Shown: positions 1-64,000 of the stretch, piece after piece | Numbering within the stretch: the first letter of the stretch is position 1 | Layout: each line of letters opens with the position of its first letter | Assembly (NCBI GenBank): GCA_902762785.1 | Contig: CACWPL010000008.1 | Coordinates: 18,186-82,185 of the forward strand | DNA from: an uncultured Ruminococcus sp. | GTDB taxonomy: Bacteria > Bacillota > Clostridia > Oscillospirales > Ruminococcaceae | DNA length: 64,000 nucleotides | Direction: 5' to 3' | The notes under the pieces: generated by a model | The model's database searches: none | What the model was told of the DNA's origin: nothing | What the model saw: the letters and a program-made list of their open reading frames with translations, nothing else | Made by a program: the position numbers and the translations under genes

Positions 1-1712
1 TCTACAATGCCGGTGACAACGGCATCCTCCTCTCCGGCGACAACAACATCATCGAGATGATGACGTTCAACGACAATGAGGACACCGGCCTCCAGATCTC
101 CCGCTACTCCGGCACCCAGGCCACCATCGACACCTGGCCGTCCAACAACCTCATCAAGAACTGCTCGTCCTTCAATAACTGCGACGAGGCGACCATGGAG
201 AACGCCGACGGCTTCGCGGCCAAGCTCACCTGCGGCCAGGGCAATGTCTTCGACGGCTGCTTCTCCTATAATAACTCCGATGACGGTTGGGATCTCTACG
301 CCAAGGAGGCCACCGGCCCGATCGGCGTCGTGACCCTCAAGAACTGCATCGCCTTCCGCAACGGCTTCACCACCGACGGCCGCGGCTATGGCGACTGCGA
401 CGGCAACGGCTTCAAGCTCGGCGGCGGCGGCATCGGCACGCGTCACATCGTGGAGAACTGCCTCGCGTTCGAGAACCTCAACTGCGGCTTCACCGACAAC
501 AACAACCCCGAGTTCGGTGACATGAAGAACTGCACCGCCTACAACAACAACCTCAAGGGCGCCAAGGCCAACTACATGGTATACCGCTGCTCCACCACCG
601 CGACCTTCACGGATATGATGTCCTATTACAACACGTCCAAGGTCTCCAAGACGAACATCTCCGCGATCAAGGAGGGCAACGACAAGTTCGTCGGCGCGTA
701 TACGAACGGCATCTACTACAACAGCAAGTATTACTATGCCGCCTCCAAGACGACCATGACCAACGGTGCCAAGCTCGGCGATGTCGTAACGCCTGGTGAC
801 GGTGACTTCATCACCCTGAACATTGCCGCCATGGGTGAGGATTTCCACAAGACCTGGCGTAATGCGGACGGCTCCCCTGCCCCGAAGGGCTTCGCGGAGA
901 CCGCCTCGAACAGCACCTATGCCAAGCTCGGCTATCACATGTACAACGGCGTTGCCCAGACGTCCACCCCGGCCATCGGCTCCGGCACGGTAACGCCCGG
1001 CACGGATGCCCCTGTCCAGACGACCGCTGCGCCCGTTCAGACGACCGCTGCGCCTGTCCAGACGACCGCCGGCCCGACCACGCCTGTCTCCGGTGACTAT
1101 GTCCACAACTTCACTGTGAACGGCAGCTCCAGCACCTTCTATACCATCGTGGGCAACATGAACTCCAAGCCCACCACGATCACCTGGAACGGTCTGACCC
1201 TCTCCCAGTGCCTCAAGCTGGAGTCCGCGACCGAGGTCTCCTTCAACGCGCCGGCAGACGGCACGCTGACCCTCGTGCTCGGCAATGCGACCGGCACGAT
1301 CAAGGTGAACGGCACCAAGTACACCGCCACCAACAACACTGTGACGGTCGATGTCAAGGCCGGTGCGAACACCGTCACCAAGGCGGATACGGATAACCTG
1401 TACTTCATGGCCTATGCGCCCGGCAACACGACCGCGACCACCGCAGAGACCACCACTACGACCGTGACCACCACGACCGTCGTTACGCCCACCGAGACCA
1501 CGCCTGGTGCCATCCTTTATGGCGATGCGGACGAGAGCGGTGTGCTCGACATCATGGACGTCATCGCGATCAACAAGAGCCTGCTCGGCGGTCTGACCCT
1601 CTCGGATCAGGGCAAGACCAACTCCGACGTTGACCGCAACGGTGCCATCGACACGACCGATGCCCTGAACATCCTCAAGGCCGTCGTCAAGCTCGTGACC
1701 CTGCCCGTCTGA
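1..1712 (+). CDS. Pectate lyase family PL9 with C-terminal dockerin (5' end outside window)
   Basis: The reading frame is open from base 3, so the start and signal peptide lie upstream of the window. Bases 3 to about 950 encode a right-handed beta-helix rich in Asn and Gly, with PL9-like blocks: DTGLQIS, ENADGFAAKL, DDGWDLY and DGNGFKLGG. PL9 enzymes cleave polygalacturonate by calcium-dependent beta-elimination. A TTAAPVQ repeat linker (about 1010-1080) leads to a beta-rich module of unknown class (about 1086-1420), a Thr-rich linker, and a dockerin (about 1513-1712) with two calcium-loop repeats (GDADESGVLDIMD and DVDRNGAIDTTD). The dockerin implies cellulosome attachment outside the cell. 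The dockerin is nearly identical to that of the PL11 gene ending at 22645. The family call is strong; the module call is not. Confidence 0.88.
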   Translation, partial: YNAGDNGILLSGDNNIIEMMTFNDNEDTGLQISRYSGTQATIDTWPSNNLIKNCSSFNNCDEATMENADGFAAKLTCGQGNVFDGCFSYNNSDDGWDLYAKEATGPIGVVTLKNCIAFRNGFTTDGRGYGDCDGNGFKLGGGGIGTRHIVENCLAFENLNCGFTDNNNPEFGDMKNCTAYNNNLKGAKANYMVYRCSTTATFTDMMSYYNTSKVSKTNISAIKEGNDKFVGAYTNGIYYNSKYYYAASKTTMTNGAKLGDVVTPGDGDFITLNIAAMGEDFHKTWRNADGSPAPKGFAETASNSTYAKLGYHMYNGVAQTSTPAIGSGTVTPGTDAPVQTTAAPVQTTAAPVQTTAGPTTPVSGDYVHNFTVNGSSSTFYTIVGNMNSKPTTITWNGLTLSQCLKLESATEVSFNAPADGTLTLVLGNATGTIKVNGTKYTATNNTVTVDVKAGANTVTKADTDNLYFMAYAPGNTTATTAETTTTTVTTTTVVTPTETTPGAILYGDADESGVLDIMDVIAINKSLLGGLTLSDQGKTNSDVDRNGAIDTTDALNILKAVVKLVTLPV

Positions 1713-1740
1713 TCGAAGCGCGTACTAAACTGACATTCGG

Positions 1741-1768
1741 AACGCCCCCAGCGCAAAGCGGGGGCGTT
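1741..1768 (+). terminator. Hairpin after the PL9 gene
   Basis: Arms AACGCCCCC and GGGGGCGTT enclose a short loop 28 bases after the stop codon. The following T-run is weak (TTCTTGG), so termination efficiency is uncertain. Confidence 0.6.
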
Positions 1769-1788
1769 CTTGGTAGCACGGGGCATGA

Positions 1789-1985
1789 GGGACACGCGGC
1801 GGCGCAGGGCGTGACTGACCGAAACGAAGTGGAGGGAGGTCTAGCCCTGATGCTTATGGAGCGGCCTGTCCCCCAAAGTATAACGGGGGGTATGGGGGGA
1901 CACGCGGCGGCGCGGGGCGTGACCGAACGGAGCGTAGCGTAGTGAGGTATAGCCCCGCGGCTTGTGACCGCCGCGTGTCCCCCCA
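1789..1985. repeat. Intergenic repeat: two direct copies plus an inverted copy forming a long hairpin
   Basis: A 27-base unit beginning GGGACACGCGGCGGCG occurs at 1789-1815 and 1897-1923 with one difference. A reversed copy ends at 1985, so 1892-1911 pairs with 1966-1985 at 19 of 20 positions. An inner pair, GCGGGGC (1912-1918) and GCCCCGC (1952-1958), extends the fold. No reading frame of note is present. The stretch separates the PL9 gene from the glycosyltransferase gene at 2007. Confidence 0.7.
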
Positions 1986-2006
1986 TTTAAAATAAGGAGC
2001 AAAGAA

Positions 2007-2738
2007 ATGAAGAAGATCTCTGTCGTGATACCGGCACATAATGAGGAGCGCTATATCGCGCGGTGTCTGCGCTCGGTGGCGCGGGCGGCGAAGCAGTACG
2101 GCGGGCGGGTCGAGGCCATCGTCGTCTGCGACCGCTGCACCGACCGCACCGCGGCCATCGCCGAACGTCTTGGCGCACGGACGCTCGCGGTCGAGGAGCG
2201 CTGCATCGCCCGCGTGCGCAATGCGGGCATCTCTGCGGCAAGGGGCGACATCGTCGTCACCATCGACGCCGACAACACCATGACCCCCGGCACCCTCACC
2301 GAGATCGCCGCCCTCCTCGCGTCCGGCCAGTACATCGGCGGCGGCGCGCCCATCCGCTTCGAGCGCTATTCCTTCCCGCTCTGGTGCAATGATATGATGT
2401 GCCGCGCGGGGTTCGCGGTCACGGGGCTCTATTGCGGCATCTTTTGGGCGGAACGAGAGACGTTCCATGCGGTCGGCGGCTTCGTGGAGAAGCGTGCCAT
2501 GGAGGACGCCGCCACCGCCAAGGCGCTCCGGGACTATGGGCGGCGTTTCGGCAAGCGATACACCGTCCTGCGGGAGAACTGCCTCATCAATTCCACCCGC
2601 AAATACGATGACCTCGGCGACTGGCTCTATTTCAAGCTCCTCGCCCAGAACATGGGCACCCTCCTCCGTGCCGCCGCCGGCGACCGGGAAGGCCTCGACC
2701 GTCTGCTCGATAAGATGTTTTATGACTATAATGGCTAA
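2007..2738 (+). CDS. Family 2 glycosyltransferase
   Basis: A 243-residue protein with the GT-A fold start SVVIPAHNEERYI near residue 5, a CDRCTDRT segment, and the metal and nucleotide-sugar-binding DADN at residues 87-90. GT2 enzymes transfer a sugar from a nucleotide donor to a lipid, protein or glycan; the acceptor here cannot be told. There is no clear C-terminal membrane anchor, so it is probably cytosolic or peripheral. The start is set by AAGGAG about ten bases upstream of ATG 2007. It stands alone between the hairpin repeat and a strong terminator. The NSTRKYDD segment resembles a subgroup of small GT2 proteins, but no narrower function is justified. Confidence 0.8.
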   Translation: MKKISVVIPAHNEERYIARCLRSVARAAKQYGGRVEAIVVCDRCTDRTAAIAERLGARTLAVEERCIARVRNAGISAARGDIVVTIDADNTMTPGTLTEIAALLASGQYIGGGAPIRFERYSFPLWCNDMMCRAGFAVTGLYCGIFWAERETFHAVGGFVEKRAMEDAATAKALRDYGRRFGKRYTVLRENCLINSTRKYDDLGDWLYFKLLAQNMGTLLRAAAGDREGLDRLLDKMFYDYNG

Positions 2739-2757
2739 AATGCGCACTTTCCCTGTC

Positions 2758-2785
2758 CTCTCCCCGCATGCGGGGAGAGTTTTTT
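2758..2785 (+). terminator. Rho-independent terminator of the GT2 gene
   Basis: A perfect stem CTCTCCCCGC / GCGGGGAGAG is followed by six T residues. Confidence 0.9.
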
Positions 2786-2806
2786 GATAAAATATCGCCA
2801 AACCTA

Positions 2807-2835
2807 TAGACTTTCCTGATGAGATATGCTATGAT
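2807..2835 (+). promoter_or_regulatory. Sigma-A promoter for the zinc-ribbon gene
   Basis: TAGACT (2807-2812) and TATGAT (2830-2835) are spaced 17 bases apart, about 30 bases before the gene's ribosome-binding site. Confidence 0.65.
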
Positions 2836-2867
2836 AGACATAACAAGATCGCACAGGAGGTGTGTTT

Positions 2868-3554
2868 ATGTTTTGTCAAAATTGTGGAAAGCCCATCGAG
2901 ACGGACGGCGCGTTCTGTCCGCACTGCGGTTCCCCTGTCGAGCCGCCGACCTATGCCGGGACAGGAGAGGTCCGGGAGGGCATCCCCGCACCGGGATTCT
3001 CTGACCGCGCCACGCATCCCGAGATCCTGGCCGCCGTGAAGAAGAATCGCGCGGCGGGACGGGTCTTCGCGTTCCTGCTCGTCCTCGCGCCGCCGGTCGC
3101 ACTGTCGATCTACGGCCATATCACCGAAAAGATGACGCTCGGGGAGGCCTTGAAGTACGGCGGGATCCTGTCGGCGGTGTTCCTGGTGTTCGCGCTGATC
3201 GGGGCGGTCAGGACCAGTGCGGGCCGCAGCTATGACGGCACCGTCACCGACAAGCGCACCCGCAACGTCTACCGCGGCAGCGGCGATGACCATCACCATG
3301 AGACAGAATACATCACCTATGTCAAGAAGGACCGCGGCGGGAACGTCCATATCGTGGAGCGCGAGAACTCGCCGCGCTGGGCGTATGACTACCTCGCGGT
3401 CGGCGACCGGTTCCGGTATCACCCGCAGTTCGGATTCCCCTACGAGCTCTACGACAAGCGCCGCGCGGCCTGCCTGTACTGCGTCGCGTGCGGCCGACAG
3501 AACGACGTGACCGCGGACCGCTGCCACAAGTGCGGCGTGCCGCTGCTGAAATAG
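2868..3554 (+). CDS. Membrane protein with zinc ribbons at both ends
   Basis: A 228-residue protein. It opens with a CxxC...CxxC zinc ribbon (MFCQNCGKP ... CPHCGSP, residues 1-25), has two hydrophobic segments near residues 65-85 and 100-120, and closes with a second four-Cys ribbon (CVACGRQN ... CHKCGVP). The region between is polar and rich in His and Tyr. Start ATG 2868 is preferred over GTG 2862 because AGGAGG at 2855-2860 sits 7 bases before the ATG but only 1 before the GTG. The stop codon overlaps the ribosome-binding site of the next gene, so the two are co-transcribed. The family is common in gut Firmicutes, but its function is not known to me. Confidence 0.75.
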   Translation: MFCQNCGKPIETDGAFCPHCGSPVEPPTYAGTGEVREGIPAPGFSDRATHPEILAAVKKNRAAGRVFAFLLVLAPPVALSIYGHITEKMTLGEALKYGGILSAVFLVFALIGAVRTSAGRSYDGTVTDKRTRNVYRGSGDDHHHETEYITYVKKDRGGNVHIVERENSPRWAYDYLAVGDRFRYHPQFGFPYELYDKRRAACLYCVACGRQNDVTADRCHKCGVPLLK

Positions 3555-3564
3555 GAGGTGCCCC

Positions 3565-4110
3565 ATGGATGACCGCATCACCCGCGGCAGCGACGGCGTC
3601 TATCGCTGGCGCTACGAGATGAGCCTGCTCAAGAGCCCCGTGATCTTCTTTTCCGTCTGGAAGATCCTCTTTTGGATCAGCGTGGGGATCTTCGGCTTCA
3701 TGGCGCTGCTCGACCTCAAAGGCATCCTGCACATCCTCAAGGCCTTCGCGATCTTCCAGCTCGGGATGACGGTGATGGTCTGGATCGGGTGCGCCGTGTA
3801 CGCGCTCTTCTTCGGCGGGCGTTACTGTGTCGAGTTCGAGATGGACGACACCGGCGTGACCCATCGGCAGGACGCCCAGCAGGCCGCCAAGGTCCAAAAG
3901 GCCCTGCGGTATCAATACACGTACCGCGCCTCCGGCCATACGGAGATGCGCACGGGCTTCGCCCGTGTCACCGCCGTCAAGGTACGGCGGCGCTGGCACC
4001 TCATCACGCTGCGCGAGGGAATCGAGACGAATCAGGTCTATGTCCCGGAGGAGGACTTCGATCTTGTGCTCGACCATATCCTTTCGCATTGTGACCAGAT
4101 CAAAAAATGA
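3565..4110 (+). CDS. Two-transmembrane protein with a YcxB-like cytoplasmic domain
   Basis: A 181-residue protein with two hydrophobic helices (about residues 28-50 and 60-85) and a soluble C-terminal half beginning near YCVEFEMDDTGV. The pattern of a short N-terminal region, two helices, and a beta-rich tail with VYVPEEDF near the end resembles YcxB-like or PH-like membrane proteins. The start is fixed by TAGGAGG four bases before ATG 3565, using bases of the preceding stop codon, so translation is probably coupled to the zinc-ribbon gene. Biochemical role is unknown. Confidence 0.65.
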   Translation: MDDRITRGSDGVYRWRYEMSLLKSPVIFFSVWKILFWISVGIFGFMALLDLKGILHILKAFAIFQLGMTVMVWIGCAVYALFFGGRYCVEFEMDDTGVTHRQDAQQAAKVQKALRYQYTYRASGHTEMRTGFARVTAVKVRRRWHLITLREGIETNQVYVPEEDFDLVLDHILSHCDQIKK

Positions 4111-4120
4111 TAGACAGTCG

Positions 4121-4134
4121 TTTACTATAGTAAA
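4121..4134. promoter_or_regulatory. Perfect 14-bp palindrome upstream of the -35 box
   Basis: TTTACTATAGTAAA is its own reverse complement and lies six bases upstream of the TTGACA at 4140. It is placed and sized like a dimeric regulator's operator. The regulator is not identifiable. Confidence 0.5.
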
Positions 4135-4139
4135 TATAC

Positions 4140-4168
4140 TTGACATCACAGATGTTCCATGCTATAAT
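4140..4168 (+). promoter_or_regulatory. Consensus sigma-A promoter
   Basis: TTGACA (4140-4145) and TATAAT (4163-4168) with a 17-base spacer and an extended TGC before the -10. This is the best match to consensus in the window. Confidence 0.9.
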
Positions 4169-4202
4169 AGGGGTAAGACATACTGACAGGAGGGATCATA
4201 GT

Positions 4203-5162
4203 ATGCGTTTTGCGAAATTTGCGGGGATCTGGGTCGTGGGGATGGCTCTGATCGTGCTGGTGACGAATCTGGCGGGTGTGGCGATGGCCAAGCTCCTCGG
4301 CGCCGATTCGCTGATGCTCTCGCTGACCGGCTATTCCAAGAAGATGCACCTGCCGCAGACAGTCGCCGTCACGGAGGAGGAGCAGCGCCAGAACGCCGCC
4401 ATCCTCACCGTCCGCGCGCTCATGAGCGACCAGCGGCTCTCGCCCGCCCGGAGCAACAAGCTGCTCGGGATGCTGACCTTCACCGATATGGACATCGACC
4501 AGACGACCTGGTACTACGATGCCGATGGCACGACGCCCTTCATGCACGGCGTCTTCCAGATCGTCTACCGCCAGGGGGAGGAGAAGCGCAAGCTCACCGA
4601 CACCGTCGGCCTGGTCGACCTGCGGGCTTTCTGCGAGACGCCCGCCGCCGAGACGCTCATCGCCGCCCTAGACGAGACGCCAGACGCGCTCGTGCGCCTC
4701 GATTCCTACACGCAGGACGGCTATCTCCTCACGCCCGCCAAGCTCACGCTGCTCAGTGCCGACGGCACCACGCTCACGTCGATCGACTGCACCGCGTCCG
4801 GCGACCTCCAGACGGCGGATGACCTCTTCGTCCTCAACAGCGGCTCCAATGAGCCGTTCGAGATGAACGACCTGCGCTACCAGCTCTCGAACGCGCAGCT
4901 CCCTGAGCGCCGCTGTGACCGCCGTGCCGCCGCGCTCGCTGCCCAGACCGATGCCGCAGGCGAGGACATCTCCGCGACCGTCCATACACGGCTCGGCTTC
5001 GGGCATATGATGGTCGAGGAGGTCGAGGTGACCGATCATACGGCCGGGGTGGTCGTGGGCGACTTCGACTATCACCGCAGCGTGCTCCTCTACATCGCGC
5101 TGCTCGGCACGGTGCTGACCGTCCTGCTCGCGCTCATCTACCGCGCCAAGCGGTCGCTCTGA
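4203..5162 (+). CDS. Bitopic membrane protein of unknown function
   Basis: A 319-residue protein with a hydrophobic N-terminal helix (about residues 8-30), a long polar domain, and a C-terminal helix (about 293-313) followed by a basic tail (YRAKRSL). The central domain is probably extracytoplasmic. No conserved enzymatic motif is recognisable. The start is ATG 4203, nine bases after AGGAGG; a frame opening at 4140 would begin inside the -35 box and is rejected. It has its own consensus promoter and a palindrome at 4121-4134, so it is likely regulated. The next cistron starts 12 bases after the stop. Confidence 0.6.
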   Translation: MRFAKFAGIWVVGMALIVLVTNLAGVAMAKLLGADSLMLSLTGYSKKMHLPQTVAVTEEEQRQNAAILTVRALMSDQRLSPARSNKLLGMLTFTDMDIDQTTWYYDADGTTPFMHGVFQIVYRQGEEKRKLTDTVGLVDLRAFCETPAAETLIAALDETPDALVRLDSYTQDGYLLTPAKLTLLSADGTTLTSIDCTASGDLQTADDLFVLNSGSNEPFEMNDLRYQLSNAQLPERRCDRRAAALAAQTDAAGEDISATVHTRLGFGHMMVEEVEVTDHTAGVVVGDFDYHRSVLLYIALLGTVLTVLLALIYRAKRSL

Positions 5163-5174
5163 GGAGATGTCAGC

Positions 5175-5270
5175 ATGATCTACATCACCAGCGACACCCA
5201 CGGCGCGTCCCCCTATCGACGCACGGGCGAGCGGGTGCAGGTGCTGTTCGAGGAGGTCGTGACGCTGTGA
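5175..5270 (+). pseudogene. 31-codon remnant of a metallophosphoesterase gene
   Basis: The product begins MIYITSDTHG, the first metal-binding motif of calcineurin-like phosphoesterases (D-x-H), but stops after 31 codons. GAGGAG eight bases upstream of ATG 5175 is a good ribosome-binding site. Intact relatives are 200 residues or more, so the simplest reading is an internal deletion that joined the first ten or so codons to the last twenty. The stop overlaps the GTG start of the next gene (GTGA, 5267-5270), so the remnant may persist because it couples translation. Confidence 0.55.
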
Positions 5271-6070
5271 GACTGTCCAAGCTGTGCCTCCTCCTGCTCT
5301 GTCTGCCGCTGCTCGCGGGGTGCGGCCGCGGGATGCCGGCGGGCGAGTCCTGCCTGCCGCCCGCTGCGCTCCCCGACCCTGCCGAGACGGTCGAGGCGGC
5401 CACCATCCCGCCTGACTGGGACATCCCCAAGGAGGCCGTCTACTGCCAGATCGAGGACTACGAGATCTCGCGCTCCTATCGTTTTTATGACGCGCACGAC
5501 AACATGATCCTCGAGCGCGATGATGACGAGGACGATGCGCTCCGTATCCATTATACCTATCACAACGACGGCACCTATGCGTACCGTTCCACACAGGACA
5601 TCTTCGGTGTGGAAAAAGAGCGCTATGTCTACGATGACGACAAGAACGTGGCCCAGTGCTTCCCCTATGAGGGTGGCAAGGAAACGGGCTACATCGCGTA
5701 TGAATACGACGAGCATGGGTAGGTGACGCGGGAATACTACATGCGCCTCGATGACCATGTCTGCATGTATGACCTGCATTACAAGAACGACTACGACGAT
5801 GCCGGCCGCCTCATCGCCCACCGGCAGACCGGCGATGCCTACGCGGTCGACACCTATTTTGACCATGACGCGCAGGGCAATGTGATCCACGAGACGCTCT
5901 GGTCGCCGCTGCTGCGGGAGATCGTCGGCGAGGAGCGCTACGCCTATGATGCCGACGGCCGTCCCTTGACGCACGCCAGCTACGGCAGCACGGTGATCGT
6001 GCAGAGCCGATACACCTATATCGACCTGACAGAGGATACACAGAAAACAAATGAAAACGGAGGGATCTGA
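5267..6070 (+). pseudogene. YD-repeat-like lipoprotein interrupted by an in-frame TAG
   Basis: The GTG start at 5267 gives a signal peptide ending in the lipobox LAGC, so the product would be a lipoprotein. The frame is stopped by TAG at 5720-5722, in the middle of a YDEHG-stop-VTREYY repeat, and continues open in the same frame to the TGA at 6068-6070. Both halves carry RHS/YD-type repeats (YDDAGRL, DHDAQGN, YDADGRP), and a single C-to-T change from CAG would explain the stop. Uninterrupted it would be 267 residues. No ribosome-binding site precedes the GTG at 5723, so independent translation of the second half is unlikely. A base-call error is an alternative. Confidence 0.75.
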
Positions 6071-6071
6071 C

Positions 6072-8342
6072 ATGAAACGCTTTCTTTCGCTGACGCTCGC
6101 GCTGTCCGTGCTGCTCACCGGCGGCACGATGACGGTCGTCGCCGAGGGGGATGCTGTGCCGGTGGCGGTGGATGAGGCCGTCTATGCACAGCTCCTTGAG
6201 AACAAGTGGTCCTGCGATGACGACAGGGACGGCGTCATCACCGAGGCAGAGCTCGCCGCGGCCACGTCGCTGAACGTCGACCTGACTGGCATCGAGGATC
6301 TGTCCTGGCTCTCGCTGCTCCCATCCTGCCGCTATCTCTCGCTGAAAAACGGCACGATCACCGACTATTCTGCGCTGAAGGACATGCCCGCGCTCCGCTC
6401 CCTCGACCTCGATGCCCTGCCGATCGAGGACATCTCCTTCCTCAAGGATCTCGACCTCGAGACCTGCTACATCTCCAACATGGACAGCATCACGACCGCG
6501 CAGAAGCTCGAGGTCATGCGGTTCTCTGACCCCGAGATCTGGGCGGGGACGAGCGGTCAGATCGAGTACCGGCCGCGCGGTCTGGCGGACTTCGAGCTCG
6601 CCCTTGCCGACACCGAGAGCGCCGTCTTCGTCAATGGCGAGGCGACCTCGCCCTATCCCGATGAGTACATCTACGGCCGCAAGCCCGGGACGACTGCCTA
6701 TTCCGTCCTCGTGGACGGCACGGTCTATCACACCGGCACCGTCACCATCCGGGAGACGCCCGGCGCCTATGACCCTGCGCTGCATGACACGCTCCTGGAC
6801 CGCTACAAGGTCGACCGCAGCAGCTATTACAATGCCCATCCCATCTACAGCAGCGGCCCCATCGCGCTCGTGGACGGCACCCTCTACGCCCTCCGCGGCA
6901 GCAAGGTCGAGGCCGTGGAGAAAGAGGTCCGCGACTACGACTATCACTACACCCGCGCGAACACCAGCAATTATGTCTATGCGGACATCGTGCTGAAGGA
7001 GAACGGCACGCTCTACGTCAACGGCAAGCCCTTCATCCGCTCGATCGTGACCGCCATCCAGGACGGCTACTTCATCAGCGAGGGCGCGCTCTACATCGTC
7101 ACGGCAGACGGCGAGGACCTCACGTTCCAGGAGGTCGCGGAGGATGCCCAGCTCTTCGTGCAGGACTGCTCCCCCTTCTACCTCACCCCCGAGGGGATGC
7201 TAAAATATGCCGTCGTCAAGAGCACTTCCGACGGCTCGATCAAGACCTCGACGATCTCGACCGGGATCGGCCGTCCGCTGTACACCTGCAAGGCCGGCGC
7301 CACGGTCTATGTGGTCGATCGGTCGCATGTGCTCTACGAGCTCGAGACGTCCGGCACGTTCCAAAAGACCGTGCTCGCGGAGGATGCCGCGTGGGTCGGC
7401 TGGTCGGAGGACCATAGCCGCATCGAGTATGAGAAGAACGACGGCACGCTCGTGACCGTCAAGGAGTTCATCACCAGCGGCGGCATCGCCGACCGTGCCA
7501 GGATCCATCTCGGCATCGACGCGGGCGTCTTCTACCTGCCCGAGTACCAGGAGCGCGGGATCGCGGAGGACGACGCGGTGTTCTATTACTACATCGACCA
7601 GGACGGCGTGCTCTCGCTCGACTTCTGCGGCGACTATGCCGGTCTGACCCATGTGGAAGCCGCGCTCGGTGAGAGCTATGACGATGACCTCGACCATGGA
7701 TTCGTCTATTTCCTGCGCACGGACGGCTCGATCTGGGGCTATGACCTCGATGCGAAGCAGTGGCAGGAGGCCGCCGCCGGGACGGAGCCGATCGAGCAGC
7801 CGGGCGTCCTCTGGGGCGACGTCAACGCCGATCACGTCTTCGATGTACTTGACATCGTCCTCTTCCAGAAGTGGCTCCACGGGATGCCGGATGCCGTGCT
7901 CACGGACCCGCAGGCCGCCGACATGAACGCCGACGCGCAGCACGACATCCTCGACCTCGCCGTGATGAAGCGCGAGCTGATCCGCCGCACCTATCCCCTC
8001 ACGCTGACCGTCACCACCAATTATGGCGGCTATGGCGTCGCGGGGCAGGACCTCGGCCACGGGAGCTTTGACGAGACCTTCGACGTCAAGGAGGGCGATG
8101 TGTTCTACGAGAACTTCAACGGCCATCTCCAGAAGAACGACCCCACCATGACGACCGAAACGCCCGTCCTGACCATCGACTCCTTCTCCGCTGACGGGGT
8201 CACGTTCACGGCCTACCGGTACGGCGAGCAGGTCACGCAGAACGCCGCATACGGCACGACGCTCGCCGATGCCGTCTCCTCGACGTACACCATCTATGAC
8301 GGGATCAATTTTGACTACGAGCTGACGTTCGGGCTGCGCTGA
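6072..8342 (+). CDS. Secreted leucine-rich-repeat protein with an internal dockerin
   Basis: A 756-residue protein with a signal peptide (about residues 1-25). Residues 45-60 contain an EF-hand-like DDDRDGVITEAE. This leads into short leucine-rich repeats (LDLDALPIEDISFL and similar, about 75-145). A long central region of Tyr- and Asp-rich beta repeats follows. A dockerin-like pair of loops (GDVNADHVFDVLD and DMNADAQHDILD) lies near residues 578-640, and about 115 residues of beta-rich sequence follow it. Start ATG 6072 is 7 bases after GGAGGG, which lies inside the end of the broken lipoprotein gene. The dockerin implies a cellulosome-linked, non-enzymatic role; no catalytic family is seen. 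Confidence 0.75.
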   Translation: MKRFLSLTLALSVLLTGGTMTVVAEGDAVPVAVDEAVYAQLLENKWSCDDDRDGVITEAELAAATSLNVDLTGIEDLSWLSLLPSCRYLSLKNGTITDYSALKDMPALRSLDLDALPIEDISFLKDLDLETCYISNMDSITTAQKLEVMRFSDPEIWAGTSGQIEYRPRGLADFELALADTESAVFVNGEATSPYPDEYIYGRKPGTTAYSVLVDGTVYHTGTVTIRETPGAYDPALHDTLLDRYKVDRSSYYNAHPIYSSGPIALVDGTLYALRGSKVEAVEKEVRDYDYHYTRANTSNYVYADIVLKENGTLYVNGKPFIRSIVTAIQDGYFISEGALYIVTADGEDLTFQEVAEDAQLFVQDCSPFYLTPEGMLKYAVVKSTSDGSIKTSTISTGIGRPLYTCKAGATVYVVDRSHVLYELETSGTFQKTVLAEDAAWVGWSEDHSRIEYEKNDGTLVTVKEFITSGGIADRARIHLGIDAGVFYLPEYQERGIAEDDAVFYYYIDQDGVLSLDFCGDYAGLTHVEAALGESYDDDLDHGFVYFLRTDGSIWGYDLDAKQWQEAAAGTEPIEQPGVLWGDVNADHVFDVLDIVLFQKWLHGMPDAVLTDPQAADMNADAQHDILDLAVMKRELIRRTYPLTLTVTTNYGGYGVAGQDLGHGSFDETFDVKEGDVFYENFNGHLQKNDPTMTTETPVLTIDSFSADGVTFTAYRYGEQVTQNAAYGTTLADAVSSTYTIYDGINFDYELTFGLR

Positions 8343-8357
8343 GCTCCCGGAACGCGA

Positions 8358-8390
8358 AACGCCCGGTGCGAGCGATGCACCGGGCGTTTT
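8358..8390 (+). terminator. Terminator of the LRR-dockerin gene
   Basis: Stem ACGCCCGGTGC / GCACCGGGCGT followed by a T-run. Confidence 0.85.
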
Positions 8391-8403
8391 ATGCTTGGAC
8401 GCA

Positions 8404-8428
8404 AAAAAGTCCGCATCTCTGCGGACTT
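8404..8428 (-). terminator. Terminator downstream of tRNA-Arg
   Basis: Read on the reverse strand, AAAGTCCGC / GCGGACTTTTTT forms a hairpin with a T-run directly after the tRNA. Confidence 0.85.
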
Positions 8429-8436
8429 TCTCGGTA

Positions 8437-8513
8437 TGGTGTGCCTGACAGGACTCGAACCTGCGCTCTGAGGAGTCGGAGTCCTCTGTTTTATCCAACT
8501 AAACTACAGGCAC
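8437..8513 (-). tRNA. tRNA-Arg, anticodon CCG, CCA encoded
   Basis: The reverse strand folds into a full cloverleaf: acceptor GTGCCTG / CAGGCAC, anticodon stem GAGGA / TCCTC with loop CTCCGAC (anticodon CCG, reading CGG), and T arm GCAGG-TTCGAGT-CCTGT. The discriminator A and CCA are encoded at 8437-8440. A TTCGAGTC T-loop is standard. Confidence 0.95.
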
Positions 8514-8538
8514 ATGCAGCGCTCTAGCGCCACTTATT

Positions 8539-8567
8539 ATTATACCAGAGATCCGCGCGATGTGCAA
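8539..8567 (-). promoter_or_regulatory. tRNA-Arg promoter
   Basis: On the reverse strand TTGCAC (8562-8567) and TATAAT (8539-8544) are 17 bases apart, about 30 bases upstream of the tRNA. Confidence 0.85.
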
Positions 8568-8597
8568 GGGATATTTTCCGAACATTTTATGAACAGA

Positions 8598-8897
8598 CTA
8601 TTTCTCAATGATGAATGAGACGACTGTGACCATCCCCGCTGTCCAAGCGTCCGTGACGGTGAGGAGGGCGAGCCAGAGGGGACTTTCCGGCGCGGTCAGC
8701 GTCAGCGGGAGGACGGCACGACGGCCGAGAATCGTGAGCGCGGCCGTGTCCTCCTCGAGAGTCAGGCTCGCCATCGCGACGGGGTCGCGGTGCGTGCGGT
8801 CGTAGCACTGCTGCCAGACCCGCGCCCCGGCCAGCAGCATCCCGCTCACGATCAGATGGACCGCCACACAAGCGGCGATGATGCGTCCTTTTTTCAT
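8598..8897 (-). CDS. Small membrane-anchored protein coupled to the SpoIIP-like gene
   Basis: A 99-residue protein with an N-terminal membrane helix (about residues 6-25) and a mostly hydrophobic beta-rich remainder. The start ATG 8897 overlaps the stop of the upstream SpoIIP-like gene in an ATGA, and GGAGGG lies a few bases before it, so the two are translationally coupled. I do not recognise the family. A longer frame through 9272 is a shadow of the SpoIIP-like gene. Confidence 0.6.
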   Translation of the reverse strand: MKKGRIIAACVAVHLIVSGMLLAGARVWQQCYDRTHRDPVAMASLTLEEDTAALTILGRRAVLPLTLTAPESPLWLALLTVTDAWTAGMVTVVSFIIEK

Positions 8898-9856
8898 GAT
8901 CCCTCCTGTAATGTCCGCAGCGTGCGGGCGAGCGCGCGTCCCGAGAGCGCGGCGGCCTCGCAGGCCTGCGAGAGCGTGTTCCCCTGTGTCCCGACCTCCA
9001 GGAGGAGACGGGCGGGCGTCAGATCTGTGCCGTAGGCATGGTCCCCGAGCGCGATCGGGCGTGTCAGTCCGGGGCAGTCCTCTGCCATCTGCTGCTGGTA
9101 CATGCACGCGAGCCGGAAGGACGTCCGCTCTGCCTCCCCCTCGACCGCCTCTGCCACGAGCCGCACCTGCGCGGTCTGCCGCCCCGCGATCGTGACCACC
9201 GGCTGGGGGACGGCGCCGTCCATGGGCGTGCTGCCGCGGTGGATGTCGACGACGACCGCGATGTCCGGCCATTCCTCGAGACAGCGCTGCACCGTCTCGG
9301 CACTGCGGGCGTAGGACCCGGCACAGGAGGGGTAGTCGTGGACATCCGCCGCATGGACGACCCCGATCCCCGCCGCCTCGATCGCCTCGCAGAACACCGC
9401 TCCGACCGCGGCCATATCATAGGCGGGATCGGTCGTGCGGTAGCCGAAGGCGGGGTCGGCGACCACGGAGCCCTCGGGGAGATAGCAGGCGGTCGTGTGC
9501 GTGTGGAGGACGAGCACCGCAGGCGTCCCGTCCGTGGGGAGGGGGATGTGCGGGGGCATCCGACCGAGCATCGCGAGCTCGTCATTGGGGACGTCCGTGT
9601 CGTTGCAGACCTGTCCGCCGCCGTCGAGCGTCAGGTAGTTCGCACCGTAGTATTCTCCATAATACGTCGTTTTCACGGGGATGCCCTGCAAGGCAGGACC
9701 GTCCGGATAGGGCAGCGGCCCCGGGTCGTCCGTGGGCGGCTCCGTGGTCTCCTCGACAGTCGGCAGCGTCTCCATCCCGAAGCCGTGGGAGACCCAGATC
9801 TCCGGCGGCAGCGCCAGCAGGAGGAGCATCATCATCCGTATGAACAGCACAGACAT
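8894..9856 (-). CDS. spoIIP: SpoIIP-like cell-wall hydrolase
   Basis: A 320-residue protein with a hydrophobic N-terminus, a Pro/Thr-rich spacer, and a SpoIIP-type amidase domain: VLVLHTHTTACY, YRTTDPAYDMAAVG, HDYPSCAGSYARS, VVVDIHRG and LLEVGTQGNTL in the family's order. SpoIIP is an N-acetylmuramoyl-L-alanine amidase/endopeptidase that degrades septal peptidoglycan during engulfment in sporulating Firmicutes. Two positions usually acidic in the family, the Glu after HTHTT and the Asp after IHR, are Ala and Gly here, so activity or partner use may be altered. Start 9856 is six bases after GAGGTG; ATG 9862 is an alternative. Confidence 0.75.
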   Translation of the reverse strand: MSVLFIRMMMLLLLALPPEIWVSHGFGMETLPTVEETTEPPTDDPGPLPYPDGPALQGIPVKTTYYGEYYGANYLTLDGGGQVCNDTDVPNDELAMLGRMPPHIPLPTDGTPAVLVLHTHTTACYLPEGSVVADPAFGYRTTDPAYDMAAVGAVFCEAIEAAGIGVVHAADVHDYPSCAGSYARSAETVQRCLEEWPDIAVVVDIHRGSTPMDGAVPQPVVTIAGRQTAQVRLVAEAVEGEAERTSFRLACMYQQQMAEDCPGLTRPIALGDHAYGTDLTPARLLLEVGTQGNTLSQACEAAALSGRALARTLRTLQEGS

Positions 9857-9964
9857 CCTCATCACCTCGCCTACAGTATGCCCCCGCCGCGGCAAAATAC
9901 GCATGGACAGGCAAAAAACGCCCCTTTCCCGCATATCCTGAGACATCCCGGAAAGGAGCTGTTT

Positions 9965-10831
9965 ATGATGTACTGCTGCTGTCACCCGAAACGACTTTGG
10001 ATCTGGCTGCTGCTGGACGCAGCGGCGCTGGTGCTGTGGGTGCTGCTCCTCGCGCCGCATGGGGCGGCGGCGGAGACGGTGCCGGAGGGCGTGCCGCTGC
10101 CCGTCATCATGTACCATAGCCTCACCGATCCCTCGCGCGCGGCCTCGCAGCTCTCCCCCGCTGCCTTCGCGGACGACCTGGCCTATCTGGAGGCGCACGG
10201 CTACGAGACCGTCAGCGCCGCACAGCTCGCCGCCTACACGCGCGGCACCGGCGACCTCCCGGAAAAGCCCATCCTGCTGACTTTCGATGACGGCTTCTAT
10301 AACAACCTCTCCGATGCGCTCCCCCTCCTCGAGGCGCACGACATGTGCGCAGTGGTCAGCATCGTGGGGCGCTACACGGACGAGATCGCACCGGCCGATC
10401 CCCATGTCCCGGCGTATTCGTATCTGACGTGGGAGGACGTCGCCGCGCTCCTGGCCTCGGGACGCATCGAGATCGGGAGCCACACCTGGGATCTGCACGA
10501 GAACGGCGCCCGTCCCGGCTGCGCCATCTGCCCCGGCGAGGATGCGGACACCTATCAGCAGATGCTCCGCGACGACCTCGGCCGTCTCCAAACACGGATG
10601 CAGGAGATGTGCGGGACGGTGCCGACGGTGTTCGCGTATCCTTATGGATTCGTCTGCCCGGAGAGCGTGCCGGTGCTGCGGGAGATGGGCTTCACCTGCA
10701 CGCTGACCTGTCTCGAACGCCCCAACGTCATCACCCGCGACCCCGACTGCCTCCTCGGCCTCTTCCGCTATGACCGCACGCCGGACGAGAGCACGGAGGC
10801 CTTCTTTTCCCGCGTGCTCGCCGCCGACTGA
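9965..10831 (+). CDS. Polysaccharide deacetylase (NodB domain, family CE4)
   Basis: A 288-residue protein with a Cys-rich N-terminus and a membrane helix (about residues 12-32), then the NodB domain: PVIMYHSL, catalytic metal site LLTFDDGFYNN, the second metal motif SHTWDLH, and AYPYG. CE4 enzymes remove N- or O-acetyl groups from peptidoglycan, chitin or xylan; the substrate is not decided by sequence here. Start ATG 9965 is six bases after AAAGGAG; the frame reaching back to 9038 is a shadow of spoIIP. It ends at a bidirectional terminator shared with the convergent metA gene. Confidence 0.87.
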   Translation: MMYCCCHPKRLWIWLLLDAAALVLWVLLLAPHGAAAETVPEGVPLPVIMYHSLTDPSRAASQLSPAAFADDLAYLEAHGYETVSAAQLAAYTRGTGDLPEKPILLTFDDGFYNNLSDALPLLEAHDMCAVVSIVGRYTDEIAPADPHVPAYSYLTWEDVAALLASGRIEIGSHTWDLHENGARPGCAICPGEDADTYQQMLRDDLGRLQTRMQEMCGTVPTVFAYPYGFVCPESVPVLREMGFTCTLTCLERPNVITRDPDCLLGLFRYDRTPDESTEAFFSRVLAAD

Positions 10832-10839
10832 CACGAAAA

Positions 10840-10868
10840 GAGCCCTCCATCGCGGAGGGCTCTCGTTT
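10840..10868. terminator. Bidirectional terminator between the deacetylase and metA
   Basis: Stem GAGCCCTCC / GGAGGGCTC, followed by GTTTTT forward and AAAAG before it, which gives a T-run on the reverse strand. Confidence 0.88.
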
Positions 10869-10869
10869 T

Positions 10870-11787
10870 TCACATATCCTTCATATCCTCGAGGCGGAAC
10901 GGCGTCTGCTGGTAGACGCAGTAGTTGAGCCAGTTGGAATACATCAGGTTCGCGTGGCAGCGCCACGAGAAGATGGGCTCGCACTTGGGATTGTCGCCGG
11001 GGAAATAGCCCCACGGCACGTCGATCGGCAGGCCCTTGTCGAGGTCGCGGAAATACTCCTCGGCGAGGGTGTTCCGCTCGTACTCGCAGTGGCCGGTGAC
11101 GAAGAACTCCCGTCCGCCGCGCCCGGAGACGATGTGAACGCCCGCGAGCGGCGAATACGCCAGGATCTTCAGCTCCGGCACGCGCTCGATGTCCTCACGG
11201 CGCGCCTCGGAATGGCGCGAATGCGGCACGGGGAACACGTCATCGAAGCCGCGCAGGAGCGGGTCGTCGCCCTCGGCCTTGTGCGGGAAGACGCCGAACA
11301 CCTTCTTCGGCAGCGGGTGCTTCGGGATGCCGTAGTGGAAATACAGTCCCGCCAGCGCCGCCCAGCAGATGTACATGGTCGACCAAACATGGCTGCGAGT
11401 CCACGTCATGATGTCGCAGATCTCGTCCCAATAGTCCACCTGGTCGAAATCGAGCTGCTCGACCGGGGCGCCGGTGATGATCATGCCGTCATAATAGCTG
11501 TCGCGCACCTCCGGGAAGGTCTTGTAGAAGGTCTCGAGGTGCTTGGCGGCGGTGTTGCGCGAGGTGTGCGCCACCTGCAAGAGCTCCACGTCCACCTGCA
11601 AGGGACTGTTGCTCAGGAGCCGCATGAGCTGCGTCTCCGTCTCGATCTTCTTCGGCATCAGGTTGAGGATGAGCACGCGCAGCGGACGGATGTCCTGGTG
11701 CTCGGCGCGGTCCTTTCGCATGACGAAGATGTTCTCCTTTTCGAGGATATCGTATGCGGGCAGGTCTTCTGGGATGCGAATCGGCAT
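10870..11787 (-). CDS. metA: Homoserine O-acyltransferase (MetA family), probably acetyl-CoA-specific
   Basis: A 305-residue protein, full length for MetA. It carries the nucleophile Cys141 in YICWAALAG, the catalytic GHCEYE segment, and an N-terminus [11 protein letters not shown] typical of Firmicutes. It activates homoserine in methionine biosynthesis. In this family a Glu after TGAPV (here [10 protein letters not shown], residue 110) has been linked to acetyl-CoA use and a Gly to succinyl-CoA use, so acetylation is expected. Start 11787 follows a GGAGGG site. No SAM riboswitch is seen upstream. Confidence 0.92.
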
Positions 11788-11840
11788 CGCTGTCCCTCCT
11801 TTCTCAAAGATAGCGTCTGTGTGACGTGGGTGATATGGGA

Positions 11841-11870
11841 AAACAGAGCCTTCGGCCGTGTACCGAAGGC
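11841..11870 (-). terminator. Terminator of the carboxyltransferase operon
   Basis: Read in reverse, GCCTTCGG / CCGAAGGC (stem arms 11848-11855 and 11863-11870) is followed by TCTGTTTT. Confidence 0.8.
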
Positions 11871-11911
11871 GTCTGTCCTCTAAGCTGTCATACGCTGCGA
11901 TGGCCGCAACG

Positions 11912-13324
11912 TCAAACGGGGTGGATCTGGCTGGCGGCGTCGCCGTGCTTGCCGTCAAGGCCGAACCGCGCATCGCGGCGCTTCTCGAAGAACTTGACAG
12001 CCACCTGACCGAACTGTGCGTAGCTGAGGACGTCCTCCTCGCTCTCTGCCCAGTCGGCGCACTCCTTGCGGAGCTTCTCGAGCTCCGGCTCGAGCAGGTC
12101 GGCAGGACGGCAGTCGATCGGCTCGGCATCGCCGATGATCTTCTTGCGGAACTCGGGGTCGATCGGCACAGGGGTCTGGCCGTACTCGCCGCGTACCACG
12201 CCCTTGAACTCCTTGGTGACCATCTTGTAGCGCTCACCGGAGAGGACGTTGAACACGGCCTGCGTGCCCACGATCTGGGACGAGGGCGTTACCAGCGGCG
12301 GGAAGCCGGCATCCTTGCGGACGCGCGGTACCTCGGCCAGTACCTCGCCGAGCAGATCCTCCTTGCCCGCCTGCTTGAGCTGGGACAGGAGGTTCGAGAG
12401 CATACCGCCCGGTACCTGGTAGATCAGCGCACCGGCATCGGCAGCGAGCATCTTCTGGTCGATCAGGCCGCTCTCGATGTACTTCTTGCGCAGACCCATG
12501 AAGTAGTCGCGGATCTCGTTGAGCAGCACCAGATCCAGGCCGGTGTCGTACTCCGTGCCCTGGAAGGCGGCGACCATGGACTCGGTCGGCGCATGGGACG
12601 TGCCCAGTGCGAGCGGGGACATGGCCGTGTCGATGATGTCGGCACCTGCCTCGACGCCCTTGATGAGGCACATGGAAGCCAGGCCGGAGGTGTAGTGCGT
12701 ATGCAGGTCGATCGGGAGATCCACCTCAGACTTGATCGCCTTGACCAGCTCTGCCGTGCGGTACGGCGTGAGGAGCGCGGCCATGTCCTTGATGCAGATG
12801 GAATCCGCACCGGCAGCGGCGATCTTCTTGGCATACTCTACATAGTATTCGTCAGTGAACACCTCACCGGTGGTGAAGGACATCGCCACCTGTACCTCGG
12901 CCTTCTTGCCGTCGCGGGTCGCCTTCTTGGCGGCGTTGATGGCAGTCTGGAGGTTGCGGATGTCGTTGAGGGCGTCGAAGATGCGGATGACGTCGATGCC
13001 GTTCTCCACAGACTTCTCCACGAACTCCTCGACCACATCGTCCGCATAGTGACGATAGCCGAGCATGTTCTGGCCGCGGAACAGCATCTGGAGGCGCGTG
13101 TTGGGCATCTCGCGGCGCAGCGTGCGCAGACGCTCCCACGGATCCTCGCCGAGGAAGCGCAGGCAGGCATCAAAGGTCGCGCCGCCCCAGCACTCGATGG
13201 AGTTGTAGCCTACCTGATCGAGCTTGCCGAGGATCGGCAGCATATCGTCGAGCGTCATACGGGTCGCCAGCAGGGACTGGTGGGCATCACGCAGGACGGT
13301 CTCGGTAACTCTTACTTTCGACAT
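11912..13324 (-). CDS. Carboxyltransferase subunit of the OadA/PycB/5S type
   Basis: A 470-residue TIM-barrel carboxyltransferase. Metal-binding residues are in LRDAHQSL (residue 12 region) and DLHTHYTSG, and the essential lysine in ICIKDMAAL. Family members transfer carboxyl between biotin and oxaloacetate or pyruvate. Unlike OadA of Na+-pumps (about 590 residues) it has no C-terminal biotin domain; the biotin carrier is a separate gene 42 bases upstream, as in transcarboxylase where the 5S subunit is about 500 residues. The gene is the last of a three-gene set and has a strong terminator. Confidence 0.85.
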
Positions 13325-13366
13325 GTTGAAAGATCCTTTCCCGTAATTTTACTGAAATGGCGTCGT

Positions 13367-13741
13367 TTAGCCAACGGTCGCGAGGGTGTCGCCGCTCTGT
13401 ACGGTGTCGCCCTTCTTCACGAGGATGCTGGTCAGGGTACCGTCGCACGGTGCCACGATCTCGTTCTCCATCTTCATGGCCTCGAGCACCATGATGACAT
13501 CGCCCTTGGAGACGGACTGGCCGTTGGAGGCCTTCACGTCCAGGATGGTGCCGGGCATCGGCGCGGTGACCTTCTCACCGGCACCGGCGGAAGCGGCAGG
13601 GGCAGCAGCCGGCGCAGCAGCGGCAGGAGCCGGGGCAGCAGCGGGGGCAGGGGCAGCAGCCGGCATCGGCGCGCCTGCACCGATCTCCTCGACTGCGACA
13701 TCATAGGCCTTGCCGTTGACAGTTACACTGAATCTTTTCAT
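13367..13741 (-). CDS. Biotin carboxyl carrier protein, 1.3S type
   Basis: A 124-residue protein: a short N-terminal segment ([15 protein letters not shown]), an Ala/Pro linker about residues 25-55, and a biotinyl domain with EAMKMENE, the biotinylated lysine being residue 90. Length and lysine position match the 1.3S subunit of Propionibacterium transcarboxylase closely. It shuttles carboxyl between the two carboxyltransferase subunits encoded on either side. Overall, size, order and spacing favour transcarboxylase over the membrane decarboxylases, but the latter use similar carriers. Confidence 0.88.
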
Positions 13742-13816
13742 AGTTCTTTACCACCGATCTATTATATTTTTCGCGATCTCCCGCCGTTTTTGCGGGAGCC
13801 TATGTCCTTGTCCCGA

Positions 13817-15181
13817 TCAGAACGGGAAGTTGCTGTGCTTCTTCGGCAGGTTGGTCACGCGCTTGCCCTCGAGCATGGAGAGCGCTGCGGTGACGGTCGC
13901 ACGCAGATCGGCTGCGCCGATCACATCATCGACCACGCCCAGTGCCGCTGCCTTGTCAGCAGATGCCACGGTCTCGGCGTACTCCTTCGCGAGCGCCTTG
14001 CGCTTGGCGTTCAGGTCGTCCGCGCCCTTGAGGCGGTCATGCCACAGGAACTCTACCGCGGACTCCGGCGCCATCGGCGCAATACATGTGCCCTCGAGCG
14101 CATAGGCGAAGTCCGAATTGCTGCTCTTCCCGGCGAGCGCCACGAAGAGCGGGCCTGCTGCCATGCCGGTCACGACAGCGATCTTGGCGGTCGTCGCCTC
14201 GGCATAGCTGCCGGCCAGACGGGTCACGGCCTTGACGGCGCCCTTCAGCTCCGTCTCTACGCTGCCGCCGAAGCCCAGCGTGTCCACCAGCGTGATGACC
14301 GGGATGGAGAAAGCGTCGCAGGTGCGCATGAAGCGCGCGAGCTTGTCGCAGTCGTCCTCGGTCAGCTTGGCATCGGTCTTGTTGGTCGCGGCGATGCCGA
14401 CGGTCGTGCCGGCGACGGTCGCGAGCGCGGTGTACGCTGCACCGCCGAAGCCCTCGTACAGTGCCACGACGCTGCCGCCGTCCGCGATCGAGGCCACATA
14501 GCCCTCGAGGTCGCTGCCGGACGCTGCCGCGGGCGCATCGAACTCCATGCACGGCACGGTGGCCATATTGTTGACAGGCATCAGGTTCACGAGCGCACGC
14601 ACCTTGGCGATGGCGGCGGCCTCGTCTGCCTCTACGGCAGCGGCCGTGCCGTTCGCAGCGGCTGCGGCGGCGGAGCCTGCGCCCTTCTCAAACGCAGGGG
14701 TCAGGAACAGCTCGGCATCCTCGGTCATCACGACGAAGTCGGCGGCTGCGGCCGCGATCGCGGCACTGCCGGCGCAAACGCCCAGGACCAGCGAGATCAC
14801 CGGTACCACGCCGGAGAGCTGGCTCGTGCGCTTGAGGATGAGCGAGTAGGCGTTCAGAGAGGCGGCGGAGCCGTCCATGAACGCACCGTTGGAATCGTAC
14901 ACGCCGATCACCGGCGCGCCGGTCTTGGCAGCGAGCGTGAAGACCTTCGAGATCTTCGCGGCCTGCGCCTCACCAACGGCACCATTGTGGATGCTCTGGT
15001 CCTGTGCGAATGCATAGACCGGGTCACCGTTCACATAGCCGAACGCCGTGACGACAGCAGCCTGTGCGTCCTTTTCCTGGATATAAGCGCCGAACTCCTG
15101 GAACTTCCCTTCATCGAAGAGCTGCGCGAGGCGCGCTCTTGCGGGGCTTTTCGGATCCTTCACGTTCTGGAGATCACCCAT
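13817..15181 (-). CDS. Acyl-CoA carboxyltransferase subunit, 12S/MmdA-like
   Basis: A 454-residue protein with the two-domain crotonase-like fold of biotin carboxyltransferases: GAPVIGVYDSNGAFMDG, LVLGVCAGSAAI, IPVITLVDTLGFG and VTGMAAGPLFVALAG. The C-terminal KRVTNLPKKHSNFPF resembles MmdA tails. It is about 60 residues shorter than classic 12S or MmdA subunits, and its GARIQEG-type block is replaced, so the acyl-CoA substrate is uncertain. Start 15181 is supported by AAGGAAGG upstream; the frame to 15253 is too long. The promoter at 15266-15294 overlaps the end of the preceding operon. Confidence 0.78.
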   Translation of the reverse strand: MGDLQNVKDPKSPARARLAQLFDEGKFQEFGAYIQEKDAQAAVVTAFGYVNGDPVYAFAQDQSIHNGAVGEAQAAKISKVFTLAAKTGAPVIGVYDSNGAFMDGSAASLNAYSLILKRTSQLSGVVPVISLVLGVCAGSAAIAAAAADFVVMTEDAELFLTPAFEKGAGSAAAAAANGTAAAVEADEAAAIAKVRALVNLMPVNNMATVPCMEFDAPAAASGSDLEGYVASIADGGSVVALYEGFGGAAYTALATVAGTTVGIAATNKTDAKLTEDDCDKLARFMRTCDAFSIPVITLVDTLGFGGSVETELKGAVKAVTRLAGSYAEATTAKIAVVTGMAAGPLFVALAGKSSNSDFAYALEGTCIAPMAPESAVEFLWHDRLKGADDLNAKRKALAKEYAETVASADKAAALGVVDDVIGAADLRATVTAALSMLEGKRVTNLPKKHSNFPF

Positions 15182-15265
15182 ATTATCGATCCTTCCTTCT
15201 ATAGACTGGCGGCTGCGCCGTCCTCCCGTGCGGGACTTGAGGTCGCTTGCCACATATACTATATA

Positions 15266-15294
15266 ATCATACTATTTTTTTCGTACTTTTTCAA
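15266..15294 (-). promoter_or_regulatory. Promoter of the carboxyltransferase operon
   Basis: On the reverse strand TTGAAA (15289-15294) and TATGAT (15266-15271) are 17 bases apart. The -35 box overlaps the last codons of the GNAT-like gene. Confidence 0.75.
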
Positions 15295-15677
15295 GTGTTT
15301 GCGGGAGAATGGCCGCATTTTTTGCAGCTTTCCATAATATCTGCGATATTGTCTATCTTATTTTCGTCATTTTTGACGAAACCGAGCAGCCGCACGCGCG
15401 CCATCATCGGCTCGTCGTTTACCCGGAAAACAGCGGCCTCGATCCCGCGCAGCTCCGCCTTGAAGAGCACTGCACGCACAAGCCCGTCGAGGACGTCGAT
15501 CGCGCCGCCGTCCTGCACGTCATAGATGACGACCTCCTCCGGCGTGTAGCGGTAGACGATGTGGCCGATGACGGCTGCGCCGTCCTTGGCCTCGGAGACC
15601 ATGGCCTCGGTCAGGCCGTGTGTCGCGAGGATGTCCGCATAGGGCGCGAGATCCTGCGCCTGTAGGATGGTCAGCAT
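15291..15677 (-). CDS. GNAT-like small protein
   Basis: A 128-residue protein with a beta-alpha pattern reminiscent of a reduced acetyltransferase fold (AAVIGHIVYRYTPEEVVIYDV, then RAVLFKAEL and an arginine-rich helix), ending in a CKKCGHSPANT tail with a CxxC. Classic acetyl-CoA P-loop residues are not convincing. It follows rluB by six bases, so it belongs to that operon as the last gene. Function is unknown. Confidence 0.5.
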   Translation of the reverse strand: MLTILQAQDLAPYADILATHGLTEAMVSEAKDGAAVIGHIVYRYTPEEVVIYDVQDGGAIDVLDGLVRAVLFKAELRGIEAAVFRVNDEPMMARVRLLGFVKNDENKIDNIADIMESCKKCGHSPANT

Positions 15678-15683
15678 GGTCCG

Positions 15684-16412
15684 TCACTCCTTCCCGATGG
15701 CGTTGCGGATGGCACGCAGCTCATCCGGCGTGAGGTCGCGCCACTTGCCCGGCTGCAGCATCCCGAGCTTCAGCGGCCCGATAGATGTCCGGCGCAGACG
15801 CGCCACCTCGAGCCCGACGGCCTCGCACATGCGGCGAATCTGGCGATTGCGTCCCTCGCGGATCGTGATCTGCAAAACGACACGCCCCGGCTCATTGGTC
15901 TGCACGACCACGGTCGCGGGGAGGGTCTTCTTGCCGTCGAGGACGATGCCGTCCGCGAGCTGCACGAGCTGCTGCTCCGTCACGGCCGGACGCACGGTCA
16001 CGCGGTAGGTCTTGGAGACGTGGCGCGAGGGGTGCATGATGCCGTTGGCAAAGTTGCCGTCATTGGTCAAGAGGAGCAGTCCCTCGGAGTTGCGGTCGAG
16101 CCGCCCGATGGGATAGACGCGCTCCTCCACCTCGTCGAGCAGGTCCATGACGCAGCGGCGTCCCTGGTCGTCGCTGACGGTCGTGACGTAGCCGCGCGGC
16201 TTGTGGAGCATGATGTAGCGCATATTCTTTTTCCGCGGCAGCAGCACCTTTTCGCCGTCCACCGTGATGATGTCCTTCGGCGATGCCTTGTCGCCGAGCT
16301 TGACGGGACGGCCGTTGCGCTGTACGCGGCCCGCTCCGATCAGCTCCTCGGCCTTGCGGCGGGAGCAAAAGCCTGCATCGGCCAGGAGCTTCTGGATCCT
16401 GATGTCTGCCAT
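15684..16412 (-). CDS. rluB: Pseudouridine synthase, RluB/RsuA family
   Basis: A 242-residue protein with an N-terminal S4 RNA-binding domain (RIQKLLADAGFCSRRKAEELI) and a pseudouridylate synthase domain with GRLDRNSEG, holding the catalytic Asp. It isomerises uridine in ribosomal RNA, by family position in 23S rRNA (RluB) rather than 16S (RsuA). The location after scpA-scpB-ytfJ-dacF is a conserved Firmicutes neighbourhood. Confidence 0.92.
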   Translation of the reverse strand: MADIRIQKLLADAGFCSRRKAEELIGAGRVQRNGRPVKLGDKASPKDIITVDGEKVLLPRKKNMRYIMLHKPRGYVTTVSDDQGRRCVMDLLDEVEERVYPIGRLDRNSEGLLLLTNDGNFANGIMHPSRHVSKTYRVTVRPAVTEQQLVQLADGIVLDGKKTLPATVVVQTNEPGRVVLQITIREGRNRQIRRMCEAVGLEVARLRRTSIGPLKLGMLQPGKWRDLTPDELRAIRNAIGKE

Positions 16413-16465
16413 GTAGGTCCTCCTTTATTTCGCTATCTATCTTATTTTCTATCCTTTTGTATACG

Positions 16466-17644
16466 TCACATGAGACGCACGCTGTCCATCCATCGCACGG
16501 CCAGACGAAGCCGCCAGCGCTCGAACCGTTCCCACAGGGACGCACCAGACGGCGCGGGGGCAACTGCACCGGCGGTCACGAGCGGGACGGCAGCGATCGC
16601 GCGGCCGTCATACCGATAGACCAGCGTCCCGACCTCTGTCCCGGCCTCGAGCGGCGGGAGGAGGAACGGCGGGACCCGCACCTCGGTCTCGACCGCTGGG
16701 CTGCGGCCGTCCACCGTCGCAGACGCGACCGTCTCGGCGGGGACGAGCGCCACGGCATCGTCCGTGCCGCCAACGACCGGGCACGAGAGCCCGTCAGGCA
16801 CAGCGAGCGCGGCTGCCCGCGTGCGCGAAAAGCCGTGATCATACATGTGGATGTGGTCCTGCCAGTCGTTCGGGGCGTTCAGGGTGACGCAGATGAGCGT
16901 CACGCCGTCACGCTCGCACGCGGAGACGAGACAGCGTCCGGCCTCGTCCGTGAAGCCGGTCTTGACGCCGATCACGCCCTCGTACATCCCGAGCAGCTTG
17001 TTGGAATTGTAGAGCGTCCGCTCATAGGGCGGTGCGCCGAAGCAGACGCGTGCCGAGGGGCTCGCGCACATCTCGCGGAAGTCGGCGTTTTGGAGCGCCT
17101 CGCGGGCAAGGAGCGCCATGTCGTAGGCCGAGGCACCATGCCCCTCCCCCTCGAGTCCCGAGGGCGTCACGAACCAGGTACGCGTCATGCCGATCTCTTT
17201 GGCACGAGCGTTCATCCGCTCGGCGAAGGCCTCGATGCTCCCCGCCACGGAGACGGCCGCGGCGTTCGCGGCATCGTTCCCGGACGGCAGCAGCATCCCC
17301 CAGCAGAGCGCGCGGCGCGTGACGAGGTCGCCCTCGCGCAGCCCCATCGAGGAGCCCTCCACGCGGATGGCCTCGCTGTCCACCTCGAACACACGGTCGA
17401 GGTCGCCGCTCTCGAGCGTCAGCAGGACGGTCATGATCTTGGTCGTGCTGGCCATCGGGCGCTTCTCACGGCCGTTCTTCTCGCAGAGCACCTGTCCCGT
17501 CCCGGCCTCCATGAGGATGCAGGCCTGCGCGGAGACCTCCGGCGGCGGCGGTGCCGCAGAGGCTGCCGCGTGGACGGGCGTGAGCATGAAGAGTCCCATC
17601 GTCAGTGCGAGCAGGATGCCGATCCCCTTGGGTCTGTGTACCAT
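16466..17644 (-). CDS. dacF: D-alanyl-D-alanine carboxypeptidase, DacF-type PBP
   Basis: A 392-residue penicillin-binding protein of family S11 with signal peptide (cleavage about residue 30). Catalytic motifs are present: SxxK at Ser66-Thr-Thr-Lys69, SGN in LLPSGNDAA, and KTG in GVKTGFTDEAG. The C-terminal part ends in a long amphipathic helix (LWERFERWRLRLAVRWMDSV), which anchors S11 enzymes to the membrane. It trims the terminal D-Ala of peptidoglycan. The neighbours ytfJ and scpAB are the usual company. Confidence 0.93.
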   Translation of the reverse strand: MVHRPKGIGILLALTMGLFMLTPVHAAASAAPPPPEVSAQACILMEAGTGQVLCEKNGREKRPMASTTKIMTVLLTLESGDLDRVFEVDSEAIRVEGSSMGLREGDLVTRRALCWGMLLPSGNDAANAAAVSVAGSIEAFAERMNARAKEIGMTRTWFVTPSGLEGEGHGASAYDMALLAREALQNADFREMCASPSARVCFGAPPYERTLYNSNKLLGMYEGVIGVKTGFTDEAGRCLVSACERDGVTLICVTLNAPNDWQDHIHMYDHGFSRTRAAALAVPDGLSCPVVGGTDDAVALVPAETVASATVDGRSPAVETEVRVPPFLLPPLEAGTEVGTLVYRYDGRAIAAVPLVTAGAVAPAPSGASLWERFERWRLRLAVRWMDSVRLM

Positions 17645-17720
17645 GTCTGTCTCCTTTCAACGCTGTGGCCGTTCCTATCGTTCACCACGAGCGTATGCGG
17701 ACAGACAGGGCGTTATGCCG

Positions 17721-18173
17721 TTATTCGACCAGCTCGCTCTGCACCGGCTCTGCGCCCTCGGCGAGCTTGGCCGCCGCGGCCTCGTCCGGGGTGAGCGTCT
17801 TCTTGCCCTTGTCCTTGGAGAAGGCGGCAGAGAGCTTGTCGATCAGGCCGGGGAGCATGTCGAGGAAGACATTGCCCTTGTCGGCGTTCATCGTGAGCTG
17901 CATCAGCTGGACATCGCCGTTCTTGACCACGAGGAAGCCGATGGGATTCACGCTCATGCCGCCGCCGGCACCGCCTGCGAAGAACTCCTTGCTCGTGCGG
18001 GTCGGGAGGTCCGAGCCGCCGGACGCGAAGCCCACGGAGATCTTGGAGACGGGGATGATGGTCGTGCCGTTCCCGCAGGGGATGGGGTCTCCCATCATCG
18101 TGTTGGCGTCCACGAGGCTGTGGATCTGCTCCATGCTGACGCCCATGAAACCGTTGATCGTATGTTCGCTCAT
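17721..18173 (-). CDS. ytfJ: YtfJ/GerW family sporulation-associated protein
   Basis: A 150-residue protein containing the family signature: IPCGNGTTIIPVSKISVGFASGGSD with GGAGGGMSVNPIGFLVV. YtfJ is made in sporulating and some non-sporulating Firmicutes, and in Bacillus is needed for normal spore germination; its biochemical role is unclear. The C-terminal 50 residues are charged and Ala-rich. Its position between DUF2953 and dacF matches many clostridial genomes. Confidence 0.85.
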   Translation of the reverse strand: MSEHTINGFMGVSMEQIHSLVDANTMMGDPIPCGNGTTIIPVSKISVGFASGGSDLPTRTSKEFFAGGAGGGMSVNPIGFLVVKNGDVQLMQLTMNADKGNVFLDMLPGLIDKLSAAFSKDKGKKTLTPDEAAAAKLAEGAEPVQSELVE

Positions 18174-18243
18174 ATGAAACTCCTTACTGCGGCAGTCGCT
18201 GCCGCGTTAGTTTGTCTAGTCGGATGCCGTCTCTGGGGACGGG

Positions 18244-18933
18244 TCACAGCTTCTCGCGCACGAGCTGCTTTTTGGCGGTGATGCTGTCCATCACGAACCG
18301 CCACGCGAGCCAGATGCCCGCCGCCAGCACCGTGCCGACGCGCACCTTCAGTTTGAATCGGACGTTCCAGCGGCTCTCGTCCTCGATGAAGTCGCACGCG
18401 ATGCAGATCCGCTTCGCCTTGACGTAGATGACCTGCTGCGCCTCGCACAGCAATAAACGGAACGCCGTCTGGAGCGTGCCGAAGGTGCGTGCCGTCTTGG
18501 CGGCATCGTCACCGGCGACGAGGATGTCCGTTTCGATGTCGCTCCAGGTGATCGACCGCAGCAGCTTCTGGAAAGGCCCCGGCAGCGCGGCGATGCCGCT
18601 CCCGGCGAGGTCCAGCTTGCCGACGATGTCCATCATCTTCCGCCAGAGCTTGTCCATGAGGAAGGTCTTCTGTCTCGGCGTCTCGCCGTCCTTAGCCTCC
18701 TCGGATGCTTCGTCCTTCTTCTTTTTCTTGTCTTTTTTCTTATCGTCGGAGGCACTCTCGTCCTCCTCGGCGGCATCGTCCTTCCTGCCGCGCGGCAGGA
18801 GCTTGATGCCGAAGTATTTGACGCACCAGCTCAGCTCCTTGTCCCAGTAGCTGAACTCGACCACGCCGCTCGACCAGCAGATCAGCGCGATCAGCAGGAC
18901 GAGCACCAGCAGCACGATCAGGAACACACGCAT
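18244..18933 (-). CDS. DUF2953 membrane-associated protein
   Basis: A 229-residue protein with an N-terminal membrane helix (residues 3-23), a Lys/Asp/Glu-rich low-complexity stretch (about 55-85), and a DUF2953-type core (WSDIETDILVAGDDAAKTARTFGTL). A second hydrophobic helix lies near residues 205-220. DUF2953 genes commonly sit beside ytfJ in clostridia, as here, but no activity is established to my knowledge. It starts 14 bases after the end of scpB. Confidence 0.75.
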   Translation of the reverse strand: MRVFLIVLLVLVLLIALICWSSGVVEFSYWDKELSWCVKYFGIKLLPRGRKDDAAEEDESASDDKKKDKKKKKDEASEEAKDGETPRQKTFLMDKLWRKMMDIVGKLDLAGSGIAALPGPFQKLLRSITWSDIETDILVAGDDAAKTARTFGTLQTAFRLLLCEAQQVIYVKAKRICIACDFIEDESRWNVRFKLKVRVGTVLAAGIWLAWRFVMDSITAKKQLVREKL

Positions 18934-18947
18934 GGCATCCCCTCCCG

Positions 18948-19616
18948 TCAGGCCGGATCGGACGGCGGATCACCGTCAGGCGGGGCATCCTCGGCGGACG
19001 CGTCCGGCGTATCGGCCGGGGTGTCGGCGTCCTGGAGGGTGTCGGCGTCCTGGGGGGCATCGCCGGACTCGGCATAGCCCTCGAGCTCACCGGTGAACGT
19101 CTCCTCCTTTTTACGGCGCGGCTCCGGCAGATCCTCGAGGCTCTCGAGGCCGAAGGCACGCAGGAAGAGGGGCGTCGTCTGGTAGCCGATGGGATGGCCG
19201 GGGACGTCGATGCGGCCGGCCTCCTCCAAGAGCCCCTTGTCCACGAGGGAATTGATGACCGAGGAGCTGTCGATGCCGCGCACGCGCTCCACGAACCCCT
19301 TGCTCGCCGGCTGGTTGTAGGCAATGATGGTCAGTGCCTCCATGGCGGCGTTGGAGAGGGGCGTCATGCGCTTTTTCTCCATCGCGGTGCGGATGATGTC
19401 GGCGAACTCCTGCCGTGTGCCGAGCTGCCAGGAGCGCCCGAGCCGCATCACGCGGATGGCACTGTCCATGTCGAGATAGCGCTGCTGGAGCTGGTCGATC
19501 AGCGGCTCGACGTCGCGGTCGAGGATCCCGAGCGTCTGGGCGAGACGGGTGGTCTCCACCGGCTCACCGGCTGCGAACAGGATCGCCTCGATCTGTGTGA
19601 CCATGGGGTCGGCCAT
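18948..19616 (-). CDS. scpB: Segregation and condensation protein B
   Basis: A 222-residue winged-helix protein with the ScpB core (IEAILFAAGEPV, NAAMEALTIIAYNQPASKGFVERVRGIDSSSVINSLVDKGLLEEAGR). It dimerises and binds ScpA in the SMC complex that compacts and segregates the chromosome. ATG 19616 is chosen because AGGAGG lies six bases before it; GTG 19625 overlaps that site. The C-terminal 40 residues contain Asp/Ala/Pro low complexity with repeated DADT units, beyond the usual family length. Confidence 0.92.
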   Translation of the reverse strand: MADPMVTQIEAILFAAGEPVETTRLAQTLGILDRDVEPLIDQLQQRYLDMDSAIRVMRLGRSWQLGTRQEFADIIRTAMEKKRMTPLSNAAMEALTIIAYNQPASKGFVERVRGIDSSSVINSLVDKGLLEEAGRIDVPGHPIGYQTTPLFLRAFGLESLEDLPEPRRKKEETFTGELEGYAESGDAPQDADTLQDADTPADTPDASAEDAPPDGDPPSDPA

Positions 19617-19621
19617 GGCGT

Positions 19622-20329
19622 TCACCTCCTCTTCCGCTCACACATGGTGAGCACGGTATTGTCCTCATTGAGGCGGATGCTGCCGAAGCGCGTCAGCTCA
19701 AGGATGGCCAGCAGCGTGGCCACGCGGGAGGAACGGTCGGTCAGTCCGTCATAGAGCGATGCCACCGTCACCGTCCCGCCGCCGTAGAGCGTGCGCAGGA
19801 CGTGGATGATCTTCGAGGAGACGCTCACCACGCGCTCCTGGGTGACGGTGTTCGTGATCTTTTCGGAGAGCTGCTGGCCGGTCATGCGCTTGCCGAGCTG
19901 CGCGAGCACGTCCGCGAGCACGTCCGGGGAATGGGTCAGCTCATAGGTCTGCTTGAGTCGTGCGAGCTTCATGGGCTTGCGCACGAAGATGTCGTCCGCG
20001 AGGAACTGCTCCTTGAGACGGCGCGCCGCCTCCTGACAGAGGGCGTATTCGATGAGGGCGCCCTGCAGCTCCTGCTTGGCACGCTCGGCCTCCTCGGGCT
20101 TGGGCAGCAGGCTCACGGTCTTGATGTAGACGAGGCGTGCGGCCATCTCGAGGAACTCACCGGCGAGCTCGAGATCCTGCTCGGCGGCCTTCTGCATATA
20201 CAGAAGGTACTGCTCGAGGAGGGTGGTGATCTGGATGTCGTTGATGTTCAGCTCATGCTTGGAGATGAGGTGCAGCAGGAGATCCAGAGGCCCCGTGAAC
20301 ACCTCGAGCTGAAATTCGATCTGTGCCAT
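19622..20329 (-). CDS. scpA: Segregation and condensation protein A
   Basis: A 235-residue kleisin. N-terminal FQLEVFTGPLDLLLHLISKHELNINDI is the signature; the C-terminal winged helix binds the SMC head. It begins one base after the upstream protease gene and ends five bases before scpB, so the three are co-translated. The order protease-scpA-scpB is usual for Clostridia. Confidence 0.94.
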   Translation of the reverse strand: MAQIEFQLEVFTGPLDLLLHLISKHELNINDIQITTLLEQYLLYMQKAAEQDLELAGEFLEMAARLVYIKTVSLLPKPEEAERAKQELQGALIEYALCQEAARRLKEQFLADDIFVRKPMKLARLKQTYELTHSPDVLADVLAQLGKRMTGQQLSEKITNTVTQERVVSVSSKIIHVLRTLYGGGTVTVASLYDGLTDRSSRVATLLAILELTRFGSIRLNEDNTVLTMCERKRR

Positions 20330-20330
20330 C

Positions 20331-21020
20331 TCACAGCACCGCCGGGATCCATTTCGTCACCACGAGCATCCCCTGCATGATCCAGTGGTTGAGGAACGAG
20401 AGCGGGAGGCTCAGGATCCCCGTGATCATCAGGAGCATCATGATGCCGTAGAACACGCGCTGGTTGCGCATGAGCCAGAGCTCCGCGCGCGGCGGCAGGA
20501 AGTAGCCCAGCACCCGCGAGCCGTCGAGCGGCGGCACGGGCACGAGGTTGAACAGGCACAGGTTCAGGTTGATGACGACGAAAACATAGAGCATCCACGC
20601 AACATAATACATCGTCTCGCCGTCGCGGAGGATATAGCCGGAGGCATAGTCGATGAACTGCGACGCCCCGATCAGGCGGTAGGCGATGATGCCGAGGAAG
20701 GCGGCGATCAGGTTCGAGAGCGGGCCTGCGATGGCCGTGAGCATCATGCCGAGGCGGCGATCCTTGAAATTGCGGGGGTCGACCGGCACGGGCTTGGCCC
20801 ATCCGAAGCCGAAGAAGAACAGCAGGCCTGCGCCCATGATGTCGATGTGGGCGATGGGGTCGAGGGTGAGGCGGCCGCGTTCGCGGGCGGTGTCGTCGCC
20901 GAGCTTGTGCGCCGTGTAGGCGTGGGCACACTCGTGCAGGGGGTTGATGAGCAAAATGATCATCAAGCGCACCAGATACGTCAGGAGCGTATCCGTAGAG
21001 ATATTGAAAGAAAATGGCAT
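20331..21020 (-). CDS. Site-2 protease-like M50 metallopeptidase
   Basis: A 229-residue membrane protein with four to five hydrophobic segments, the zinc motif HECAH (HExxH) in NPLHECAHAYTA, and the second motif FNLVPVPPLDGSRV (NxxPxPxLDG). These intramembrane proteases cleave membrane-bound substrates; no substrate is known for this short subgroup, which is normally encoded upstream of scpA. It is the first gene of the operon and has a strong promoter. Confidence 0.88.
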   Translation of the reverse strand: MPFSFNISTDTLLTYLVRLMIILLINPLHECAHAYTAHKLGDDTARERGRLTLDPIAHIDIMGAGLLFFFGFGWAKPVPVDPRNFKDRRLGMMLTAIAGPLSNLIAAFLGIIAYRLIGASQFIDYASGYILRDGETMYYVAWMLYVFVVINLNLCLFNLVPVPPLDGSRVLGYFLPPRAELWLMRNQRVFYGIMMLLMITGILSLPLSFLNHWIMQGMLVVTKWIPAVL

Positions 21021-21062
21021 GGTCGTCCCCTCTCCTTTCTATATTTTTTCCTATACCTTTCT

Positions 21063-21091
21063 ATTATACTACAAACCGAAGGATAATGCAA
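21063..21091 (-). promoter_or_regulatory. Promoter of the protease-scpAB-dacF-rluB operon
   Basis: On the reverse strand TTGCAT (21086-21091) and TATAAT (21063-21068) with a 17-base spacer. Confidence 0.85.
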
Positions 21092-21181
21092 GCGTTTTTT
21101 GTAGATCTCCCCAGATCTGCCATGCAGATGGCCCTGCTGCAAGGGCAGACAGGAAAAAATAAAAAAAGTTTGAAAAAAGAC

Positions 21182-21210
21182 TTGATTTTTTTCAAGGGGT
21201 ATGCTATAAT
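21182..21210 (+). promoter_or_regulatory. rpmB promoter
   Basis: TTGATT (21182-21187) and TATAAT (21205-21210), spacer 17, with a TGC extension before the -10. Confidence 0.85.
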
Positions 21211-21253
21211 ATTTGACATAGGTGTTTTGACACAGTGTAAGGAGGTGTTATTG

Positions 21254-21439
21254 ATGGCAAAGTGTGATGTATGCGGCAAGGGCGTGACTTTCGGCAACAA
21301 GGTCTCTCACTCCCACAGAGCATCCAGCAGGACTTGGAAGCCCAATGTACAGCGTGTAAAGGCGATCGTGAAGGGTTCTCCCTGCCACATCTATGTATGC
21401 TCCAGATGTCTCCGCTCCGGTAAGATCGAGCGTGCGTGA
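21254..21439 (+). CDS. rpmB: Ribosomal protein L28
   Basis: A 61-residue basic protein, MAKCDVCGKGVTFGNKVSHSH... ending CSRCLRSGKIERA. It carries the two CxxC pairs of the zinc-binding form of L28 and belongs in the 50S subunit. AAGGAGGTG lies seven bases before ATG 21254. The gene stands alone between its own promoter and terminator. Confidence 0.97.
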   Translation: MAKCDVCGKGVTFGNKVSHSHRASSRTWKPNVQRVKAIVKGSPCHIYVCSRCLRSGKIERA

Positions 21440-21495
21440 GCATCCTCGTTCTGAAACGGTGTGCGTGAGCAGGATGGCTCGGCAAATGATCCAGT

Positions 21496-21541
21496 GATCA
21501 GGAGTCCCCGTGTAGACGGATGGCTCCTGATCTTGCTTTTT
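21496..21541 (+). terminator. rpmB terminator
   Basis: GATCAGGAG (21496-21504) pairs with CTCCTGATC (21524-21532), followed by TTGCTTTTTT. Confidence 0.85.
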
Positions 21542-21643
21542 TCGAGGCATCGTCTCAGCGGATCCGTCCCGATCCTGCGCCGTTCCTGGCCCCTCCCCCG
21601 CTGCGGCGGGGCGTTTTGTTACGGGAATGTTGCCAAATGGGTG

Positions 21644-21672
21644 TTGACTTTGCACAAAGAATATGGTATAAT
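21644..21672 (+). promoter_or_regulatory. sseB-like gene promoter
   Basis: TTGACT (21644-21649) and TATAAT (21667-21672), spacer 17, TGG before the -10. Confidence 0.88.
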
Positions 21673-21741
21673 AGCTATAACAGTCAAGGGAGCAGGCGCG
21701 ATGTCTGCCGCTGTAATAATTACTTTATGAGGTGAGTTACT

Positions 21742-22533
21742 TTGCCAGAGATCAAGAGAAGCAACGCTCCGATCCTCAATCCGGAGCTGGTACAGGCGAT
21801 GGACGCGATGAAGCAGGAGCGCAACCAGCGCACCGAGGTCGCCTTTGTCAACCTGATGAAGGGCGCACGGTTCCTCTGCCCTGCCAACATCAACACGGTC
21901 CAGAAGGCCGTTGCGAACCCCGATGGCACGGTCGAGCTGAAGGACCAGCCGCAGATCCAGTTCATCCTGTTCAACAACAACGAGGGCAAGCGCTATCTGC
22001 CCCTGTTCACTGATGCCGCCGAGCTGCAGAAGTGGAACGATGAGAAGAATCACCAGAGAGCTGCCCTCACCTTCCGTGATCTGGTCCAGTTCCTGAGCGA
22101 TCAGAAGAACGGCAGCATCGAAGGTGTCGTGATCAATCCGTACGGCCAGAACATCATGGTGCCCACCGAGAGCCTCCGCCGCATGGCCACCACCGAGGCC
22201 ATCACCCCCGGCACCAAGATCCAGATCGGCACCCTCAAGGAGGAGCCGACCGAGCTGCTCGATGCTCTGCGCGAGTCCTTCGCGGACAAGCCCGACGTCA
22301 AGAACGCTTTCCTGCGCATCATGAAGCGTGAGGACAAGCAGAATCCGAACTTCCTGCTCGTGCTCGATGTAGACGTGCCCTCGCTCGGCGAGGAGGGTCT
22401 GCGCAAGCTGTTCGACGGGATCGCCGAGGATGCCAAGCCCCATCTGCGCGGTGTCGAGCTGGCGATCGTGCCGGCGTCCAACAACTTCGGCGCTGCGGCG
22501 CTCAAGGACGCTGAGCCCTTCTACACGGCATAA
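21742..22533 (+). CDS. SseB-domain protein
   Basis: A 263-residue protein with an N-terminal SseB-like domain (VNLMKGARFLCPANI ... IQFILFNNNEGKRYLPLFTDAAELQKW) and an SseB C-terminal domain with LLVLDVD and GVELAIVPAS. The E. coli namesake was found through serine sensitivity; the molecular role is unknown. The start is TTG 21742, supported by GAGGTGAG five bases before it and no in-frame ATG nearby. It has its own promoter and terminator. Confidence 0.85.
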   Translation: MPEIKRSNAPILNPELVQAMDAMKQERNQRTEVAFVNLMKGARFLCPANINTVQKAVANPDGTVELKDQPQIQFILFNNNEGKRYLPLFTDAAELQKWNDEKNHQRAALTFRDLVQFLSDQKNGSIEGVVINPYGQNIMVPTESLRRMATTEAITPGTKIQIGTLKEEPTELLDALRESFADKPDVKNAFLRIMKREDKQNPNFLLVLDVDVPSLGEEGLRKLFDGIAEDAKPHLRGVELAIVPASNNFGAAALKDAEPFYTA

Positions 22534-22554
22534 GTACACGAATGCATCAGACAC

Positions 22555-22586
22555 GCCCCGCTCCTGTCATGGGAGCGGGGCTTTTC
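22555..22586 (+). terminator. Terminator of the sseB-like gene
   Basis: GCCCCGCTCC / GGAGCGGGGC followed by TTTTCTG. Confidence 0.85.
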
Positions 22587-22605
22587 TGTCGCATATCGGA
22601 CAAAA

Positions 22606-22636
22606 CGAACGCCCCCGGTGCGGCCGGGGACGTTCG
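22606..22636 (-). terminator. Terminator of the PL11 gene
   Basis: Read in reverse, CGAACGTCCCCGG / CCGGGGGCGTTCG (one mismatch) is followed by TTTTG. Confidence 0.75.
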
Positions 22637-22644
22637 TATCTTTG

Positions 22645-25600
22645 TCATACAGGGAGCGTCACGAGCTTGACGACGGCCTTGAGGACGTTCAGGGCATCGG
22701 TCGTGTCGATCGCGTCGTTGCGGTCGACGTCGGAGTTGATCTTGCCCTGTGCGCCCAGCGTCGCGCTGCCGAGGATGCTCTTGTTCAGCAGGATGACATC
22801 CATGATGTCCACCTTGCCGTCCTCATCGGCATCGCCATAGAGGACGTCGCCGGACTCGGTCGGAGCGGGCTCGGTGGTGTCCGGCTCGGTCGGGGTCGGT
22901 TCGGTGGTGTCCGGCTCAGTCGGAGTCGGCTCGGTGGTGTCCGGCTCCGTGGTGTCCGGCTCAGTCGGGGTCGGCTCAGTCGGGGTCGGCTCGGTGGTGT
23001 CCGGCTCGGTCGGCGCGGGAGCGGCCTTCTGCACCATCGCGACATAGTTCACGACATTGTAGGAGCCGCCGTTCGTGCCGAGGGTCACGGTCTCACCGGC
23101 AGAGACGGACTTGGCGTACACATCGAAGACCACGTCATTGCTGCTGGTCACGGTGTCGCCCGTCTTGGTGAAAGCGCCGAGCCACGCGGGGACGGTCTCC
23201 TGGCGCTGGTCGAGCGCCACATAGACGGTCGAATCCTCCGCAACGGTGACGGATGCGAGGTCGGCGTCGGTCTTCTTGGCATCGCACGCGGTCACGATCG
23301 CCTCGCTGCCGATCAGCGCCTCCGGGAGGGACGTGTAGGTGAAGTCGCGGTCACCGAACAGGGCATCGCCCACGGCCAGACTGTCGTTCAGGCTCCAGCA
23401 GGGCAGATAGGTGTGGTCGAGCACCTGGAGGGCGGAGACGGTCTCGCCGCGCACCTCGAGGATCCACTTCTGGTCGGCGCTGTCGTTGCGCGACCATTCG
23501 ATGATGCTCGTGCCGGCGTCCTTGGAGGCGGCGGTCACACCGGCGCAGGAGCCGTCCTGGGTGTTCTTGGTGGTGAGGGCGTAGGTGCCGTCGCCATTGT
23601 CGATGAGCTTGAAGAGCTGGGCGTCGTTCTGTGTATCGGTCCAGACGTGGATGTTGGTGCCGTTCTCGGTCTGGCCGTAGTCGAGGTCGAGGAGGTAGGT
23701 GCGGCCGTCGCCGTACTCGCTGTACAGACGATAGTAGCCGTCACCGGCATCCTCTACCGTCCATCCGGTGAGGCCGTCGGCCTTCTGGACGACGTCGTTC
23801 TCGGCATCGGGGTCGAGCGTCATGTAGAGGCCGCTGTTCACGTTGCGGAGCTGATAGACGGCGCCCTCATTGAGGACCGCGCCCGGCTCGAGCGCCGCGC
23901 TGCCGCCGGCATTGACGGTACACTGCGGACGGGCCGGCATGTCGTAGCCCGTGCCGAGGAAGAAGCTGGTGTGCGGGGGCTGGTTGTAGGCCGTCTGCTG
24001 GGAGGAGATCTGCATGCGGTACTGCGGGTCGTGCATCAGGCACTGGACGCGGTAGTCGGTGTCGTAGGTGGTCGTGTAGATGCGGATGCCGTCGCCGCTG
24101 GCCTTGCGGACGATCAGCTCCTCACGCCAGTCACCGAAGATGTCGGCGGAGAGACAGGGCGTGCCCTTGGTGGTGTTGCAGGTGTAGTAGCCGTCGGTGG
24201 AGAGGAGGGTCGTGAGGGTGCCGTCCTCCTTCATCTTGGTGATGGTCGCGGGAGAATCTGTGTAGCCGTCGAGGATCTCGCGCTCGAGGTCGCCGTCCCA
24301 GTAGCTCAGGAAGTTGATCGCCGGACGGCGGCAGGAGAGCGTGTTGCCGGCCACATCGAGCACCGGCGTGCCGCCGTTCTCCTTATTGCCCCAAAGCTCG
24401 GCGCCGGGGTTGTTCGCCCAGACATTGTCGCCGCAGCAGCGGCCAGTGTCGCCGTCGGCATTGTTATGGTGGAAGATGATCTTCTTCTGGTCGGCATCGT
24501 AGAGGGTGACGCCGTAGCCGGAGCCCTTCTCCTCGTGGCAGATATAGACCTCGATGCCGGGATTCGTCGGGTCGAGGTCGCCGACGTGCATCGCGTCGCC
24601 GTGGCCCTGCTTGGTGGTGTAGTAGAGCTTGCCGTTGTCGTCGATGATGGCGGGGCCGGTGATGATCTCCTGCTTGCCGTCGTTGTCGACGTCGGCGGCC
24701 ATGGTATTGTGGTTGCCGTCGCCGTAGGCATTGGTGGAGGAATTGGAGGTCCCGGAGTCATACATCCAGAGCTTCTTGAGCTTCTTGTTCTCCACGGTAT
24801 AGGCCGTGGCGGTCAGACGTCCGTAGTAGCCGCGGCCGGTCACGACGCTGGGATGGACGCCGTCCAGATAGGCGACCGTGCCCCAGAAGCGGTCCACGCG
24901 GTTGGTCTTGTCGCTGGTCTTGCCCCACTTGGTCGGGTCGCCGCGGCCGGGCTCATAGTCGATGGTATCGAGGGCAGCGCCGGTGGCGCCGTCGAAGAGG
25001 GTATAATACTCCGGGCCGGTGTAGATGAAGCCGTTGCCGTCACGGTAGTCCTTGGAGGCATCGCCGATGACCTTGCCGGTGCCGTCCTTGGTGCCGTCAG
25101 CGGTCTTGCAGGTCATCTCGCACTTGCCGTCGAGGTCGAAGTCCCCCACGAAGAACTGCGTATAGTGCGCACCTGCGCGGATGTTCACGCCGAGGTCGAT
25201 GCGCCAGAGGCGGGTGCCGTCCAGGCGGTAGCAGTCGATGAAGACATTGCCGGTCTTGCCCTTCTGGGAATTGTCCTTGGAGTTATCGGGATCCCACTTG
25301 AGGAAGAGCTCGTACTGGCCGTCCCCGTCCACATCGCCCACGGACATGTCGTTCGGGGTGTAGCCGCTGCCCGGCTGGGAGAGCTTGATGTCGAAATACG
25401 GCGCAGAGGACGCGATCTTGCAGGTGTCGTTGGAGATGCGCTTGGTGCCGCTCCAGCACTCCACGCGGTAGGTGTCGGATGCACTGCCGGACTTGTCGAG
25501 GAAGCAGGTCGCGCCCTTGGAGTAGCTGTTGTCCTTGGACGTGCTGGTGTAGATCTGCTCGCTGCCGCGGAAGAGGCGGAACTCCGCGTCATCCGGGTCA

Positions 25601-25827
25601 GAGGCGAGGAATCGCCAGCTCACGAGCATCCCGCCGTCCGTCTTGACGGCGCAGATGCCGCGGTCGAGGTACTCGACGACATTGCTCGCGGACTTGTTAT
25701 AGGCGGTATTATTGGCAGTGGCGGCGGATACGGTCAATGCGGTGGGGAGCATCGCGCTCCATGTGGTGAGACCCATCGCGGCAGAGAGCAGCGCGGCGGT
25801 GACTCTTTGGCTCCTGTGCTTCTTCAT
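22645..25827 (-). CDS. Rhamnogalacturonan lyase PL11 with ricin-like module, C-terminal module and dockerin
   Basis: A 1060-residue protein. A signal peptide (about 1-36) leads to the PL11 eight-bladed beta-propeller (about 45-631), with recurring calcium loops (GDVDGDGQYELFLKWDP, GDFDLDGKCEMTCKTADG, ADVDNDGKQEIITGPA). Next are a ricin-type trefoil module (about 650-795), a beta module of unknown family (about 805-930), a Thr/Pro/Glu linker of TEPTPTEPDT repeats, and a dockerin (about 994-1060) nearly the same as the PL9 one. PL11 enzymes cleave the rhamnogalacturonan I backbone of pectin. The catalytic domain call is strong; the fourth module is only described. Confidence 0.92.
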   Translation of the reverse strand: MKKHRSQRVTAALLSAAMGLTTWSAMLPTALTVSAATANNTAYNKSASNVVEYLDRGICAVKTDGGMLVSWRFLASDPDDAEFRLFRGSEQIYTSTSKDNSYSKGATCFLDKSGSASDTYRVECWSGTKRISNDTCKIASSAPYFDIKLSQPGSGYTPNDMSVGDVDGDGQYELFLKWDPDNSKDNSQKGKTGNVFIDCYRLDGTRLWRIDLGVNIRAGAHYTQFFVGDFDLDGKCEMTCKTADGTKDGTGKVIGDASKDYRDGNGFIYTGPEYYTLFDGATGAALDTIDYEPGRGDPTKWGKTSDKTNRVDRFWGTVAYLDGVHPSVVTGRGYYGRLTATAYTVENKKLKKLWMYDSGTSNSSTNAYGDGNHNTMAADVDNDGKQEIITGPAIIDDNGKLYYTTKQGHGDAMHVGDLDPTNPGIEVYICHEEKGSGYGVTLYDADQKKIIFHHNNADGDTGRCCGDNVWANNPGAELWGNKENGGTPVLDVAGNTLSCRRPAINFLSYWDGDLEREILDGYTDSPATITKMKEDGTLTTLLSTDGYYTCNTTKGTPCLSADIFGDWREELIVRKASGDGIRIYTTTYDTDYRVQCLMHDPQYRMQISSQQTAYNQPPHTSFFLGTGYDMPARPQCTVNAGGSAALEPGAVLNEGAVYQLRNVNSGLYMTLDPDAENDVVQKADGLTGWTVEDAGDGYYRLYSEYGDGRTYLLDLDYGQTENGTNIHVWTDTQNDAQLFKLIDNGDGTYALTTKNTQDGSCAGVTAASKDAGTSIIEWSRNDSADQKWILEVRGETVSALQVLDHTYLPCWSLNDSLAVGDALFGDRDFTYTSLPEALIGSEAIVTACDAKKTDADLASVTVAEDSTVYVALDQRQETVPAWLGAFTKTGDTVTSSNDVVFDVYAKSVSAGETVTLGTNGGSYNVVNYVAMVQKAAPAPTEPDTTEPTPTEPTPTEPDTTEPDTTEPTPTEPDTTEPTPTEPDTTEPAPTESGDVLYGDADEDGKVDIMDVILLNKSILGSATLGAQGKINSDVDRNDAIDTTDALNVLKAVVKLVTLPV

Positions 25828-25933
25828 AATGATCCTCCCTTGTTAGATGTCTGTTTTTTATCTCGGACATGCCCGGCCCCCCTCGCCGGGCGATAGTATT
25901 CCTATCTTTGTGTATGATTTATGAACTAATATC

Positions 25934-25962
25934 AGTATAACACATATATTTCTCCTTTTCAA
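25934..25962 (-). promoter_or_regulatory. Promoter of the PL11 gene
   Basis: On the reverse strand TTGAAA (25957-25962) and TATACT (25934-25939), spacer 17. The roughly 100-base leader contains a GCCCGGC / GCCGGGC hairpin at 25871-25891, upstream of the ribosome-binding site. No known riboswitch is recognised in this leader. Confidence 0.75.
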
Positions 25963-26036
25963 TGACGAGATCTCCACTAAATATTGCAGATGTCACACTG
26001 ACCAGCAACAAAACGCCATTTCTATCCAATTATCCC

Positions 26037-26065
26037 TTGCTTTTTCCCCTATGATATGCTATACT
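26037..26065 (+). promoter_or_regulatory. Promoter of the DUF389 gene
   Basis: TTGCTT (26037-26042) and TATACT (26060-26065), spacer 17, extended TGC. Confidence 0.8.
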
Positions 26066-26109
26066 ATTCTTATAATAAACAAAATGACCAAAAAACGGAG
26101 GAACTGCCT

Positions 26110-26880
26110 ATGAAGCTCTTCACCCGCGAGCTGACCAACACCGTCAAGCGTGCCTTCAACTTCTCCGCCGACACGGCCTCCCACGAGGAGATCCGCGACC
26201 GCATCCTCAGCGGCGGACAAGTCACCGGCACGAACATGTGCATCCTGATCTGTGCGATCGTCATCGCATCGGTCGGCCTGAACATGGGCTCGACCGCCGT
26301 CATCATCGGTGCCATGCTGATCTCGCCCCTCATGGGCAGCATCCTGGCGATGGCCTATGCGGTGGCATCGGCGGACTTCCCGCGATTCCGGCGGCATGTC
26401 TACGGATTCCTCCTCCAGCTCATCATCAGCGGGTCGGTCTCCACGGTCTACTTCCTGCTCTCCCCGATCAATGCGCCGAGCAGCGAGCTCCTCGCCCGCA
26501 CGCAGCCGAGCGCCTATGACGTCATCATCGCGACCTTCGGCGGTCTCGCCGGCATCATCGGCACGACCCGCAAGGAGAAGGCGAACAACGTCATCCCCGG
26601 CGTGGCCATCGCGACCGCGCTGATGCCGCCCGTCTGCACCTGCGGCTACGCCCTCGCCCATGCCAAATGGACGATGCTCGCGGGCGCGGCGTATCTGTTC
26701 CTCGTCAACAGCTACTTCATCTTCCTCTCCGCCGTGCTGATCCTGGACATCCAGAAGATCCCGCGCGTCTCGAACCTCACCCACAAGCAGTGGCGGCGGC
26801 TGCGCACGAAGATGATCCGCAATACCCTCATCGTCCTGCTCCCCATCATCCCGCTGACCATCATGATGCTGCGGGACTGA
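26110..26880 (+). CDS. DUF389 family membrane protein
   Basis: A 256-residue membrane protein with the DUF389 core: NMGSTAVIIGAMLISPLMGSILAMA, then TRKEKANNVIPGVAIATALMPPVCTCGYALA. It has five to six hydrophobic helices. The family is widespread and has no firmly established role; the conserved glycine/proline-rich helices suggest a channel or transporter. ATG 26110 is seven bases after GGAGGA, and the gene has its own promoter. No obvious partner is adjacent. Confidence 0.82.
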   Translation: MKLFTRELTNTVKRAFNFSADTASHEEIRDRILSGGQVTGTNMCILICAIVIASVGLNMGSTAVIIGAMLISPLMGSILAMAYAVASADFPRFRRHVYGFLLQLIISGSVSTVYFLLSPINAPSSELLARTQPSAYDVIIATFGGLAGIIGTTRKEKANNVIPGVAIATALMPPVCTCGYALAHAKWTMLAGAAYLFLVNSYFIFLSAVLILDIQKIPRVSNLTHKQWRRLRTKMIRNTLIVLLPIIPLTIMMLRD

Positions 26881-26998
26881 GCATCCCATGATCCCATTCG
26901 TTCAGCACCGCCCCCGCGGCGGTCCGATACGGCAGGCACGACCCGGGGAGGGGCGCGTCTGCCGCGACATCTACAAAACCATGATAGGAGGGATCCCT

Positions 26999-27568
26999 AT
27001 GGATCACATGACCAAGGAAGAGATGCGCAGCGGAATCAAGCGCATCCGGATCACTGAGGAGGAGCTGCAGGCGGCCGTCCGTAAGGCAGGCGCGCAGCTC
27101 AGCGCCGAATACGAGGGCAAGCCCGTGCTCTTCGTGAGCATCCTCAAGGGCGCTTTCGTCTTTCTGGCGGACCTCGTGCGGGCGGTGGACATCCCCTGCG
27201 AGATCGGCTTCATGCAGGCACAGAGCTACTTCGACGGCACCGAGTCCAAGGGCGAGGTGGAGATCATCCTCGACCTCGCGCAGGACATCAGCAAGTACCA
27301 TGTCGTCCTCGTGGAGGACATCATCGACACCGGCCGCACGCTCAAGCTCGTGGCCGAGAAGCTCCGCGAGCGCCATCCCCTCTCGCTGAAGATCGTCACG
27401 CTGCTGGACAAGCCCTCCCGCCGCAAGGTCGAGCTGGAGGCGGACATGTCCCTCTTCACCATCGACGACTGGTTCGTCATCGGCTACGGCCTCGACCTTG
27501 GCGAATACTACCGCAATCTGCCCTATATCGCCGAATACCGCATCTTCGACGAGAACGAGAAGAACTAG
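26999..27568 (+). CDS. hpt: Hypoxanthine/guanine phosphoribosyltransferase
   Basis: A 189-residue protein of normal HPRT length. VLFVSILKGAFVFLADL and the PRPP-binding loop VVLVEDIIDTGRTL are intact. It salvages hypoxanthine and guanine with PRPP in the cytosol. ATG 26999 is six bases after AGGAGG; a second possible start, ATG 27008, lacks good spacing. The purine permease gene begins ten bases downstream, forming a salvage operon. No purine riboswitch core is visible in the 120 bases upstream. Confidence 0.94.
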   Translation: MDHMTKEEMRSGIKRIRITEEELQAAVRKAGAQLSAEYEGKPVLFVSILKGAFVFLADLVRAVDIPCEIGFMQAQSYFDGTESKGEVEIILDLAQDISKYHVVLVEDIIDTGRTLKLVAEKLRERHPLSLKIVTLLDKPSRRKVELEADMSLFTIDDWFVIGYGLDLGEYYRNLPYIAEYRIFDENEKN

Positions 27569-27578
27569 GAGGCGCATG

Positions 27579-28934
27579 ATGTTAGAGAAGCTCTTCAAGC
27601 TCAAGGCCAACGGCACGAACGTGCGCACCGAGGTCATGGCGGGCGTCACCACCTTCATGACCATGGCCTACATCCTGGCCGTCAACCCCTCCGTCCTCTC
27701 CGCCGCCGGCATGGACAGCACGGCCGTGCTGATCGCGACGTGCCTGGCGTCCTTCATCGGCACGCTCTGTATGGCGCTGCTCGCCAACCTCCCCTTCGCC
27801 CTCTCCGCTGGCATGGGCCTGAACGCCTACTTCGCCTATACGGTCTGTATCGGCTACGGCTATTCCTGGAAGGTCGCGCTCCACGCGGTCTTCATCGAGG
27901 GACTGATCTTCATCGTCCTCTCGCTGACGAACGTCCGTGAGGCGATCTTCAACGCCATCCCCATGGCACTGAAAAAGGCCGTCTCCGTCGGCATCGGCAT
28001 GTTCATCGCCTTCATCGGCCTGCAAAAGGCCGGGCTCGCCGTGAACAACGACGCGACCCTCGTCTCCCTCGTCAGCTTCCGCGAGAACTTCCACACCTCC
28101 GGCATCTGTGCGCTGCTGGCCGTGGTCGGCGTGCTGATCACTGCGGCGCTCTACATCCGCAAGTTCCCCGGCGCGATCCTGGTCGGCATCCTGGGGACGT
28201 GGGTGCTCGGGATGCTCTGTCAGGCCGTGGGGATCTATGTCCCGGACGGCGTGGACCATCTCTCGCTCTTCCCGACCCTCACGCCGCCTGACCTGACCGC
28301 CATCGGTGAGACCTTCGGCCAGTGCTTCATGGGGGATCATACGAACGTCGGTGTGTTCGACATGATCGTCATCATCTTCTCCTTCCTCTTCGTCGACCTC
28401 TTCGACACGCTCGGCACGCTGATCGGCGTGAGCGCCAAGGCCGATATGCTCGATGAGGACGGCAAGCTCCCGGCCATCCGTCCCGCCCTCCTCGCCGACG
28501 CCATCGCGACCTCGATCGGCGCTGTCCTCGGCACCTCGACCGTCTCCACCTTCGTGGAATCCGCCTCCGGCGTGGGTGCCGGCGGCCGCACCGGCCTGAC
28601 GGCACTGACCACGGCGCTGCTCTTCCTCGTGTCCATTTTGCTCGCGCCCATCTTCATCGCCATCCCCATCTTCGCGACCGCGCCGGCGCTGATCTTCGTG
28701 GGATTCCTCATGTTCACCACGATCACGGACATCAAGTTCGACGACCTCACGAGCGCGATCCCTGCGTATCTCTGCGTGCTCGCGATGCCGCTGTTCTACT
28801 CCATCTCCGAGGGCATCTCCATCGGCGTCATCTCCTATGTCGTCATCAACGTCTGCTGCGGCAAGGCCAAGAAGATCGACCCGGTGATGTATGTGCTCGC
28901 CGTGCTCTTCGTTCTAAAATACATCCTGCTGTGA
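27579..28934 (+). CDS. NCS2-type purine permease (AzgA/PbuG subgroup)
   Basis: A 451-residue protein with about 12-14 hydrophobic helices. The start MLEKLFKLKANGTNVRTEVMAGVTTFMTMAYIL is typical of the AzgA/PbuG family of guanine and hypoxanthine permeases. GMGLNAYFAY and ESASGVGAGGRTGLTA motifs are present. It imports purine bases by proton symport at the membrane. ATG 27579 is six bases after AGGAGG; ATG 27576 is too close. The adjacent hpt traps imported bases as nucleotides. Confidence 0.9.
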   Translation: MLEKLFKLKANGTNVRTEVMAGVTTFMTMAYILAVNPSVLSAAGMDSTAVLIATCLASFIGTLCMALLANLPFALSAGMGLNAYFAYTVCIGYGYSWKVALHAVFIEGLIFIVLSLTNVREAIFNAIPMALKKAVSVGIGMFIAFIGLQKAGLAVNNDATLVSLVSFRENFHTSGICALLAVVGVLITAALYIRKFPGAILVGILGTWVLGMLCQAVGIYVPDGVDHLSLFPTLTPPDLTAIGETFGQCFMGDHTNVGVFDMIVIIFSFLFVDLFDTLGTLIGVSAKADMLDEDGKLPAIRPALLADAIATSIGAVLGTSTVSTFVESASGVGAGGRTGLTALTTALLFLVSILLAPIFIAIPIFATAPALIFVGFLMFTTITDIKFDDLTSAIPAYLCVLAMPLFYSISEGISIGVISYVVINVCCGKAKKIDPVMYVLAVLFVLKYILL

Positions 28935-28942
28935 TGCAAGAC

Positions 28943-28975
28943 GCCCGCTGCCTCTGCCGCAGCGGGCGCCCTTTA
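28943..28975 (+). terminator. Terminator of the hpt operon
   Basis: GCCCGCTG / CAGCGGGC followed by GCCCTTTATC; the T-run is modest. Confidence 0.65.
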
Positions 28976-29055
28976 TCACACGTCGAGCGTAGTGTCTATC
29001 GTATGGGACATATGTTCTGGTGTCCCTTTCTTGACACGATCGCCCCTTCGAGGGG

Positions 29056-29084
29056 TTGCGCCGTCCGTCTCCATGTGCTATAAT
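29056..29084 (+). promoter_or_regulatory. Promoter of the 106-residue gene
   Basis: TTGCGC (29056-29061) and TATAAT (29079-29084), spacer 17, TGC extension. Confidence 0.75.
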
Positions 29085-29148
29085 AAGATCACAGACAGGG
29101 CAAGAGCCCAGCAGGAACAAAACGAGACCAACAAAGGAGATGGCTATC

Positions 29149-29469
29149 ATGACCGTACTGCTCACCGAATTCACCGTTTACGACCCCGACTTCACCGCCC
29201 GCCTCGACCGCGTCGTCAAGGACCACGGCATCGAGATCCAGGGCATCTATGACCCCTTCATCGGCACGGAGAAGGACCACGCCTATGTGACGGTCCCGAT
29301 CGAGGACGTCTCCGACCTGATGATGCAGGGCGAGGCCGAGCGGCCGGAGATGCTCCGCGCGGCCCTGCGCTGGAACCTGCGTGACGCTGCTAGCGAGCTC
29401 GAGGACGCCGTCCGTAACGTGTTCGCGCGTGCCCGCGTGAACGTCCGCACCTACGCCGAGCAGGTGTGA
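29149..29469 (+). CDS. Small acidic protein of unknown function
   Basis: A 106-residue protein starting MTVLLTEFTVYDPDFT, with a beta-rich first half and a C-terminal amphipathic helix (AASELEDAVRNVFARARVNVRTYAEQV). No signal peptide or membrane helix is present. ATG 29149 lies nine bases after AAAGGAG. It has its own promoter and terminator, suggesting a functional monocistronic gene. I do not recognise the family. Confidence 0.6.
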   Translation: MTVLLTEFTVYDPDFTARLDRVVKDHGIEIQGIYDPFIGTEKDHAYVTVPIEDVSDLMMQGEAERPEMLRAALRWNLRDAASELEDAVRNVFARARVNVRTYAEQV

Positions 29470-29531
29470 CCCCTATCCCAAGCTGATGCGAGCGCGCGGG
29501 ACAAACGCTCTCCGTCCCGCCCGCTCTGCCT

Positions 29532-29568
29532 GCCCTGCCGCACCTCCATGCGGCGGGGGCATTTTTTT
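29532..29568 (+). terminator. Terminator of the 106-residue gene
   Basis: GCCCTGCCGC / GCGGCGGGGGC with small bulges is followed by seven T residues after CA. Confidence 0.7.
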
Positions 29569-29578
29569 GCACGAAAAG

Positions 29579-29602
29579 GCCCCCTCGCAAGGCGAAGGGG
29601 CT
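29579..29602 (-). terminator. Terminator of the VanY-like gene
   Basis: Read in reverse, an AGCCCCTTCGC / GCGAGGGGGCC stem is followed by TTTTCG. Confidence 0.7.
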
Positions 29603-29607
29603 TTGTC

Positions 29608-30741
29608 TCATTCGGGATATTGGGACGTCACATCGAAGAACTCCTCGAGGCAAAGGCCGCTCTCGTAGATCTGCGCCGCCCATTCGCGGCCGACATAGCG
29701 GATGTGCCAGGATTCGTACTTATAGCCGGTCACTTCCTCCTTGTCCTGCGGGAAGCGGATCACGAAGCCGAAGCGATGGGCATTCTCGGCCATCCACTCG
29801 GCCTCGGGGGTGCCGTTGAAGGAGTCGCCCGGCCAGTTCACGTCGATGACCATGCCGGTCTGGTGCTCCGAATAGCCGGGGCGCGCCGAGAAGCGGTCGG
29901 CCGCGGCCTGTCCGTCACGGGCGCAGTAGCTGTCGTAGAGCGCGGACTGCCGGTAATAGGGCCGATAGTCCGAATGGGAGAAGAGGGTCAGGCCCGCCTC
30001 GTCACGGGCGGCCTGCTGCATCTCTGCGAAGGCCGCGGCCGTCTCGGGGGTGAGGCCGCCGGGGTCGTAGCTCGCGGGGAGGGGGTAGGTCTTGTTGACC
30101 ATCATGACGCCCTGGACATAGGTGATGCCGTTGATGACGACGATGTCGTCGCGCGGTGTGCCGGCCGCGGCGGTGAAGGTCGTGTGGCCGGGGGTGCTCA
30201 TGGGCGGGGTCGTCATGACGGACGGCGTCTCCTCAACGATGACGCTGACCTCCGCGGACACGTCCGGGTCGGACACGCTCGACACCCGGACGGTGCAGCT
30301 CCCGACTCCCACCGGCGTGATCCTGCCGGACTCATCGACCGTCGCGACCGTCTCGTCCGAGGACGTCCAGCGCTCGGAGCGGTCGTCGGCGTCCTCCGGG
30401 AGCATGGTCACGATCGGGAGGATGCTCCCGTCGCCGACCGCCATATAGGCCTGGTAGAAGCTCAGCGTGATGTCCGTGACGGCACCGGGGCGGCGGGTCG
30501 GCTCCGTGGGCGCCTCCGATTCCGTCTCGAGGACGGGCACCGTCTCCGGTGGCAGGGTCGCGGCCACGGCGGGGGCAGTCTCCGTCGCGACGGGCGGATA
30601 CTGCTGCGCGGTGCGGAGCTCGCTGTCCCGGCGCAGACGCGTCACGATCAGCAGGATCCCCGCGATCAGTGCCGCGGCCGCCGCGATCAGCAGCAGGAGC
30701 ATCAGCCGCCGCGCAGCGCGATTCTTTAGGCGTTTCGGCAT
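29608..30741 (-). CDS. VanY-like D-Ala-D-Ala carboxypeptidase with an Ig-like domain
   Basis: A 377-residue protein. It has an N-terminal membrane helix (about residues 12-34), a Pro/Thr spacer, a BIG2-type Ig-like domain (about 88-170, with EDADDRSERWTSSDETVATVDESGRITPVGVGSCTV), and a peptidase M15/VanY domain (about 190-377). The zinc site SEHQTGMVID follows SxHxxGxxxD, and ESWHIRYVG provides the third ligand. It probably trims peptidoglycan stem peptides outside the cell. It is the only gene of its unit. Confidence 0.85.
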   Translation of the reverse strand: MPKRLKNRAARRLMLLLLIAAAAALIAGILLIVTRLRRDSELRTAQQYPPVATETAPAVAATLPPETVPVLETESEAPTEPTRRPGAVTDITLSFYQAYMAVGDGSILPIVTMLPEDADDRSERWTSSDETVATVDESGRITPVGVGSCTVRVSSVSDPDVSAEVSVIVEETPSVMTTPPMSTPGHTTFTAAAGTPRDDIVVINGITYVQGVMMVNKTYPLPASYDPGGLTPETAAAFAEMQQAARDEAGLTLFSHSDYRPYYRQSALYDSYCARDGQAAADRFSARPGYSEHQTGMVIDVNWPGDSFNGTPEAEWMAENAHRFGFVIRFPQDKEEVTGYKYESWHIRYVGREWAAQIYESGLCLEEFFDVTSQYPE

Positions 30742-30777
30742 GGTATCACCTTTCCTTCTGTCTCTTTAAGGGATCAT

Positions 30778-30807
30778 GCCCCCGCGCGGCGATGGCCGTG
30801 CGGGGGC
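30778..30807 (-). terminator. Terminator of the prenyl/GT-C operon
   Basis: GCCCCCGC / GCGGGGGC arms surround a GCGGC..GCCGT inner pair; no T-run follows, so it may act with other factors. Confidence 0.5.
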
Positions 30808-30823
30808 GTTGTGGCATATCGGG

Positions 30824-32377
30824 TCAGGACTTGGCGAGATACTTGAAGAAGGCGGAATCCTGGTACTCTCCGAAGAAGTTGCCGCGGTTGCCATCCTCGT
30901 AGAGGTCGATCTCGTCGGCAGTGAGGTGAATCTCCGCGTTCGTGGAGTGCTCGACCGTGATGCAGACGCAGCGTGCGATCTCATGGTAGGCCGTGATGCT
31001 GCCGACCATCAGCAGTCCGATGAGGACCGCGGTCATCTGCTTGCGGCCGGCCTCACGGTGCTCCCCGATGGTCTGCATCATCATCACGAACAGCACGACC
31101 AGTGACGGGATCGAGGCACGCATCACGAAATCGACATGCGGTCCGAAGCAGATCAGCGGCACGACGAGCAGCGTCCCCAGCGTCACCCAGTAGAGCGGCT
31201 CACGATGGCGCTGGCTGTAGATGGCCAGATAGTAGATCAGGAACTCCAGCAGCACGAAGAGCAGGTAGTTCATCAGCAGATTCGGCATATCGGCCTTGCG
31301 GAAGCCGCTGTTGCCGGTGGTGTTCGCCTTGAGGAAGAGGTAGGACGTCAGCGTCACGAACAGGCCCGTGCAGACGTTCTGGAAGGTGAAGCAGTCCATC
31401 AGGAGCGTGCGGGCGTTCTCGGCGGGCTTGCGGGACTTGTCCCAGAGCTTGACGAGGCGCGTGATGCCGATGCACGCCAGCACCGGGATCAGGCCGATCG
31501 CCGGGAGCGTGCAGCTCATGAAGCTGAACGAATAGATGAAGATGACCGACTTATTGTCCTTCTGACAGAGCAGCAGGAGCGTGATGAGCCACGCCGGGAT
31601 GGCCTGGTTGAACACCCAGAAGAGCTGCGTCGAGAAGGAGGACATCTGGAAGCCGGGCATCCAGTTCTCGACATGGATCGTGGTGAACCAGACGAAGGAG
31701 GCGCTGTTGTGGAGGATGAAGTCGCCGACGACATCCAGGCCGCTGAAGCACACGAACGCCAGGAGCATCCACGGCGAGAGCTTGCCGCGCAGGCTCGAGA
31801 GCAGCGTGAACACGAGCACCACGCCCACCACGCACCACCAGTACAGGAACCCGTGCGCGGCCTCGAGGCCGAAGAGCTTGCCCCAGCAGGCGGCCGGGAG
31901 CCAGAGCGCGAAGTAGTAGATCATCGCGACGGGCTTGTCAAAATATTCCCCGGTCTCCGTGACGATGACCGGCCACTTGTTGTTGACCAGCTTCTCGAGG
32001 ATGGCGTTGCGCCACATGTGGTCGTAGTTCTGGAAGGCATGCTGGCCGACGCCGCTGAGATAGACCCAGACGCCCGCGATCAGCACCAGTAGGACGAGCT
32101 TCGGGAGCTGGGTGCGGCGCAGATAGGAGACGTCCACAGCGGGCGCCTCTTTCCAGGCGAAATACAGTCCCACCGTCAGCACGGCGGCGAGCAGGAGCGC
32201 GAAAATGAGCTTGAGCCATCCGAAGAAGAAGATGTACATCGGGATGGCCAGGAACAGATAGCCGAGCCGTACCGGCATCGCGGACTTCTCCGTCCTGCCG
32301 ACCGCGCCGGTCAGCTTGCGGAGGAGGTCGCGGATCCAAAGGATGGAGCGTTCGGGCGAGGCCTCACGAGATGGCAT
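30824..32377 (-). CDS. Polytopic membrane protein, GT-C-like
   Basis: A 517-residue protein with about 11-13 hydrophobic helices. A conserved-looking loop after the third helix (GQHAFQNYDHMWRNAILEKL) and a soluble C-terminal tail with AEIHLTADEIDLYED resemble polyprenyl-phosphate-dependent glycosyltransferases of the GT-C fold. Acidic residues in loops near helix 3 are expected for catalysis, but no signature is decisive. It starts 28 bases after the UbiA-type gene, so the two share a transcript. I infer that it uses the lipid-linked product made by that enzyme. Confidence 0.6.
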   Translation of the reverse strand: MPSREASPERSILWIRDLLRKLTGAVGRTEKSAMPVRLGYLFLAIPMYIFFFGWLKLIFALLLAAVLTVGLYFAWKEAPAVDVSYLRRTQLPKLVLLVLIAGVWVYLSGVGQHAFQNYDHMWRNAILEKLVNNKWPVIVTETGEYFDKPVAMIYYFALWLPAACWGKLFGLEAAHGFLYWWCVVGVVLVFTLLSSLRGKLSPWMLLAFVCFSGLDVVGDFILHNSASFVWFTTIHVENWMPGFQMSSFSTQLFWVFNQAIPAWLITLLLLCQKDNKSVIFIYSFSFMSCTLPAIGLIPVLACIGITRLVKLWDKSRKPAENARTLLMDCFTFQNVCTGLFVTLTSYLFLKANTTGNSGFRKADMPNLLMNYLLFVLLEFLIYYLAIYSQRHREPLYWVTLGTLLVVPLICFGPHVDFVMRASIPSLVVLFVMMMQTIGEHREAGRKQMTAVLIGLLMVGSITAYHEIARCVCITVEHSTNAEIHLTADEIDLYEDGNRGNFFGEYQDSAFFKYLAKS

Positions 32378-32405
32378 GATAGATCGTATCCCCTTTCAAA
32401 GCATG

Positions 32406-33269
32406 TCACTGCGGCAGCAGCGACGGATAGTAGAGCTGCACGACGATGACAGCGGCATAGAGCGCGCCGAGCAGCAGGAGCAGCTTGTCCCCTAGGATCA
32501 TGTTGATCGGGTCGCCGTGGTCGTCCTGTTCGAGGGCGAAGGTGTAGCGCATGACCATGACGATGACGAGCGGCGTCGTCCAGATCACCCCGGCATCCAC
32601 GCTCCAGAGGGCGTAGAAAACGAGGAATATCGCCAGATACATGTACATGCTGCTGTTGAGATAGGTCTCCGTGTACTGTGCGAGCACCGAGCGGGTGGTC
32701 TCGCCGCAGGAGCGCTTCTCGCCGCGCCGCTTGCCGAAGGCCATGAAGAGCGAGAGCGCGATCAGCGTCAGATAGAGCCAGCTCGAGATGGTCACGCCGG
32801 TGATGACCGAGCCATAGACCATCCGCAGCACGAACCCGGACACCAGGATCACCAGGTCGACGACGGGCTTGTTCTTCCACGACCGGCTGTACATCACGTT
32901 CAGGAACAGGTACAGCGGCAGGATCAGTGCCCCGAGCGTCAGGCCGCAGAGCAGCACGTCCAGTATCAGGGACGCCACGGCGCACACGCCCAGCAGTACG
33001 ATGCCCTCCTGCTTGCTCACTGCCCCGCTCGCGAGCGGGCGCTTGCATTTGACAGGATGCTGCCGATCCTTCTCGATGTCGCAGAGGTCATTGAGCGTAT
33101 AGACCGCAGAGGCGCACAGCGAGAACGCGAAAAAGCCCGTGACGAGCCGCAGCAGCACCAGCGGCTCCGTGAGCACCCGGCCATAGAGCGCCGGGATGAA
33201 CAGGATCACGTTCTTGAACCAATGGCGGATGCGGATCAGTTGGGCATAGCTCTTCAGCTTCCGTGCCAA
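32406..33269 (-). CDS. UbiA-family prenyltransferase, polyprenyl-phosphate phosphoribosyltransferase-like
   Basis: A 287-residue protein with about eight membrane helices, the prenyl-diphosphate motif NDLCDIEKDRQHP, and KRPLASG. The same motif with RHWFKN near the start is seen in decaprenyl-phosphate phosphoribose synthases such as Rv3806c of Mycobacterium, which make the precursor of arabinofuranose donors. The start is TTG 33269: AAAGGAG lies eight bases before it, whereas ATG 33287 would put that site inside the coding region. It is first in a two-gene operon with the GT-C-like gene. Alternative: another UbiA activity. Confidence 0.75.
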   Translation of the reverse strand: MARKLKSYAQLIRIRHWFKNVILFIPALYGRVLTEPLVLLRLVTGFFAFSLCASAVYTLNDLCDIEKDRQHPVKCKRPLASGAVSKQEGIVLLGVCAVASLILDVLLCGLTLGALILPLYLFLNVMYSRSWKNKPVVDLVILVSGFVLRMVYGSVITGVTISSWLYLTLIALSLFMAFGKRRGEKRSCGETTRSVLAQYTETYLNSSMYMYLAIFLVFYALWSVDAGVIWTTPLVIVMVMRYTFALEQDDHGDPINMILGDKLLLLLGALYAAVIVVQLYYPSLLPQ

Positions 33270-33311
33270 GGCGCCATCTCCTTTCATAGCTTGATAAGTC
33301 GCACAACTATT

Positions 33312-33341
33312 ATTATAAACCATATGCCTATGCTTTGTCAA
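33312..33341 (-). promoter_or_regulatory. Promoter of the prenyltransferase operon
   Basis: On the reverse strand TTGACA (33336-33341) and TATAAT (33312-33317), spacer 18. Confidence 0.82.
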
Positions 33342-33365
33342 TAGACATAAATATAAAACTATGGG

Positions 33366-33393
33366 AAAAAATGGGGCGCCCTGCGGCGTCCCA
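33366..33393 (-). terminator. Terminator of the phosphatase gene
   Basis: Read in reverse, TGGGACGCC / GGGCGCCCCA (eight of nine pairs) is followed by TTTTTT. Confidence 0.7.
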
Positions 33394-33400
33394 TCGCTCA

Positions 33401-34105
33401 TCAGATATAAAACTCCTCCATCGTCTCCAGGCACAGGCATGCGAGCCGTCCGTTGGGGGCGCAGGCGCCGCAGTCGATGCAGATGTTGTTGTGGCTGTGG
33501 TAAATCTGCGGCTTGCCCCAGAAATAGGGCGTGGGCGTGTGGCCGACGACGAGGAAGACGTTCGGGTCGTCGAAATACTGGCGCTCCGGGTCGAGGCGAT
33601 CCTCGAGGAGCTCCGTGAGGGCGTATTCCCGGAGCTTTTTGTCCGGCCGGAAGTTCCCGAGCCCCGCATGCACGAGCACGAACGTCCGCTCGCCCACGTC
33701 GATCGCCTCATAGAGCGTGAAGCTGTGGATGTAGTCGAGCACGTCGGCACGCTGCTGGTGGTCGAGCTTCTGGAAGCCCTCGATGGTGGTCTGGCCGCCC
33801 TCGTGGATCCAGTCGATGAGGCTGTTCATCTCCTCCGGCCCGAGCGCGGTGTCGAGCAGGTCCTCCGTGACCTCGCGGCAGAGGTTCTTGAGGTTGTAGT
33901 AGGCGATGAGGTCGTGGTTGCCCATGATGGGGAACACGTTCGAGCGTTCCATCATGTCCCGCAGCAAAGTGACCGGCTCCGGCCCCCTGTCCACGACATC
34001 GCCGACGACGAAGAGCGTATCCGCCGGCTTGAATCCGATCTTTTCGAGCATGAGCAGGTATTTCCGATATTCTCCGTGGATGTCGCTCATCACATAGGTC
34101 GCCAT
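33401..34105 (-). CDS. Ser/Thr-type metallophosphoesterase (PrpA/bis5'-nucleosyl class)
   Basis: A 234-residue protein with the calcineurin-like motifs SDIHGE, GDVVDRGPEP and GNHD in order, then HTPTPYF and a C-terminal GACAPNGRLACL. This is the PrpA/ApaH-type class: cytosolic phosphatases acting on phosphoproteins or dinucleotide polyphosphates. It lies between the prenyltransferase operon and the HD-GYP gene, and has its own promoter. The substrate cannot be told from sequence. Confidence 0.85.
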   Translation of the reverse strand: MATYVMSDIHGEYRKYLLMLEKIGFKPADTLFVVGDVVDRGPEPVTLLRDMMERSNVFPIMGNHDLIAYYNLKNLCREVTEDLLDTALGPEEMNSLIDWIHEGGQTTIEGFQKLDHQQRADVLDYIHSFTLYEAIDVGERTFVLVHAGLGNFRPDKKLREYALTELLEDRLDPERQYFDDPNVFLVVGHTPTPYFWGKPQIYHSHNNICIDCGACAPNGRLACLCLETMEEFYI

Positions 34106-34142
34106 CGGGCATCCCTCGCTTTCCTTATGGTCGGTATGTCTT

Positions 34143-34172
34143 ATTATAGCATCGAGCGGCGGCGGCTGTCAA
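34143..34172 (-). promoter_or_regulatory. Promoter of the phosphatase gene
   Basis: On the reverse strand TTGACA (34167-34172) and TATAAT (34143-34148), spacer 18. Confidence 0.85.
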
Positions 34173-34194
34173 GGCGGACCGCGGCGCGCGGCGT

Positions 34195-36360
34195 TCACTG
34201 CTTCGGCAGGAAGCAGCCGCTGTCGTCCGTCATCTGACTGAACGCCTCCTCGACCTTGCGCACCTCGTCGCCCGCGCTCACGAAGGCGTCCACGATCAGG
34301 GGATCGAAGTGCTTGCCGGCCCCGTCCTGGATGATCTTCACGGCGGCCTCGAACGTGAAGGGCTCCTTATAGCTGCGCTTGGACACGAGCGCGTCGAACA
34401 CGTCCGCGACTGCCATCACGCGCGCCGAGAGCGGGATCTTCTCGCCGTCGATGCCGTAGGGATAGCCGGAGCCGTCCCACTTCTCGTGGTGGTAGGCGGC
34501 CAGATCCCGGGCGACGCCGAGATAGCCGGAGTTCGGCACGAGCGCGATCGCCTGCGAGATGATGTCGCGGCCGGCCGTGGTGTGCTGCTTCATGACGGCG
34601 AACTCCTCGTCGGTGAGGCGGCCGGGCTTGTTGAGGATGGCGTCCGGCACCTGGATCTTGCCGACGTCATGGAGCGGCGCGGAGTTGACCACATCGGAGA
34701 TGTAGTCATCCGTGAGCTGGTCGGCATAGTAGCCCTTGCGGCGCATCTCCCGGAGGATGATGCCGCTGTAGGCCGCCGTCTTGCGGACGTGGGCACCGGT
34801 GTTGCTGTCACGGCTCTCCACGATGTCTGCGAGCACGAGGATCAGCGCGTTCTGCATCTGCGCGATCTCCTCGGTCTTCTTCTGCACGTCCGCGACATAG
34901 CGCATGCTGTCGTCGGAGGTCTTGGTGATGGCGAGGTAGAGGTTCTCGACCTCGTCGCCGGTGTGGATGTTCAGCTCATGGATGCGCTCGATGCTGCTCT
35001 CACGGGCCTTCTCGCTGTCGTAAGCGAAGGTGCCGGTGCTCATGGCGATGGAGTTGACCGGCAGGATGATGTGATACTCGACGAGCCAGCGCACGACGCA
35101 GAAGATCAGGATGAAGAAGCCCAGGAAGAGCGAGAGCATCTCCATCATGAAATTGCGCTCCGTCACGCCGATCTGGTCCATCGACACGTCCGCGCAGGCA
35201 TAGCACACGCAGCGCCCCGTGCTGTCGTAGACGGGCTCGTAGTAGGTCAGGAGCCAGCCATAGGTATCGTTCGAGGTCAGCGGCTCGATGCGCTCGCCCC
35301 GCAGGAGCGCGGGCACGAGGGGCAGGAAGGTCTCATCAAAGCCGATCACGGCGCCCGGGTCGGAGCCCTTGGTCGCCTCCGTGTCCACATCGAAGACGAC
35401 ATGGCACCCGTCCTCCCGGATCTGGTAAACGTAGAGATAGTAGATGTCCTCCGAGTTGCGGCGAATCTCGCTGAGGAGGTATTCGGTCTCGGCATAGCCC
35501 TCGGCGGACTCGCCCTCGGTCAGGTAGGTATCGACCATGTCCGCGTCGATGCTGCTCGCGGCGATGCGGGCGGCGCCCTCGGCGAGCTTGGTGTGGTCGC
35601 GGATCAGGGCGTTCCGATAGAGGCGCATGCTGATGACCGTGGCCGCGACAGAGACGGCGATCAGCGAGACGCTCAGCACCAGCAGGATCTTCGTCCGCAG
35701 CGACATGACGCGGAAGCTGATCTTCCTCGCGCGCGCGGAATCCTCCGTGGAGAGGGGCGTCTGCATCCATCCGCTGAAGCGGAACCGGCGCTGCACCCGC
35801 TCCGGCAGGATCCGGACGAGGAGCATCACCAGCGCGACCGAGATCAGCTTATCGACGATGTCGCTCAGGATGTTCGCGATGAACTGGGCGGGCGCGGCGG
35901 GGAGGCCCTTGTCGACGAGGACGCCCGCGAAGGAGGCAGCGTCATACCCCACGTCCTCCAGGAACCACGGGATGAAGGTGCCGAGGCCGCCGCCGATCAG
36001 GGCGAAGACCAGCGCAGCACCGACCATCCCCAGCGGCCGCTTGAACCATCCGCGCCGGCTGCACCAGGCGGCCGTGAGCGCGATCAGCACGTTGAGGATG
36101 CCGTAATACATCGCGGAGGGGTCGGAGATGCTCATGAGGATATTCGTCACGAAGCCGACGATGACGCCGGGCAGGAACCCGCCCATGATGGCGCACGCCA
36201 CCGTGCCGATCGTGTCGAGATAGAGCGGGAACGGGAGCGGGAGACGCGCCGCGACCTCGCTCATGACCAGGTCGATCCCCACCCCGACCAGGCACATCAG
36301 GGCGGTGATGTAATTCCATTTTGTGCGTTTTTTTGTGGCAGTACGCTGTACCTTCGACAT
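34195..36360 (-). CDS. Membrane sensor with HD-GYP cyclic-di-GMP phosphodiesterase domain
   Basis: A 721-residue protein. The first 190 residues form five to six helices resembling an ECF-transporter substrate-binding subunit (PLYLDTIGTVACAIMGGFLPGVIVGFVTN). A further helix (about 222-245) leads to an extracytoplasmic sensor region (about 250-420) of Cache-like type, another helix, a coiled linker, and the HD-GYP domain (about 510-700) with APLHDVGK and HHEKWDGSGYPYG. HD-GYP proteins hydrolyse cyclic di-GMP. Its own promoter lies at 36458-36486. Confidence 0.85.
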   Translation of the reverse strand: MSKVQRTATKKRTKWNYITALMCLVGVGIDLVMSEVAARLPLPFPLYLDTIGTVACAIMGGFLPGVIVGFVTNILMSISDPSAMYYGILNVLIALTAAWCSRRGWFKRPLGMVGAALVFALIGGGLGTFIPWFLEDVGYDAASFAGVLVDKGLPAAPAQFIANILSDIVDKLISVALVMLLVRILPERVQRRFRFSGWMQTPLSTEDSARARKISFRVMSLRTKILLVLSVSLIAVSVAATVISMRLYRNALIRDHTKLAEGAARIAASSIDADMVDTYLTEGESAEGYAETEYLLSEIRRNSEDIYYLYVYQIREDGCHVVFDVDTEATKGSDPGAVIGFDETFLPLVPALLRGERIEPLTSNDTYGWLLTYYEPVYDSTGRCVCYACADVSMDQIGVTERNFMMEMLSLFLGFFILIFCVVRWLVEYHIILPVNSIAMSTGTFAYDSEKARESSIERIHELNIHTGDEVENLYLAITKTSDDSMRYVADVQKKTEEIAQMQNALILVLADIVESRDSNTGAHVRKTAAYSGIILREMRRKGYYADQLTDDYISDVVNSAPLHDVGKIQVPDAILNKPGRLTDEEFAVMKQHTTAGRDIISQAIALVPNSGYLGVARDLAAYHHEKWDGSGYPYGIDGEKIPLSARVMAVADVFDALVSKRSYKEPFTFEAAVKIIQDGAGKHFDPLIVDAFVSAGDEVRKVEEAFSQMTDDSGCFLPKQ

Positions 36361-36457
36361 CGCAGCCTCCTTCCAGATGCGGTGGGGCGTTCTATCTGCC
36401 GCCAGTTTAGGCGGTCGTGTTTCGTCTCATTGCCGCCGCGGACGGCGGTTCTTATCT

Positions 36458-36486
36458 ATTATACCATATTTTCATCATAATTGCAA
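36458..36486 (-). promoter_or_regulatory. Promoter of the HD-GYP gene
   Basis: On the reverse strand TTGCAA (36481-36486) and TATAAT (36458-36463), spacer 17. Confidence 0.85.
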
Positions 36487-36524
36487 CAGTTTTTGTACAG
36501 ATCTGTGATCTGGGCGCAAATAAA

Positions 36525-36551
36525 GCCCGCCCCTGTCATGCAGGAGCGGGC
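36525..36551 (-). terminator. Terminator of the thioredoxin-like lipoprotein operon
   Basis: Read in reverse, GCCCGCTCCTG / CAGGGGCGGGC with one G-T pair, followed by TTTATTTG. Confidence 0.8.
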
Positions 36552-36558
36552 CTTCGGC

Positions 36559-37200
36559 TCATGCTTCGGGGAGAGGATCCTTCCCGAGGTGGGCGAGTGC
36601 ATCGTTGATATAGGCGCGGTACGTCCCGGCCAGGTCGTGCGGCGAGCCGATCAGCTCCGCCTCGAGCTGGGTGCCGTCGCTGCCAAGGAAGACGGTCGTG
36701 GGCGTGTACATCACCTGCTGCACCATGAGGAGCAGGTCGCCGTCCGCGACGGTGAGGGTCTGGCCGGCAAAGCCGTTGTCCTCGAGGATCTGCTTGGCGA
36801 GCGCGGGATCGTTCGGGGCGTCCAGGCACCACGTCACGAGCTGCACGTTCTCCGGCAGCGAGGCCTCGAGCGCCGCCAGCTCGCCCATCTCGGCGATGCA
36901 GGGCGGGCAGGTCGTCTGCCAGATGTTGATGACCGTCACGTCTGCGGCGGCCACGTCCTCGGAGGTGAACTGTCCCCCGTCGAGGGTGGCGGCCGTGAAG
37001 CTGCGGACGTTCGGCAGCGCGGTGACGGCGTTCTCAGCCGCGGACATCCCCGGCGCCTCCATCTCGGGCGCTGCGTCATCGGGAGAGTCGGGGGCGTCGG
37101 TCGGCGCGGCCGTCTCCGGGACGTCCTCCATCTCGGACGGTGCCGCGCAGCCCGTCAGCAGGAGCGCGGCGGCCAGTGCCGTACAGACGAGCCGTCTCAT
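36559..37200 (-). CDS. TlpA/ResA-like thioredoxin-fold lipoprotein
   Basis: A 213-residue protein with a signal peptide ending in lipobox LTGC, a Pro/Asp/Glu spacer, and a thioredoxin-fold domain. Its active-site sequence TTCPPC (CxxC) lies in VINIWQTTCPPCIAEM, and a cis-proline loop VMYTPTTVFLG is present. It is an extracytoplasmic, membrane-anchored disulfide reductase or oxidase. Start ATG 37200 overlaps the upstream stop in an ATGA. Confidence 0.88.
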   Translation of the reverse strand: MRRLVCTALAAALLLTGCAAPSEMEDVPETAAPTDAPDSPDDAAPEMEAPGMSAAENAVTALPNVRSFTAATLDGGQFTSEDVAAADVTVINIWQTTCPPCIAEMGELAALEASLPENVQLVTWCLDAPNDPALAKQILEDNGFAGQTLTVADGDLLLMVQQVMYTPTTVFLGSDGTQLEAELIGSPHDLAGTYRAYINDALAHLGKDPLPEA

Positions 37201-37415
37201 GCCTTCGCTGCGGACGCCGCGAGGTTCTCGTTGAGCTTCTGCACCAGCTCGTCCGCGTCGACGCCGTGGACGGATGCGGCCTCCGCGATCGTCTCGTTCT
37301 GAGAAGCCGGGCAGCCGAGACAGTGCATCCCGATGCCGAGCAGGACTGGTGCGCACGCCTCCAGATCGATCTGGAGCAGCTCACCGATCATCGTATCCTT
37401 CGTTACCTGTGCCAT
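37197..37415 (-). CDS. DUF1858 domain protein
   Basis: A 72-residue protein: DTMIGELLQIDLEACAPVLLGIGMHCLGCPASQNETIAEAASVHGVDADELVQKLN. This is the DUF1858 type, with the CxxC (HCLGC) and preceding Met-His. Such proteins are often encoded by hybrid-cluster or redox genes and are thought to bind metal or ligand. It is the first gene of a pair with the thioredoxin-like lipoprotein, and its promoter overlaps a palindrome shared with the divergent TetR gene. Confidence 0.85.
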   Translation of the reverse strand: MAQVTKDTMIGELLQIDLEACAPVLLGIGMHCLGCPASQNETIAEAASVHGVDADELVQKLNENLAASAAKA

Positions 37416-37503
37416 AACTCGTTACCTCCTGTATGATGTTGCGGCCGGCGCGCCGGAGCGGGGACGTGTTCCCCTCTTGACAGGACGGCCGGTCTGTGAT
37501 ATG

Positions 37504-37532
37504 ATGATAGCATAAACCTTGACATTTGTCAA
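37504..37532 (-). promoter_or_regulatory. Promoter of the DUF1858/lipoprotein pair
   Basis: On the reverse strand TTGACA (37527-37532) and TATCAT (37504-37509), spacer 17. The -35 box is one arm of the 37518-37533 palindrome. Confidence 0.8.
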
Positions 37533-37533
37533 G
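37518..37533. promoter_or_regulatory. Inverted repeat CTTGACA-TT-TGTCAAG, likely TetR-type operator
   Basis: Seven-base arms with a two-base centre cover the -35 box of the reverse promoter and lie 40 bases upstream of the TetR start. This is the expected position for autoregulation plus repression of the divergent pair. Confidence 0.6.
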
Positions 37534-37572
37534 CGTTTCACCAAAACTTTGACAGAATGGGGTGCTTTGTCC

Positions 37573-38133
37573 ATGTATACAGGCGACCATAAGACCGCCA
37601 AGCTCTCACAGACTCTCATCACCGATGCCCTGCTGACGCTGCTCGAGACCGTCCCCTTCGCGGACATCAGTGTGAGCCGCCTCTGCCAGCAGGCGCAGGT
37701 GTCGCGGCAGACCTTCTATTCCCTCTTCGGCACCAAGGAGAACGTCCTCCTGCACGCGCTCGAGACGTCCTGCTGCTTCGAGCCGGCCGCACAGGCGGGG
37801 TGCCGCTCGGCGTGCTTCAAGGCTTTTTGCAAGGGATATAGCCATTTCGTCCTGGAGAACCGGCATCTGCTCACGCTCCTCGTCCGCAACGACATGATGC
37901 ATCTGCTCTACGAGGTGCAGTATGCGCGGTCGATGGCCTGCGACCATTTCATGCCGGATGTCACCGGGGACGACCGCGTCTACCTCATCGACTTCATCGC
38001 CAGCGGCATGAACAGCATCGCCAAGAACTTCGTCCTCAGCGGCGGCCAGGCGGACGAGGCCTTTTTGGAACGCCTCATGTACCGCCTGTTCGGGGGGATG
38101 TACTTCATCTCCCGGCCGCAGGAGGCCACATGA
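37573..38133 (+). CDS. TetR-family transcriptional regulator
   Basis: A 186-residue protein. The N-terminal helix-turn-helix reads LITDALLTLLETVPFADISVSRLCQQAQVSRQTFYSLFGTKENVLLHALE, a clear TetR DNA-binding domain; the rest is a helical ligand-binding domain with several Cys residues. ATG 37573 is chosen; a frame running back to TTG 37519 would start inside the palindrome. The stop overlaps the nagA start in an ATGA. It probably binds the palindrome at 37518-37533 and regulates the redox pair and its own operon. Confidence 0.85.
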   Translation: MYTGDHKTAKLSQTLITDALLTLLETVPFADISVSRLCQQAQVSRQTFYSLFGTKENVLLHALETSCCFEPAAQAGCRSACFKAFCKGYSHFVLENRHLLTLLVRNDMMHLLYEVQYARSMACDHFMPDVTGDDRVYLIDFIASGMNSIAKNFVLSGGQADEAFLERLMYRLFGGMYFISRPQEAT

Positions 38134-39275
38134 GCCGCCTCGAGATCCACGGCGGCCTCGTCCTGGACGAGTCGTTCGTCCCTGCCCCGCGGACGGTCGT
38201 CGTGGAGGACGGCGTGATCGCGGCGCTCCTCCCGCCGGGGACGCCGCCGCAGGGGGAGGTGCTCGATGCCGCCGGATGCTATGTCCTCCCCGGCCTCTGC
38301 GACATCCACCTCCACGGCGCCATGGGGCACGATCTCTGCGATGGCGACGACGCCGCGCTCGACGCCATCACGGCCTTCGAGGCGGCGCACGGCGTCACCG
38401 TCGTCTGCCCCACGACCATGACGCTGCCGCCGGAGACGCTCTCGCGTGTGCTGAAAAACGCCGCAAAGTGGAAAAAAGCGTCCCATCCCGGCCACGCCGT
38501 CCTCGGCGGGATCCATATGGAGGGGCCCTTCCTCTCGCCGGAGCGCTTCGGTGCGCAGGATCCGCAGCATCTGCGGACGCCGGACGCGGATCTCCTGCGC
38601 GGATGGCTCGCCGATTCGGACGGTCTCGTCCGCACGATGACGATCGCGCCGGAGCTGCCGGGGGCGGCCGCGCTGATCGGGGCGTTCCCGTCCGTGCGCT
38701 TCTCGATCGGACATACGGTCGCCGGGTATGACGCGGCGATGCGTGCTTTTTCGGCCGGTGCCGACCGTCTCACGCATCTTTATAATGCCATGCCGCCCCT
38801 CCTGCACCGTGCGCCCGGGCCCATCGGCGCGGGGATGGATGCGGGAGCGTATGCGGAGCTGATCTGTGACGGTGTCCATGTGGACGGCGCGGCTGTGCGG
38901 GCGGCGTTCCGGCTCTTCGGGGCGGAGCGCGTCGTGCTCGTCAGCGACAGCATGGAGGCCGCCGGGATGCCGGACGGGACGTATCAGCTCGGCGGACAGG
39001 CCGTGACCGTCCGCGGCACGCACGCGGCCCTCGCGGACGGCACCCTCGCCGGGAGCGTGACGCCCCTCTATGAAGGGCTGCGAACGGCCGTGCGCTTTGG
39101 CATCGCCCTCGGGGACGCCGTGCGGGCAGCCTCGCGGAACGCCTGCCGCGCCGTCGGTCTCGACGAGACGTATGGCAGCATCGTCCCCGGCAAGGCGGCG
39201 CATCTGCTGCTGGCATCGGCTGACGACCTTGCCCTGCGGGAGGTCGTGATCGGGGCGCCGCTGCATCTGGCGTAA
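38130..39275 (+). CDS. nagA: N-acetylglucosamine-6-phosphate deacetylase
   Basis: A 381-residue amidohydrolase, full length. Metal-binding HLHG at residues 60-63, GGIHMEGPFLSP, RFSIGHTVA, HLYNAMPP and VSDSMEAAG follow the family in order. It removes the acetyl group from GlcNAc-6-phosphate in the cytosol, for cell-wall recycling or amino-sugar use. No nagB lies nearby. It is translationally coupled to the upstream TetR gene. A nagA/tetR pair beside redox genes is unusual. Confidence 0.93.
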   Translation: MSRLEIHGGLVLDESFVPAPRTVVVEDGVIAALLPPGTPPQGEVLDAAGCYVLPGLCDIHLHGAMGHDLCDGDDAALDAITAFEAAHGVTVVCPTTMTLPPETLSRVLKNAAKWKKASHPGHAVLGGIHMEGPFLSPERFGAQDPQHLRTPDADLLRGWLADSDGLVRTMTIAPELPGAAALIGAFPSVRFSIGHTVAGYDAAMRAFSAGADRLTHLYNAMPPLLHRAPGPIGAGMDAGAYAELICDGVHVDGAAVRAAFRLFGAERVVLVSDSMEAAGMPDGTYQLGGQAVTVRGTHAALADGTLAGSVTPLYEGLRTAVRFGIALGDAVRAASRNACRAVGLDETYGSIVPGKAAHLLLASADDLALREVVIGAPLHLA

Positions 39276-39340
39276 TGCCCAAAACGGGCGCGTCCAATTG
39301 GCAGTATTGGCCAAAAATTATGAATTATGCGCCCATTCGC

Positions 39341-39369
39341 TTGCATCCTGGGCGGATCCGTGGTATAAT
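39341..39369 (+). promoter_or_regulatory. Promoter of the SNF transporter gene
   Basis: TTGCAT (39341-39346) and TATAAT (39364-39369), spacer 17, TGG before the -10. Confidence 0.88.
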
Positions 39370-39382
39370 GGATGATAGTCTG

Positions 39383-39426
39383 CGTCCCATCCTGCACCGT
39401 CCGGGGAGACGGTGCGGCTCGGGACG
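39383..39426 (+). promoter_or_regulatory. Structured 5' leader of the SNF transporter mRNA
   Basis: GCACCGTC (39394-39401) pairs with GACGGTGC (39408-39415), and outside it CGTCCC (39383-39388) pairs with GGGACG (39421-39426). This two-step stem sits between the promoter and the ribosome-binding site. No known riboswitch class is recognised. Confidence 0.5.
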
Positions 39427-39478
39427 ATCCGACAGGACACGAGCGACATCTAGGGTATCATTTAGGAGGAGAAAACCA

Positions 39479-40864
39479 ATGAACGAAAAACGAAACTCAT
39501 TTTCCAGCTCGATCGGCTTCGTGCTGGCGGCAGCTGGGAGCGCGGTCGGATTGGGCAATATCTGGCGCTTCCCGTATCTGGCGGCGAAGGACGGCGGCGG
39601 CCTGTTCCTCGTCATCTACATCATCCTCGCGCTGACCTTCGGCTTCGCGATGATCGTCTCCGAGACGGCCATCGGCCGCAAGACCAAGCAGAGCGCCCTG
39701 ACGGCCTACGGCACGCTCCACAAGCCCTCGAAATGGATCGGCGTGTTCGCCTGTCTGGTGCCGTTCCTGATCCTGCCGTACTACTGCGTCATCGGCGGAT
39801 GGGTGCTCAAATACTGTGTCGCCTTCCTGACCGGCGGCGGTGCGGCTGCAGCGGAGGACGGCTATTTCACGGGCTTCATCACCGACCTCTGGCCGCCGAT
39901 CATCTTCGACGTGATCTTCCTGCTGGCGGTGGCGGTCATCATCTATCTGGGCGTCAACAAGGGCATCGAATCGCTCTCGAAGGTGCTCATGCCGGTGCTG
40001 CTGGTCATGGTCGTCGGCATCGCCATCTTCTCTCTGACCATCAAGGGGCGCGAGGGCGGCCTCTCCGCCATGGACGGCCTCAAGGTCTACCTGATCCCGA
40101 GCCTCGCCGGGATGGGCGCGAAGGACGTGTTCATCGTCGTGCTCGACGCCATGGGACAGCTCTTCTACAGCATCAGCGTGGCTATGGGCATCATGGTCAC
40201 CTACGGCTCCTATTTCAGGGACGACAGCAACTTGATGAAGTCCGTCAACCAGATCGAGCTGTTCGACACGGTCGTGGCCTTCCTTGCGGGCATCATGATC
40301 ATCCCTGCGGTCTATGTCTTCCTCGGTGAGGAGGGCATGCGCAGCTCCGGCCCCGGCCTGATGTTCATGGCGCTGCCGCGCGTGTTCGCGGAGATGGGCG
40401 TGGTCGGCAATGTGGTCGGCGCGGTGTTCTTCCTGATGGTGCTGCTCGCGGCGCTGACGAGCGCGATGTCCGTGCTCGAGGCGGTCGTGGCGAGCCTGAT
40501 CGACGCCTTCGGGTGGAGCCGCCGCAAGGCCACCATCGTCGAGTCGTCGCTCGCGCTGGCGATCGGGATCGTGGTATGCCTGGGCTATAACGTCCTCTAC
40601 TTCGATGTCAAGCTCCCCAACGGCTCGAATGCCCAGATCCTCGACATCATCGACTACATCAGCAACAATGTCCTCATGCCCGTCGTGGCGATCGGCACCT
40701 GCATCCTGATCGGATGGCTCGTCGGCCCCAAGACCGTCATCGACGAGGCCACCAAGAACGGCGAGCGCTTCGGGCGCAAGGGCCTCTACATCGTGATGAT
40801 CAAGTTCATCGCGCCGGTGATGCTCTTCCTGCTGCTGCTCGGCTCCGTTGGCATCATCCACTGA
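39479..40864 (+). CDS. Sodium-dependent SNF/NSS family transporter
   Basis: A 461-residue protein with 11-12 helices. The start SSSIGFVLAAAGSAVGLGNIWRFPYLAAKDGGG is the family signature for the sodium and substrate site. Bacterial NSS transporters import amino acids with sodium. ATG 39479 is about eight bases after AGGAGGA; the frame starting at 39275 is extended upstream and rejected. Its own promoter and a 100-base structured leader precede it. Confidence 0.93.
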   Translation: MNEKRNSFSSSIGFVLAAAGSAVGLGNIWRFPYLAAKDGGGLFLVIYIILALTFGFAMIVSETAIGRKTKQSALTAYGTLHKPSKWIGVFACLVPFLILPYYCVIGGWVLKYCVAFLTGGGAAAAEDGYFTGFITDLWPPIIFDVIFLLAVAVIIYLGVNKGIESLSKVLMPVLLVMVVGIAIFSLTIKGREGGLSAMDGLKVYLIPSLAGMGAKDVFIVVLDAMGQLFYSISVAMGIMVTYGSYFRDDSNLMKSVNQIELFDTVVAFLAGIMIIPAVYVFLGEEGMRSSGPGLMFMALPRVFAEMGVVGNVVGAVFFLMVLLAALTSAMSVLEAVVASLIDAFGWSRRKATIVESSLALAIGIVVCLGYNVLYFDVKLPNGSNAQILDIIDYISNNVLMPVVAIGTCILIGWLVGPKTVIDEATKNGERFGRKGLYIVMIKFIAPVMLFLLLLGSVGIIH

Positions 40865-40909
40865 CAGACGCAGCGCCCTCGGGCGATGCCCATTTGGGTG
40901 CGGGAACAC

Positions 40910-40958
40910 AAGACCGCTGCCGTCCATCCCCACAGGATCCTCGGCAGCGGTCTTTTTT
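40910..40958. terminator. Bidirectional terminator between SNF and EamA genes
   Basis: AAGACCGCTGCCG (40910-40922) pairs with CGGCAGCGGTCTT (40942-40954), followed by a T-run. Confidence 0.85.
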
Positions 40959-40986
40959 CAGTGATGCAGTGAGAGATGGGTGACGG

Positions 40987-41892
40987 CTACGCCCTGTCCT
41001 CTTGGGTCTCTGCCGGCTGACGGCCGATCGGCAGTCCCGGCAGGATGAGGGCGGCGAGGATGAGGACGATGCCCACGAGCTTGACCGGGCTCCGGCTCTC
41101 GTGCCAGAGCGTCAGGCCGAGCACAGCGCCGACCATCGGCTCGACGGCCACCAGGATGGCCGCGCGCGTGGGCTCGAGGCGGGCAAGTCCCCATGTATAG
41201 AGGAAATACGGCACGACCGTACACAGCACGCCGATCCCGAGACACCACCACAGGAGCCCCGGCGCCGCCGCGACCGTCTGCACGACCTCCCCTGCCCCGC
41301 AGACCGGCAGCGCGCCGCAGAATCCGAGGACGAAGGTGTAGACCGTGACGGTCAAGGAGCCGTACCGCGCGAGCGCATAGCGGCCGAAGATGGTGTACAG
41401 TCCATAGAAAAAGCCCGAGGCGAGGCCGGTCAGGAGCGTGAGCGGCGTGAGGCCGGAGGTGCCGGACAGTCCCGCCACGCAGGCACATCCCGCCACCGTC
41501 AGCACGAGCGCCGCGAGCTTGACGGACGTGATGCGTTCTTTAAAAAGGATCGCCGAGAGGAGCATGATGAACACCGGCGAGGTGTACAGCAGCACGACGG
41601 CCACGGATGCCTGCGCCTGCACCATCGTGTAGAAATAGCAGACATTGAAGAGCACGATGCTGATGATGCCCGTGCCGACGAACATCCAAAGATCGCGCAG
41701 CCGGATGCGCAGCGCCTCCCTGCGGAGCGCGGCGACGGCGAGCGTGAAGAGCGGCGCGGCTACGGCCAGACGGATCCAGGTGATCTGGAGCGCGTCGAGC
41801 CCGACGGCGGACAGATGACGGATGAAGAGGCTGATGATGCCCCAGAGCACCCCCGCCGTCACCACGGCGAGGACCGGTGCGAAACGCTTCAT
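40987..41892 (-). CDS. EamA/DMT family permease
   Basis: A 301-residue protein with about ten hydrophobic helices in two repeated halves. It has the EamA patterns GVLWGIISLFIRHL near the start and VEPMVGAVLGLTLWHE in the last third. DMT permeases export or import amino acids and other metabolites. It begins at ATG 41892, about 40 bases after its promoter. Substrate is not predictable. Confidence 0.88.
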   Translation of the reverse strand: MKRFAPVLAVVTAGVLWGIISLFIRHLSAVGLDALQITWIRLAVAAPLFTLAVAALRREALRIRLRDLWMFVGTGIISIVLFNVCYFYTMVQAQASVAVVLLYTSPVFIMLLSAILFKERITSVKLAALVLTVAGCACVAGLSGTSGLTPLTLLTGLASGFFYGLYTIFGRYALARYGSLTVTVYTFVLGFCGALPVCGAGEVVQTVAAAPGLLWWCLGIGVLCTVVPYFLYTWGLARLEPTRAAILVAVEPMVGAVLGLTLWHESRSPVKLVGIVLILAALILPGLPIGRQPAETQEDRA

Positions 41893-41932
41893 GTGGAGGT
41901 CTCCCTTCTGCCGCGCGCGGCGGCCATCTCAC

Positions 41933-41961
41933 ATTATAGCACATCGGCCGGGAGGATGCAA
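41933..41961 (-). promoter_or_regulatory. Promoter of the EamA gene
   Basis: On the reverse strand TTGCAT (41956-41961) and TATAAT (41933-41938), spacer 17. The divergent agcS-like gene starts 39 bases away. Confidence 0.85.
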
Positions 41962-41999
41962 GCCCCCCGCCGCGACTTTACGAAACGGAGCTGATACCA

Positions 42000-43427
42000 A
42001 TGGAAACTCTCAATGAACTGATCCGCAGCATCGACGGCGTGGTGTGGGGGATCCCCCTGATCGTGCTGATCCTGGCGTGCGGGGTGCTGCTGACCGTGCG
42101 GCTCGGGCTCGTGCAGGTGCGGCGGCTCGGCACGGCGCTGCGCTTCATGGTGCAGAACGAGGAGGGCGATGGCGAGGTCTCGAGCTTCGCGGCGCTCTGC
42201 ACGGCGCTCTCCGCCACGGTCGGCACGGGCAACATCGTCGGTGTCGCGACCGCGATCGCGGCGGGCGGGCCTGGCGCGCTCTTCTGGATGGAGGTCGCCG
42301 CGTTCTTCGGCATGGCGACCAAGTACGCCGAGGGACTGCTGGCCGTCAAGTACCGCGTCCATGAGCCGGACGGCACCATGCTCGGCGGCCCCTTCTACTA
42401 CATCGAACGCGGTATGGGCAAAAAATGGTCGTGGCTCGCCAAGCTCTTCGCGGTGTTCGGCCTCTGTGCCGGCATCATGGGCATCGGAACCATCACCCAG
42501 ATCAACGGCATCACCTCCGCGGCCAACAGCTTCTTTGACCCGGATGCCCTCCATACCGTGACCATCCTCGGCCGTCCCTACACGCTCACGACCGTCATCG
42601 CGGGGCTCTTCATCACGCTCTGCGTGGCGCTCATCATCATCGGCGGCATCAAGCGCATCGCGCAGGTGTCCGAGGTCGTGGTGCCGGTCATGATCCTGCT
42701 GTATGTCGGGAGCTGCCTGACCATCGTCATCGGCCACATCACCGAGATCCCCGCGGCGGTCGTCACGATCCTGCAGGGGGCGTTCGGCCTGCGTGCCGTG
42801 GCGGGCGGTGCGGTCGGGACGGCGATCGTCCTGGCGATGCGCAGCGGCGTGGCACGCGGCATCTTCTCGAACGAGGCCGGCCTCGGCTCTGCGCCCATCG
42901 CGGCCGCCGCCGCCCGCACCCATGAGCCGGCGCGGCAGGGACTCGTCACCATGACGGGCACCTTCATCGACACGATCGTCGTCTGCACGATGACCGGCCT
43001 CTCCATCGTCATGGCCGGGAGCTACGACAAGGGCCTCGAGGGCGTGGCCATCACGACCGACGCCTTCCGCTATGGTCTCCCCTTCCCGGAGCAGGTGTCG
43101 GCGTTCATTTTGATGATCTGCCTCGCGGTGTTCGCGTTCACGACCATTTTGGGGTGGAACTACTATTCCGAGCGCTGCCTCTCCTACCTGATCGGCGGCG
43201 CGAACAAGACCGTGACGCTCGTCTACCGCTGGATCTATGTCGCGGCGGTCGCGATCGGGCCGTATCTGGCGGTCGAGGCGGTGTGGAACCTCGCGGACAT
43301 CTTCAACGGCCTCATGGCCATCCCGAACGTCATCGCGCTGATCGCCCTCTCCGGCGTCACAGCCGCGGAGACGAAGGACTACCTCTCCCGCCTCAAGGCC
43401 GAGGAGCGGGCGGCGAGGAAGAAGTAA
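42000..43427 (+). CDS. Sodium/alanine symporter, AGCS family
   Basis: A 475-residue protein with about ten to eleven helices and AGCS signatures: SALSATVGTGNIVGVATAIAAGGPGALFWME near residue 65, then FSNEAGLGSAPIAAAAART. It co-transports alanine or glycine with sodium. A GGAG site lies about ten bases before ATG 42000. It is divergent from the EamA gene, and no separate promoter is clear. A terminator follows. Confidence 0.92.
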   Translation: METLNELIRSIDGVVWGIPLIVLILACGVLLTVRLGLVQVRRLGTALRFMVQNEEGDGEVSSFAALCTALSATVGTGNIVGVATAIAAGGPGALFWMEVAAFFGMATKYAEGLLAVKYRVHEPDGTMLGGPFYYIERGMGKKWSWLAKLFAVFGLCAGIMGIGTITQINGITSAANSFFDPDALHTVTILGRPYTLTTVIAGLFITLCVALIIIGGIKRIAQVSEVVVPVMILLYVGSCLTIVIGHITEIPAAVVTILQGAFGLRAVAGGAVGTAIVLAMRSGVARGIFSNEAGLGSAPIAAAAARTHEPARQGLVTMTGTFIDTIVVCTMTGLSIVMAGSYDKGLEGVAITTDAFRYGLPFPEQVSAFILMICLAVFAFTTILGWNYYSERCLSYLIGGANKTVTLVYRWIYVAAVAIGPYLAVEAVWNLADIFNGLMAIPNVIALIALSGVTAAETKDYLSRLKAEERAARKK

Positions 43428-43448
43428 CGCCTTATATCACGATACAGA

Positions 43449-43480
43449 GCCCCCTTCTATCCGATCGAAGGGGGCGCTTT
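43449..43480 (+). terminator. Terminator of the AGCS gene
   Basis: GCCCCCTTC / GAAGGGGGC followed by GCTTTGG; a weak T-run. Confidence 0.7.
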
Positions 43481-43560
43481 GGCAGCTATCGTATCGCGGA
43501 GATGCGTGGCCGGAAACAGATCGCCATCTGAAAAAGGCCGGGCATCCATGTTTTCGTTTT

Positions 43561-44016
43561 TTATAGATACATCGCCATAGGATCGTCATCAGGCGCTTCC
43601 AGGATCTTTGTATCCTTGATGCACTGCTTGATCCACTTTTCATCCTCCAGCGCCGCCTTTGGGACCCCGTATCTCTGGTGAAGGATATCCAGAAAAGCAA
43701 GAAAATTAGCCGGAAAGCCATTCATCCCCGTTGCCGCTATCACAGTATCATCGTATGTGAGATACAGTCTCCACATCGTTCCATCTAAGACTCCATCGTT
43801 ATCATAATACCGTTTGTTCCACTTTTTGAGAAGCTTCATATCTGCGATGAAGCTGTCTTCTATGTCTGTAAGATCCAACTGGAACGGTCTCCCATTGACG
43901 AGAAAAAGGATACTGACCCTCCCACTTTCGGATGTTTCAAGGATCGTATCATATCCTTCACCGATATGATGCCAAGCATCTGTCCATTCAAATCGAAAGG
44001 CTTTTATCCTTGCCAT
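43561..44016 (-). CDS. Orphan hypothetical protein, AT-richer than its surroundings
   Basis: A 151-residue soluble protein: MARIKAFRFEWTDAWHHIGEGYDTILE..., with beta strands and a short helical tail. Its codon use is clearly more AT-rich than the neighbours (many ATA, TTT, AGA, AAA codons), suggesting recent acquisition. No family is recognised. The aromatic N-terminus and acidic tail resemble small immunity or adaptor proteins, but that is a guess. Ribosome-binding site GGAGGGG precedes ATG 44016. No partner toxin is adjacent. Confidence 0.55.
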   Translation of the reverse strand: MARIKAFRFEWTDAWHHIGEGYDTILETSESGRVSILFLVNGRPFQLDLTDIEDSFIADMKLLKKWNKRYYDNDGVLDGTMWRLYLTYDDTVIAATGMNGFPANFLAFLDILHQRYGVPKAALEDEKWIKQCIKDTKILEAPDDDPMAMYL

Positions 44017-44128
44017 CCCAGCACCCCCCTCCTTTTATCATGATACCACCTTTCGATGGGGATGTCAAGCAGCAGATCACTCTCCATATCAAGGGATAGC
44101 GCCGATCGGAGCGATACACAAAGAGATA

Positions 44129-44155
44129 GCCCCCGCCGACTGCACCGGCGGGGGC
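44129..44155 (-). terminator. Terminator-like hairpin after the GH44 gene
   Basis: GCCCCCGCCG / CGGCGGGGGC in the 30 bases downstream of the GH44 stop; the T-run is poor (TATCTCTTTG). Confidence 0.6.
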
Positions 44156-44183
44156 TCGATTCAAAGGAGGGGATGTATCTGCG

Positions 44184-46562
44184 TTAGTTCTGTGCGGTGG
44201 TCTCGGGCTTGAACTCGGTGATGAGCTTCACGACGTACTTCAGGATCATGAGCGCATCGGTGGTGTCCGGCGCACCGTTGAAGTCGACATCGGCAGCATC
44301 GGCCTGGTCGTCCGTCAGGGACAGACCACCCAGGAGCGCCTTGTTGATCGCGATGACATCCATGATGTCAACGACGCCGCTGAGGTCGACATCGCCCTTC
44401 TTGACGTTCGAGGGCACAGAGGGATCCGTGGGCGCCTCGGTGGGAGTCTCGGTCGGTGCCTCGGTGGGCGTGGTCACGGCCTTGTCATAGACGAGGGTGA
44501 CGGAATTGTAGGTGATGGTCAGGTCGGCGCCGGTGTCGTCGTTGGAGGAGGACTTCCACCAATCCTGGATCTCGATGAAGGTATCGAGGGACTCGCCGTC
44601 TACGACCTTCGTGGTATTCTCGACCGGATCGTCGGTCACGGTGAACTTGCCGTCCATCTCGACCACGCAGTCGCCCGTGCCGGCCTCATAGCCATAGGAC
44701 TTGAAGCCCCAAACGGTGCCGTCCTCGCACTTGACATTGTTGAAGGCCAGGCCGCCGCCGCCGCCGTACCAGGATGCGCCGGAGGAGCAGGTCAGGGTCG
44801 TGTTGAGGATGATCTTCTTGAGGGACGCCATGTCCTCGACAGGGATCATCGGGAAGCCGTTCTTGGACTTCTCGAGGTCGGAGAACTGGAAGGTGACCTC
44901 GGTCTCGGTGTTCTCCTTCGGCTGGTCGATCTCGGCTTCGGAGGCATCCTTGGAGATGACCACCTGTGCCACGGAGAGCGCCGGGAGGGTGATGTTGACG
45001 GTGTTGCCGGTCACGTCGTTCTGTACGTCGATGACGCGGATGTCGCTGCTCTCGCCGGTGATGGCGTAGACGGTCGCGGAGCTGTAGTCGGCGCCGCCGG
45101 CGAGGGTGATGGTGGTGTTCTGGTCGTTCGTCATGTCCTTGTTGGTCACAACGACGGTGACAGTGGAGTCGTCCTCGCCCTGGATGGACGCATAGGCCGT
45201 GCCCTTCTCGACATCGGAGGACTTGGCGCTGACGAGCGTATCACCGAACGCACCGCCCTTGCCGTCATAGTTCGTGTAGAGGTCGATGGCGGAGAGCTGG
45301 TACTTGATGCTGCTGCTCAGCGGCCAGAGGGTCGCGAGGTAGACGTCGTTCGCGGCGAAGGCACCGAGCGCATCAGCCTCCGCGATCGCGCCGGACACAT
45401 GGTCGCCGCCGCCGAAGTTGTACTCGGTCATGGCGAGCTTGGTGCCGGGATAGTAGGTGGAGATGGAGTTCTGGATGGTCGGCAGGAAGGGCATGTAATT
45501 GCTCAGCGCATCGGTCACCCAGCTCACCTCGCGGTAGCCCTTCTCATAGAGCGTGCGGGGCGCCTGGACGCGGGCCGCGATGTCCTTGTCGGAGGTGGCG
45601 CTGCTCTCGGTGACGCGGGCATCGCCCTTGGCCTCGGAGTAGTAGTGGACGTCGATGGCGTCGATCAGACGCTTGCCGGCGGTCTGCTCGGCCTTCTTCA
45701 TCTGGTCGAGGTAGTAGGAGATGAACCAGTCATAGGACGCATCCTTGTCCGGGGCATCGTTGAGCTGGTAGTACGCATAGACACCGAACAGCGCCAGACC
45801 GAAGACCTCGGCCTTGGGATCGACCGCCTTGATCGCGGAGGCGTAGGCCGTGGACTTGTCGACCATCTCCTTGTAGGTGGTCTTGTCGGGATGCATCAGG
45901 CTGTGGGTACCGCTCCAGAGGGCGGGCTCGTTGTCGAGGTTGTAGCCGTTGATGCCCGTCGCGGTGCCGGCATCGCCCAGCTTGTTCACGAGGTAGTTGA
46001 CGTACTCATCCATATAGACGGAATCATCGGTCAGATCCGGCTCGAGGGAGAAGGCGGCGTTCTTCGTGGCCTCGACCTTCTTCCAGCGTGCGGAGGGCGC
46101 GGCCTCTGCGGCAGTCACCTCGCCGTTGCCGTCGGCGGAGACATAGCCGGCCATCTGGATGGTCGCCATCTTGTACGGCACGCCGTACTTCTCGCAGTCC
46201 GCAGACAGGTGCAGCGCGCAGGCACCGGGCGTGGCAGCCTCGGCCTTGGTGTAGTTCTGCACGAGATAGGTGTCGGAGCTGTTCTTCCAGTCGGAGCCGG
46301 CGTTGGAGAAATTGTTCTCCCAGTTGTAGCCGGAGAAACGGTTGCCGCCCTGACGAACGGCGTTGACGGTCACGTTCCCGAGCTGACCGGCATCGTTGAT
46401 GCCGAAGATGTACGGGCTGATCGCCTTGTGCTCGGCTGCGACGTCGACCGCGACGGTGAGGTCATAGCTCCCGGCGGCAGATACCGTGGCCGGCAGGATG
46501 GGGGCAGCGGTCGCTGCGAGGGTGATGGCCGCCGTCATGGCGGCAAGGATCCTGTGCTTCAT
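44184..46562 (-). CDS. Endoglucanase/xyloglucanase GH44 with CBM76-like module and dockerin
   Basis: A 792-residue protein with a signal peptide (about 1-29). The GH44 catalytic domain (about 33-545) has acid/base Glu212 in YNLDNEPALW and nucleophile Glu380 in MTEYNFGGG. Next, residues about 555-695 form a beta module with WYGGGGGLAF and WWKSSSNDDTGADL, resembling the CBM76 found on Ruminococcus flavefaciens GH44. A Thr/Pro linker leads to a dockerin (about 725-785). GH44 acts on xyloglucan and mixed glucans. The Xre regulator lies 72 bases upstream on the same strand and may control it; no clear promoter lies between. Confidence 0.92.
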   Translation of the reverse strand: MKHRILAAMTAAITLAATAAPILPATVSAAGSYDLTVAVDVAAEHKAISPYIFGINDAGQLGNVTVNAVRQGGNRFSGYNWENNFSNAGSDWKNSSDTYLVQNYTKAEAATPGACALHLSADCEKYGVPYKMATIQMAGYVSADGNGEVTAAEAAPSARWKKVEATKNAAFSLEPDLTDDSVYMDEYVNYLVNKLGDAGTATGINGYNLDNEPALWSGTHSLMHPDKTTYKEMVDKSTAYASAIKAVDPKAEVFGLALFGVYAYYQLNDAPDKDASYDWFISYYLDQMKKAEQTAGKRLIDAIDVHYYSEAKGDARVTESSATSDKDIAARVQAPRTLYEKGYREVSWVTDALSNYMPFLPTIQNSISTYYPGTKLAMTEYNFGGGDHVSGAIAEADALGAFAANDVYLATLWPLSSSIKYQLSAIDLYTNYDGKGGAFGDTLVSAKSSDVEKGTAYASIQGEDDSTVTVVVTNKDMTNDQNTTITLAGGADYSSATVYAITGESSDIRVIDVQNDVTGNTVNITLPALSVAQVVISKDASEAEIDQPKENTETEVTFQFSDLEKSKNGFPMIPVEDMASLKKIILNTTLTCSSGASWYGGGGGLAFNNVKCEDGTVWGFKSYGYEAGTGDCVVEMDGKFTVTDDPVENTTKVVDGESLDTFIEIQDWWKSSSNDDTGADLTITYNSVTLVYDKAVTTPTEAPTETPTEAPTDPSVPSNVKKGDVDLSGVVDIMDVIAINKALLGGLSLTDDQADAADVDFNGAPDTTDALMILKYVVKLITEFKPETTAQN

Positions 46563-46634
46563 AATGATCTTCTCCTTTTTATAGTATACTTGGTGTCTCT
46601 GTCGAAGTCCCGGCGTGCGGGACGAGGTGACGTG

Positions 46635-47465
46635 TCATTTCCCGGCACGGAAGGCGCCGGTGTCCCAAAGCTCGATGTTCGGATCGATGTACTGGAGGTA
46701 GTTCACGAAGGACGTCGCCAGCACGAGGATCGTCTCAAGGGGGATGCTGTGGGTGTAGCCATAGACGGGGGCTTTGTCGTTGTCGATCCGCAGGGACCAG
46801 ATGGCACCGCTGCGGTCGAGCAGCTCGAGCACCTCCTCGGTCGTCTTGGGCGGAAGGCCGGTGCTCTGGGCGATCTGCTGGGCAGACCAGAGGTGGTTGC
46901 GCTCACTCGCGCCGAAGAAATAGAGGATCTCCAGTGCCTCCCGCCGCGAGAGCAGGCGGAAGAACTGAAGGAGCCGGTCGGTGACGGGCGCATAGCTGTC
47001 GATGCCGTGCGCGGGGATCTGGAGGAAGACGAAATAGCGCATCTCCCTGCTGATCCTGGCGAGGGCGAGCTCGCGGTCGGTCTTGAGCTGGGCGTAGGTC
47101 TCGCGCAGCAGGTGCTCCGGCACGCGGAACTCACTGCACTGGATGTTGCTGTAGGCATTGATGACGGAATAGAACAGGTCCATGCAGTAATCGCCGCGGT
47201 CGGCCTCGGGCATGGATTGCAGGGTCTCGGTGATGAGGGCGATCGGGTCGATGCGCTCCTCCTCGCGGAGCCCGAAGAGGACGTCGAGCGAGACATCGAG
47301 CGCCTGCGCGATGCGCGGGAGCAGCTCCCCGTCCGGGTACGACCCCTTCTCCCACTTGGAGACGGCCTGCGGCGTGACATTGAGCATCCCGGCGAGCGTC
47401 TCCTGGGTGAGGCCGCGCTGCCGACGGTAGTAGGCCAAGCTCTCTGCAAAGTTGCGTTTCGCCAT
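46635..47465 (-). CDS. Xre-type transcriptional regulator
   Basis: A 276-residue protein with an N-terminal helix-turn-helix (LAYYRRQRGLTQETLAGMLNVTPQAVSKWEKGSYPDGELLPRIAQALDVSLDVLFG). A helical C-terminal domain of about 200 residues lacks recognisable motifs but has a winged-helix-like segment (SAQQIAQSTGLPPKTTEEVLELLDRSGAIW). Such regulators often respond to nutrients. It has its own promoter and lies just upstream of GH44, so local control of that gene is plausible. Confidence 0.85.
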   Translation of the reverse strand: MAKRNFAESLAYYRRQRGLTQETLAGMLNVTPQAVSKWEKGSYPDGELLPRIAQALDVSLDVLFGLREEERIDPIALITETLQSMPEADRGDYCMDLFYSVINAYSNIQCSEFRVPEHLLRETYAQLKTDRELALARISREMRYFVFLQIPAHGIDSYAPVTDRLLQFFRLLSRREALEILYFFGASERNHLWSAQQIAQSTGLPPKTTEEVLELLDRSGAIWSLRIDNDKAPVYGYTHSIPLETILVLATSFVNYLQYIDPNIELWDTGAFRAGK

Positions 47466-47494
47466 TCGCGCCCCCTCCTGTGGTTGTTTTTTAC

Positions 47495-47523
47495 ATTATA
47501 GCATATTTTAAATTTGAAATCAA
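47495..47523 (-). promoter_or_regulatory. Promoter of the Xre gene
   Basis: On the reverse strand TTGATT (47518-47523) and TATAAT (47495-47500), spacer 17, TGC extension. Confidence 0.88.
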
Positions 47524-47548
47524 GCAATGACGACATGTATTTTTCACC

Positions 47549-47582
47549 TATCATTTTATTTTTACAAATTATTCAAATGATA
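47549..47582. promoter_or_regulatory. Inverted repeat upstream of the Xre promoter
   Basis: TATCATTT (47549-47556) and AAATGATA (47575-47582) flank an 18-base AT-rich centre. It may be an operator or hairpin; nothing else is seen in this AT-rich 47530-47660 stretch. Confidence 0.4.
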
Positions 47583-47661
47583 GTTGATTTTATCGCTTGA
47601 TATTCGAGCGGATGAACGGCCTTTCGAGAAAGTTTTCAACGTACAGATGAAAAAGTGCAAA

Positions 47662-47691
47662 AAAACGACCGCCGCTCGGGAGGAGGGGCGG
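47662..47691 (-). terminator. Second terminator after the GH5 gene
   Basis: Read in reverse, GACCGCCCCT..GGCGGTC is followed by GTTTTTTTG. Confidence 0.75.
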
Positions 47692-47713
47692 TCATCCATC
47701 CAACTGAAAAAAT

Positions 47714-47742
47714 GCGCCCGCCCCCTCTCCTCGAGGGGGCGG
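47714..47742 (-). terminator. First terminator after the GH5 gene
   Basis: Read in reverse, GCCCGCCCCCTC / GAGGGGGCGGGC is followed by GCATTTTTT. Confidence 0.85.
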
Positions 47743-47755
47743 GCACGAACTCAGA

Positions 47756-48706
47756 TCACAGGCAGCGCAGCAGCTCGCCGCGCACACTGTCGAGGCGGGG
47801 ATCGGTCAGGCCGAAATCCATCGCCTTATAGCTCCATGCGCAGCGGCCGATGCCGTGGCGCTCGAAGACGCTGTGGATGGTGCGGTACCACGCGAGTGCA
47901 TCCTCCGGGGCAGTGCGGTCGATGACGCCATATTCGCCGCAGTAGAGCGGCACGCCGTTCGCCTTCGCCTTCTCGATGGCGGACGCGAACAGGTCCTCGA
48001 AATACGCCGCATCCGTGCCGCTCTCCGCGAACGGGATGCGGACCTCGGGGTCGATCGCGTCGGTCCAGTAGGCGCCCTGGTGTGTGAAGGTCAGGGGCTC
48101 GTAGCAGTGCATGTTGTAGACCACGCGGCTGTCGAACGGCGCCTCGAGGTCCTTGACGGCCTCGGCGGCGTTGTTCCAGTAGCTGCCGACGAGGATCAGC
48201 GTCTCCGGCGCGAACGTCCGGATCCGCGCGATGCAGCGGCGCACGACCTGGTTCCACACGGGCAGATAGTCGCGGTCCGTCACCTCGTTGAGCAGCTCGA
48301 AGGCGATGCGGTCGGGGGCGTCACCGAAGCGGCGCGCGATCTCCTCCCAGAGCCGATAGAACCGCTCCTGGAGCGCTGCGCTCTCGAAGAAGCCGTGCTC
48401 GTCCTCGCCGTAGGTATCGAAGGAGAAGCCGGCGGTCTTGTGGAGGTCGATCACCACATGCAGCCCGAGCGCACGGCAGTCCTCCGCTGCCTGCGCGAGG
48501 AGCGCGAAGCCCTCCTCCGAGAAGCCCTTCCCCTCCTCGAGGACATTGTGGTCGACCGGGATCCGCACATGGTCGGCACCCCATGCCGCGATCTTCTCGA
48601 GATCCTGCTTGGTGATGAAATGATGCAGACGCTCCTCGCTGTAGTCGCACTGGGAGAGCCATCCGCCAAGGTTGACACCGCGATAAAAGCCAAGTTTTTT
48701 GAGCAT
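47756..48706 (-). CDS. Glycoside hydrolase family 5, without signal peptide
   Basis: A 316-residue TIM-barrel enzyme. It has GVNLGGWLSQ, WGADHVRIPVDH, the acid/base Glu in FELLNEV, and the nucleophile Glu in LYCGEYGVIDR. There is no signal peptide or dockerin, so it should be cytosolic and act on imported beta-glucan or mannan oligosaccharides. ATG 48706 follows AAGGAAGA by nine bases; the frame to 48742 is too long. Specific subfamily not assigned. Confidence 0.88.
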   Translation of the reverse strand: MLKKLGFYRGVNLGGWLSQCDYSEERLHHFITKQDLEKIAAWGADHVRIPVDHNVLEEGKGFSEEGFALLAQAAEDCRALGLHVVIDLHKTAGFSFDTYGEDEHGFFESAALQERFYRLWEEIARRFGDAPDRIAFELLNEVTDRDYLPVWNQVVRRCIARIRTFAPETLILVGSYWNNAAEAVKDLEAPFDSRVVYNMHCYEPLTFTHQGAYWTDAIDPEVRIPFAESGTDAAYFEDLFASAIEKAKANGVPLYCGEYGVIDRTAPEDALAWYRTIHSVFERHGIGRCAWSYKAMDFGLTDPRLDSVRGELLRCL

Positions 48707-48740
48707 AGGGATCATCTTCCTTTCGTTTCTCTGTGATCTC

Positions 48741-48746
48741 ATTATA
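48741..48746 (-). promoter_or_regulatory. Extended -10 box for the GH5 gene
   Basis: On the reverse strand ATGCTATAAT supplies a TGC extension with TATAAT (48741-48746); no convincing -35 lies 17 bases upstream. Confidence 0.55.
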
Positions 48747-48856
48747 GCATGGAACGCCGTATCAAGATAGTGATCTGTTGACCTATATGACAGGATGTTG
48801 CAGGGAAAATGCTGGCGTGCCGTACCGTCCTTCTCAAAAAAACGTCTTTCCGAGAC

Positions 48857-48885
48857 TTGCGTTCGCCGTGTTTTTCGTGTATAAT
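48857..48885 (+). promoter_or_regulatory. ldh promoter
   Basis: TTGCGT (48857-48862) and TATAAT (48880-48885), spacer 17. Upstream lies an AT-rich stretch. Confidence 0.85.
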
Positions 48886-48937
48886 AAAGGAGACGGCAGC
48901 GATGCCGGGAACCTCATTATAAAGGAGATGCATCATC

Positions 48938-49891
48938 ATGAATACAGACAGCAGAAAGGTCGTCCTCATCGGCACCGGCATGGTCGGCATGAGCTTTGCC
49001 TATGCCCTCGTGAACCAGGGCGGCGCGTGCAATGAGCTCGTCCTCATCGACGTCAACAAGGTCCGCGCACAGGGCGAGGCCATGGACCTCAACCACGGAC
49101 TCGCATTCGCGAAGTCCAATATGAAGATCTACGCCGGCGAGTACAAGGACTGCCGCGATGCCGACATCGTGGTCATCGCCGCGGGCGTGGCCCAGAAGGA
49201 CGGCGAGACCCGTCTCGACCTGCTCCAGCGCAATGTCGAGGTCTTCCGCAGTATCGTTGGGCCGGTGGTACGCTCCGGCTTCGACGGCATCTTCCTCGTG
49301 GCGACCAACCCCGTGGACATCATGACCCGCGTGACCTACGAGCTCTCGCGCTTCGGCGCCTCCCGCGTCATCGGCACGGGCACCTCGCTCGACACGGCGC
49401 GTCTGCGCTACCTGCTGGGCGACTATTTCACGGTCGACCCGAAAAACATCCATGCCTATGTCATCGGTGAGCATGGGGACAGTGAGTTCGTGCCTTTCTC
49501 GCAGGTGATGTTCGCGACCAAGCCGGTCTCCGCCATCCTCGAGGACGAGCGCAACAGCTACTGCATCGAGGACATGGAGCGCATCGAGGAGCAGGTGCGC
49601 ACGGCGGCCTATAAGATCATCGAGGCCAAGCGCGCGACCTATTACGGTATCGGCATGGCGATCGCCAGAATCGTGAACGCCATCCTCGGCGACGAGAACT
49701 CCGTGCTGACCGTCTCCGCGAAGATGTGCGGCGAGTACGGCCAGCGTGACGTGTTCATCGGCGTGCCCTGCATCATCGGCCGCAACGGTGTCAAGGACAT
49801 CGTCGAGCTGACCCTCACGGACGACGAGAAGAAGAAGTTCGACAGCTCCGCCGCCGTCCTCAAGGAGTATTTCGACGGACTGACGCTGTAA
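48938..49891 (+). CDS. ldh: L-lactate dehydrogenase
   Basis: A 317-residue protein of normal length. The NAD-binding start VVLIGTGMVGMSFAYAL, the substrate loop VAQKDGETRLDLLQRN with the catalytic Arg, ATNPVDI, and the active-site His in GEHGDSEF are all intact. It reduces pyruvate to lactate and regenerates NAD+ in fermentation. ATG 48938 follows AAAGGAG by about eight bases. Confidence 0.95.
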   Translation: MNTDSRKVVLIGTGMVGMSFAYALVNQGGACNELVLIDVNKVRAQGEAMDLNHGLAFAKSNMKIYAGEYKDCRDADIVVIAAGVAQKDGETRLDLLQRNVEVFRSIVGPVVRSGFDGIFLVATNPVDIMTRVTYELSRFGASRVIGTGTSLDTARLRYLLGDYFTVDPKNIHAYVIGEHGDSEFVPFSQVMFATKPVSAILEDERNSYCIEDMERIEEQVRTAAYKIIEAKRATYYGIGMAIARIVNAILGDENSVLTVSAKMCGEYGQRDVFIGVPCIIGRNGVKDIVELTLTDDEKKKFDSSAAVLKEYFDGLTL

Positions 49892-49900
49892 TTGACAAAG

Positions 49901-49933
49901 AAGAGCCCGCCCCGGCAGTACGCTGGGGCGGTC
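49901..49933 (+). terminator. ldh-side hairpin
   Basis: CCGCCCC (49907-49913) pairs with GGGGCGG (49925-49931). Its right half, AGTACGCTGGGGCGGTC, recurs at 50133-50152. Confidence 0.65.
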
Positions 49934-49984
49934 ACTCCCACAGACCTTTCGGACGAAGGCACAGCTTCTCTGCGCCCCCGGTCG

Positions 49985-50088
49985 CCCCTCACCCCCTGAC
50001 CCCCTCTCCCCGTCCGGGGAGAGGGGGAACGAATAGGTGGCCCTGCGGGCCACCGCCGCTTGTTCCACCGCCGATGGCGGCGGTGGAG
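49985..50088 (+). repeat. Three-hairpin intergenic element, copy A
   Basis: CACCCCCTG is followed by three hairpins: a perfect 13-pair stem (50000-50012 with 50015-50027), an 8-pair stem GGTGGCCC-TGC-GGGCCACC (50036-50054), and a stem in CCACCGCCGATGGCGGCGGTGG (50065-50086). GCCGCTTGTTCC links the last two. Copy B at 63895-63990 has the same order with compensatory base changes. Confidence 0.75.
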
Positions 50089-50120
50089 GATGATCGACAC
50101 GAGCAAGATCATCCGACAAA

Positions 50121-50155
50121 AACGACCGCCCCAGTATCACGCTGGGGCGGTCGTT
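50121..50155 (-). terminator. Terminator of the DUF4350-like lipoprotein gene
   Basis: AACGACCGCCCC / GGGGCGGTCGTT, 12 pairs, with a T-run on the reverse strand (TTGTCGG). Confidence 0.8.
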
Positions 50156-50167
50156 CTGCGTATCAGA

Positions 50168-51085
50168 TCAATAATACTCCTCCATGAACTGCACGGCGGC
50201 GGCGAACCAGTCGCGCGTGCCGACGTAGGCGGGCGCATCGGCGTTCTCGTCGAGGAGGAAGTCGGCGCTGCCGCAGGCGATGATGGAGCTGTTGTGGCGC
50301 GAATCATCACGGGAGTAGAGCATGGTGTAGAGGCACTCGTCCGTGTAGGTGATGGGGTCGTCCTCCGTGCCGCCGCAGGGCGTGCCGACGGCGCTCTCCG
50401 CGGATTCGAGGAAGGTCTCGTGGTGGATGTTGGTGAAGTTCTCGCGGTAGGCGATGTGGAAGCTGCGGACGTCGTTCATGCACATCTGCTCCACGGGGTA
50501 GTTGTCCACGCGCATCCCCTCGGGCGGCCCGATCTGGTCGACGATGATGGCGTCGCCGACATTGCGGTCGGTGTTCGTCTCGGTCACGCGGTCATAGTCG
50601 AGGATGACGCAGTAGGACTCCATGAGGTAGCCGAGGTACTTGTAGCGCATCTCGGACTCCGACGCCGGCAGGACGATCGCGAAGACGCCGCCGTTATCGA
50701 GATAGGCATCGAGGATGGCCTGGTCGTCGGACGTGATGTCCTCGGTGGGGGCGTTGAGGATGACGGCGGCGGCCTCATCCGGGATGGCGTCGATGGTGCC
50801 GGCCTCCCAATCATAGCCGCGCGCGGCAAAGGCGTCGGCGAGGCGGGTGACGTCCTCCGGGGCATGGCAGCCGTGGCCGGTGATGTAGTAGACGAGGCCG
50901 GGGTCGGCGGGCGTCTCCTCGACGGGCGCCGTCTCGATCGGGAGGTCGGGCGCGGCGGGGGCAGCGGTCGCGTCAGGTGTGCCGGGCGTATCCGGCGTGT
51001 CGCCGATGGACGGCGCACCGCTGCAGCCGGTCAAACAAACAAGGCCGCACAGCAGGGCGGCGGTCAGGCGCTTGGAACGAAGCAT
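50168..51085 (-). CDS. Lipoprotein with a DUF4350/GldG-like domain
   Basis: A 305-residue protein with a lipobox (LTGC), a Thr/Pro/Ala spacer, and an alpha-beta domain containing VYYITGHGCHAPEDVTRLADAFAARGYDW and AIVLPASE. This resembles the GldG-like/DUF4350 type seen beside ABC exporters (a glutamine-amidotransferase-like fold without the catalytic Cys). No ABC transporter lies adjacent. It is probably extracytoplasmic, membrane-anchored, and non-enzymatic. Confidence 0.65.
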   Translation of the reverse strand: MLRSKRLTAALLCGLVCLTGCSGAPSIGDTPDTPGTPDATAAPAAPDLPIETAPVEETPADPGLVYYITGHGCHAPEDVTRLADAFAARGYDWEAGTIDAIPDEAAAVILNAPTEDITSDDQAILDAYLDNGGVFAIVLPASESEMRYKYLGYLMESYCVILDYDRVTETNTDRNVGDAIIVDQIGPPEGMRVDNYPVEQMCMNDVRSFHIAYRENFTNIHHETFLESAESAVGTPCGGTEDDPITYTDECLYTMLYSRDDSRHNSSIIACGSADFLLDENADAPAYVGTRDWFAAAVQFMEEYY

Positions 51086-51124
51086 GGAAGTCTCTCCTTT
51101 TAAATGGATATTTGGTCTGCTACC

Positions 51125-51153
51125 ATTATAGCAAGATTCGCTTGAAAAGTCAA
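51125..51153 (-). promoter_or_regulatory. Promoter of the lipoprotein gene
   Basis: On the reverse strand TTGACT (51148-51153) and TATAAT (51125-51130), spacer 17. Confidence 0.87.
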
Positions 51154-51244
51154 GGCGGCGTGTCGTTATGGCGCATTACCAAATTTTACTATGTACTATC
51201 TTCCGATCGTATCATAATTGCAATGATCTAGGCGGAAAAAGACA

Positions 51245-51273
51245 TTGATTTGCGGAGGCGTATGTGTTATAAT
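51245..51273 (+). promoter_or_regulatory. Promoter of the PL1 gene
   Basis: TTGATT (51245-51250) and TATAAT (51268-51273), spacer 17. In the leader, GATAGTT (51288-51294) and AACTATC (51309-51315) form a possible hairpin or operator. Confidence 0.82.
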
Positions 51274-51357
51274 GATACCAGTTCACAGATAGTTAAAAAA
51301 GATATAGGAACTATCAAGTGCAAAAGGGGTATACGATCTCAAAGGAGGAAGGGTATC

Positions 51358-54249
51358 ATGAAGAAACAGCTCACACGTCTTTGCGCCGGGATGCTCTCGG
51401 CGGCGATGGCGTTCGCGGGGGCGGTCACGCTCTCGCCGGATGACGTCGCGATGAACGCGCAGGCCGCCACGGCCTACCCGATCCAGTATTTCCGCCTCGG
51501 CATGGCGGACACGGATGCGAACGTCAACGCGTCCGGCACGTCCCTCGCGCCCGCCGCTGTCAACGGCACGAACGCGGAGAAGTGGTCGGTCAACTGGATC
51601 AGCAGCGGCGTCTTCGAGATCGTGTCGGCGGACAGCGGCAATGTCCTCACCGCCAGCGGCTCGGGCGTCACGCTCGCCAAGGACACCGATGCCGCCGCCC
51701 AGCGCTGGAAGATCGAGGGCGTCCAGAAGGACTTCGACGGCTACTATCTCTACTACAAGATCACCAGCAACGCCGACAGCTCCAAGTCCCTGACCTTCAC
51801 CGAGGGCGCGGGCTTCTCGCTGGCGACCTACTCCGGCGCGACCTACCAGAAGTACCGCATCGACCTCGACGGATGCGAGGGATGGGCGGCCTGCGCGAAC
51901 ACGTCCTCCGGCATCAAGGCCTGCACCATCGGCGGCCTGCTCGGTGAGGTGGTCTACGTCTCCACGGCGGACGACCTCGTCAAGCAGCTCGACACCACCG
52001 AGCCCAAGACCGTCGTCGTCACCGCGAACATCGACATGCAGACCAAGGCGCACACCCGCATCCGCGACAACAAGACCCTCGTCGGTGCCTATGGGAATCA
52101 TACGGTCTATGACTCGTATTTCCGTACCAATAATGAATACGGCAAGGACGACCCGTCCGACAACATCGTCATCCAGAACCTCAAGCTCATCGCCAAGAAC
52201 GTGCCGAACCGGATCCTCATCAATGTCTGGTCGTCCCGTCAGATCTGGATCGACCACATCTATTTCGAGAGCCAGCTCAGCTACTCCCGCACCGGCGACG
52301 GCCAGGATGAGGTCGGCAAGTTCATCTGGATCAACACCCCCTACCTCAGCTACATGGACGCCAAGGACAACGGCCGCTCCCCGGACTATGTGACCATCTC
52401 CTACTGCCACCTGAAGAAGCGCTACTGGACGGTCGCCTATGGCACGCAGAACGATGAGATCACCCGCGACCGCACCACGCTCCTCTATAACTGGTGGGAT
52501 CAGAACGTCCGCCGCTGTCCGCAGCTCGGCAACGGCTCGGCGCACATTTATAATAACTACTACTCCGCCTTTGGTAAGAGCGGCAACGGCGGCGGCACCT
52601 CCGGCATCATCGGCGGCGACGGCTCGAACATGGTCTCCGAGAACAACTATTTCAACGGCTACACCCTCCAGCAGGCGCTCATGATGGGCGGCGGCTCGGA
52701 TCCCTGCCGTGACAGCAACTCGTATCTCTCGGAGGGACTCGATACCACCCCCGGCAAGGTCAGCTTCTCGCCCAAGACGACCTCGACCTGGTACCCGAAC
52801 AAGTCTAATTACGGCTATTCCCTGCTCGATGCCTATAACACCTCCGGCACCGATACCAAGGCCTTCTGCACCAAGTATGCCGGCGACCAGAGCGCGGCGT
52901 CCGGGATGCAGTACGTCACCAACGCGGCCTTCGCCTCGTGGGTCAAGACGAAGTATGACAGTCCGTTCCTGCGTCATGTGGACTTCGCGTCCATCCAGGC
53001 GGCCAGCTTTGTCGACGGCAGCACCTATCGCCTGAAGAACGTCAATTCCGGCCTCTACATGCAGGTCGAGGGCGCCAAGGCCGAGAACGGCACCAACATC
53101 CAGCAGTGGGGCACCGCGGACGGTGTGACCCATGACATCTGGAAGCTGTGCGATGAGGGCGACGGCTATTACAGCCTGCTCTCCGCGGTCGGCGACGGCG
53201 GCACCTATGCGCTTGACGTGGCCGGGAAGAAGACCGCTGACGGCACGAACGTCGACATCTACCAGTACAACGGCGGCGACAACCAGAAGTTCATGCTGAC
53301 CAAGAACGCCGACGGCTCCTACAAGCTCCGCACCAAGATCACGAAGGGCGCCTCTGCGGTCGAGATCGCGAATGCGGGCACCGGCTCCGGCGACAACGTG
53401 CAGCAGTGGACGGTCAACGGCCACGCCTGCCAGGACTGGATCCTCGAGGCCGTGGCAGACCCCGGATGCAAAATGGACACGGGCGTGCTCTATGAGTTCG
53501 AGAACGCCAATTCCGGCATGGTCATGGACATCGAGGCCGGCACCATGGCGGACGGCACCAATGTCCAGCAGTGGTCGACCGGGCATTTCAATTCCCAGAA
53601 GTGGGTCCTCAAGGCCTTCTCCGGCGGCGGGAACTATTACTACATCCACAGCTATGCCGATGAGGGCTATGTCCTCCGTGCGAACAGCGGCTCGAACGGC
53701 GGGAACATCGCGATCGCGCCGTATTCGACCAAGGACTCCGCGATGCTCTTCAAGTTCTCCAAGACGCCGAGCGGCGCCTATCGCATCCTGACCCGTGCCT
53801 CCAAGGACGCCTGCCTCGTGGAGATCGGCAATGCCGCCGCGAACAGCGGTGCGAACGTGCAGCAGTGGGAGCCGACCGGTCACGCCTGCCAGGAGTGGAA
53901 CGCCATGACCGAGACGACCACCACCACGACGACGACCACCACGACCACGACGACCACTACCACGACCACTACTACCACCGAGGCCACGACCACCGAGGCC
54001 CCGTCCACCACGACGACCGCGACCGTCCCCGTCCCGACGGAGACGACCACCGAGACCGTCCCGACGGTCAAGGGCGACATCGTGAAGGATGACGCGGTGA
54101 CGATCCTCGACATCGTCGCGCTCCAGCGCTATCTGCTGAACGTGCAGAGCTTCGACGTCGAGCAGTACACGGCCGCTGACATGAACGGCGACGGGCGTGT
54201 CGATGTGTTCGACCTCGCGCTCCTCAAGAGAGCCGTCCTCGCGAAGTAA
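51358..54249 (+). CDS. Pectate lyase PL1 with ricin-like modules, Thr linker and dockerin
   Basis: A 963-residue protein. A signal peptide (about 1-37), then an N-terminal ricin-like trefoil (about 38-180). The PL1 parallel beta-helix (about 197-555) has the LVGAYGNHT block, IWIDHIYFESQ, and CPQLGNGSAHIYNNYY. Two more ricin-like modules (about 555-705 and 708-845) carry QxW repeats. A run of about 23 Thr residues (linker about 851-903) leads to a dockerin (about 904-963) of a different class from those of PL9, PL11 and GH44. PL1 cleaves polygalacturonate. ATG 51358 follows AAAGGAGGAA. Confidence 0.93.
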   Translation: MKKQLTRLCAGMLSAAMAFAGAVTLSPDDVAMNAQAATAYPIQYFRLGMADTDANVNASGTSLAPAAVNGTNAEKWSVNWISSGVFEIVSADSGNVLTASGSGVTLAKDTDAAAQRWKIEGVQKDFDGYYLYYKITSNADSSKSLTFTEGAGFSLATYSGATYQKYRIDLDGCEGWAACANTSSGIKACTIGGLLGEVVYVSTADDLVKQLDTTEPKTVVVTANIDMQTKAHTRIRDNKTLVGAYGNHTVYDSYFRTNNEYGKDDPSDNIVIQNLKLIAKNVPNRILINVWSSRQIWIDHIYFESQLSYSRTGDGQDEVGKFIWINTPYLSYMDAKDNGRSPDYVTISYCHLKKRYWTVAYGTQNDEITRDRTTLLYNWWDQNVRRCPQLGNGSAHIYNNYYSAFGKSGNGGGTSGIIGGDGSNMVSENNYFNGYTLQQALMMGGGSDPCRDSNSYLSEGLDTTPGKVSFSPKTTSTWYPNKSNYGYSLLDAYNTSGTDTKAFCTKYAGDQSAASGMQYVTNAAFASWVKTKYDSPFLRHVDFASIQAASFVDGSTYRLKNVNSGLYMQVEGAKAENGTNIQQWGTADGVTHDIWKLCDEGDGYYSLLSAVGDGGTYALDVAGKKTADGTNVDIYQYNGGDNQKFMLTKNADGSYKLRTKITKGASAVEIANAGTGSGDNVQQWTVNGHACQDWILEAVADPGCKMDTGVLYEFENANSGMVMDIEAGTMADGTNVQQWSTGHFNSQKWVLKAFSGGGNYYYIHSYADEGYVLRANSGSNGGNIAIAPYSTKDSAMLFKFSKTPSGAYRILTRASKDACLVEIGNAAANSGANVQQWEPTGHACQEWNAMTETTTTTTTTTTTTTTTTTTTTTTEATTTEAPSTTTTATVPVPTETTTETVPTVKGDIVKDDAVTILDIVALQRYLLNVQSFDVEQYTAADMNGDGRVDVFDLALLKRAVLAK
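53911..53985 (+). repeat. Thr-codon tract (ACN)n in the PL1 linker
   Basis: About 23 consecutive Thr codons alternate ACC, ACG and ACT, a low-complexity stretch prone to length change by slippage. Confidence 0.8.
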
Positions 54250-54256
54250 ATGACAC

Positions 54257-54286
54257 AAGAGCCCCTGCCATCAGGCGGGGGCTCTT
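54257..54286. terminator. Bidirectional terminator between PL1 and the GCS2-like gene
   Basis: AAGAGCCCCTGCC / GGCGGGGGCTCTT with one G-T pair; reverse side ends in TTGTGTC. Confidence 0.8.
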
Positions 54287-54296
54287 GCTATTACGG

Positions 54297-55682
54297 TCAG
54301 TCCAGCGCGGCATAGCGCTCGATCCAGTCCTCGACGGCGTCACCGCGGGCGAGTCCGGCGGCCATCTCGCGGGCGGGATTTGTCAGGCGGGCGGCGCGGT
54401 CATAGAGCGGCGCGAGGTAGCGCTCCTCCCCCATGCCGCGGTCGTGCAGTCCCTCCTCCGCGAGCGCGACCACGCGCGTCAGTAGGTCGGAGACGGCCCG
54501 GCGGTCGACGAAGTACGGCAGCTCGCGGTAGGTGAAGATCTCCCGCAGCTCCGCGGGCGTGAAGCCGTGGCCATAGAGGGCGGTGTCTGCCTCGAGGAGG
54601 GCCGCCAGCTCGTCCGTGCGCTCGGCGAGTCCCGCGTGGAAGGCCGCGTGGCAGAACACCTCGCTGACCGGCTGCTCGCACGCGCTGCGGAACTCGATCG
54701 TCCCCCGGTACGTCAGGTCCTCGAACTTGAACGTCCGCAGGTGGGCGATGTCCTCGATGCCGGGCGTGAAGACGTGCGTCCGCCACGTCTCACCGTCGAA
54801 ATACGTCCCCTCGACGGCCTCGCGCTGCACATAGTCCTCCAGCACGATCGGCTTGAAATGGAGATAAACGCCGTCCTTCTCCACACAGTACATGCTCTGC
54901 GAGCGGACATAGGCGATGTATTCGTCCAGATCGTGCAGATCCATCGCGTACATGTCCAGATTGTGCGGGTCATAGCCCTGCATGCTGTAGCGCCAGAGAT
55001 AGTCCCGCGAGATCAGGAGGTCAGGCAGACGGTCGAAGAGCGAATTCGCGAAGAGCAGCGCCTTGACCGGCTCGAGGCGGCCAAAGGTGTTGATCGTCTC
55101 GATGATGTCGTCCCGCGCCACGTCGAGCTGCACCTGCGAGGCCGCGCAGATCATGGAGAATTCCGGGATGTCGTGCGCGTTCGGCATGCCGTATTCCCGA
55201 TAGGAACGGAGATATTTGGCGAGCATCCGATAGCGGTCGTTCGCGATGGGAGCATAGGTGTTGTAGCGGTGGTACGGGTTGGCGCCCATCCCCGTGAGCA
55301 TCATGCCGCGCCGACGCAGCGCCTTCTGCAAAAACGCGTAATACTGCCGAAAACGCCCATCCAGCACCACGATGGAGCGCTCCTTGCCGAAGGACAGCTC
55401 GAGGGTATTGAAGGAGCAGTCGAAGGAGAGGTCATCGCCCGTCACCGGGTCGGCGAGGGAGTAGATGTCGCCGTTGTCGTCCCTCTTGATGCGCGAAAAT
55501 CCGAAGCGCACGGCGAAGGCCTTGACCACCTCCTGCAGGCCCGGGATGCTGACGGGGCATTTGTGCAGCGAGATCACGGGGAATTCAAACTCCGGCCCCA
55601 CCCAGCGCCCTGCCTCCCGCTCGGTCGGGACGATGTATTTTTGATAGATGGCCTCATCCAGTAATGTCCTTGTCGTTGTCAT
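54297..55682 (-). CDS. Glutamate-cysteine ligase-like protein (GCS2 family)
   Basis: A 461-residue protein with the GCS2 pattern: WVGPEFEFPVI near residue 28, DCSFNTLELSFG, GMGANPYHRYNTY, and TYRGTIEFRSACEQPVSEVFCH. Family members couple the glutamate gamma-carboxyl to an amine with ATP, giving gamma-glutamylcysteine or related compounds. The amine is not known here. A perfect operator covers its start of transcription (55719-55747), so expression is regulated. AAGGAG precedes ATG 55682. No gshB is present in the window. Confidence 0.78.
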   Translation of the reverse strand: MTTTRTLLDEAIYQKYIVPTEREAGRWVGPEFEFPVISLHKCPVSIPGLQEVVKAFAVRFGFSRIKRDDNGDIYSLADPVTGDDLSFDCSFNTLELSFGKERSIVVLDGRFRQYYAFLQKALRRRGMMLTGMGANPYHRYNTYAPIANDRYRMLAKYLRSYREYGMPNAHDIPEFSMICAASQVQLDVARDDIIETINTFGRLEPVKALLFANSLFDRLPDLLISRDYLWRYSMQGYDPHNLDMYAMDLHDLDEYIAYVRSQSMYCVEKDGVYLHFKPIVLEDYVQREAVEGTYFDGETWRTHVFTPGIEDIAHLRTFKFEDLTYRGTIEFRSACEQPVSEVFCHAAFHAGLAERTDELAALLEADTALYGHGFTPAELREIFTYRELPYFVDRRAVSDLLTRVVALAEEGLHDRGMGEERYLAPLYDRAARLTNPAREMAAGLARGDAVEDWIERYAALD

Positions 55683-55718
55683 AGCCTACGCTCCTTTATG
55701 TGTCTGCGCGTCGGGTCC

Positions 55719-55747
55719 ATAAAACATATTATTTAGATATGTTTTAT
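55719..55747. promoter_or_regulatory. Perfect inverted repeat at the transcription start of the GCS2-like gene
   Basis: ATAAAACATAT (55719-55729) and ATATGTTTTAT (55737-55747) are exact reverse complements with a 7-base centre. It lies just downstream of the -10 box, the expected place for a repressor. Confidence 0.75.
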
Positions 55748-55749
55748 AT

Positions 55750-55778
55750 ATTATAGCATATGACAGGCAGTTTGTCAA
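55750..55778 (-). promoter_or_regulatory. Promoter of the GCS2-like gene
   Basis: On the reverse strand TTGACA (55773-55778) and TATAAT (55750-55755), spacer 17, extended TGC. Confidence 0.9.
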
Positions 55779-55809
55779 GGATATTTTTCGTCAGTTGCGA
55801 GAGGGCCGA

Positions 55810-55840
55810 AAAAGCCCCTGCACGGTGAGACGCGCAGGGG
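55810..55840 (-). terminator. Terminator of the VWA/MoxR/SUKH-like operon
   Basis: Read in reverse, CCCCTGC / GCAGGGG is followed by CTTTTTCGG. Confidence 0.8.
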
Positions 55841-55866
55841 GGCGGTCAGTAGATAGATGGTCAGTA

Positions 55867-56466
55867 TCAGCGGCCAAGATCCGGGAAGCAGATCCCCTCG
55901 ATCAGCTCCGAGAGGGAGCCTGCGATCGGACGATCGTCGGCGACGCGGTCCTCCCGCCAGCTCTCCAGATAGATCTCGCCGGTCGCGATCTCATACAGGA
56001 CGGCGTGGGCAGCATAGCCGGTCCATCCGATGCAGATGTACCGCCTGGCCTCGTCGAGGAGGTCCTCATGGTCCTCGTAGAACTCGGCCGTCAGATCATA
56101 CACGCCGTATTTCTGGAACAGGACCGCATCGTCAGTCTCGCCGACATGCTTCAGCACCGAGAAGAGGATCGGGCCCTCGTCGAATTTGTAATAGCCGCCC
56201 TCCTCGTCCTGCTTTTCGCAGTCATAGGCACCGGCGACGTAGGGATGCCAAAACAAGTTGAGATAGTCCCCGATGTCCTCCGGCAGCTCGATACCGAATC
56301 TTTCGCGAAAAGGCGCAAGATCCGTCGTCGTCGTCCGCGGGACGAGGAAGCGCCCCTGCACCTCCGCGGCCAGTGCAGGCACGACGCCCTCATACTGCTT
56401 GGGGCTCAGATGCGCCCCATGGGCGATGGCCTTTTGGGCGTAGGCCAACAGTGCGTCTTTCAGCAT
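55867..56466 (-). CDS. SUKH/SMI1-Syd-like protein
   Basis: A 199-residue soluble protein with LAPFRERFGIELPEDIGDYLNLFWHPYVAGAYDC near the middle, resembling the SMI1/KNR4 (SUKH) fold, which includes Syd-type proteins. Such proteins serve as immunity or scaffold factors. It is the last gene of a three-gene operon, starting 27 bases after the MoxR gene, with GAGGTG before ATG 56466. Assignment is tentative because motif similarity is weak. Confidence 0.5.
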   Translation of the reverse strand: MLKDALLAYAQKAIAHGAHLSPKQYEGVVPALAAEVQGRFLVPRTTTTDLAPFRERFGIELPEDIGDYLNLFWHPYVAGAYDCEKQDEEGGYYKFDEGPILFSVLKHVGETDDAVLFQKYGVYDLTAEFYEDHEDLLDEARRYICIGWTGYAAHAVLYEIATGEIYLESWREDRVADDRPIAGSLSELIEGICFPDLGR

Positions 56467-56493
56467 ACGTCACCTCACGGTCTGGCGCAGCCA

Positions 56494-58011
56494 TCAGAGC
56501 TGGAACTTGGTGATGGTCGTGCGGATCTCGGCCTTGCGGTCCTCGATGAGGAGGCTCTTGTTGTGCTTGAAGAACTCCGGCACCTCGTACTTCGCAAGGA
56601 ACTTGGTCGAGAGCGGACTGCTGACGAGCTCATTGGTCAGGATGGCCAGCTCCTGCCCGCGCTGGAACACGCGCTCGCAGAAGAGGTACATGTTGTTCGT
56701 CCGCTCGGCGGTCTTGGCGGCGGCCTTCTCCTGCTGCTCCATAGCCGTGTTGAAGAGAGCGCGCACGGCATCGAACGCGACCTCGCCGGGCGTGTCGTGC
56801 ATCCGCAGCACACGGACGGCGTTGTCGAAGAAGTCGCAGACGCGGCGGTCGATCAGGCGCTGCTCGTCATCGACACCATGCGCCTTGACGGCCTTCTCGT
56901 ACTCGTCATGGCAGGCCTTCTTGGACTCGTTCAGCATCCGCTCGGCGAGCGTGACGTCCGTGCCGACGCGGTCGCGCGCGGTCTTGAGGTAGCCATAGAC
57001 TGTGTCGAGCACCTTCCAGGAATCCATGACCTGCTTCATGTCGCTCATGACGGCCTCGAGGAGCAGACCGAGGAAGGCATAACGCTCGTCGAACTTGGCG
57101 CTGCGGGCGCGCTCCTCGATGGCGCGGTCGGCCTTGCCCTCGAGGATGTCGGGGATCTGGTAATCGCTGCGGTACTTGTTGTAGAGGTCGTAATACGTCG
57201 CGAAGCTCGCGGCGATCTCGGGATCCTGGATGTACTGCTCGACCAGCGTCTTGGTCACGGCGATGTTGTTGAGCTCGTAGATCTGGATCATCTTGCTCAG
57301 GTCGTCCCAACCGCGGGCGGTGACGAAGCGGATGCCGTCCGGGGTGGATTCGATGTGGTAGAAGCGCTTGGCATAGTTCTTGCTGTTGCCGAGGTAGGTC
57401 AGGACGGCATTATGGATGCCGCTGGCATAGGCGAACTCCTTCCACGCCTCGAAGTCTGCCTCCACGTCCACACGCTTGAGACGGTCCCAGGTGGCGATGT
57501 CGTATTCACGAACAGAACGGTTATACTCCGGCGGGTTGCCGGCCGTGACGATGATCCACCCATCCGGCACCTTATGGCGGCCGAACTCCTTGTACTGGAG
57601 GAATTGCAGCATGATGGGCGTGAGGGTCTCGGAGACGCAGTTGATCTCATCGAGGAAGAGGATGCCGGTGCGGACGCCGGACTCGCGCATCCTGTCATAG
57701 ATCGCGGCGATGATCTCGCTCATGGTGTATTCCGAATAGTCATACGCCTCGCCCTCGAACTCGGTGTGCTTGATGACGGGCAGGCCCAGCACGCTCTGGC
57801 GGGTGTGGTGGGTCATGGAATAGGAGAGCAGGCCGATGTTCAGCTCCGTGGCGATCTGCTTCATGATGGCCGTCTTGCCGATGCCGGGAGGGCCGAAGAG
57901 GAAGATGGGGCGCTGCTTCTCCGGGGGGATGAGGTAGTTGCCGTACTTGTCCTTGGTCAGGTAGGCACGGACGGCGTTCTCGATCTGTTCCTTTGCTTGC
58001 TTGATGTTCAT
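56494..58011 (-). CDS. MoxR-family AAA+ ATPase
   Basis: A 505-residue AAA+ protein with Walker A GPPGIGKTA (about residue 40), Walker B ILFLDEINC, and sensor TAGNPPEYN. The C-terminal 250 residues are helical. MoxR ATPases act with VWA proteins to insert metal ions or remodel complexes. It starts 26 bases after the VWA gene, and the pairing supports a MoxR-VWA chaperone system. The partner protein that is remodelled is unknown. Confidence 0.85.
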   Translation of the reverse strand: MNIKQAKEQIENAVRAYLTKDKYGNYLIPPEKQRPIFLFGPPGIGKTAIMKQIATELNIGLLSYSMTHHTRQSVLGLPVIKHTEFEGEAYDYSEYTMSEIIAAIYDRMRESGVRTGILFLDEINCVSETLTPIMLQFLQYKEFGRHKVPDGWIIVTAGNPPEYNRSVREYDIATWDRLKRVDVEADFEAWKEFAYASGIHNAVLTYLGNSKNYAKRFYHIESTPDGIRFVTARGWDDLSKMIQIYELNNIAVTKTLVEQYIQDPEIAASFATYYDLYNKYRSDYQIPDILEGKADRAIEERARSAKFDERYAFLGLLLEAVMSDMKQVMDSWKVLDTVYGYLKTARDRVGTDVTLAERMLNESKKACHDEYEKAVKAHGVDDEQRLIDRRVCDFFDNAVRVLRMHDTPGEVAFDAVRALFNTAMEQQEKAAAKTAERTNNMYLFCERVFQRGQELAILTNELVSSPLSTKFLAKYEVPEFFKHNKSLLIEDRKAEIRTTITKFQL

Positions 58012-58037
58012 GGGGATGGCTCCTTTCGGTCGTCCTA

Positions 58038-59495
58038 TCAGTCTTTCTCAAAGGCCTCGATGTCCTTGTTCTCGAGCACCAGCTTGATCGCCCAGACGGG
58101 CACCTCGGGGATCTCGTAGTCGTCATCGAGGAACACGAAGGCAGTCTTATAGCGCGGCATCTTGGCGGGGAAGGTGCCGTAGCCGTCGGTGAAGTAGATG
58201 AGGCCGCGCAGGTCGAGGAACTCCTTGTTCTCGATCAGCGTGTCGACGTACTCGAACACCGGCCGGAAGTCGGTGCCGCCGAATCCGTGGAGCTTCATTT
58301 CCTTGATGTAGGCATCGAAGTCCTCCTGGCAGGTGATCTTGTGGTCCTCCTGGATGTCGGCATCGCACTGGATGATGTGGATGTTGACCTTGCTGTGGAA
58401 ATTCTCGGTCTGCTTGAGGATGTTATAGGTCTTCTGGATGAAGGCCTGCACGGTCTTGCCCTGGACGGAGCCGGAGGTGTCGATCGCGATGACGAACTCG
58501 CGGATGCGCTTCTCCTCGCGGTATTCGAGCGGCTCGATCAGGGGGATGTTGCCGTAGAGCTGGAGACCGTAGGTGTAGAAATTGTAGTCGAAGCTGTCCT
58601 CGTCGATGTGCATGACCTCGCCCGTGACCGCGAACTTCTTTAGGAACGCGGAATAGTCATAGCGCTCGCGGTGCAGCTCTTGGAGATTCTGGAGCATGTT
58701 CCCAGCGCGGTCGCCCTTCTGCTTGGAGAAGGTCTCAAGGTCGACATGGATCTGCTGGGAGAGCTGCTCCCAGGTCTCCCGCGCCTCCTGCCAGTCCATG
58801 AGCGGGACGGAATCGTCCTCCCATCCGTCGCCGATGGCATCCATGAAGCGGTAGCTGCTCTGGGGGAGGTCTCCCTCGCCTTCCCCTTCGCCCGCACCGC
58901 TCCCGCCGCCGGGGGGCTGGTACCACATGCTGTGGTCGTCATGCAGAAAGAGGCTCTGGAGCGACTGCACGTCCTGGGTGGAGAGGCCCTGCTCCATAAA
59001 GTATTGGTAGATGTGCTCGGCGGTCATGTACTTGACCTTGCCGGGGAGCGCGGCGATGATCTGATTCTGGGTGTAGTCCATGGACACGTCGATCGCGCGG
59101 ACATCCAGCTCGCGGATCATCTCCTCCACGGCGATGTCGCAGGCCAGATCCCAGACGTCCTGCCGGGTATCCCGGCCGATATAGGGATGCTGGAACACAC
59201 AATGCAGCACGGTATGGAGGTAGCTGCGGGTGATGGCGTTCTCGGCCTCGCGGTCGGTCTCGAAGATCCGCACGCCGTCGGCATCGACGCCCTGGAAGGT
59301 ACGCAGGATGAACGCGGGGTCGTAGTAGAGGCAGCGGGTGTCGGTCCCGATCGTGCCCTCATAGGGACGCGGCCGGAGCCGGCTCAGGGCGCTCTCCATG
59401 AACCGCAGCTCCATAAAGAGCGCGGTGCGCGAAAAGCTCAGCACCTGCTGGGCGATGTCGTTGACCGCCTTCATCTCGTCATCCATCAGCGGCAT
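58038..59495 (-). CDS. VWA-like protein with a DUF2201-type N-terminal domain
   Basis: A 485-residue protein. The N-terminal part has YLHTVLHCVFQHPYIGRDTRQDVWDLACDIAVEEMI, a degenerate DUF2201 metallopeptidase-like helix pair. A Gly/Glu/Gln-rich linker (about 200-220) and a C-terminal VWA domain with the metal-ion-dependent adhesion site DTSGS (in FVIAIDTSGSV) follow. It is the first gene of the operon with MoxR. No signal peptide is present. AGGAGG precedes ATG 59495. Confidence 0.8.
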   Translation of the reverse strand: MPLMDDEMKAVNDIAQQVLSFSRTALFMELRFMESALSRLRPRPYEGTIGTDTRCLYYDPAFILRTFQGVDADGVRIFETDREAENAITRSYLHTVLHCVFQHPYIGRDTRQDVWDLACDIAVEEMIRELDVRAIDVSMDYTQNQIIAALPGKVKYMTAEHIYQYFMEQGLSTQDVQSLQSLFLHDDHSMWYQPPGGGSGAGEGEGEGDLPQSSYRFMDAIGDGWEDDSVPLMDWQEARETWEQLSQQIHVDLETFSKQKGDRAGNMLQNLQELHRERYDYSAFLKKFAVTGEVMHIDEDSFDYNFYTYGLQLYGNIPLIEPLEYREEKRIREFVIAIDTSGSVQGKTVQAFIQKTYNILKQTENFHSKVNIHIIQCDADIQEDHKITCQEDFDAYIKEMKLHGFGGTDFRPVFEYVDTLIENKEFLDLRGLIYFTDGYGTFPAKMPRYKTAFVFLDDDYEIPEVPVWAIKLVLENKDIEAFEKD

Positions 59496-59539
59496 ATCTC
59501 GGCCTCCTTTCCGGTGTTTTTCTTATCCTTGGGACGAAC

Positions 59540-59564
59540 GAGCACTGCGTGGGGCGCAGTGCTC
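59540..59564 (-). terminator. Terminator-like hairpin after the GGDEF gene
   Basis: GAGCACTGCG / CGCAGTGCTC, ten pairs; the following reverse-strand sequence (GTTCGTCC) has few T residues. Confidence 0.65.
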
Positions 59565-59574
59565 TTCGTGTCAT

Positions 59575-61470
59575 TCAATCTCTTCGGAGATAGCGCGAGG
59601 TCTTCTTGCGCTTCTTGCGCTCGTACATCATCTGGTCAGCGGTCGTGATCATGTTGAAGAGGGTCACGCCCGGCTGCACCTTGGCGACATAGGTGCCGAT
59701 GCTGGCATCGAGCTGGTAGGGCTTGTGGATGATGCGGTTGATCTCCTCGAGGCGCTTGTAGAAATTGTGCTCGAGCATCTCCGCCTCGTCCTCCGTGGAG
59801 CCGATGCCGAGGATGATGAACTCATCGCCGCCGAACCGCGCACAGATCTGGCCGGTCGTGCAGCAGTCGCGGATCACCGCAGCGAGGCGCTGGAGCGCGA
59901 AGTCGCCCTCCTTGTGGCCGAAGTTGTCGTTGATGAGCTTGAGGCCGTCCATGTCGATGAACGAGATCAGCAGCGGCTCCTTCTGGTCCTCGCAGCGATG
60001 GTAGAGGATGTCGGCCTCGCGGATGAAGCCGTTGCGGTTGTAGATGCCGCAGAGCGGGTCGACGACGTAGAGCTTGTCGAGCTCACTGATGACGTTGCTC
60101 AGATGGAGCAGCTTGCGGATGTTCTCAATGGAATTGGAGATGTTCATCATCAGCGAATGACAGAGCAGGCTCTTGGTCGGGAAATCGCCGTCCGTGAAGA
60201 TGCAGTAGCCCAGCGCACGCTCGCGGAAGTGCAGGGGCAGGAAGAAGCTCACATGCCCGCCGCCCTGGAGCGACTGCGGGAACATCTGCCCGCTCAGGAA
60301 GCTGTCGACGGACGTGACCTCGTCCTTCGTCATGATGAGAGGGGCGCTCATGGTCTTGGTGTAGCCGTCGACCTGGCCGCGGGGGCCGTTGAAGGCGGTG
60401 TCCCACTCGGAGCAGAGGCACAGTGCCCACTGCTCGACGCCGGTGCGGTCCATGAAGCGAGACAGCACATCGACGCACTCCTTGGCGCTCTCGGTCTCCG
60501 CCAGCTCGGAGGTGACGGAGTTGAGCAGGCCGATGTCGGCGCGTGTATCGTTCACGAGGCGGTAGACGCTCTTCTTGTAGGCACGGATGTCCTCGGCCCA
60601 GGGGCTCTGGCAGCCGCAGCTCTCGGCCATGACGGCGCGGGCGCCGAGGTGGAGGACACGCTCGTTCGCGCGTCCCTCCGCCGCATCGAGCAGGATGCTG
60701 CATGCCTGATAGCCGGCCTCGAAGAGCGGACGCTCCACGGTGGTCAGCTCCGGGGAGCCGTGGCGGGCGTTATAGGTCGCATCGAAGCCGGTGACGATGA
60801 CATCGTCCGGGACGGTGTAGCCGGCCTTCTCGAGCCCGTCGATCACGCCGAGCGCCATGGCGTCGTTCGCACAGATGACGGCGTCCGGCATGGGCAGGCC
60901 GGAGGCGAGCATCTCCTTGACGGCAGCGCGGCCGTCGCCGAAGCGGAACTCGCCGAAATAGATCCGTCTCGCGTCCGCGATGAGCTTGTTCTCGGCCATC
61001 ACCTGGAGGAAGGCCTCATAGCGGGTCTGTGCCTCGGGGTTGGCCAGCGGGCCGGAGACGAAGTTGAGAGTCTTGGCGCCGTGTACGGTGACGACGTGCT
61101 GGATGACGTCCCGCATCGCGGCGGCATTGTCGATCTTGATGTTATAGAAGGCCTCGTCGTCATTGCCGTCGAGCAGGACACCGGGGATGCCGGCGGCCTT
61201 GACGTCCGTGAGGATGCGCTTCTTCACGCCGGGGTCATTGACGGTGTTGGTCAGCAGGATGGCGCCGTCGAAGCGGGCATAGTTGACCAGACTGTAGATG
61301 TTGTACTCTCCGATGTCGAACTTCCGGCTCCCGATGACGCCGCCGAAGGCCGCGAAGCAGGAGACGTTGATGTCCTTTTCGTGCGCGAAGGCGATGATAC
61401 CGTCGAGGACGCTGTTCTGGTACTCCTCGTCGATGCCTGCGGCGATGACTGCGATGTGGCGCTGTGTCAT
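59575..61470 (-). CDS. LacI-type periplasmic-binding sensor domain fused to GGDEF
   Basis: A 631-residue protein. Residues about 3-290 form a sugar-binding-protein-like domain with HIAVIAAGIDEEYQNSVLDGI and DAVICANDAMALGVIDGLEKAGYTVPDDVIVTGFD, as in LacI regulators, but with no helix-turn-helix and no signal peptide, so the domain is cytosolic. A linker of about 170 residues with a GAF-like segment leads to a GGDEF domain (about 470-631) with intact RFGGDEF near residue 544. It should make cyclic di-GMP in response to a small ligand. Start 61470 is chosen over an upstream ATG in the same frame. Confidence 0.85.
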   Translation of the reverse strand: MTQRHIAVIAAGIDEEYQNSVLDGIIAFAHEKDINVSCFAAFGGVIGSRKFDIGEYNIYSLVNYARFDGAILLTNTVNDPGVKKRILTDVKAAGIPGVLLDGNDDEAFYNIKIDNAAAMRDVIQHVVTVHGAKTLNFVSGPLANPEAQTRYEAFLQVMAENKLIADARRIYFGEFRFGDGRAAVKEMLASGLPMPDAVICANDAMALGVIDGLEKAGYTVPDDVIVTGFDATYNARHGSPELTTVERPLFEAGYQACSILLDAAEGRANERVLHLGARAVMAESCGCQSPWAEDIRAYKKSVYRLVNDTRADIGLLNSVTSELAETESAKECVDVLSRFMDRTGVEQWALCLCSEWDTAFNGPRGQVDGYTKTMSAPLIMTKDEVTSVDSFLSGQMFPQSLQGGGHVSFFLPLHFRERALGYCIFTDGDFPTKSLLCHSLMMNISNSIENIRKLLHLSNVISELDKLYVVDPLCGIYNRNGFIREADILYHRCEDQKEPLLISFIDMDGLKLINDNFGHKEGDFALQRLAAVIRDCCTTGQICARFGGDEFIILGIGSTEDEAEMLEHNFYKRLEEINRIIHKPYQLDASIGTYVAKVQPGVTLFNMITTADQMMYERKKRKKTSRYLRRD

Positions 61471-61579
61471 GTTGCAAAGCCCCCTTTTATCTGAGATGCT
61501 GCGGATGGTCCCTCTGTCATGAAAAGCAAACATCCGCACACGTAATATGTGCATTTTGCTGGGTATCGCTCGAAAAAGC

Positions 61580-61616
61580 AGCGGTGTACCGGCGAGACGC
61601 CGCGCAGTACACCGCT
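61580..61616 (-). terminator. Terminator of the PanT-type gene
   Basis: AGCGGTGTAC / GTACACCGCT around a GC-rich loop, with a reverse-strand CTTTTTCG tail. Confidence 0.78.
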
Positions 61617-61653
61617 CGTTGTATCGTATTCTATCTGTTCAGGATACAGACTG

Positions 61654-62259
61654 TCACGCCCTGCGCGGTGCCTCGATGAGCTTGGCGCTGTGGAGCGCGA
61701 TCCCTACCAGACCGACGACGAACGTCGCAACACCCATCTCCACGACAGCGTTGATCCCCACGAAGGCCACGATGAACGCAAGCACGTTGCGGCCGTCCAT
61801 CAGTCCCTGCACATACTCCGTCCTGCCGAACAGCAGCACCAGCGAGCCCATGAAGAGCGCGGTGTTGATGAAGGCCGAGCAGAAGCCGGTGACGAAGCAG
61901 GCGACGTTCTTGTTCGCGGCGGAGACGCCGCGGAAGATGAAGCCGCACAGCAGGCCGTCGAGCGCACGCGGTACGAAGCGCTGCACGAAGGCGAGGAACG
62001 GGTCGATGCCCGCCAGGACCGCGCCCATGCCGCTCGGTACGCCGATGCCGAAGCACTGCAAAAAGCTCATGATGCCAAAGACCGAGCCGACGATCAGGCC
62101 GCCGACAGGTCCCACTGCGATCGCCGCGATGGCGACGGGGATGATGCCGAGGGTAATGGACAGCGGACCGATGGGGATGGTCCCGATCGGCGTCAGCAGG
62201 AAGATCAGCTCGATCGCCGTCAGTGCGCCCAATACCACGAGAGTCTTGGTGTTTTTCAT
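61654..62259 (-). CDS. ECF transporter substrate-binding (S) subunit, PanT-like
   Basis: A 201-residue protein with six helices. The string TPIGTIPIGPLSITLGIIPVAIAAIAVGPVGGLIVGSVFGIMSFLQCFG matches the pantothenate-type ECF S subunit (PanT). It would capture pantothenate and work with a shared AAT energising module encoded elsewhere. It is divergent from coaBC, the pantothenate-using gene, which supports the substrate. The frame to 62286 is extended; ATG 62259 follows GGAGGA. Confidence 0.82.
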   Translation of the reverse strand: MKNTKTLVVLGALTAIELIFLLTPIGTIPIGPLSITLGIIPVAIAAIAVGPVGGLIVGSVFGIMSFLQCFGIGVPSGMGAVLAGIDPFLAFVQRFVPRALDGLLCGFIFRGVSAANKNVACFVTGFCSAFINTALFMGSLVLLFGRTEYVQGLMDGRNVLAFIVAFVGINAVVEMGVATFVVGLVGIALHSAKLIEAPRRA

Positions 62260-62315
62260 ATTCAGTTTTCCTCCTTGTGTTACCATTCTCGAATGAGATA
62301 CGATACGACACTTAT

Positions 62316-62344
62316 ATTATAGCACAGTGATCGTGAAAAGTAAA
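62316..62344 (-). promoter_or_regulatory. Promoter of the PanT-type gene
   Basis: On the reverse strand TTTACT (62339-62344) and TATAAT (62316-62321), spacer 17, TGC extension. Confidence 0.75.
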
Positions 62345-62385
62345 GGGGTAAGAGGTGAAAATTTCGTTTTTTTGATGGAAAGCTA

Positions 62386-62414
62386 TAGATTTTTGGCGCC
62401 GGATGTGGTATAAT
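62386..62414 (+). promoter_or_regulatory. coaBC promoter
   Basis: TAGATT (62386-62391) and TATAAT (62409-62414), spacer 17, TGG before the -10; the -35 is weak. Confidence 0.65.
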
Positions 62415-62483
62415 GATGTCAGCGCTGCTGTCCGATGTTTCCGGGCGCACGCAGAGACCACACCACATAGGAGGGACGTCCCC

Positions 62484-63677
62484 ATGCTGAAAGGAAAGAC
62501 CGTGGTGCTCGCCGTGACCGGGAGCATCGCCGCCTACAAGATCGCCGACCTTGCCCGCCGCCTCATGAAGCTCCACTGCACCGTGCATGTGCTCATGACG
62601 CAGAACGCGACCAATTTCATCCACCCCATCACCCTCGAGACGCTCACGCAGAACAGATGCCTGATCGACACGTTCGATCGGAATTTCCAGTACAGCGTCG
62701 AGCATGTGGCGATCGCCAAGCAGGCGGACGTCGTCATGATCGCGCCGGCCTCGGCGAACGTCATCGGGAAGATCGCCTGCGGCATCGCCGACGACATGCT
62801 CACCACGACCGTGATGGCCTGCCCGTGCCGCAAGATCGTGGCGCCGGCGATGAACCATAACATGTTCCACGACCCGATCGTGCAGGACAACATCGAGAAG
62901 CTGCGGCGTTTCGGCTATGAGATCGTCGAGCCCGACCGCGGGATGCTCGCCAATGGGGACATCGGTGACGGCCGGATGCCCGAGCCGCCCGTCCTCCTGG
63001 AATACATCCTCCGCGAGATCGCGTGCGAGAAGGACATGATCGGCCGCCGCGTCCTCGTGACGGCAGGTGCCACGCGCGAGCCGCTCGACCCGGTGCGGTT
63101 CCTCACGAACCATTCCTCCGGGAAGATGGGCGTGGCGCTCGCGAAGGCCGCGATGCTCCGCGGTGCGCAGGTGACGCTCGTTTGTGCGCACATGGACACG
63201 GCCCCGCCGCCGTTCGTCCGGGTCGTGCCGGTGGGGACGGCGCAGGAGATGTTCGACGCCGTGACGGACCTTGCGCCCGCACAGGACATCATCATCAAGG
63301 CCGCCGCCGTGGCCGACTACACGCCCGCCGTCACCGCTGCGGACAAGATCAAGAAGTCCGACGGCGCCCTCACCCTCGAGCTGACGCGGACGCAGGACAT
63401 CCTCAAATACCTCGGCGCCCACAAGCCGGAGGGACAGTTCCTCTGCGGATTCTCCATGGAGACGACGGACGTCCTCGAGAACTCCCGCCGCAAGCTGGCG
63501 TCCAAGAACGCGGACATGATCTGTGCGAACTCGCTGCGCACCGAGGGCGCGGGCTTCGGCACGGACACGAACGTCATCACCCTCATCACCGCCGACACCG
63601 ACATGGAGCTCCCGCTCATGTCGAAGGAGGGGGCCGCCCACAAGATCTATGACGAGATCCTGGAAAGAATGGTGTAA
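62484..63677 (+). CDS. coaBC: Bifunctional phosphopantothenoylcysteine synthetase/decarboxylase
   Basis: A 397-residue protein. The CoaC part (about 1-185) has TGSIAAYKIADLARRLM, the active-site His in EHVAIAKQADVVMIAPASAN, and the PAMNHNMF motif. The CoaB part (about 190-397) has RVLVTAGATREPLDPVRFLTNHSSGKMG and AAAVADYTP. It makes 4'-phosphopantetheine from phosphopantothenate and cysteine. AGGAGGG lies before ATG 62484. The divergent PanT-type gene would supply pantothenate. Confidence 0.95.
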   Translation: MLKGKTVVLAVTGSIAAYKIADLARRLMKLHCTVHVLMTQNATNFIHPITLETLTQNRCLIDTFDRNFQYSVEHVAIAKQADVVMIAPASANVIGKIACGIADDMLTTTVMACPCRKIVAPAMNHNMFHDPIVQDNIEKLRRFGYEIVEPDRGMLANGDIGDGRMPEPPVLLEYILREIACEKDMIGRRVLVTAGATREPLDPVRFLTNHSSGKMGVALAKAAMLRGAQVTLVCAHMDTAPPPFVRVVPVGTAQEMFDAVTDLAPAQDIIIKAAAVADYTPAVTAADKIKKSDGALTLELTRTQDILKYLGAHKPEGQFLCGFSMETTDVLENSRRKLASKNADMICANSLRTEGAGFGTDTNVITLITADTDMELPLMSKEGAAHKIYDEILERMV

Positions 63678-63717
63678 ACGAGGGGGTTTGGGGGGCGGGG
63701 AGCCCCCGCTGGCGAGG

Positions 63718-63753
63718 CGCCTCCCAATGCCGCTTGCGCGGCAAAGGGAGGCG
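63718..63753 (+). repeat. Nested hairpin downstream of coaBC
   Basis: CGCCTCCC (63718-63725) pairs with GGGAGGCG (63746-63753), and TGCCGC (63728-63733) pairs with GCGGCA (63738-63743). No reading frame of note occupies 63678-64000. Confidence 0.6.
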
Positions 63754-63829
63754 TGTTCTATCCAAAGCCATATGAAGACGAGCCCCAATGTTTCCGGCGG
63801 CCTGTGCCCCCATTATAATAATACAGCAA

Positions 63830-63858
63830 CGCGCCTCCTGTACGATACAGGAGGCGCG
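63830..63858 (+). terminator. Strong hairpin in the coaBC 3' region
   Basis: CGCGCCTCCTGTA / TACAGGAGGCGCG, 13 pairs, 150 bases after the coaBC stop. The T-run is missing, so it may be part of a repeat instead. Confidence 0.5.
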
Positions 63859-63894
63859 ATAGTCTGTCAAAAAAGTCGTTTTTCTAGGCGGCTT

Positions 63895-63990
63895 CTCCCC
63901 ACCCCCTGCCCCCCGCCCCCAGGGGCGGGGGGAGAAAATGGCGGCGCTGCGCGCCGCCGCCGCTTTTTCCGCCGCCTTACGGCGGCGGTA
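63895..63990 (+). repeat. Three-hairpin intergenic element, copy B
   Basis: CACCCCCTG, then an 11-pair stem (63909-63919 with 63922-63932), GGCGGCGC-TGC-GCGCCGCC (63940-63958), the shared linker GCCGCTTTTTCC, and a GCCGCC / GGCGGC hairpin (63971-63989). It matches copy A at 49985-50088. Confidence 0.75.
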
Positions 63991-64000
63991 TCAACAAGCG

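What the first reader, a model, noticed from the sequence alone, without database searches (positions are those of the whole stretch)
49985..50088. Dispersed three-hairpin element with compensatory changes (copies at 49985-50088 and 63895-63990)
Two intergenic stretches share the same sequence of parts: CACCCCCTG, a C-rich/G-rich stem, a second stem with a TGC loop, a linker that is identical at 11 of 12 bases (GCCGCTTGTTCC versus GCCGCTTTTTCC), and a third GCC-rich stem. In the second stem, T-A in copy A is C-G in copy B, and C-G in A is G-C in B, while the TGC loop is unchanged. Compensatory change suggests that the fold, in RNA or DNA, is what is kept. One copy is between convergent genes; the other follows coaBC.
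Basis: seen in the sequence. Interest (0 to 1): 0.72.

Follow-up and report, generated by a model that had tools for sequence, protein, structure and literature searches.

The report
Triplex-hairpin repeat carried by terminator-hopping transposon
Two look-alike stretches of DNA in a Ruminococcus-group genome are copies of a short repeat made of three hairpins, the first with a conserved DNA triple-helix signature, and one of them sits in a tiny jumping element of a kind that lands on gene-end hairpins and copies the whole hairpin as it lands.

Summary
Both copies are present, the stem differences compensate, and the repeat is common: 32 model matches in this genome (17 of them used to build the model) and matches in 17 of 36 congeners, but in 0 of 24 genomes of other families. 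In congener copies 21 of 25 pairs change on both sides.

Two things were missed. First, the leading C-tract plus stem 1 is a mirror repeat; copy A matches the E. coli BoxC/PIT/'TM' triplex consensus with a wider second loop. The third strand tracks the stem better than in 2000 shuffles. Second, copy B starts with an IS1182-family end. Such ends abut hairpins, and whole hairpins are duplicated as 17-39 bp direct repeats: 19 of 31 end pairs, 0 of 928 cross pairs. Seven of eight full-length IS1182 elements do the same.

IS1182 relatives are known to target hairpins, but IS1272 deletes them. Seven searches listed no paper linking triplex repeats to a transposon. Copy A has a decayed hairpin pair but no recognisable ends, and 84 of 101 congener copies examined lack ends, so the core also exists independently.

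The parts
49905..49933 (.). Left flanking hairpin of copy A (29 bp), likely decayed target duplication
   Evidence: 24 of 29 identical, in direct orientation, to 50124-50152 (counted by eye; 20 of 24); folds as a 10-bp hairpin, 2 of 200 shuffles as good
49985..49996 (+). Copy A: C-rich leader, complement of the triplex third strand (CCCCTCACCCCC)
   Evidence: Mirror of stem 1; minus strand 49986-50025 matches the TM pattern with widened second loop, 0 expected
50000..50027 (+). Copy A: stem 1, CCCCCTCTCCCC/GGGGAGAGGGGG
   Evidence: Fold; covariation in congeners
50036..50054 (+). Copy A: stem 2 with TGC loop
50055..50066 (+). Copy A: linker GCCGCTTGTTCC
50064..50087 (+). Copy A: stem 3 (its base overlaps the end of the linker)
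50124..50152 (.). Right flanking hairpin of copy A, partner of 49905-49933
   Evidence: folds as a 12-bp hairpin, 0 of 200 shuffles as good
63830..63858 (.). Terminator-like hairpin downstream of coaBC, left copy of the presumed target duplication of copy B
   Evidence: 13-bp stem, z -8.3; candidate partner beside the right end at the start of contig C17 (L043/L066), 27 of 31 identical by eye
63860..63888 (+). Left end of the IS1182-type element: T (other copies mostly C) then AGTCTGTCAAAAAAGTCGTTTTTCTAGG (63861-63888)
   Evidence: The 28-mer occurs 10 times exactly and 2 times with one mismatch in the genome; reversed-pattern control 0
63897..63906 (+). Copy B: C-rich leader, mirror of stem 1 with A at the interruption
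63909..63932 (+). Copy B: stem 1
63940..63958 (+). Copy B: stem 2 with TGC loop
63959..63970 (+). Copy B: linker GCCGCTTTTTCC
63969..63988 (+). Copy B: stem 3 (its base overlaps the end of the linker)
63989..64000 (+). Start of the right arm of the element, cut by the window and contig end; complete copies elsewhere end ...GGTTTTTCGACAAGCTG
   Evidence: 19 exact right ends in the genome

Best explanation
The repeat is a three-hairpin DNA element of the Ruminococcus group whose first hairpin, with its leader, is an intrastrand-triplex (BoxC/PIT/TM-type) motif. Copy B is cargo of a non-autonomous transposon (MITE, about 176-186 bp in complete copies) with IS1182-family ends. Copy A is the same core between two decayed copies of one hairpin, its ends no longer recognisable. 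Mechanism, step by step: (1) a transposase of the IS1182 family, supplied in trans, recognises CAGYYTGTCRAAAAA-like ends (inferred from shared ends; none found in this assembly); (2) it picks a DNA hairpin, often terminator-like, by structure and not by sequence (shown by the flanks); (3) the two strands are joined at the two feet of the hairpin, so gap filling copies the whole hairpin to both sides (inferred from direct repeats whose borders are the hairpin's feet; 'pathway b' that Wan et al. drew as a possibility); (4) the gene keeps a hairpin on each side, so insertion does little harm (inferred). In the core, natural copies keep pairing and third-strand mirror symmetry while the sequence changes, so the folded DNA is probably what is maintained (covariation shown; its role unknown).
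For: Ends. Hairpin pairs at individual loci. Hairpins of 7 or more pairs abut 17 of 19 right ends and 10 of 12 left ends, against 31% of random places; 10 or more pairs at 13 of 19 and 8 of 12. Direct repeats of 17 bp or more in 19 of 31 end pairs and 0 of 928 cross pairs. Full-length IS1182 elements (NF033551) with such ends and whole-hairpin repeats of 29-39 bp: 7 of the 8 whose two ends were recognised. MITE ends match those of L155 at 15-17 of 20 bases, except L108's left end at 10. G021 has an IS1182 element and core copies with both ends. Core covariation. Triplex mirror: 51 of 86 rows perfect, within-genome shuffles mean 32.9, maximum 41, and 0 of 2000 reach the observed mean score. TM consensus in copy A.
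Against: No IS1182 transposase in this assembly (0 matches; 92% complete, 62 contigs). 13 of 32 own copies and 84 of 101 congener copies have no IS1182-like end nearby, copy A being one of the 13. Of 30 end pairs, 12 have no repeat of 17 bp or more; some are false pairings, but L154, L169, L058 and L009 have different flanks on the two sides. ISCaa15, an IS1182-family element of Amoebophilus, is tabled with 4-bp repeats (PMC3196728, passage), so hairpin duplication is not the rule for the whole family. No empty site was compared. Alignments A2 and A3 were fitted to the model's structure. A plain rank correlation of the first interruption in stem and third strand is weak (rho 0.26, n 77), and the third-strand letter rule has exceptions. 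Holder et al. found no stable triplex in vivo (PMC4666352).
Confidence: 0.8

Rival explanations
1. A structured RNA (small RNA or 3' untranslated element); the ends are incidental.
For: Strong covariation, position after genes in the window. Below-threshold Rfam matches overlap the core in L037: CcsR1 at 23.1 bits (gathering 65.3, E 0.045) and ylbH leader at 22.5 bits (gathering 50).
Against: No Rfam family at its gathering score; the third-strand mirror fits a DNA purine-motif triplex; 19 of 32 own copies have a transposon end nearby. Transcription was not tested.
Confidence: 0.1
2. REP/BIME-like palindromes spread by a Y1 (RAYT/TnpA-REP) transposase.
For: Short hairpins in high copy; 84 of 101 congener copies examined have no IS1182 end.
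Against: Y1_Tnp (PF01797): 0 in this genome and in 6 of the 7 other core-bearing congeners tested; one partial match in G020.
Confidence: 0.05
3. The flanking hairpin pairs are not target duplications: two terminators of convergent genes became alike, or recombination between copies duplicated them.
For: Some loci have different flanks on the two sides.
Against: Left and right hairpins agree within a locus, loop included and in direct orientation, and differ between loci; 0 of 928 cross pairs. Seven full-length IS1182 elements, in this genus, in other genera of the family and in other families, show the same.
Confidence: 0.05
4. The core itself moves by another, unidentified route (for example copying at stalled forks); IS1182-type ends picked it up several times.
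For: 84 of 101 congener copies without ends; a row of six copies in L199; the triplex hairpin occurs in other phyla.
Against: Gives no mechanism; in this genome ends are near 19 of 32 copies. Compatible with the main explanation for copy B.
Confidence: 0.45

Closest known systems
IS1182 family: IS1272/TnSha1 (Furi et al. 2016 PMC4923244; Wan et al. 2017 PMC5678879; passages seen)
   Same: IS1182-family transposons choosing DNA hairpins, several of them terminators, without sequence preference.
   Different: IS1272 and TnSha1 remove hairpin sequence and make no duplication; here the whole hairpin is duplicated, which Wan et al. draw as a possible pathway. Here the element is a short non-autonomous form with structured cargo. 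Another family member, ISCaa15, is tabled with 4-bp repeats (PMC3196728, passage).
BoxC/PIT/TM intrastrand-triplex repeats (Holder et al. 2015 PMC4666352; outline, passages, one section whole and one in part)
   Same: Hairpin CCCTCNCCC/GGGNGAGGG plus a mirrored third strand; dispersed and high copy.
   Different: Followed here by two more conserved hairpins; near transposon ends in many own copies, whereas Holder et al. report no association with mobile elements in E. coli; loop 2 is up to 7 nt counted on their 9-nt arms (3 nt when the longer arms are counted).
REP/BIME and RAYT (recalled)
   Same: Short palindromic repeats.
   Different: No Y1 transposase match in the genome.
IS1634 family (long variable direct repeats; recalled)
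   Same: Variable-length duplications.
   Different: No match in this genome; repeats here follow hairpin borders.

Membership tests
IS1182-type MITE (copy B) | Terminal inverted repeats shared with IS1182-family transposons | tested here: met
   Left end in window; the right end is cut off. Complete own copies with the same left end match L155 ends at 16-17 of 20 bases
IS1182-type MITE (copy B) | Target duplication at insertion (whole hairpin) | tested here: inconclusive
   Left hairpin in window; candidate right partner on contig C17, 27 of 31 alike; seen in other own copies such as L010, L022, L070
IS1182-type MITE (copy B) | Transposase available in the same genome | tested here: not met
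   NF033551: 0 matches in G000; draft assembly, 92% complete. Not a bar for a non-autonomous derivative
IS1182-type MITE (copy A) | IS1182-type ends next to the flanking hairpins | tested here: not met
   None of the listed ends within 260 bp. Copy A is not filed as a member
BoxC/PIT/TM triplex motif (copy A) | Consensus CCCTCNCCC-N3-6-GGGNGAGGG-N3-GGGNGAGGG | tested here: met
   Minus strand 49986-50025 with N3 widened to N3-7; with N3 taken strictly on 9-nt arms it is not met
BoxC/PIT/TM triplex motif (copy B) | Same consensus | tested here: not met
   The only match in the window is copy A; mirror symmetry kept with A opposite the G interruption
BoxC/PIT/TM triplex motif | Forms a triplex in vitro | not testable with these tools
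   Needs CD/NMR on an oligonucleotide
REP/RAYT | Y1 transposase in the genome | tested here: not met
Known RNA family | Match at Rfam gathering score | tested here: not met
   Window: only a tRNA at 8440-8513; four loci down to E 1: five matches, none at its gathering score
IS1634 | IS1634 transposase | tested here: not met
   0 in G000

The most novel reading that the evidence does not exclude
Triplex repeats of the BoxC/PIT/TM kind are, at least in the Ruminococcus group, mobile cargo of structure-targeting IS1182-type transposition: the folded single-stranded DNA is both what the transposase lands on and what selection keeps, so the triplex helps the element move (for example by holding a strand open during replication), and the wide scatter of such repeats in bacteria has this kind of origin.
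Probability: 0.15. Interest if true: 0.85.

Novelty: new variant of a known kind. Interest (0 to 1): 0.6.

Why it matters
BoxC/PIT/TM repeats are known as stable triplexes in the test tube, without a link to mobile elements and without proof that the triplex matters in cells (PMC4666352). Here the third strand changes together with the hairpin in natural copies, the sort of evidence that has settled RNA structures, and some copies ride in an identifiable transposon. The whole-hairpin duplications also give natural examples of a transposition outcome that Wan et al. drew as a possibility: a transposon that spares terminators by copying them.

Tried and rejected
IS1634 as mobiliser: tested because of its variable-length repeats (recalled), 0 in own genome. 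REP/RAYT. Rfam. L064 as an autonomous copy: a lone right end beside a hairpin; a wider stretch (L103) was fetched but its ORFs were not searched against families; the IS1182 and IS1634 searches of G000 had no match. An exact own left-end pattern in genome contigs found nothing; that collection may leave out the own genome. Group IIC introns and attC sites: considered from memory because they also use terminators or hairpins, not tested. Right-end pattern with 3 mismatches: 42 places, no more than its reversed control (42); only the 19 exact ones count (the exact 15-mer control is 0 in G000).

Literature: seven searches of open-access papers, each listing 6-25 papers (searches matched more than they listed); no listed title or abstract start joins triplex repeats with IS1182 or reports whole-hairpin duplication. 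Five papers were opened: PMC5678879, PMC4923244, PMC3196728 and PMC10969869 (passages), and PMC4666352 (outline, passages, section 15, part 1 of 2 of section 20). Siguier et al. 2015 was seen only as cited in two of them; an ISfinder entry of 0-60 bp repeats for IS1182 is recalled, not seen.

Rows dropped: alignment A1 uses 17 of 20 extracted own copies (L022 and L049, with internal duplications, and the second L050 copy, without stem 3, left out). A3 was searched on 85 loci; L191, L199 and L206, present in A2, were left out, and only part of the congener matches was fetched. One search scored at most 72 candidates per genome and listed part of its matches, so counts are lower bounds; it held no same-family genomes of other genera. 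One search had 112 of 118 copies with a recognisable stem 1. One search's 30 pairs include false pairings.

Full report
What was claimed and what is there. The two stretches at 49985-50088 and 63895-63990 read as described. Each folds as three hairpins more stably than all 200 shuffles, and the two stem-2 differences compensate. Copy A sits between a lactate dehydrogenase gene and a convergent ORF without a family; copy B follows coaBC.

How common it is. A search of the window's own genome (G000, 2.82 Mb, 62 contigs, 92% complete) with copy A gave 49 BLAST matches at E up to 10, some of them the hairpin matching its own other strand. A covariance model built from 17 own copies matched 32 places in G000, those 17 included, and hit 17 of 36 other genomes of the genus but none of 24 genomes from other families of the order (at most 72 candidates scored per genome; other genera of the same family were not in that set). 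Two contigs of G004 have the lengths of SVNX01000001.1 and SVNX01000028.1, Ruminococcus sp. SIG550, so the genus is Ruminococcus or close to it. No Rfam family reached its gathering score; weak matches to CcsR1 and ylbH overlap the core in L037.

Is the fold what is kept? On the 17 own copies helix 2 is always paired and 4 of its 8 pairs have changes on both sides. On 41 and then 101 matches from congeners, 22 and 21 of 25 pairs show changes on both sides, 95.6% and 96.2% of cells are paired, and structures slid by 1-3 columns reach at most 63.9% and 65.0%. These alignments were fitted to the model, which favours the structure, but the size of the difference and the variety of pair types in stems 2 and 3 leave little doubt that copies keep the hairpins while the letters change.

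The first hairpin is more than a hairpin. Its C-rich strand is preceded by a C-rich leader that is its mirror image. Where stem 1 reads CCCCCTCCCC the leader is often CCCCACCCCC; where it is CCCCTCCCCC the leader is CCCCCACCCC in several copies; CCCCCTCTCCCC goes with CCCCTCACCCCC or CCCCACACCCCC; CCCCCCTTCCCC with leaders such as CCCCATCCCCCC; CCCCCCGCCCC mostly with CCCCACCCCCC. On the minus strand this is a hairpin followed by a G-rich third strand, mostly with T or A at the interruptions, as in a purine-motif (class II) intrastrand triplex. Mirror match was 0.923 (83 distinct copies) against a shuffled mean of 0.881 and maximum of 0.901 in 2000 shuffles. With shuffling only within genomes (86 rows, 16 groups, one of them loci whose genome I had not assigned) it was 0.925 against 0.894, maximum 0.914, with 51 perfect rows against a mean of 32.9 and a maximum of 41. 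The plain rank correlation of first interruptions is weak, 0.26 (n 77), since most copies share one type and registers are ambiguous. In copies with good mirror match, stem T was opposite A in 57 cells, T in 15, G in 4 and C in 1; stem G was opposite A in 6, G in 4 and C in 1. So the rule has exceptions. Copy A's minus strand fits the E. coli TM consensus of Holder et al. (PMC4666352) when the second loop may be up to 7 (0 expected). Copy B does not fit it letter by letter, but keeps the mirror.

The vehicle of copy B. Many own copies continue outward into fixed ends: AGTCTGTCAAAAAAGTCGTTTTTCTAGG on the left (10 exact and 2 with one mismatch, reversed control 0) and GGTTTTTCGACAAGCT on the right (19 exact; with 3 mismatches allowed the total does not exceed its control). 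The ends are imperfect inverted repeats. Of 32 own core copies, 6 have both ends within 260 bp, 4 the left only, 9 the right only and 13 neither. Several are cut by contig ends, and one 'neither' copy (L011) has slightly changed ends and a hairpin pair alike at 23 of 24. The exact right end of 15 bases occurs in 11 of 150 genomes searched; some of these matches lie in stretches that look coding and may be chance.

What lies just outside the ends. Many copies are bounded by two direct copies of one hairpin, and the hairpin differs from locus to locus. Examples are a 26-bp GC-rich hairpin at C1, 27 bp at C5, 20 bp at C25, and, across two contigs, a roughly 40-bp hairpin at C5/C57. Even an A/T palindrome is used. 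Hairpins of at least 7 pairs start within 2 bases of 17 of 19 right ends and 10 of 12 left ends, against 31% of random places under the same lenient test; 10 or more pairs occur at 13 of 19 and 8 of 12. An automatic search for end pairs in all loci then held gave 30 pairs, 18 of them with a direct repeat of 17 bp or more (17-39 bp). All 18 repeats are hairpins whose feet are the repeat's borders to within one base. Repeated with the loci fetched later, 19 of 31 true pairs and 0 of 928 cross pairs had such a repeat. Pairs without one include false pairings, loci with different flanks (L154, L169, L058, L009) and one (L029) whose hairpins are plainly alike but below the cut-off.

Which transposon. 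IS1634 was tested and is absent from this genome. IS1182 (NF033551) was found in 42 of the 150 genomes searched, over the family cut-off in 10, and not in G000. Eight full-length elements among the fetched loci had two recognisable ends; 7 of them sit between whole-hairpin repeats of 29-39 bp. MITE ends agree with those of the congener element L155 at 15-17 of 20 bases, except the left end of L108 from another genus at 10. The same genome (G021) holds that IS1182 element and five core copies with both ends nearby. The helper for G000 is missing from the assembly or from the genome.

What copy A is. It has the core and a pair of hairpins on its two sides, 49905-49933 and 50124-50152, alike at 24 of 29 bases in direct orientation, as expected for an old duplication. 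No IS1182-type end is recognisable. It is therefore a member of the core family, not shown to be a MITE.

The core also lives outside the transposon. Only 17 of 101 congener matches have an IS1182-like end within 160 bp, 8 of them both; random windows have one in 28 of 1263. In one congener the core is in a row of six (L199). The triplex hairpin occurs in records of Gemmataceae, Hyphomonadaceae, Chloroflexus and others, by eye mostly without the other two stems, and model matches in those records are weak or missing (E 1e-5 to 1e-3). So the ends carry the core in some cases; how the rest spread is open.

Comparison with what is known. Furi et al. (PMC4923244) and Wan et al. (PMC5678879) showed that the IS1182-family element IS1272 inserts into hairpins, several of them terminators, and removes hairpin sequence without duplication. 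Wan et al. sketched whole-stem-loop duplication as an alternative (passages). The pattern here is that alternative. A family member in Amoebophilus is tabled with 4-bp repeats, so the family is not uniform. Holder et al. report that the TM motif was not associated with mobile elements in E. coli, that single strands form a stable triplex, and that in vivo footprints gave no sign of a stable one. Seven searches of the open-access library listed no paper that joins the two; closed-access literature was not searched.

Verdict. Real, structured, common and partly mobile by an identifiable route. Shown: compensated stems, third-strand covariation, IS1182-type ends, hairpin duplication at many loci. 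Inferred: helper transposase in trans, joining at the hairpin's feet, sparing of terminators, any function of the triplex.

Noticed in passing
L199 (G004), 606-1581, minus strand: Six core copies in a row, about 170-182 bp apart; the unit also shows an end-like CTTGTCGAAAAAG and a GGGCGGTTCG stretch.
   Followed up: no
L108, L115 (G052); L110 and others (G002); L112 and others (G009): Other elements with the same IS1182-type right end next to hairpins but quite different hairpin-rich interiors.
   Followed up: partly
window 63720-63751; similar in L003 and L194: Another nested-hairpin repeat of the form CCTCCCAATG-hairpin-CAAAGGGAGG just after coaBC.
   Followed up: no
window 63860-64000 and ends of contigs C17, C18, C20, C42, C46, C55, C57, C58: The draft assembly breaks inside these elements; several contig ends can be paired by eye through their shared target hairpin.
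   Followed up: partly
L268 3108-3158 (Gemmataceae record): Two triplex motifs in inverted orientation sharing one stem, so both strands can offer a third strand.
   Followed up: no
L155 and L159, first 40 bases of the IS; L187 (G021): Full-length IS1182 elements have a subterminal hairpin right behind the end (AAAAAGTCCAG...CTGGACT); in the G021 MITE L187 stem 3 of the core overlaps this place.
   Followed up: no
window 1789-1858 and 1897-1966: Direct repeat of 70 bp, 80% alike, 108 bp apart.
   Followed up: no
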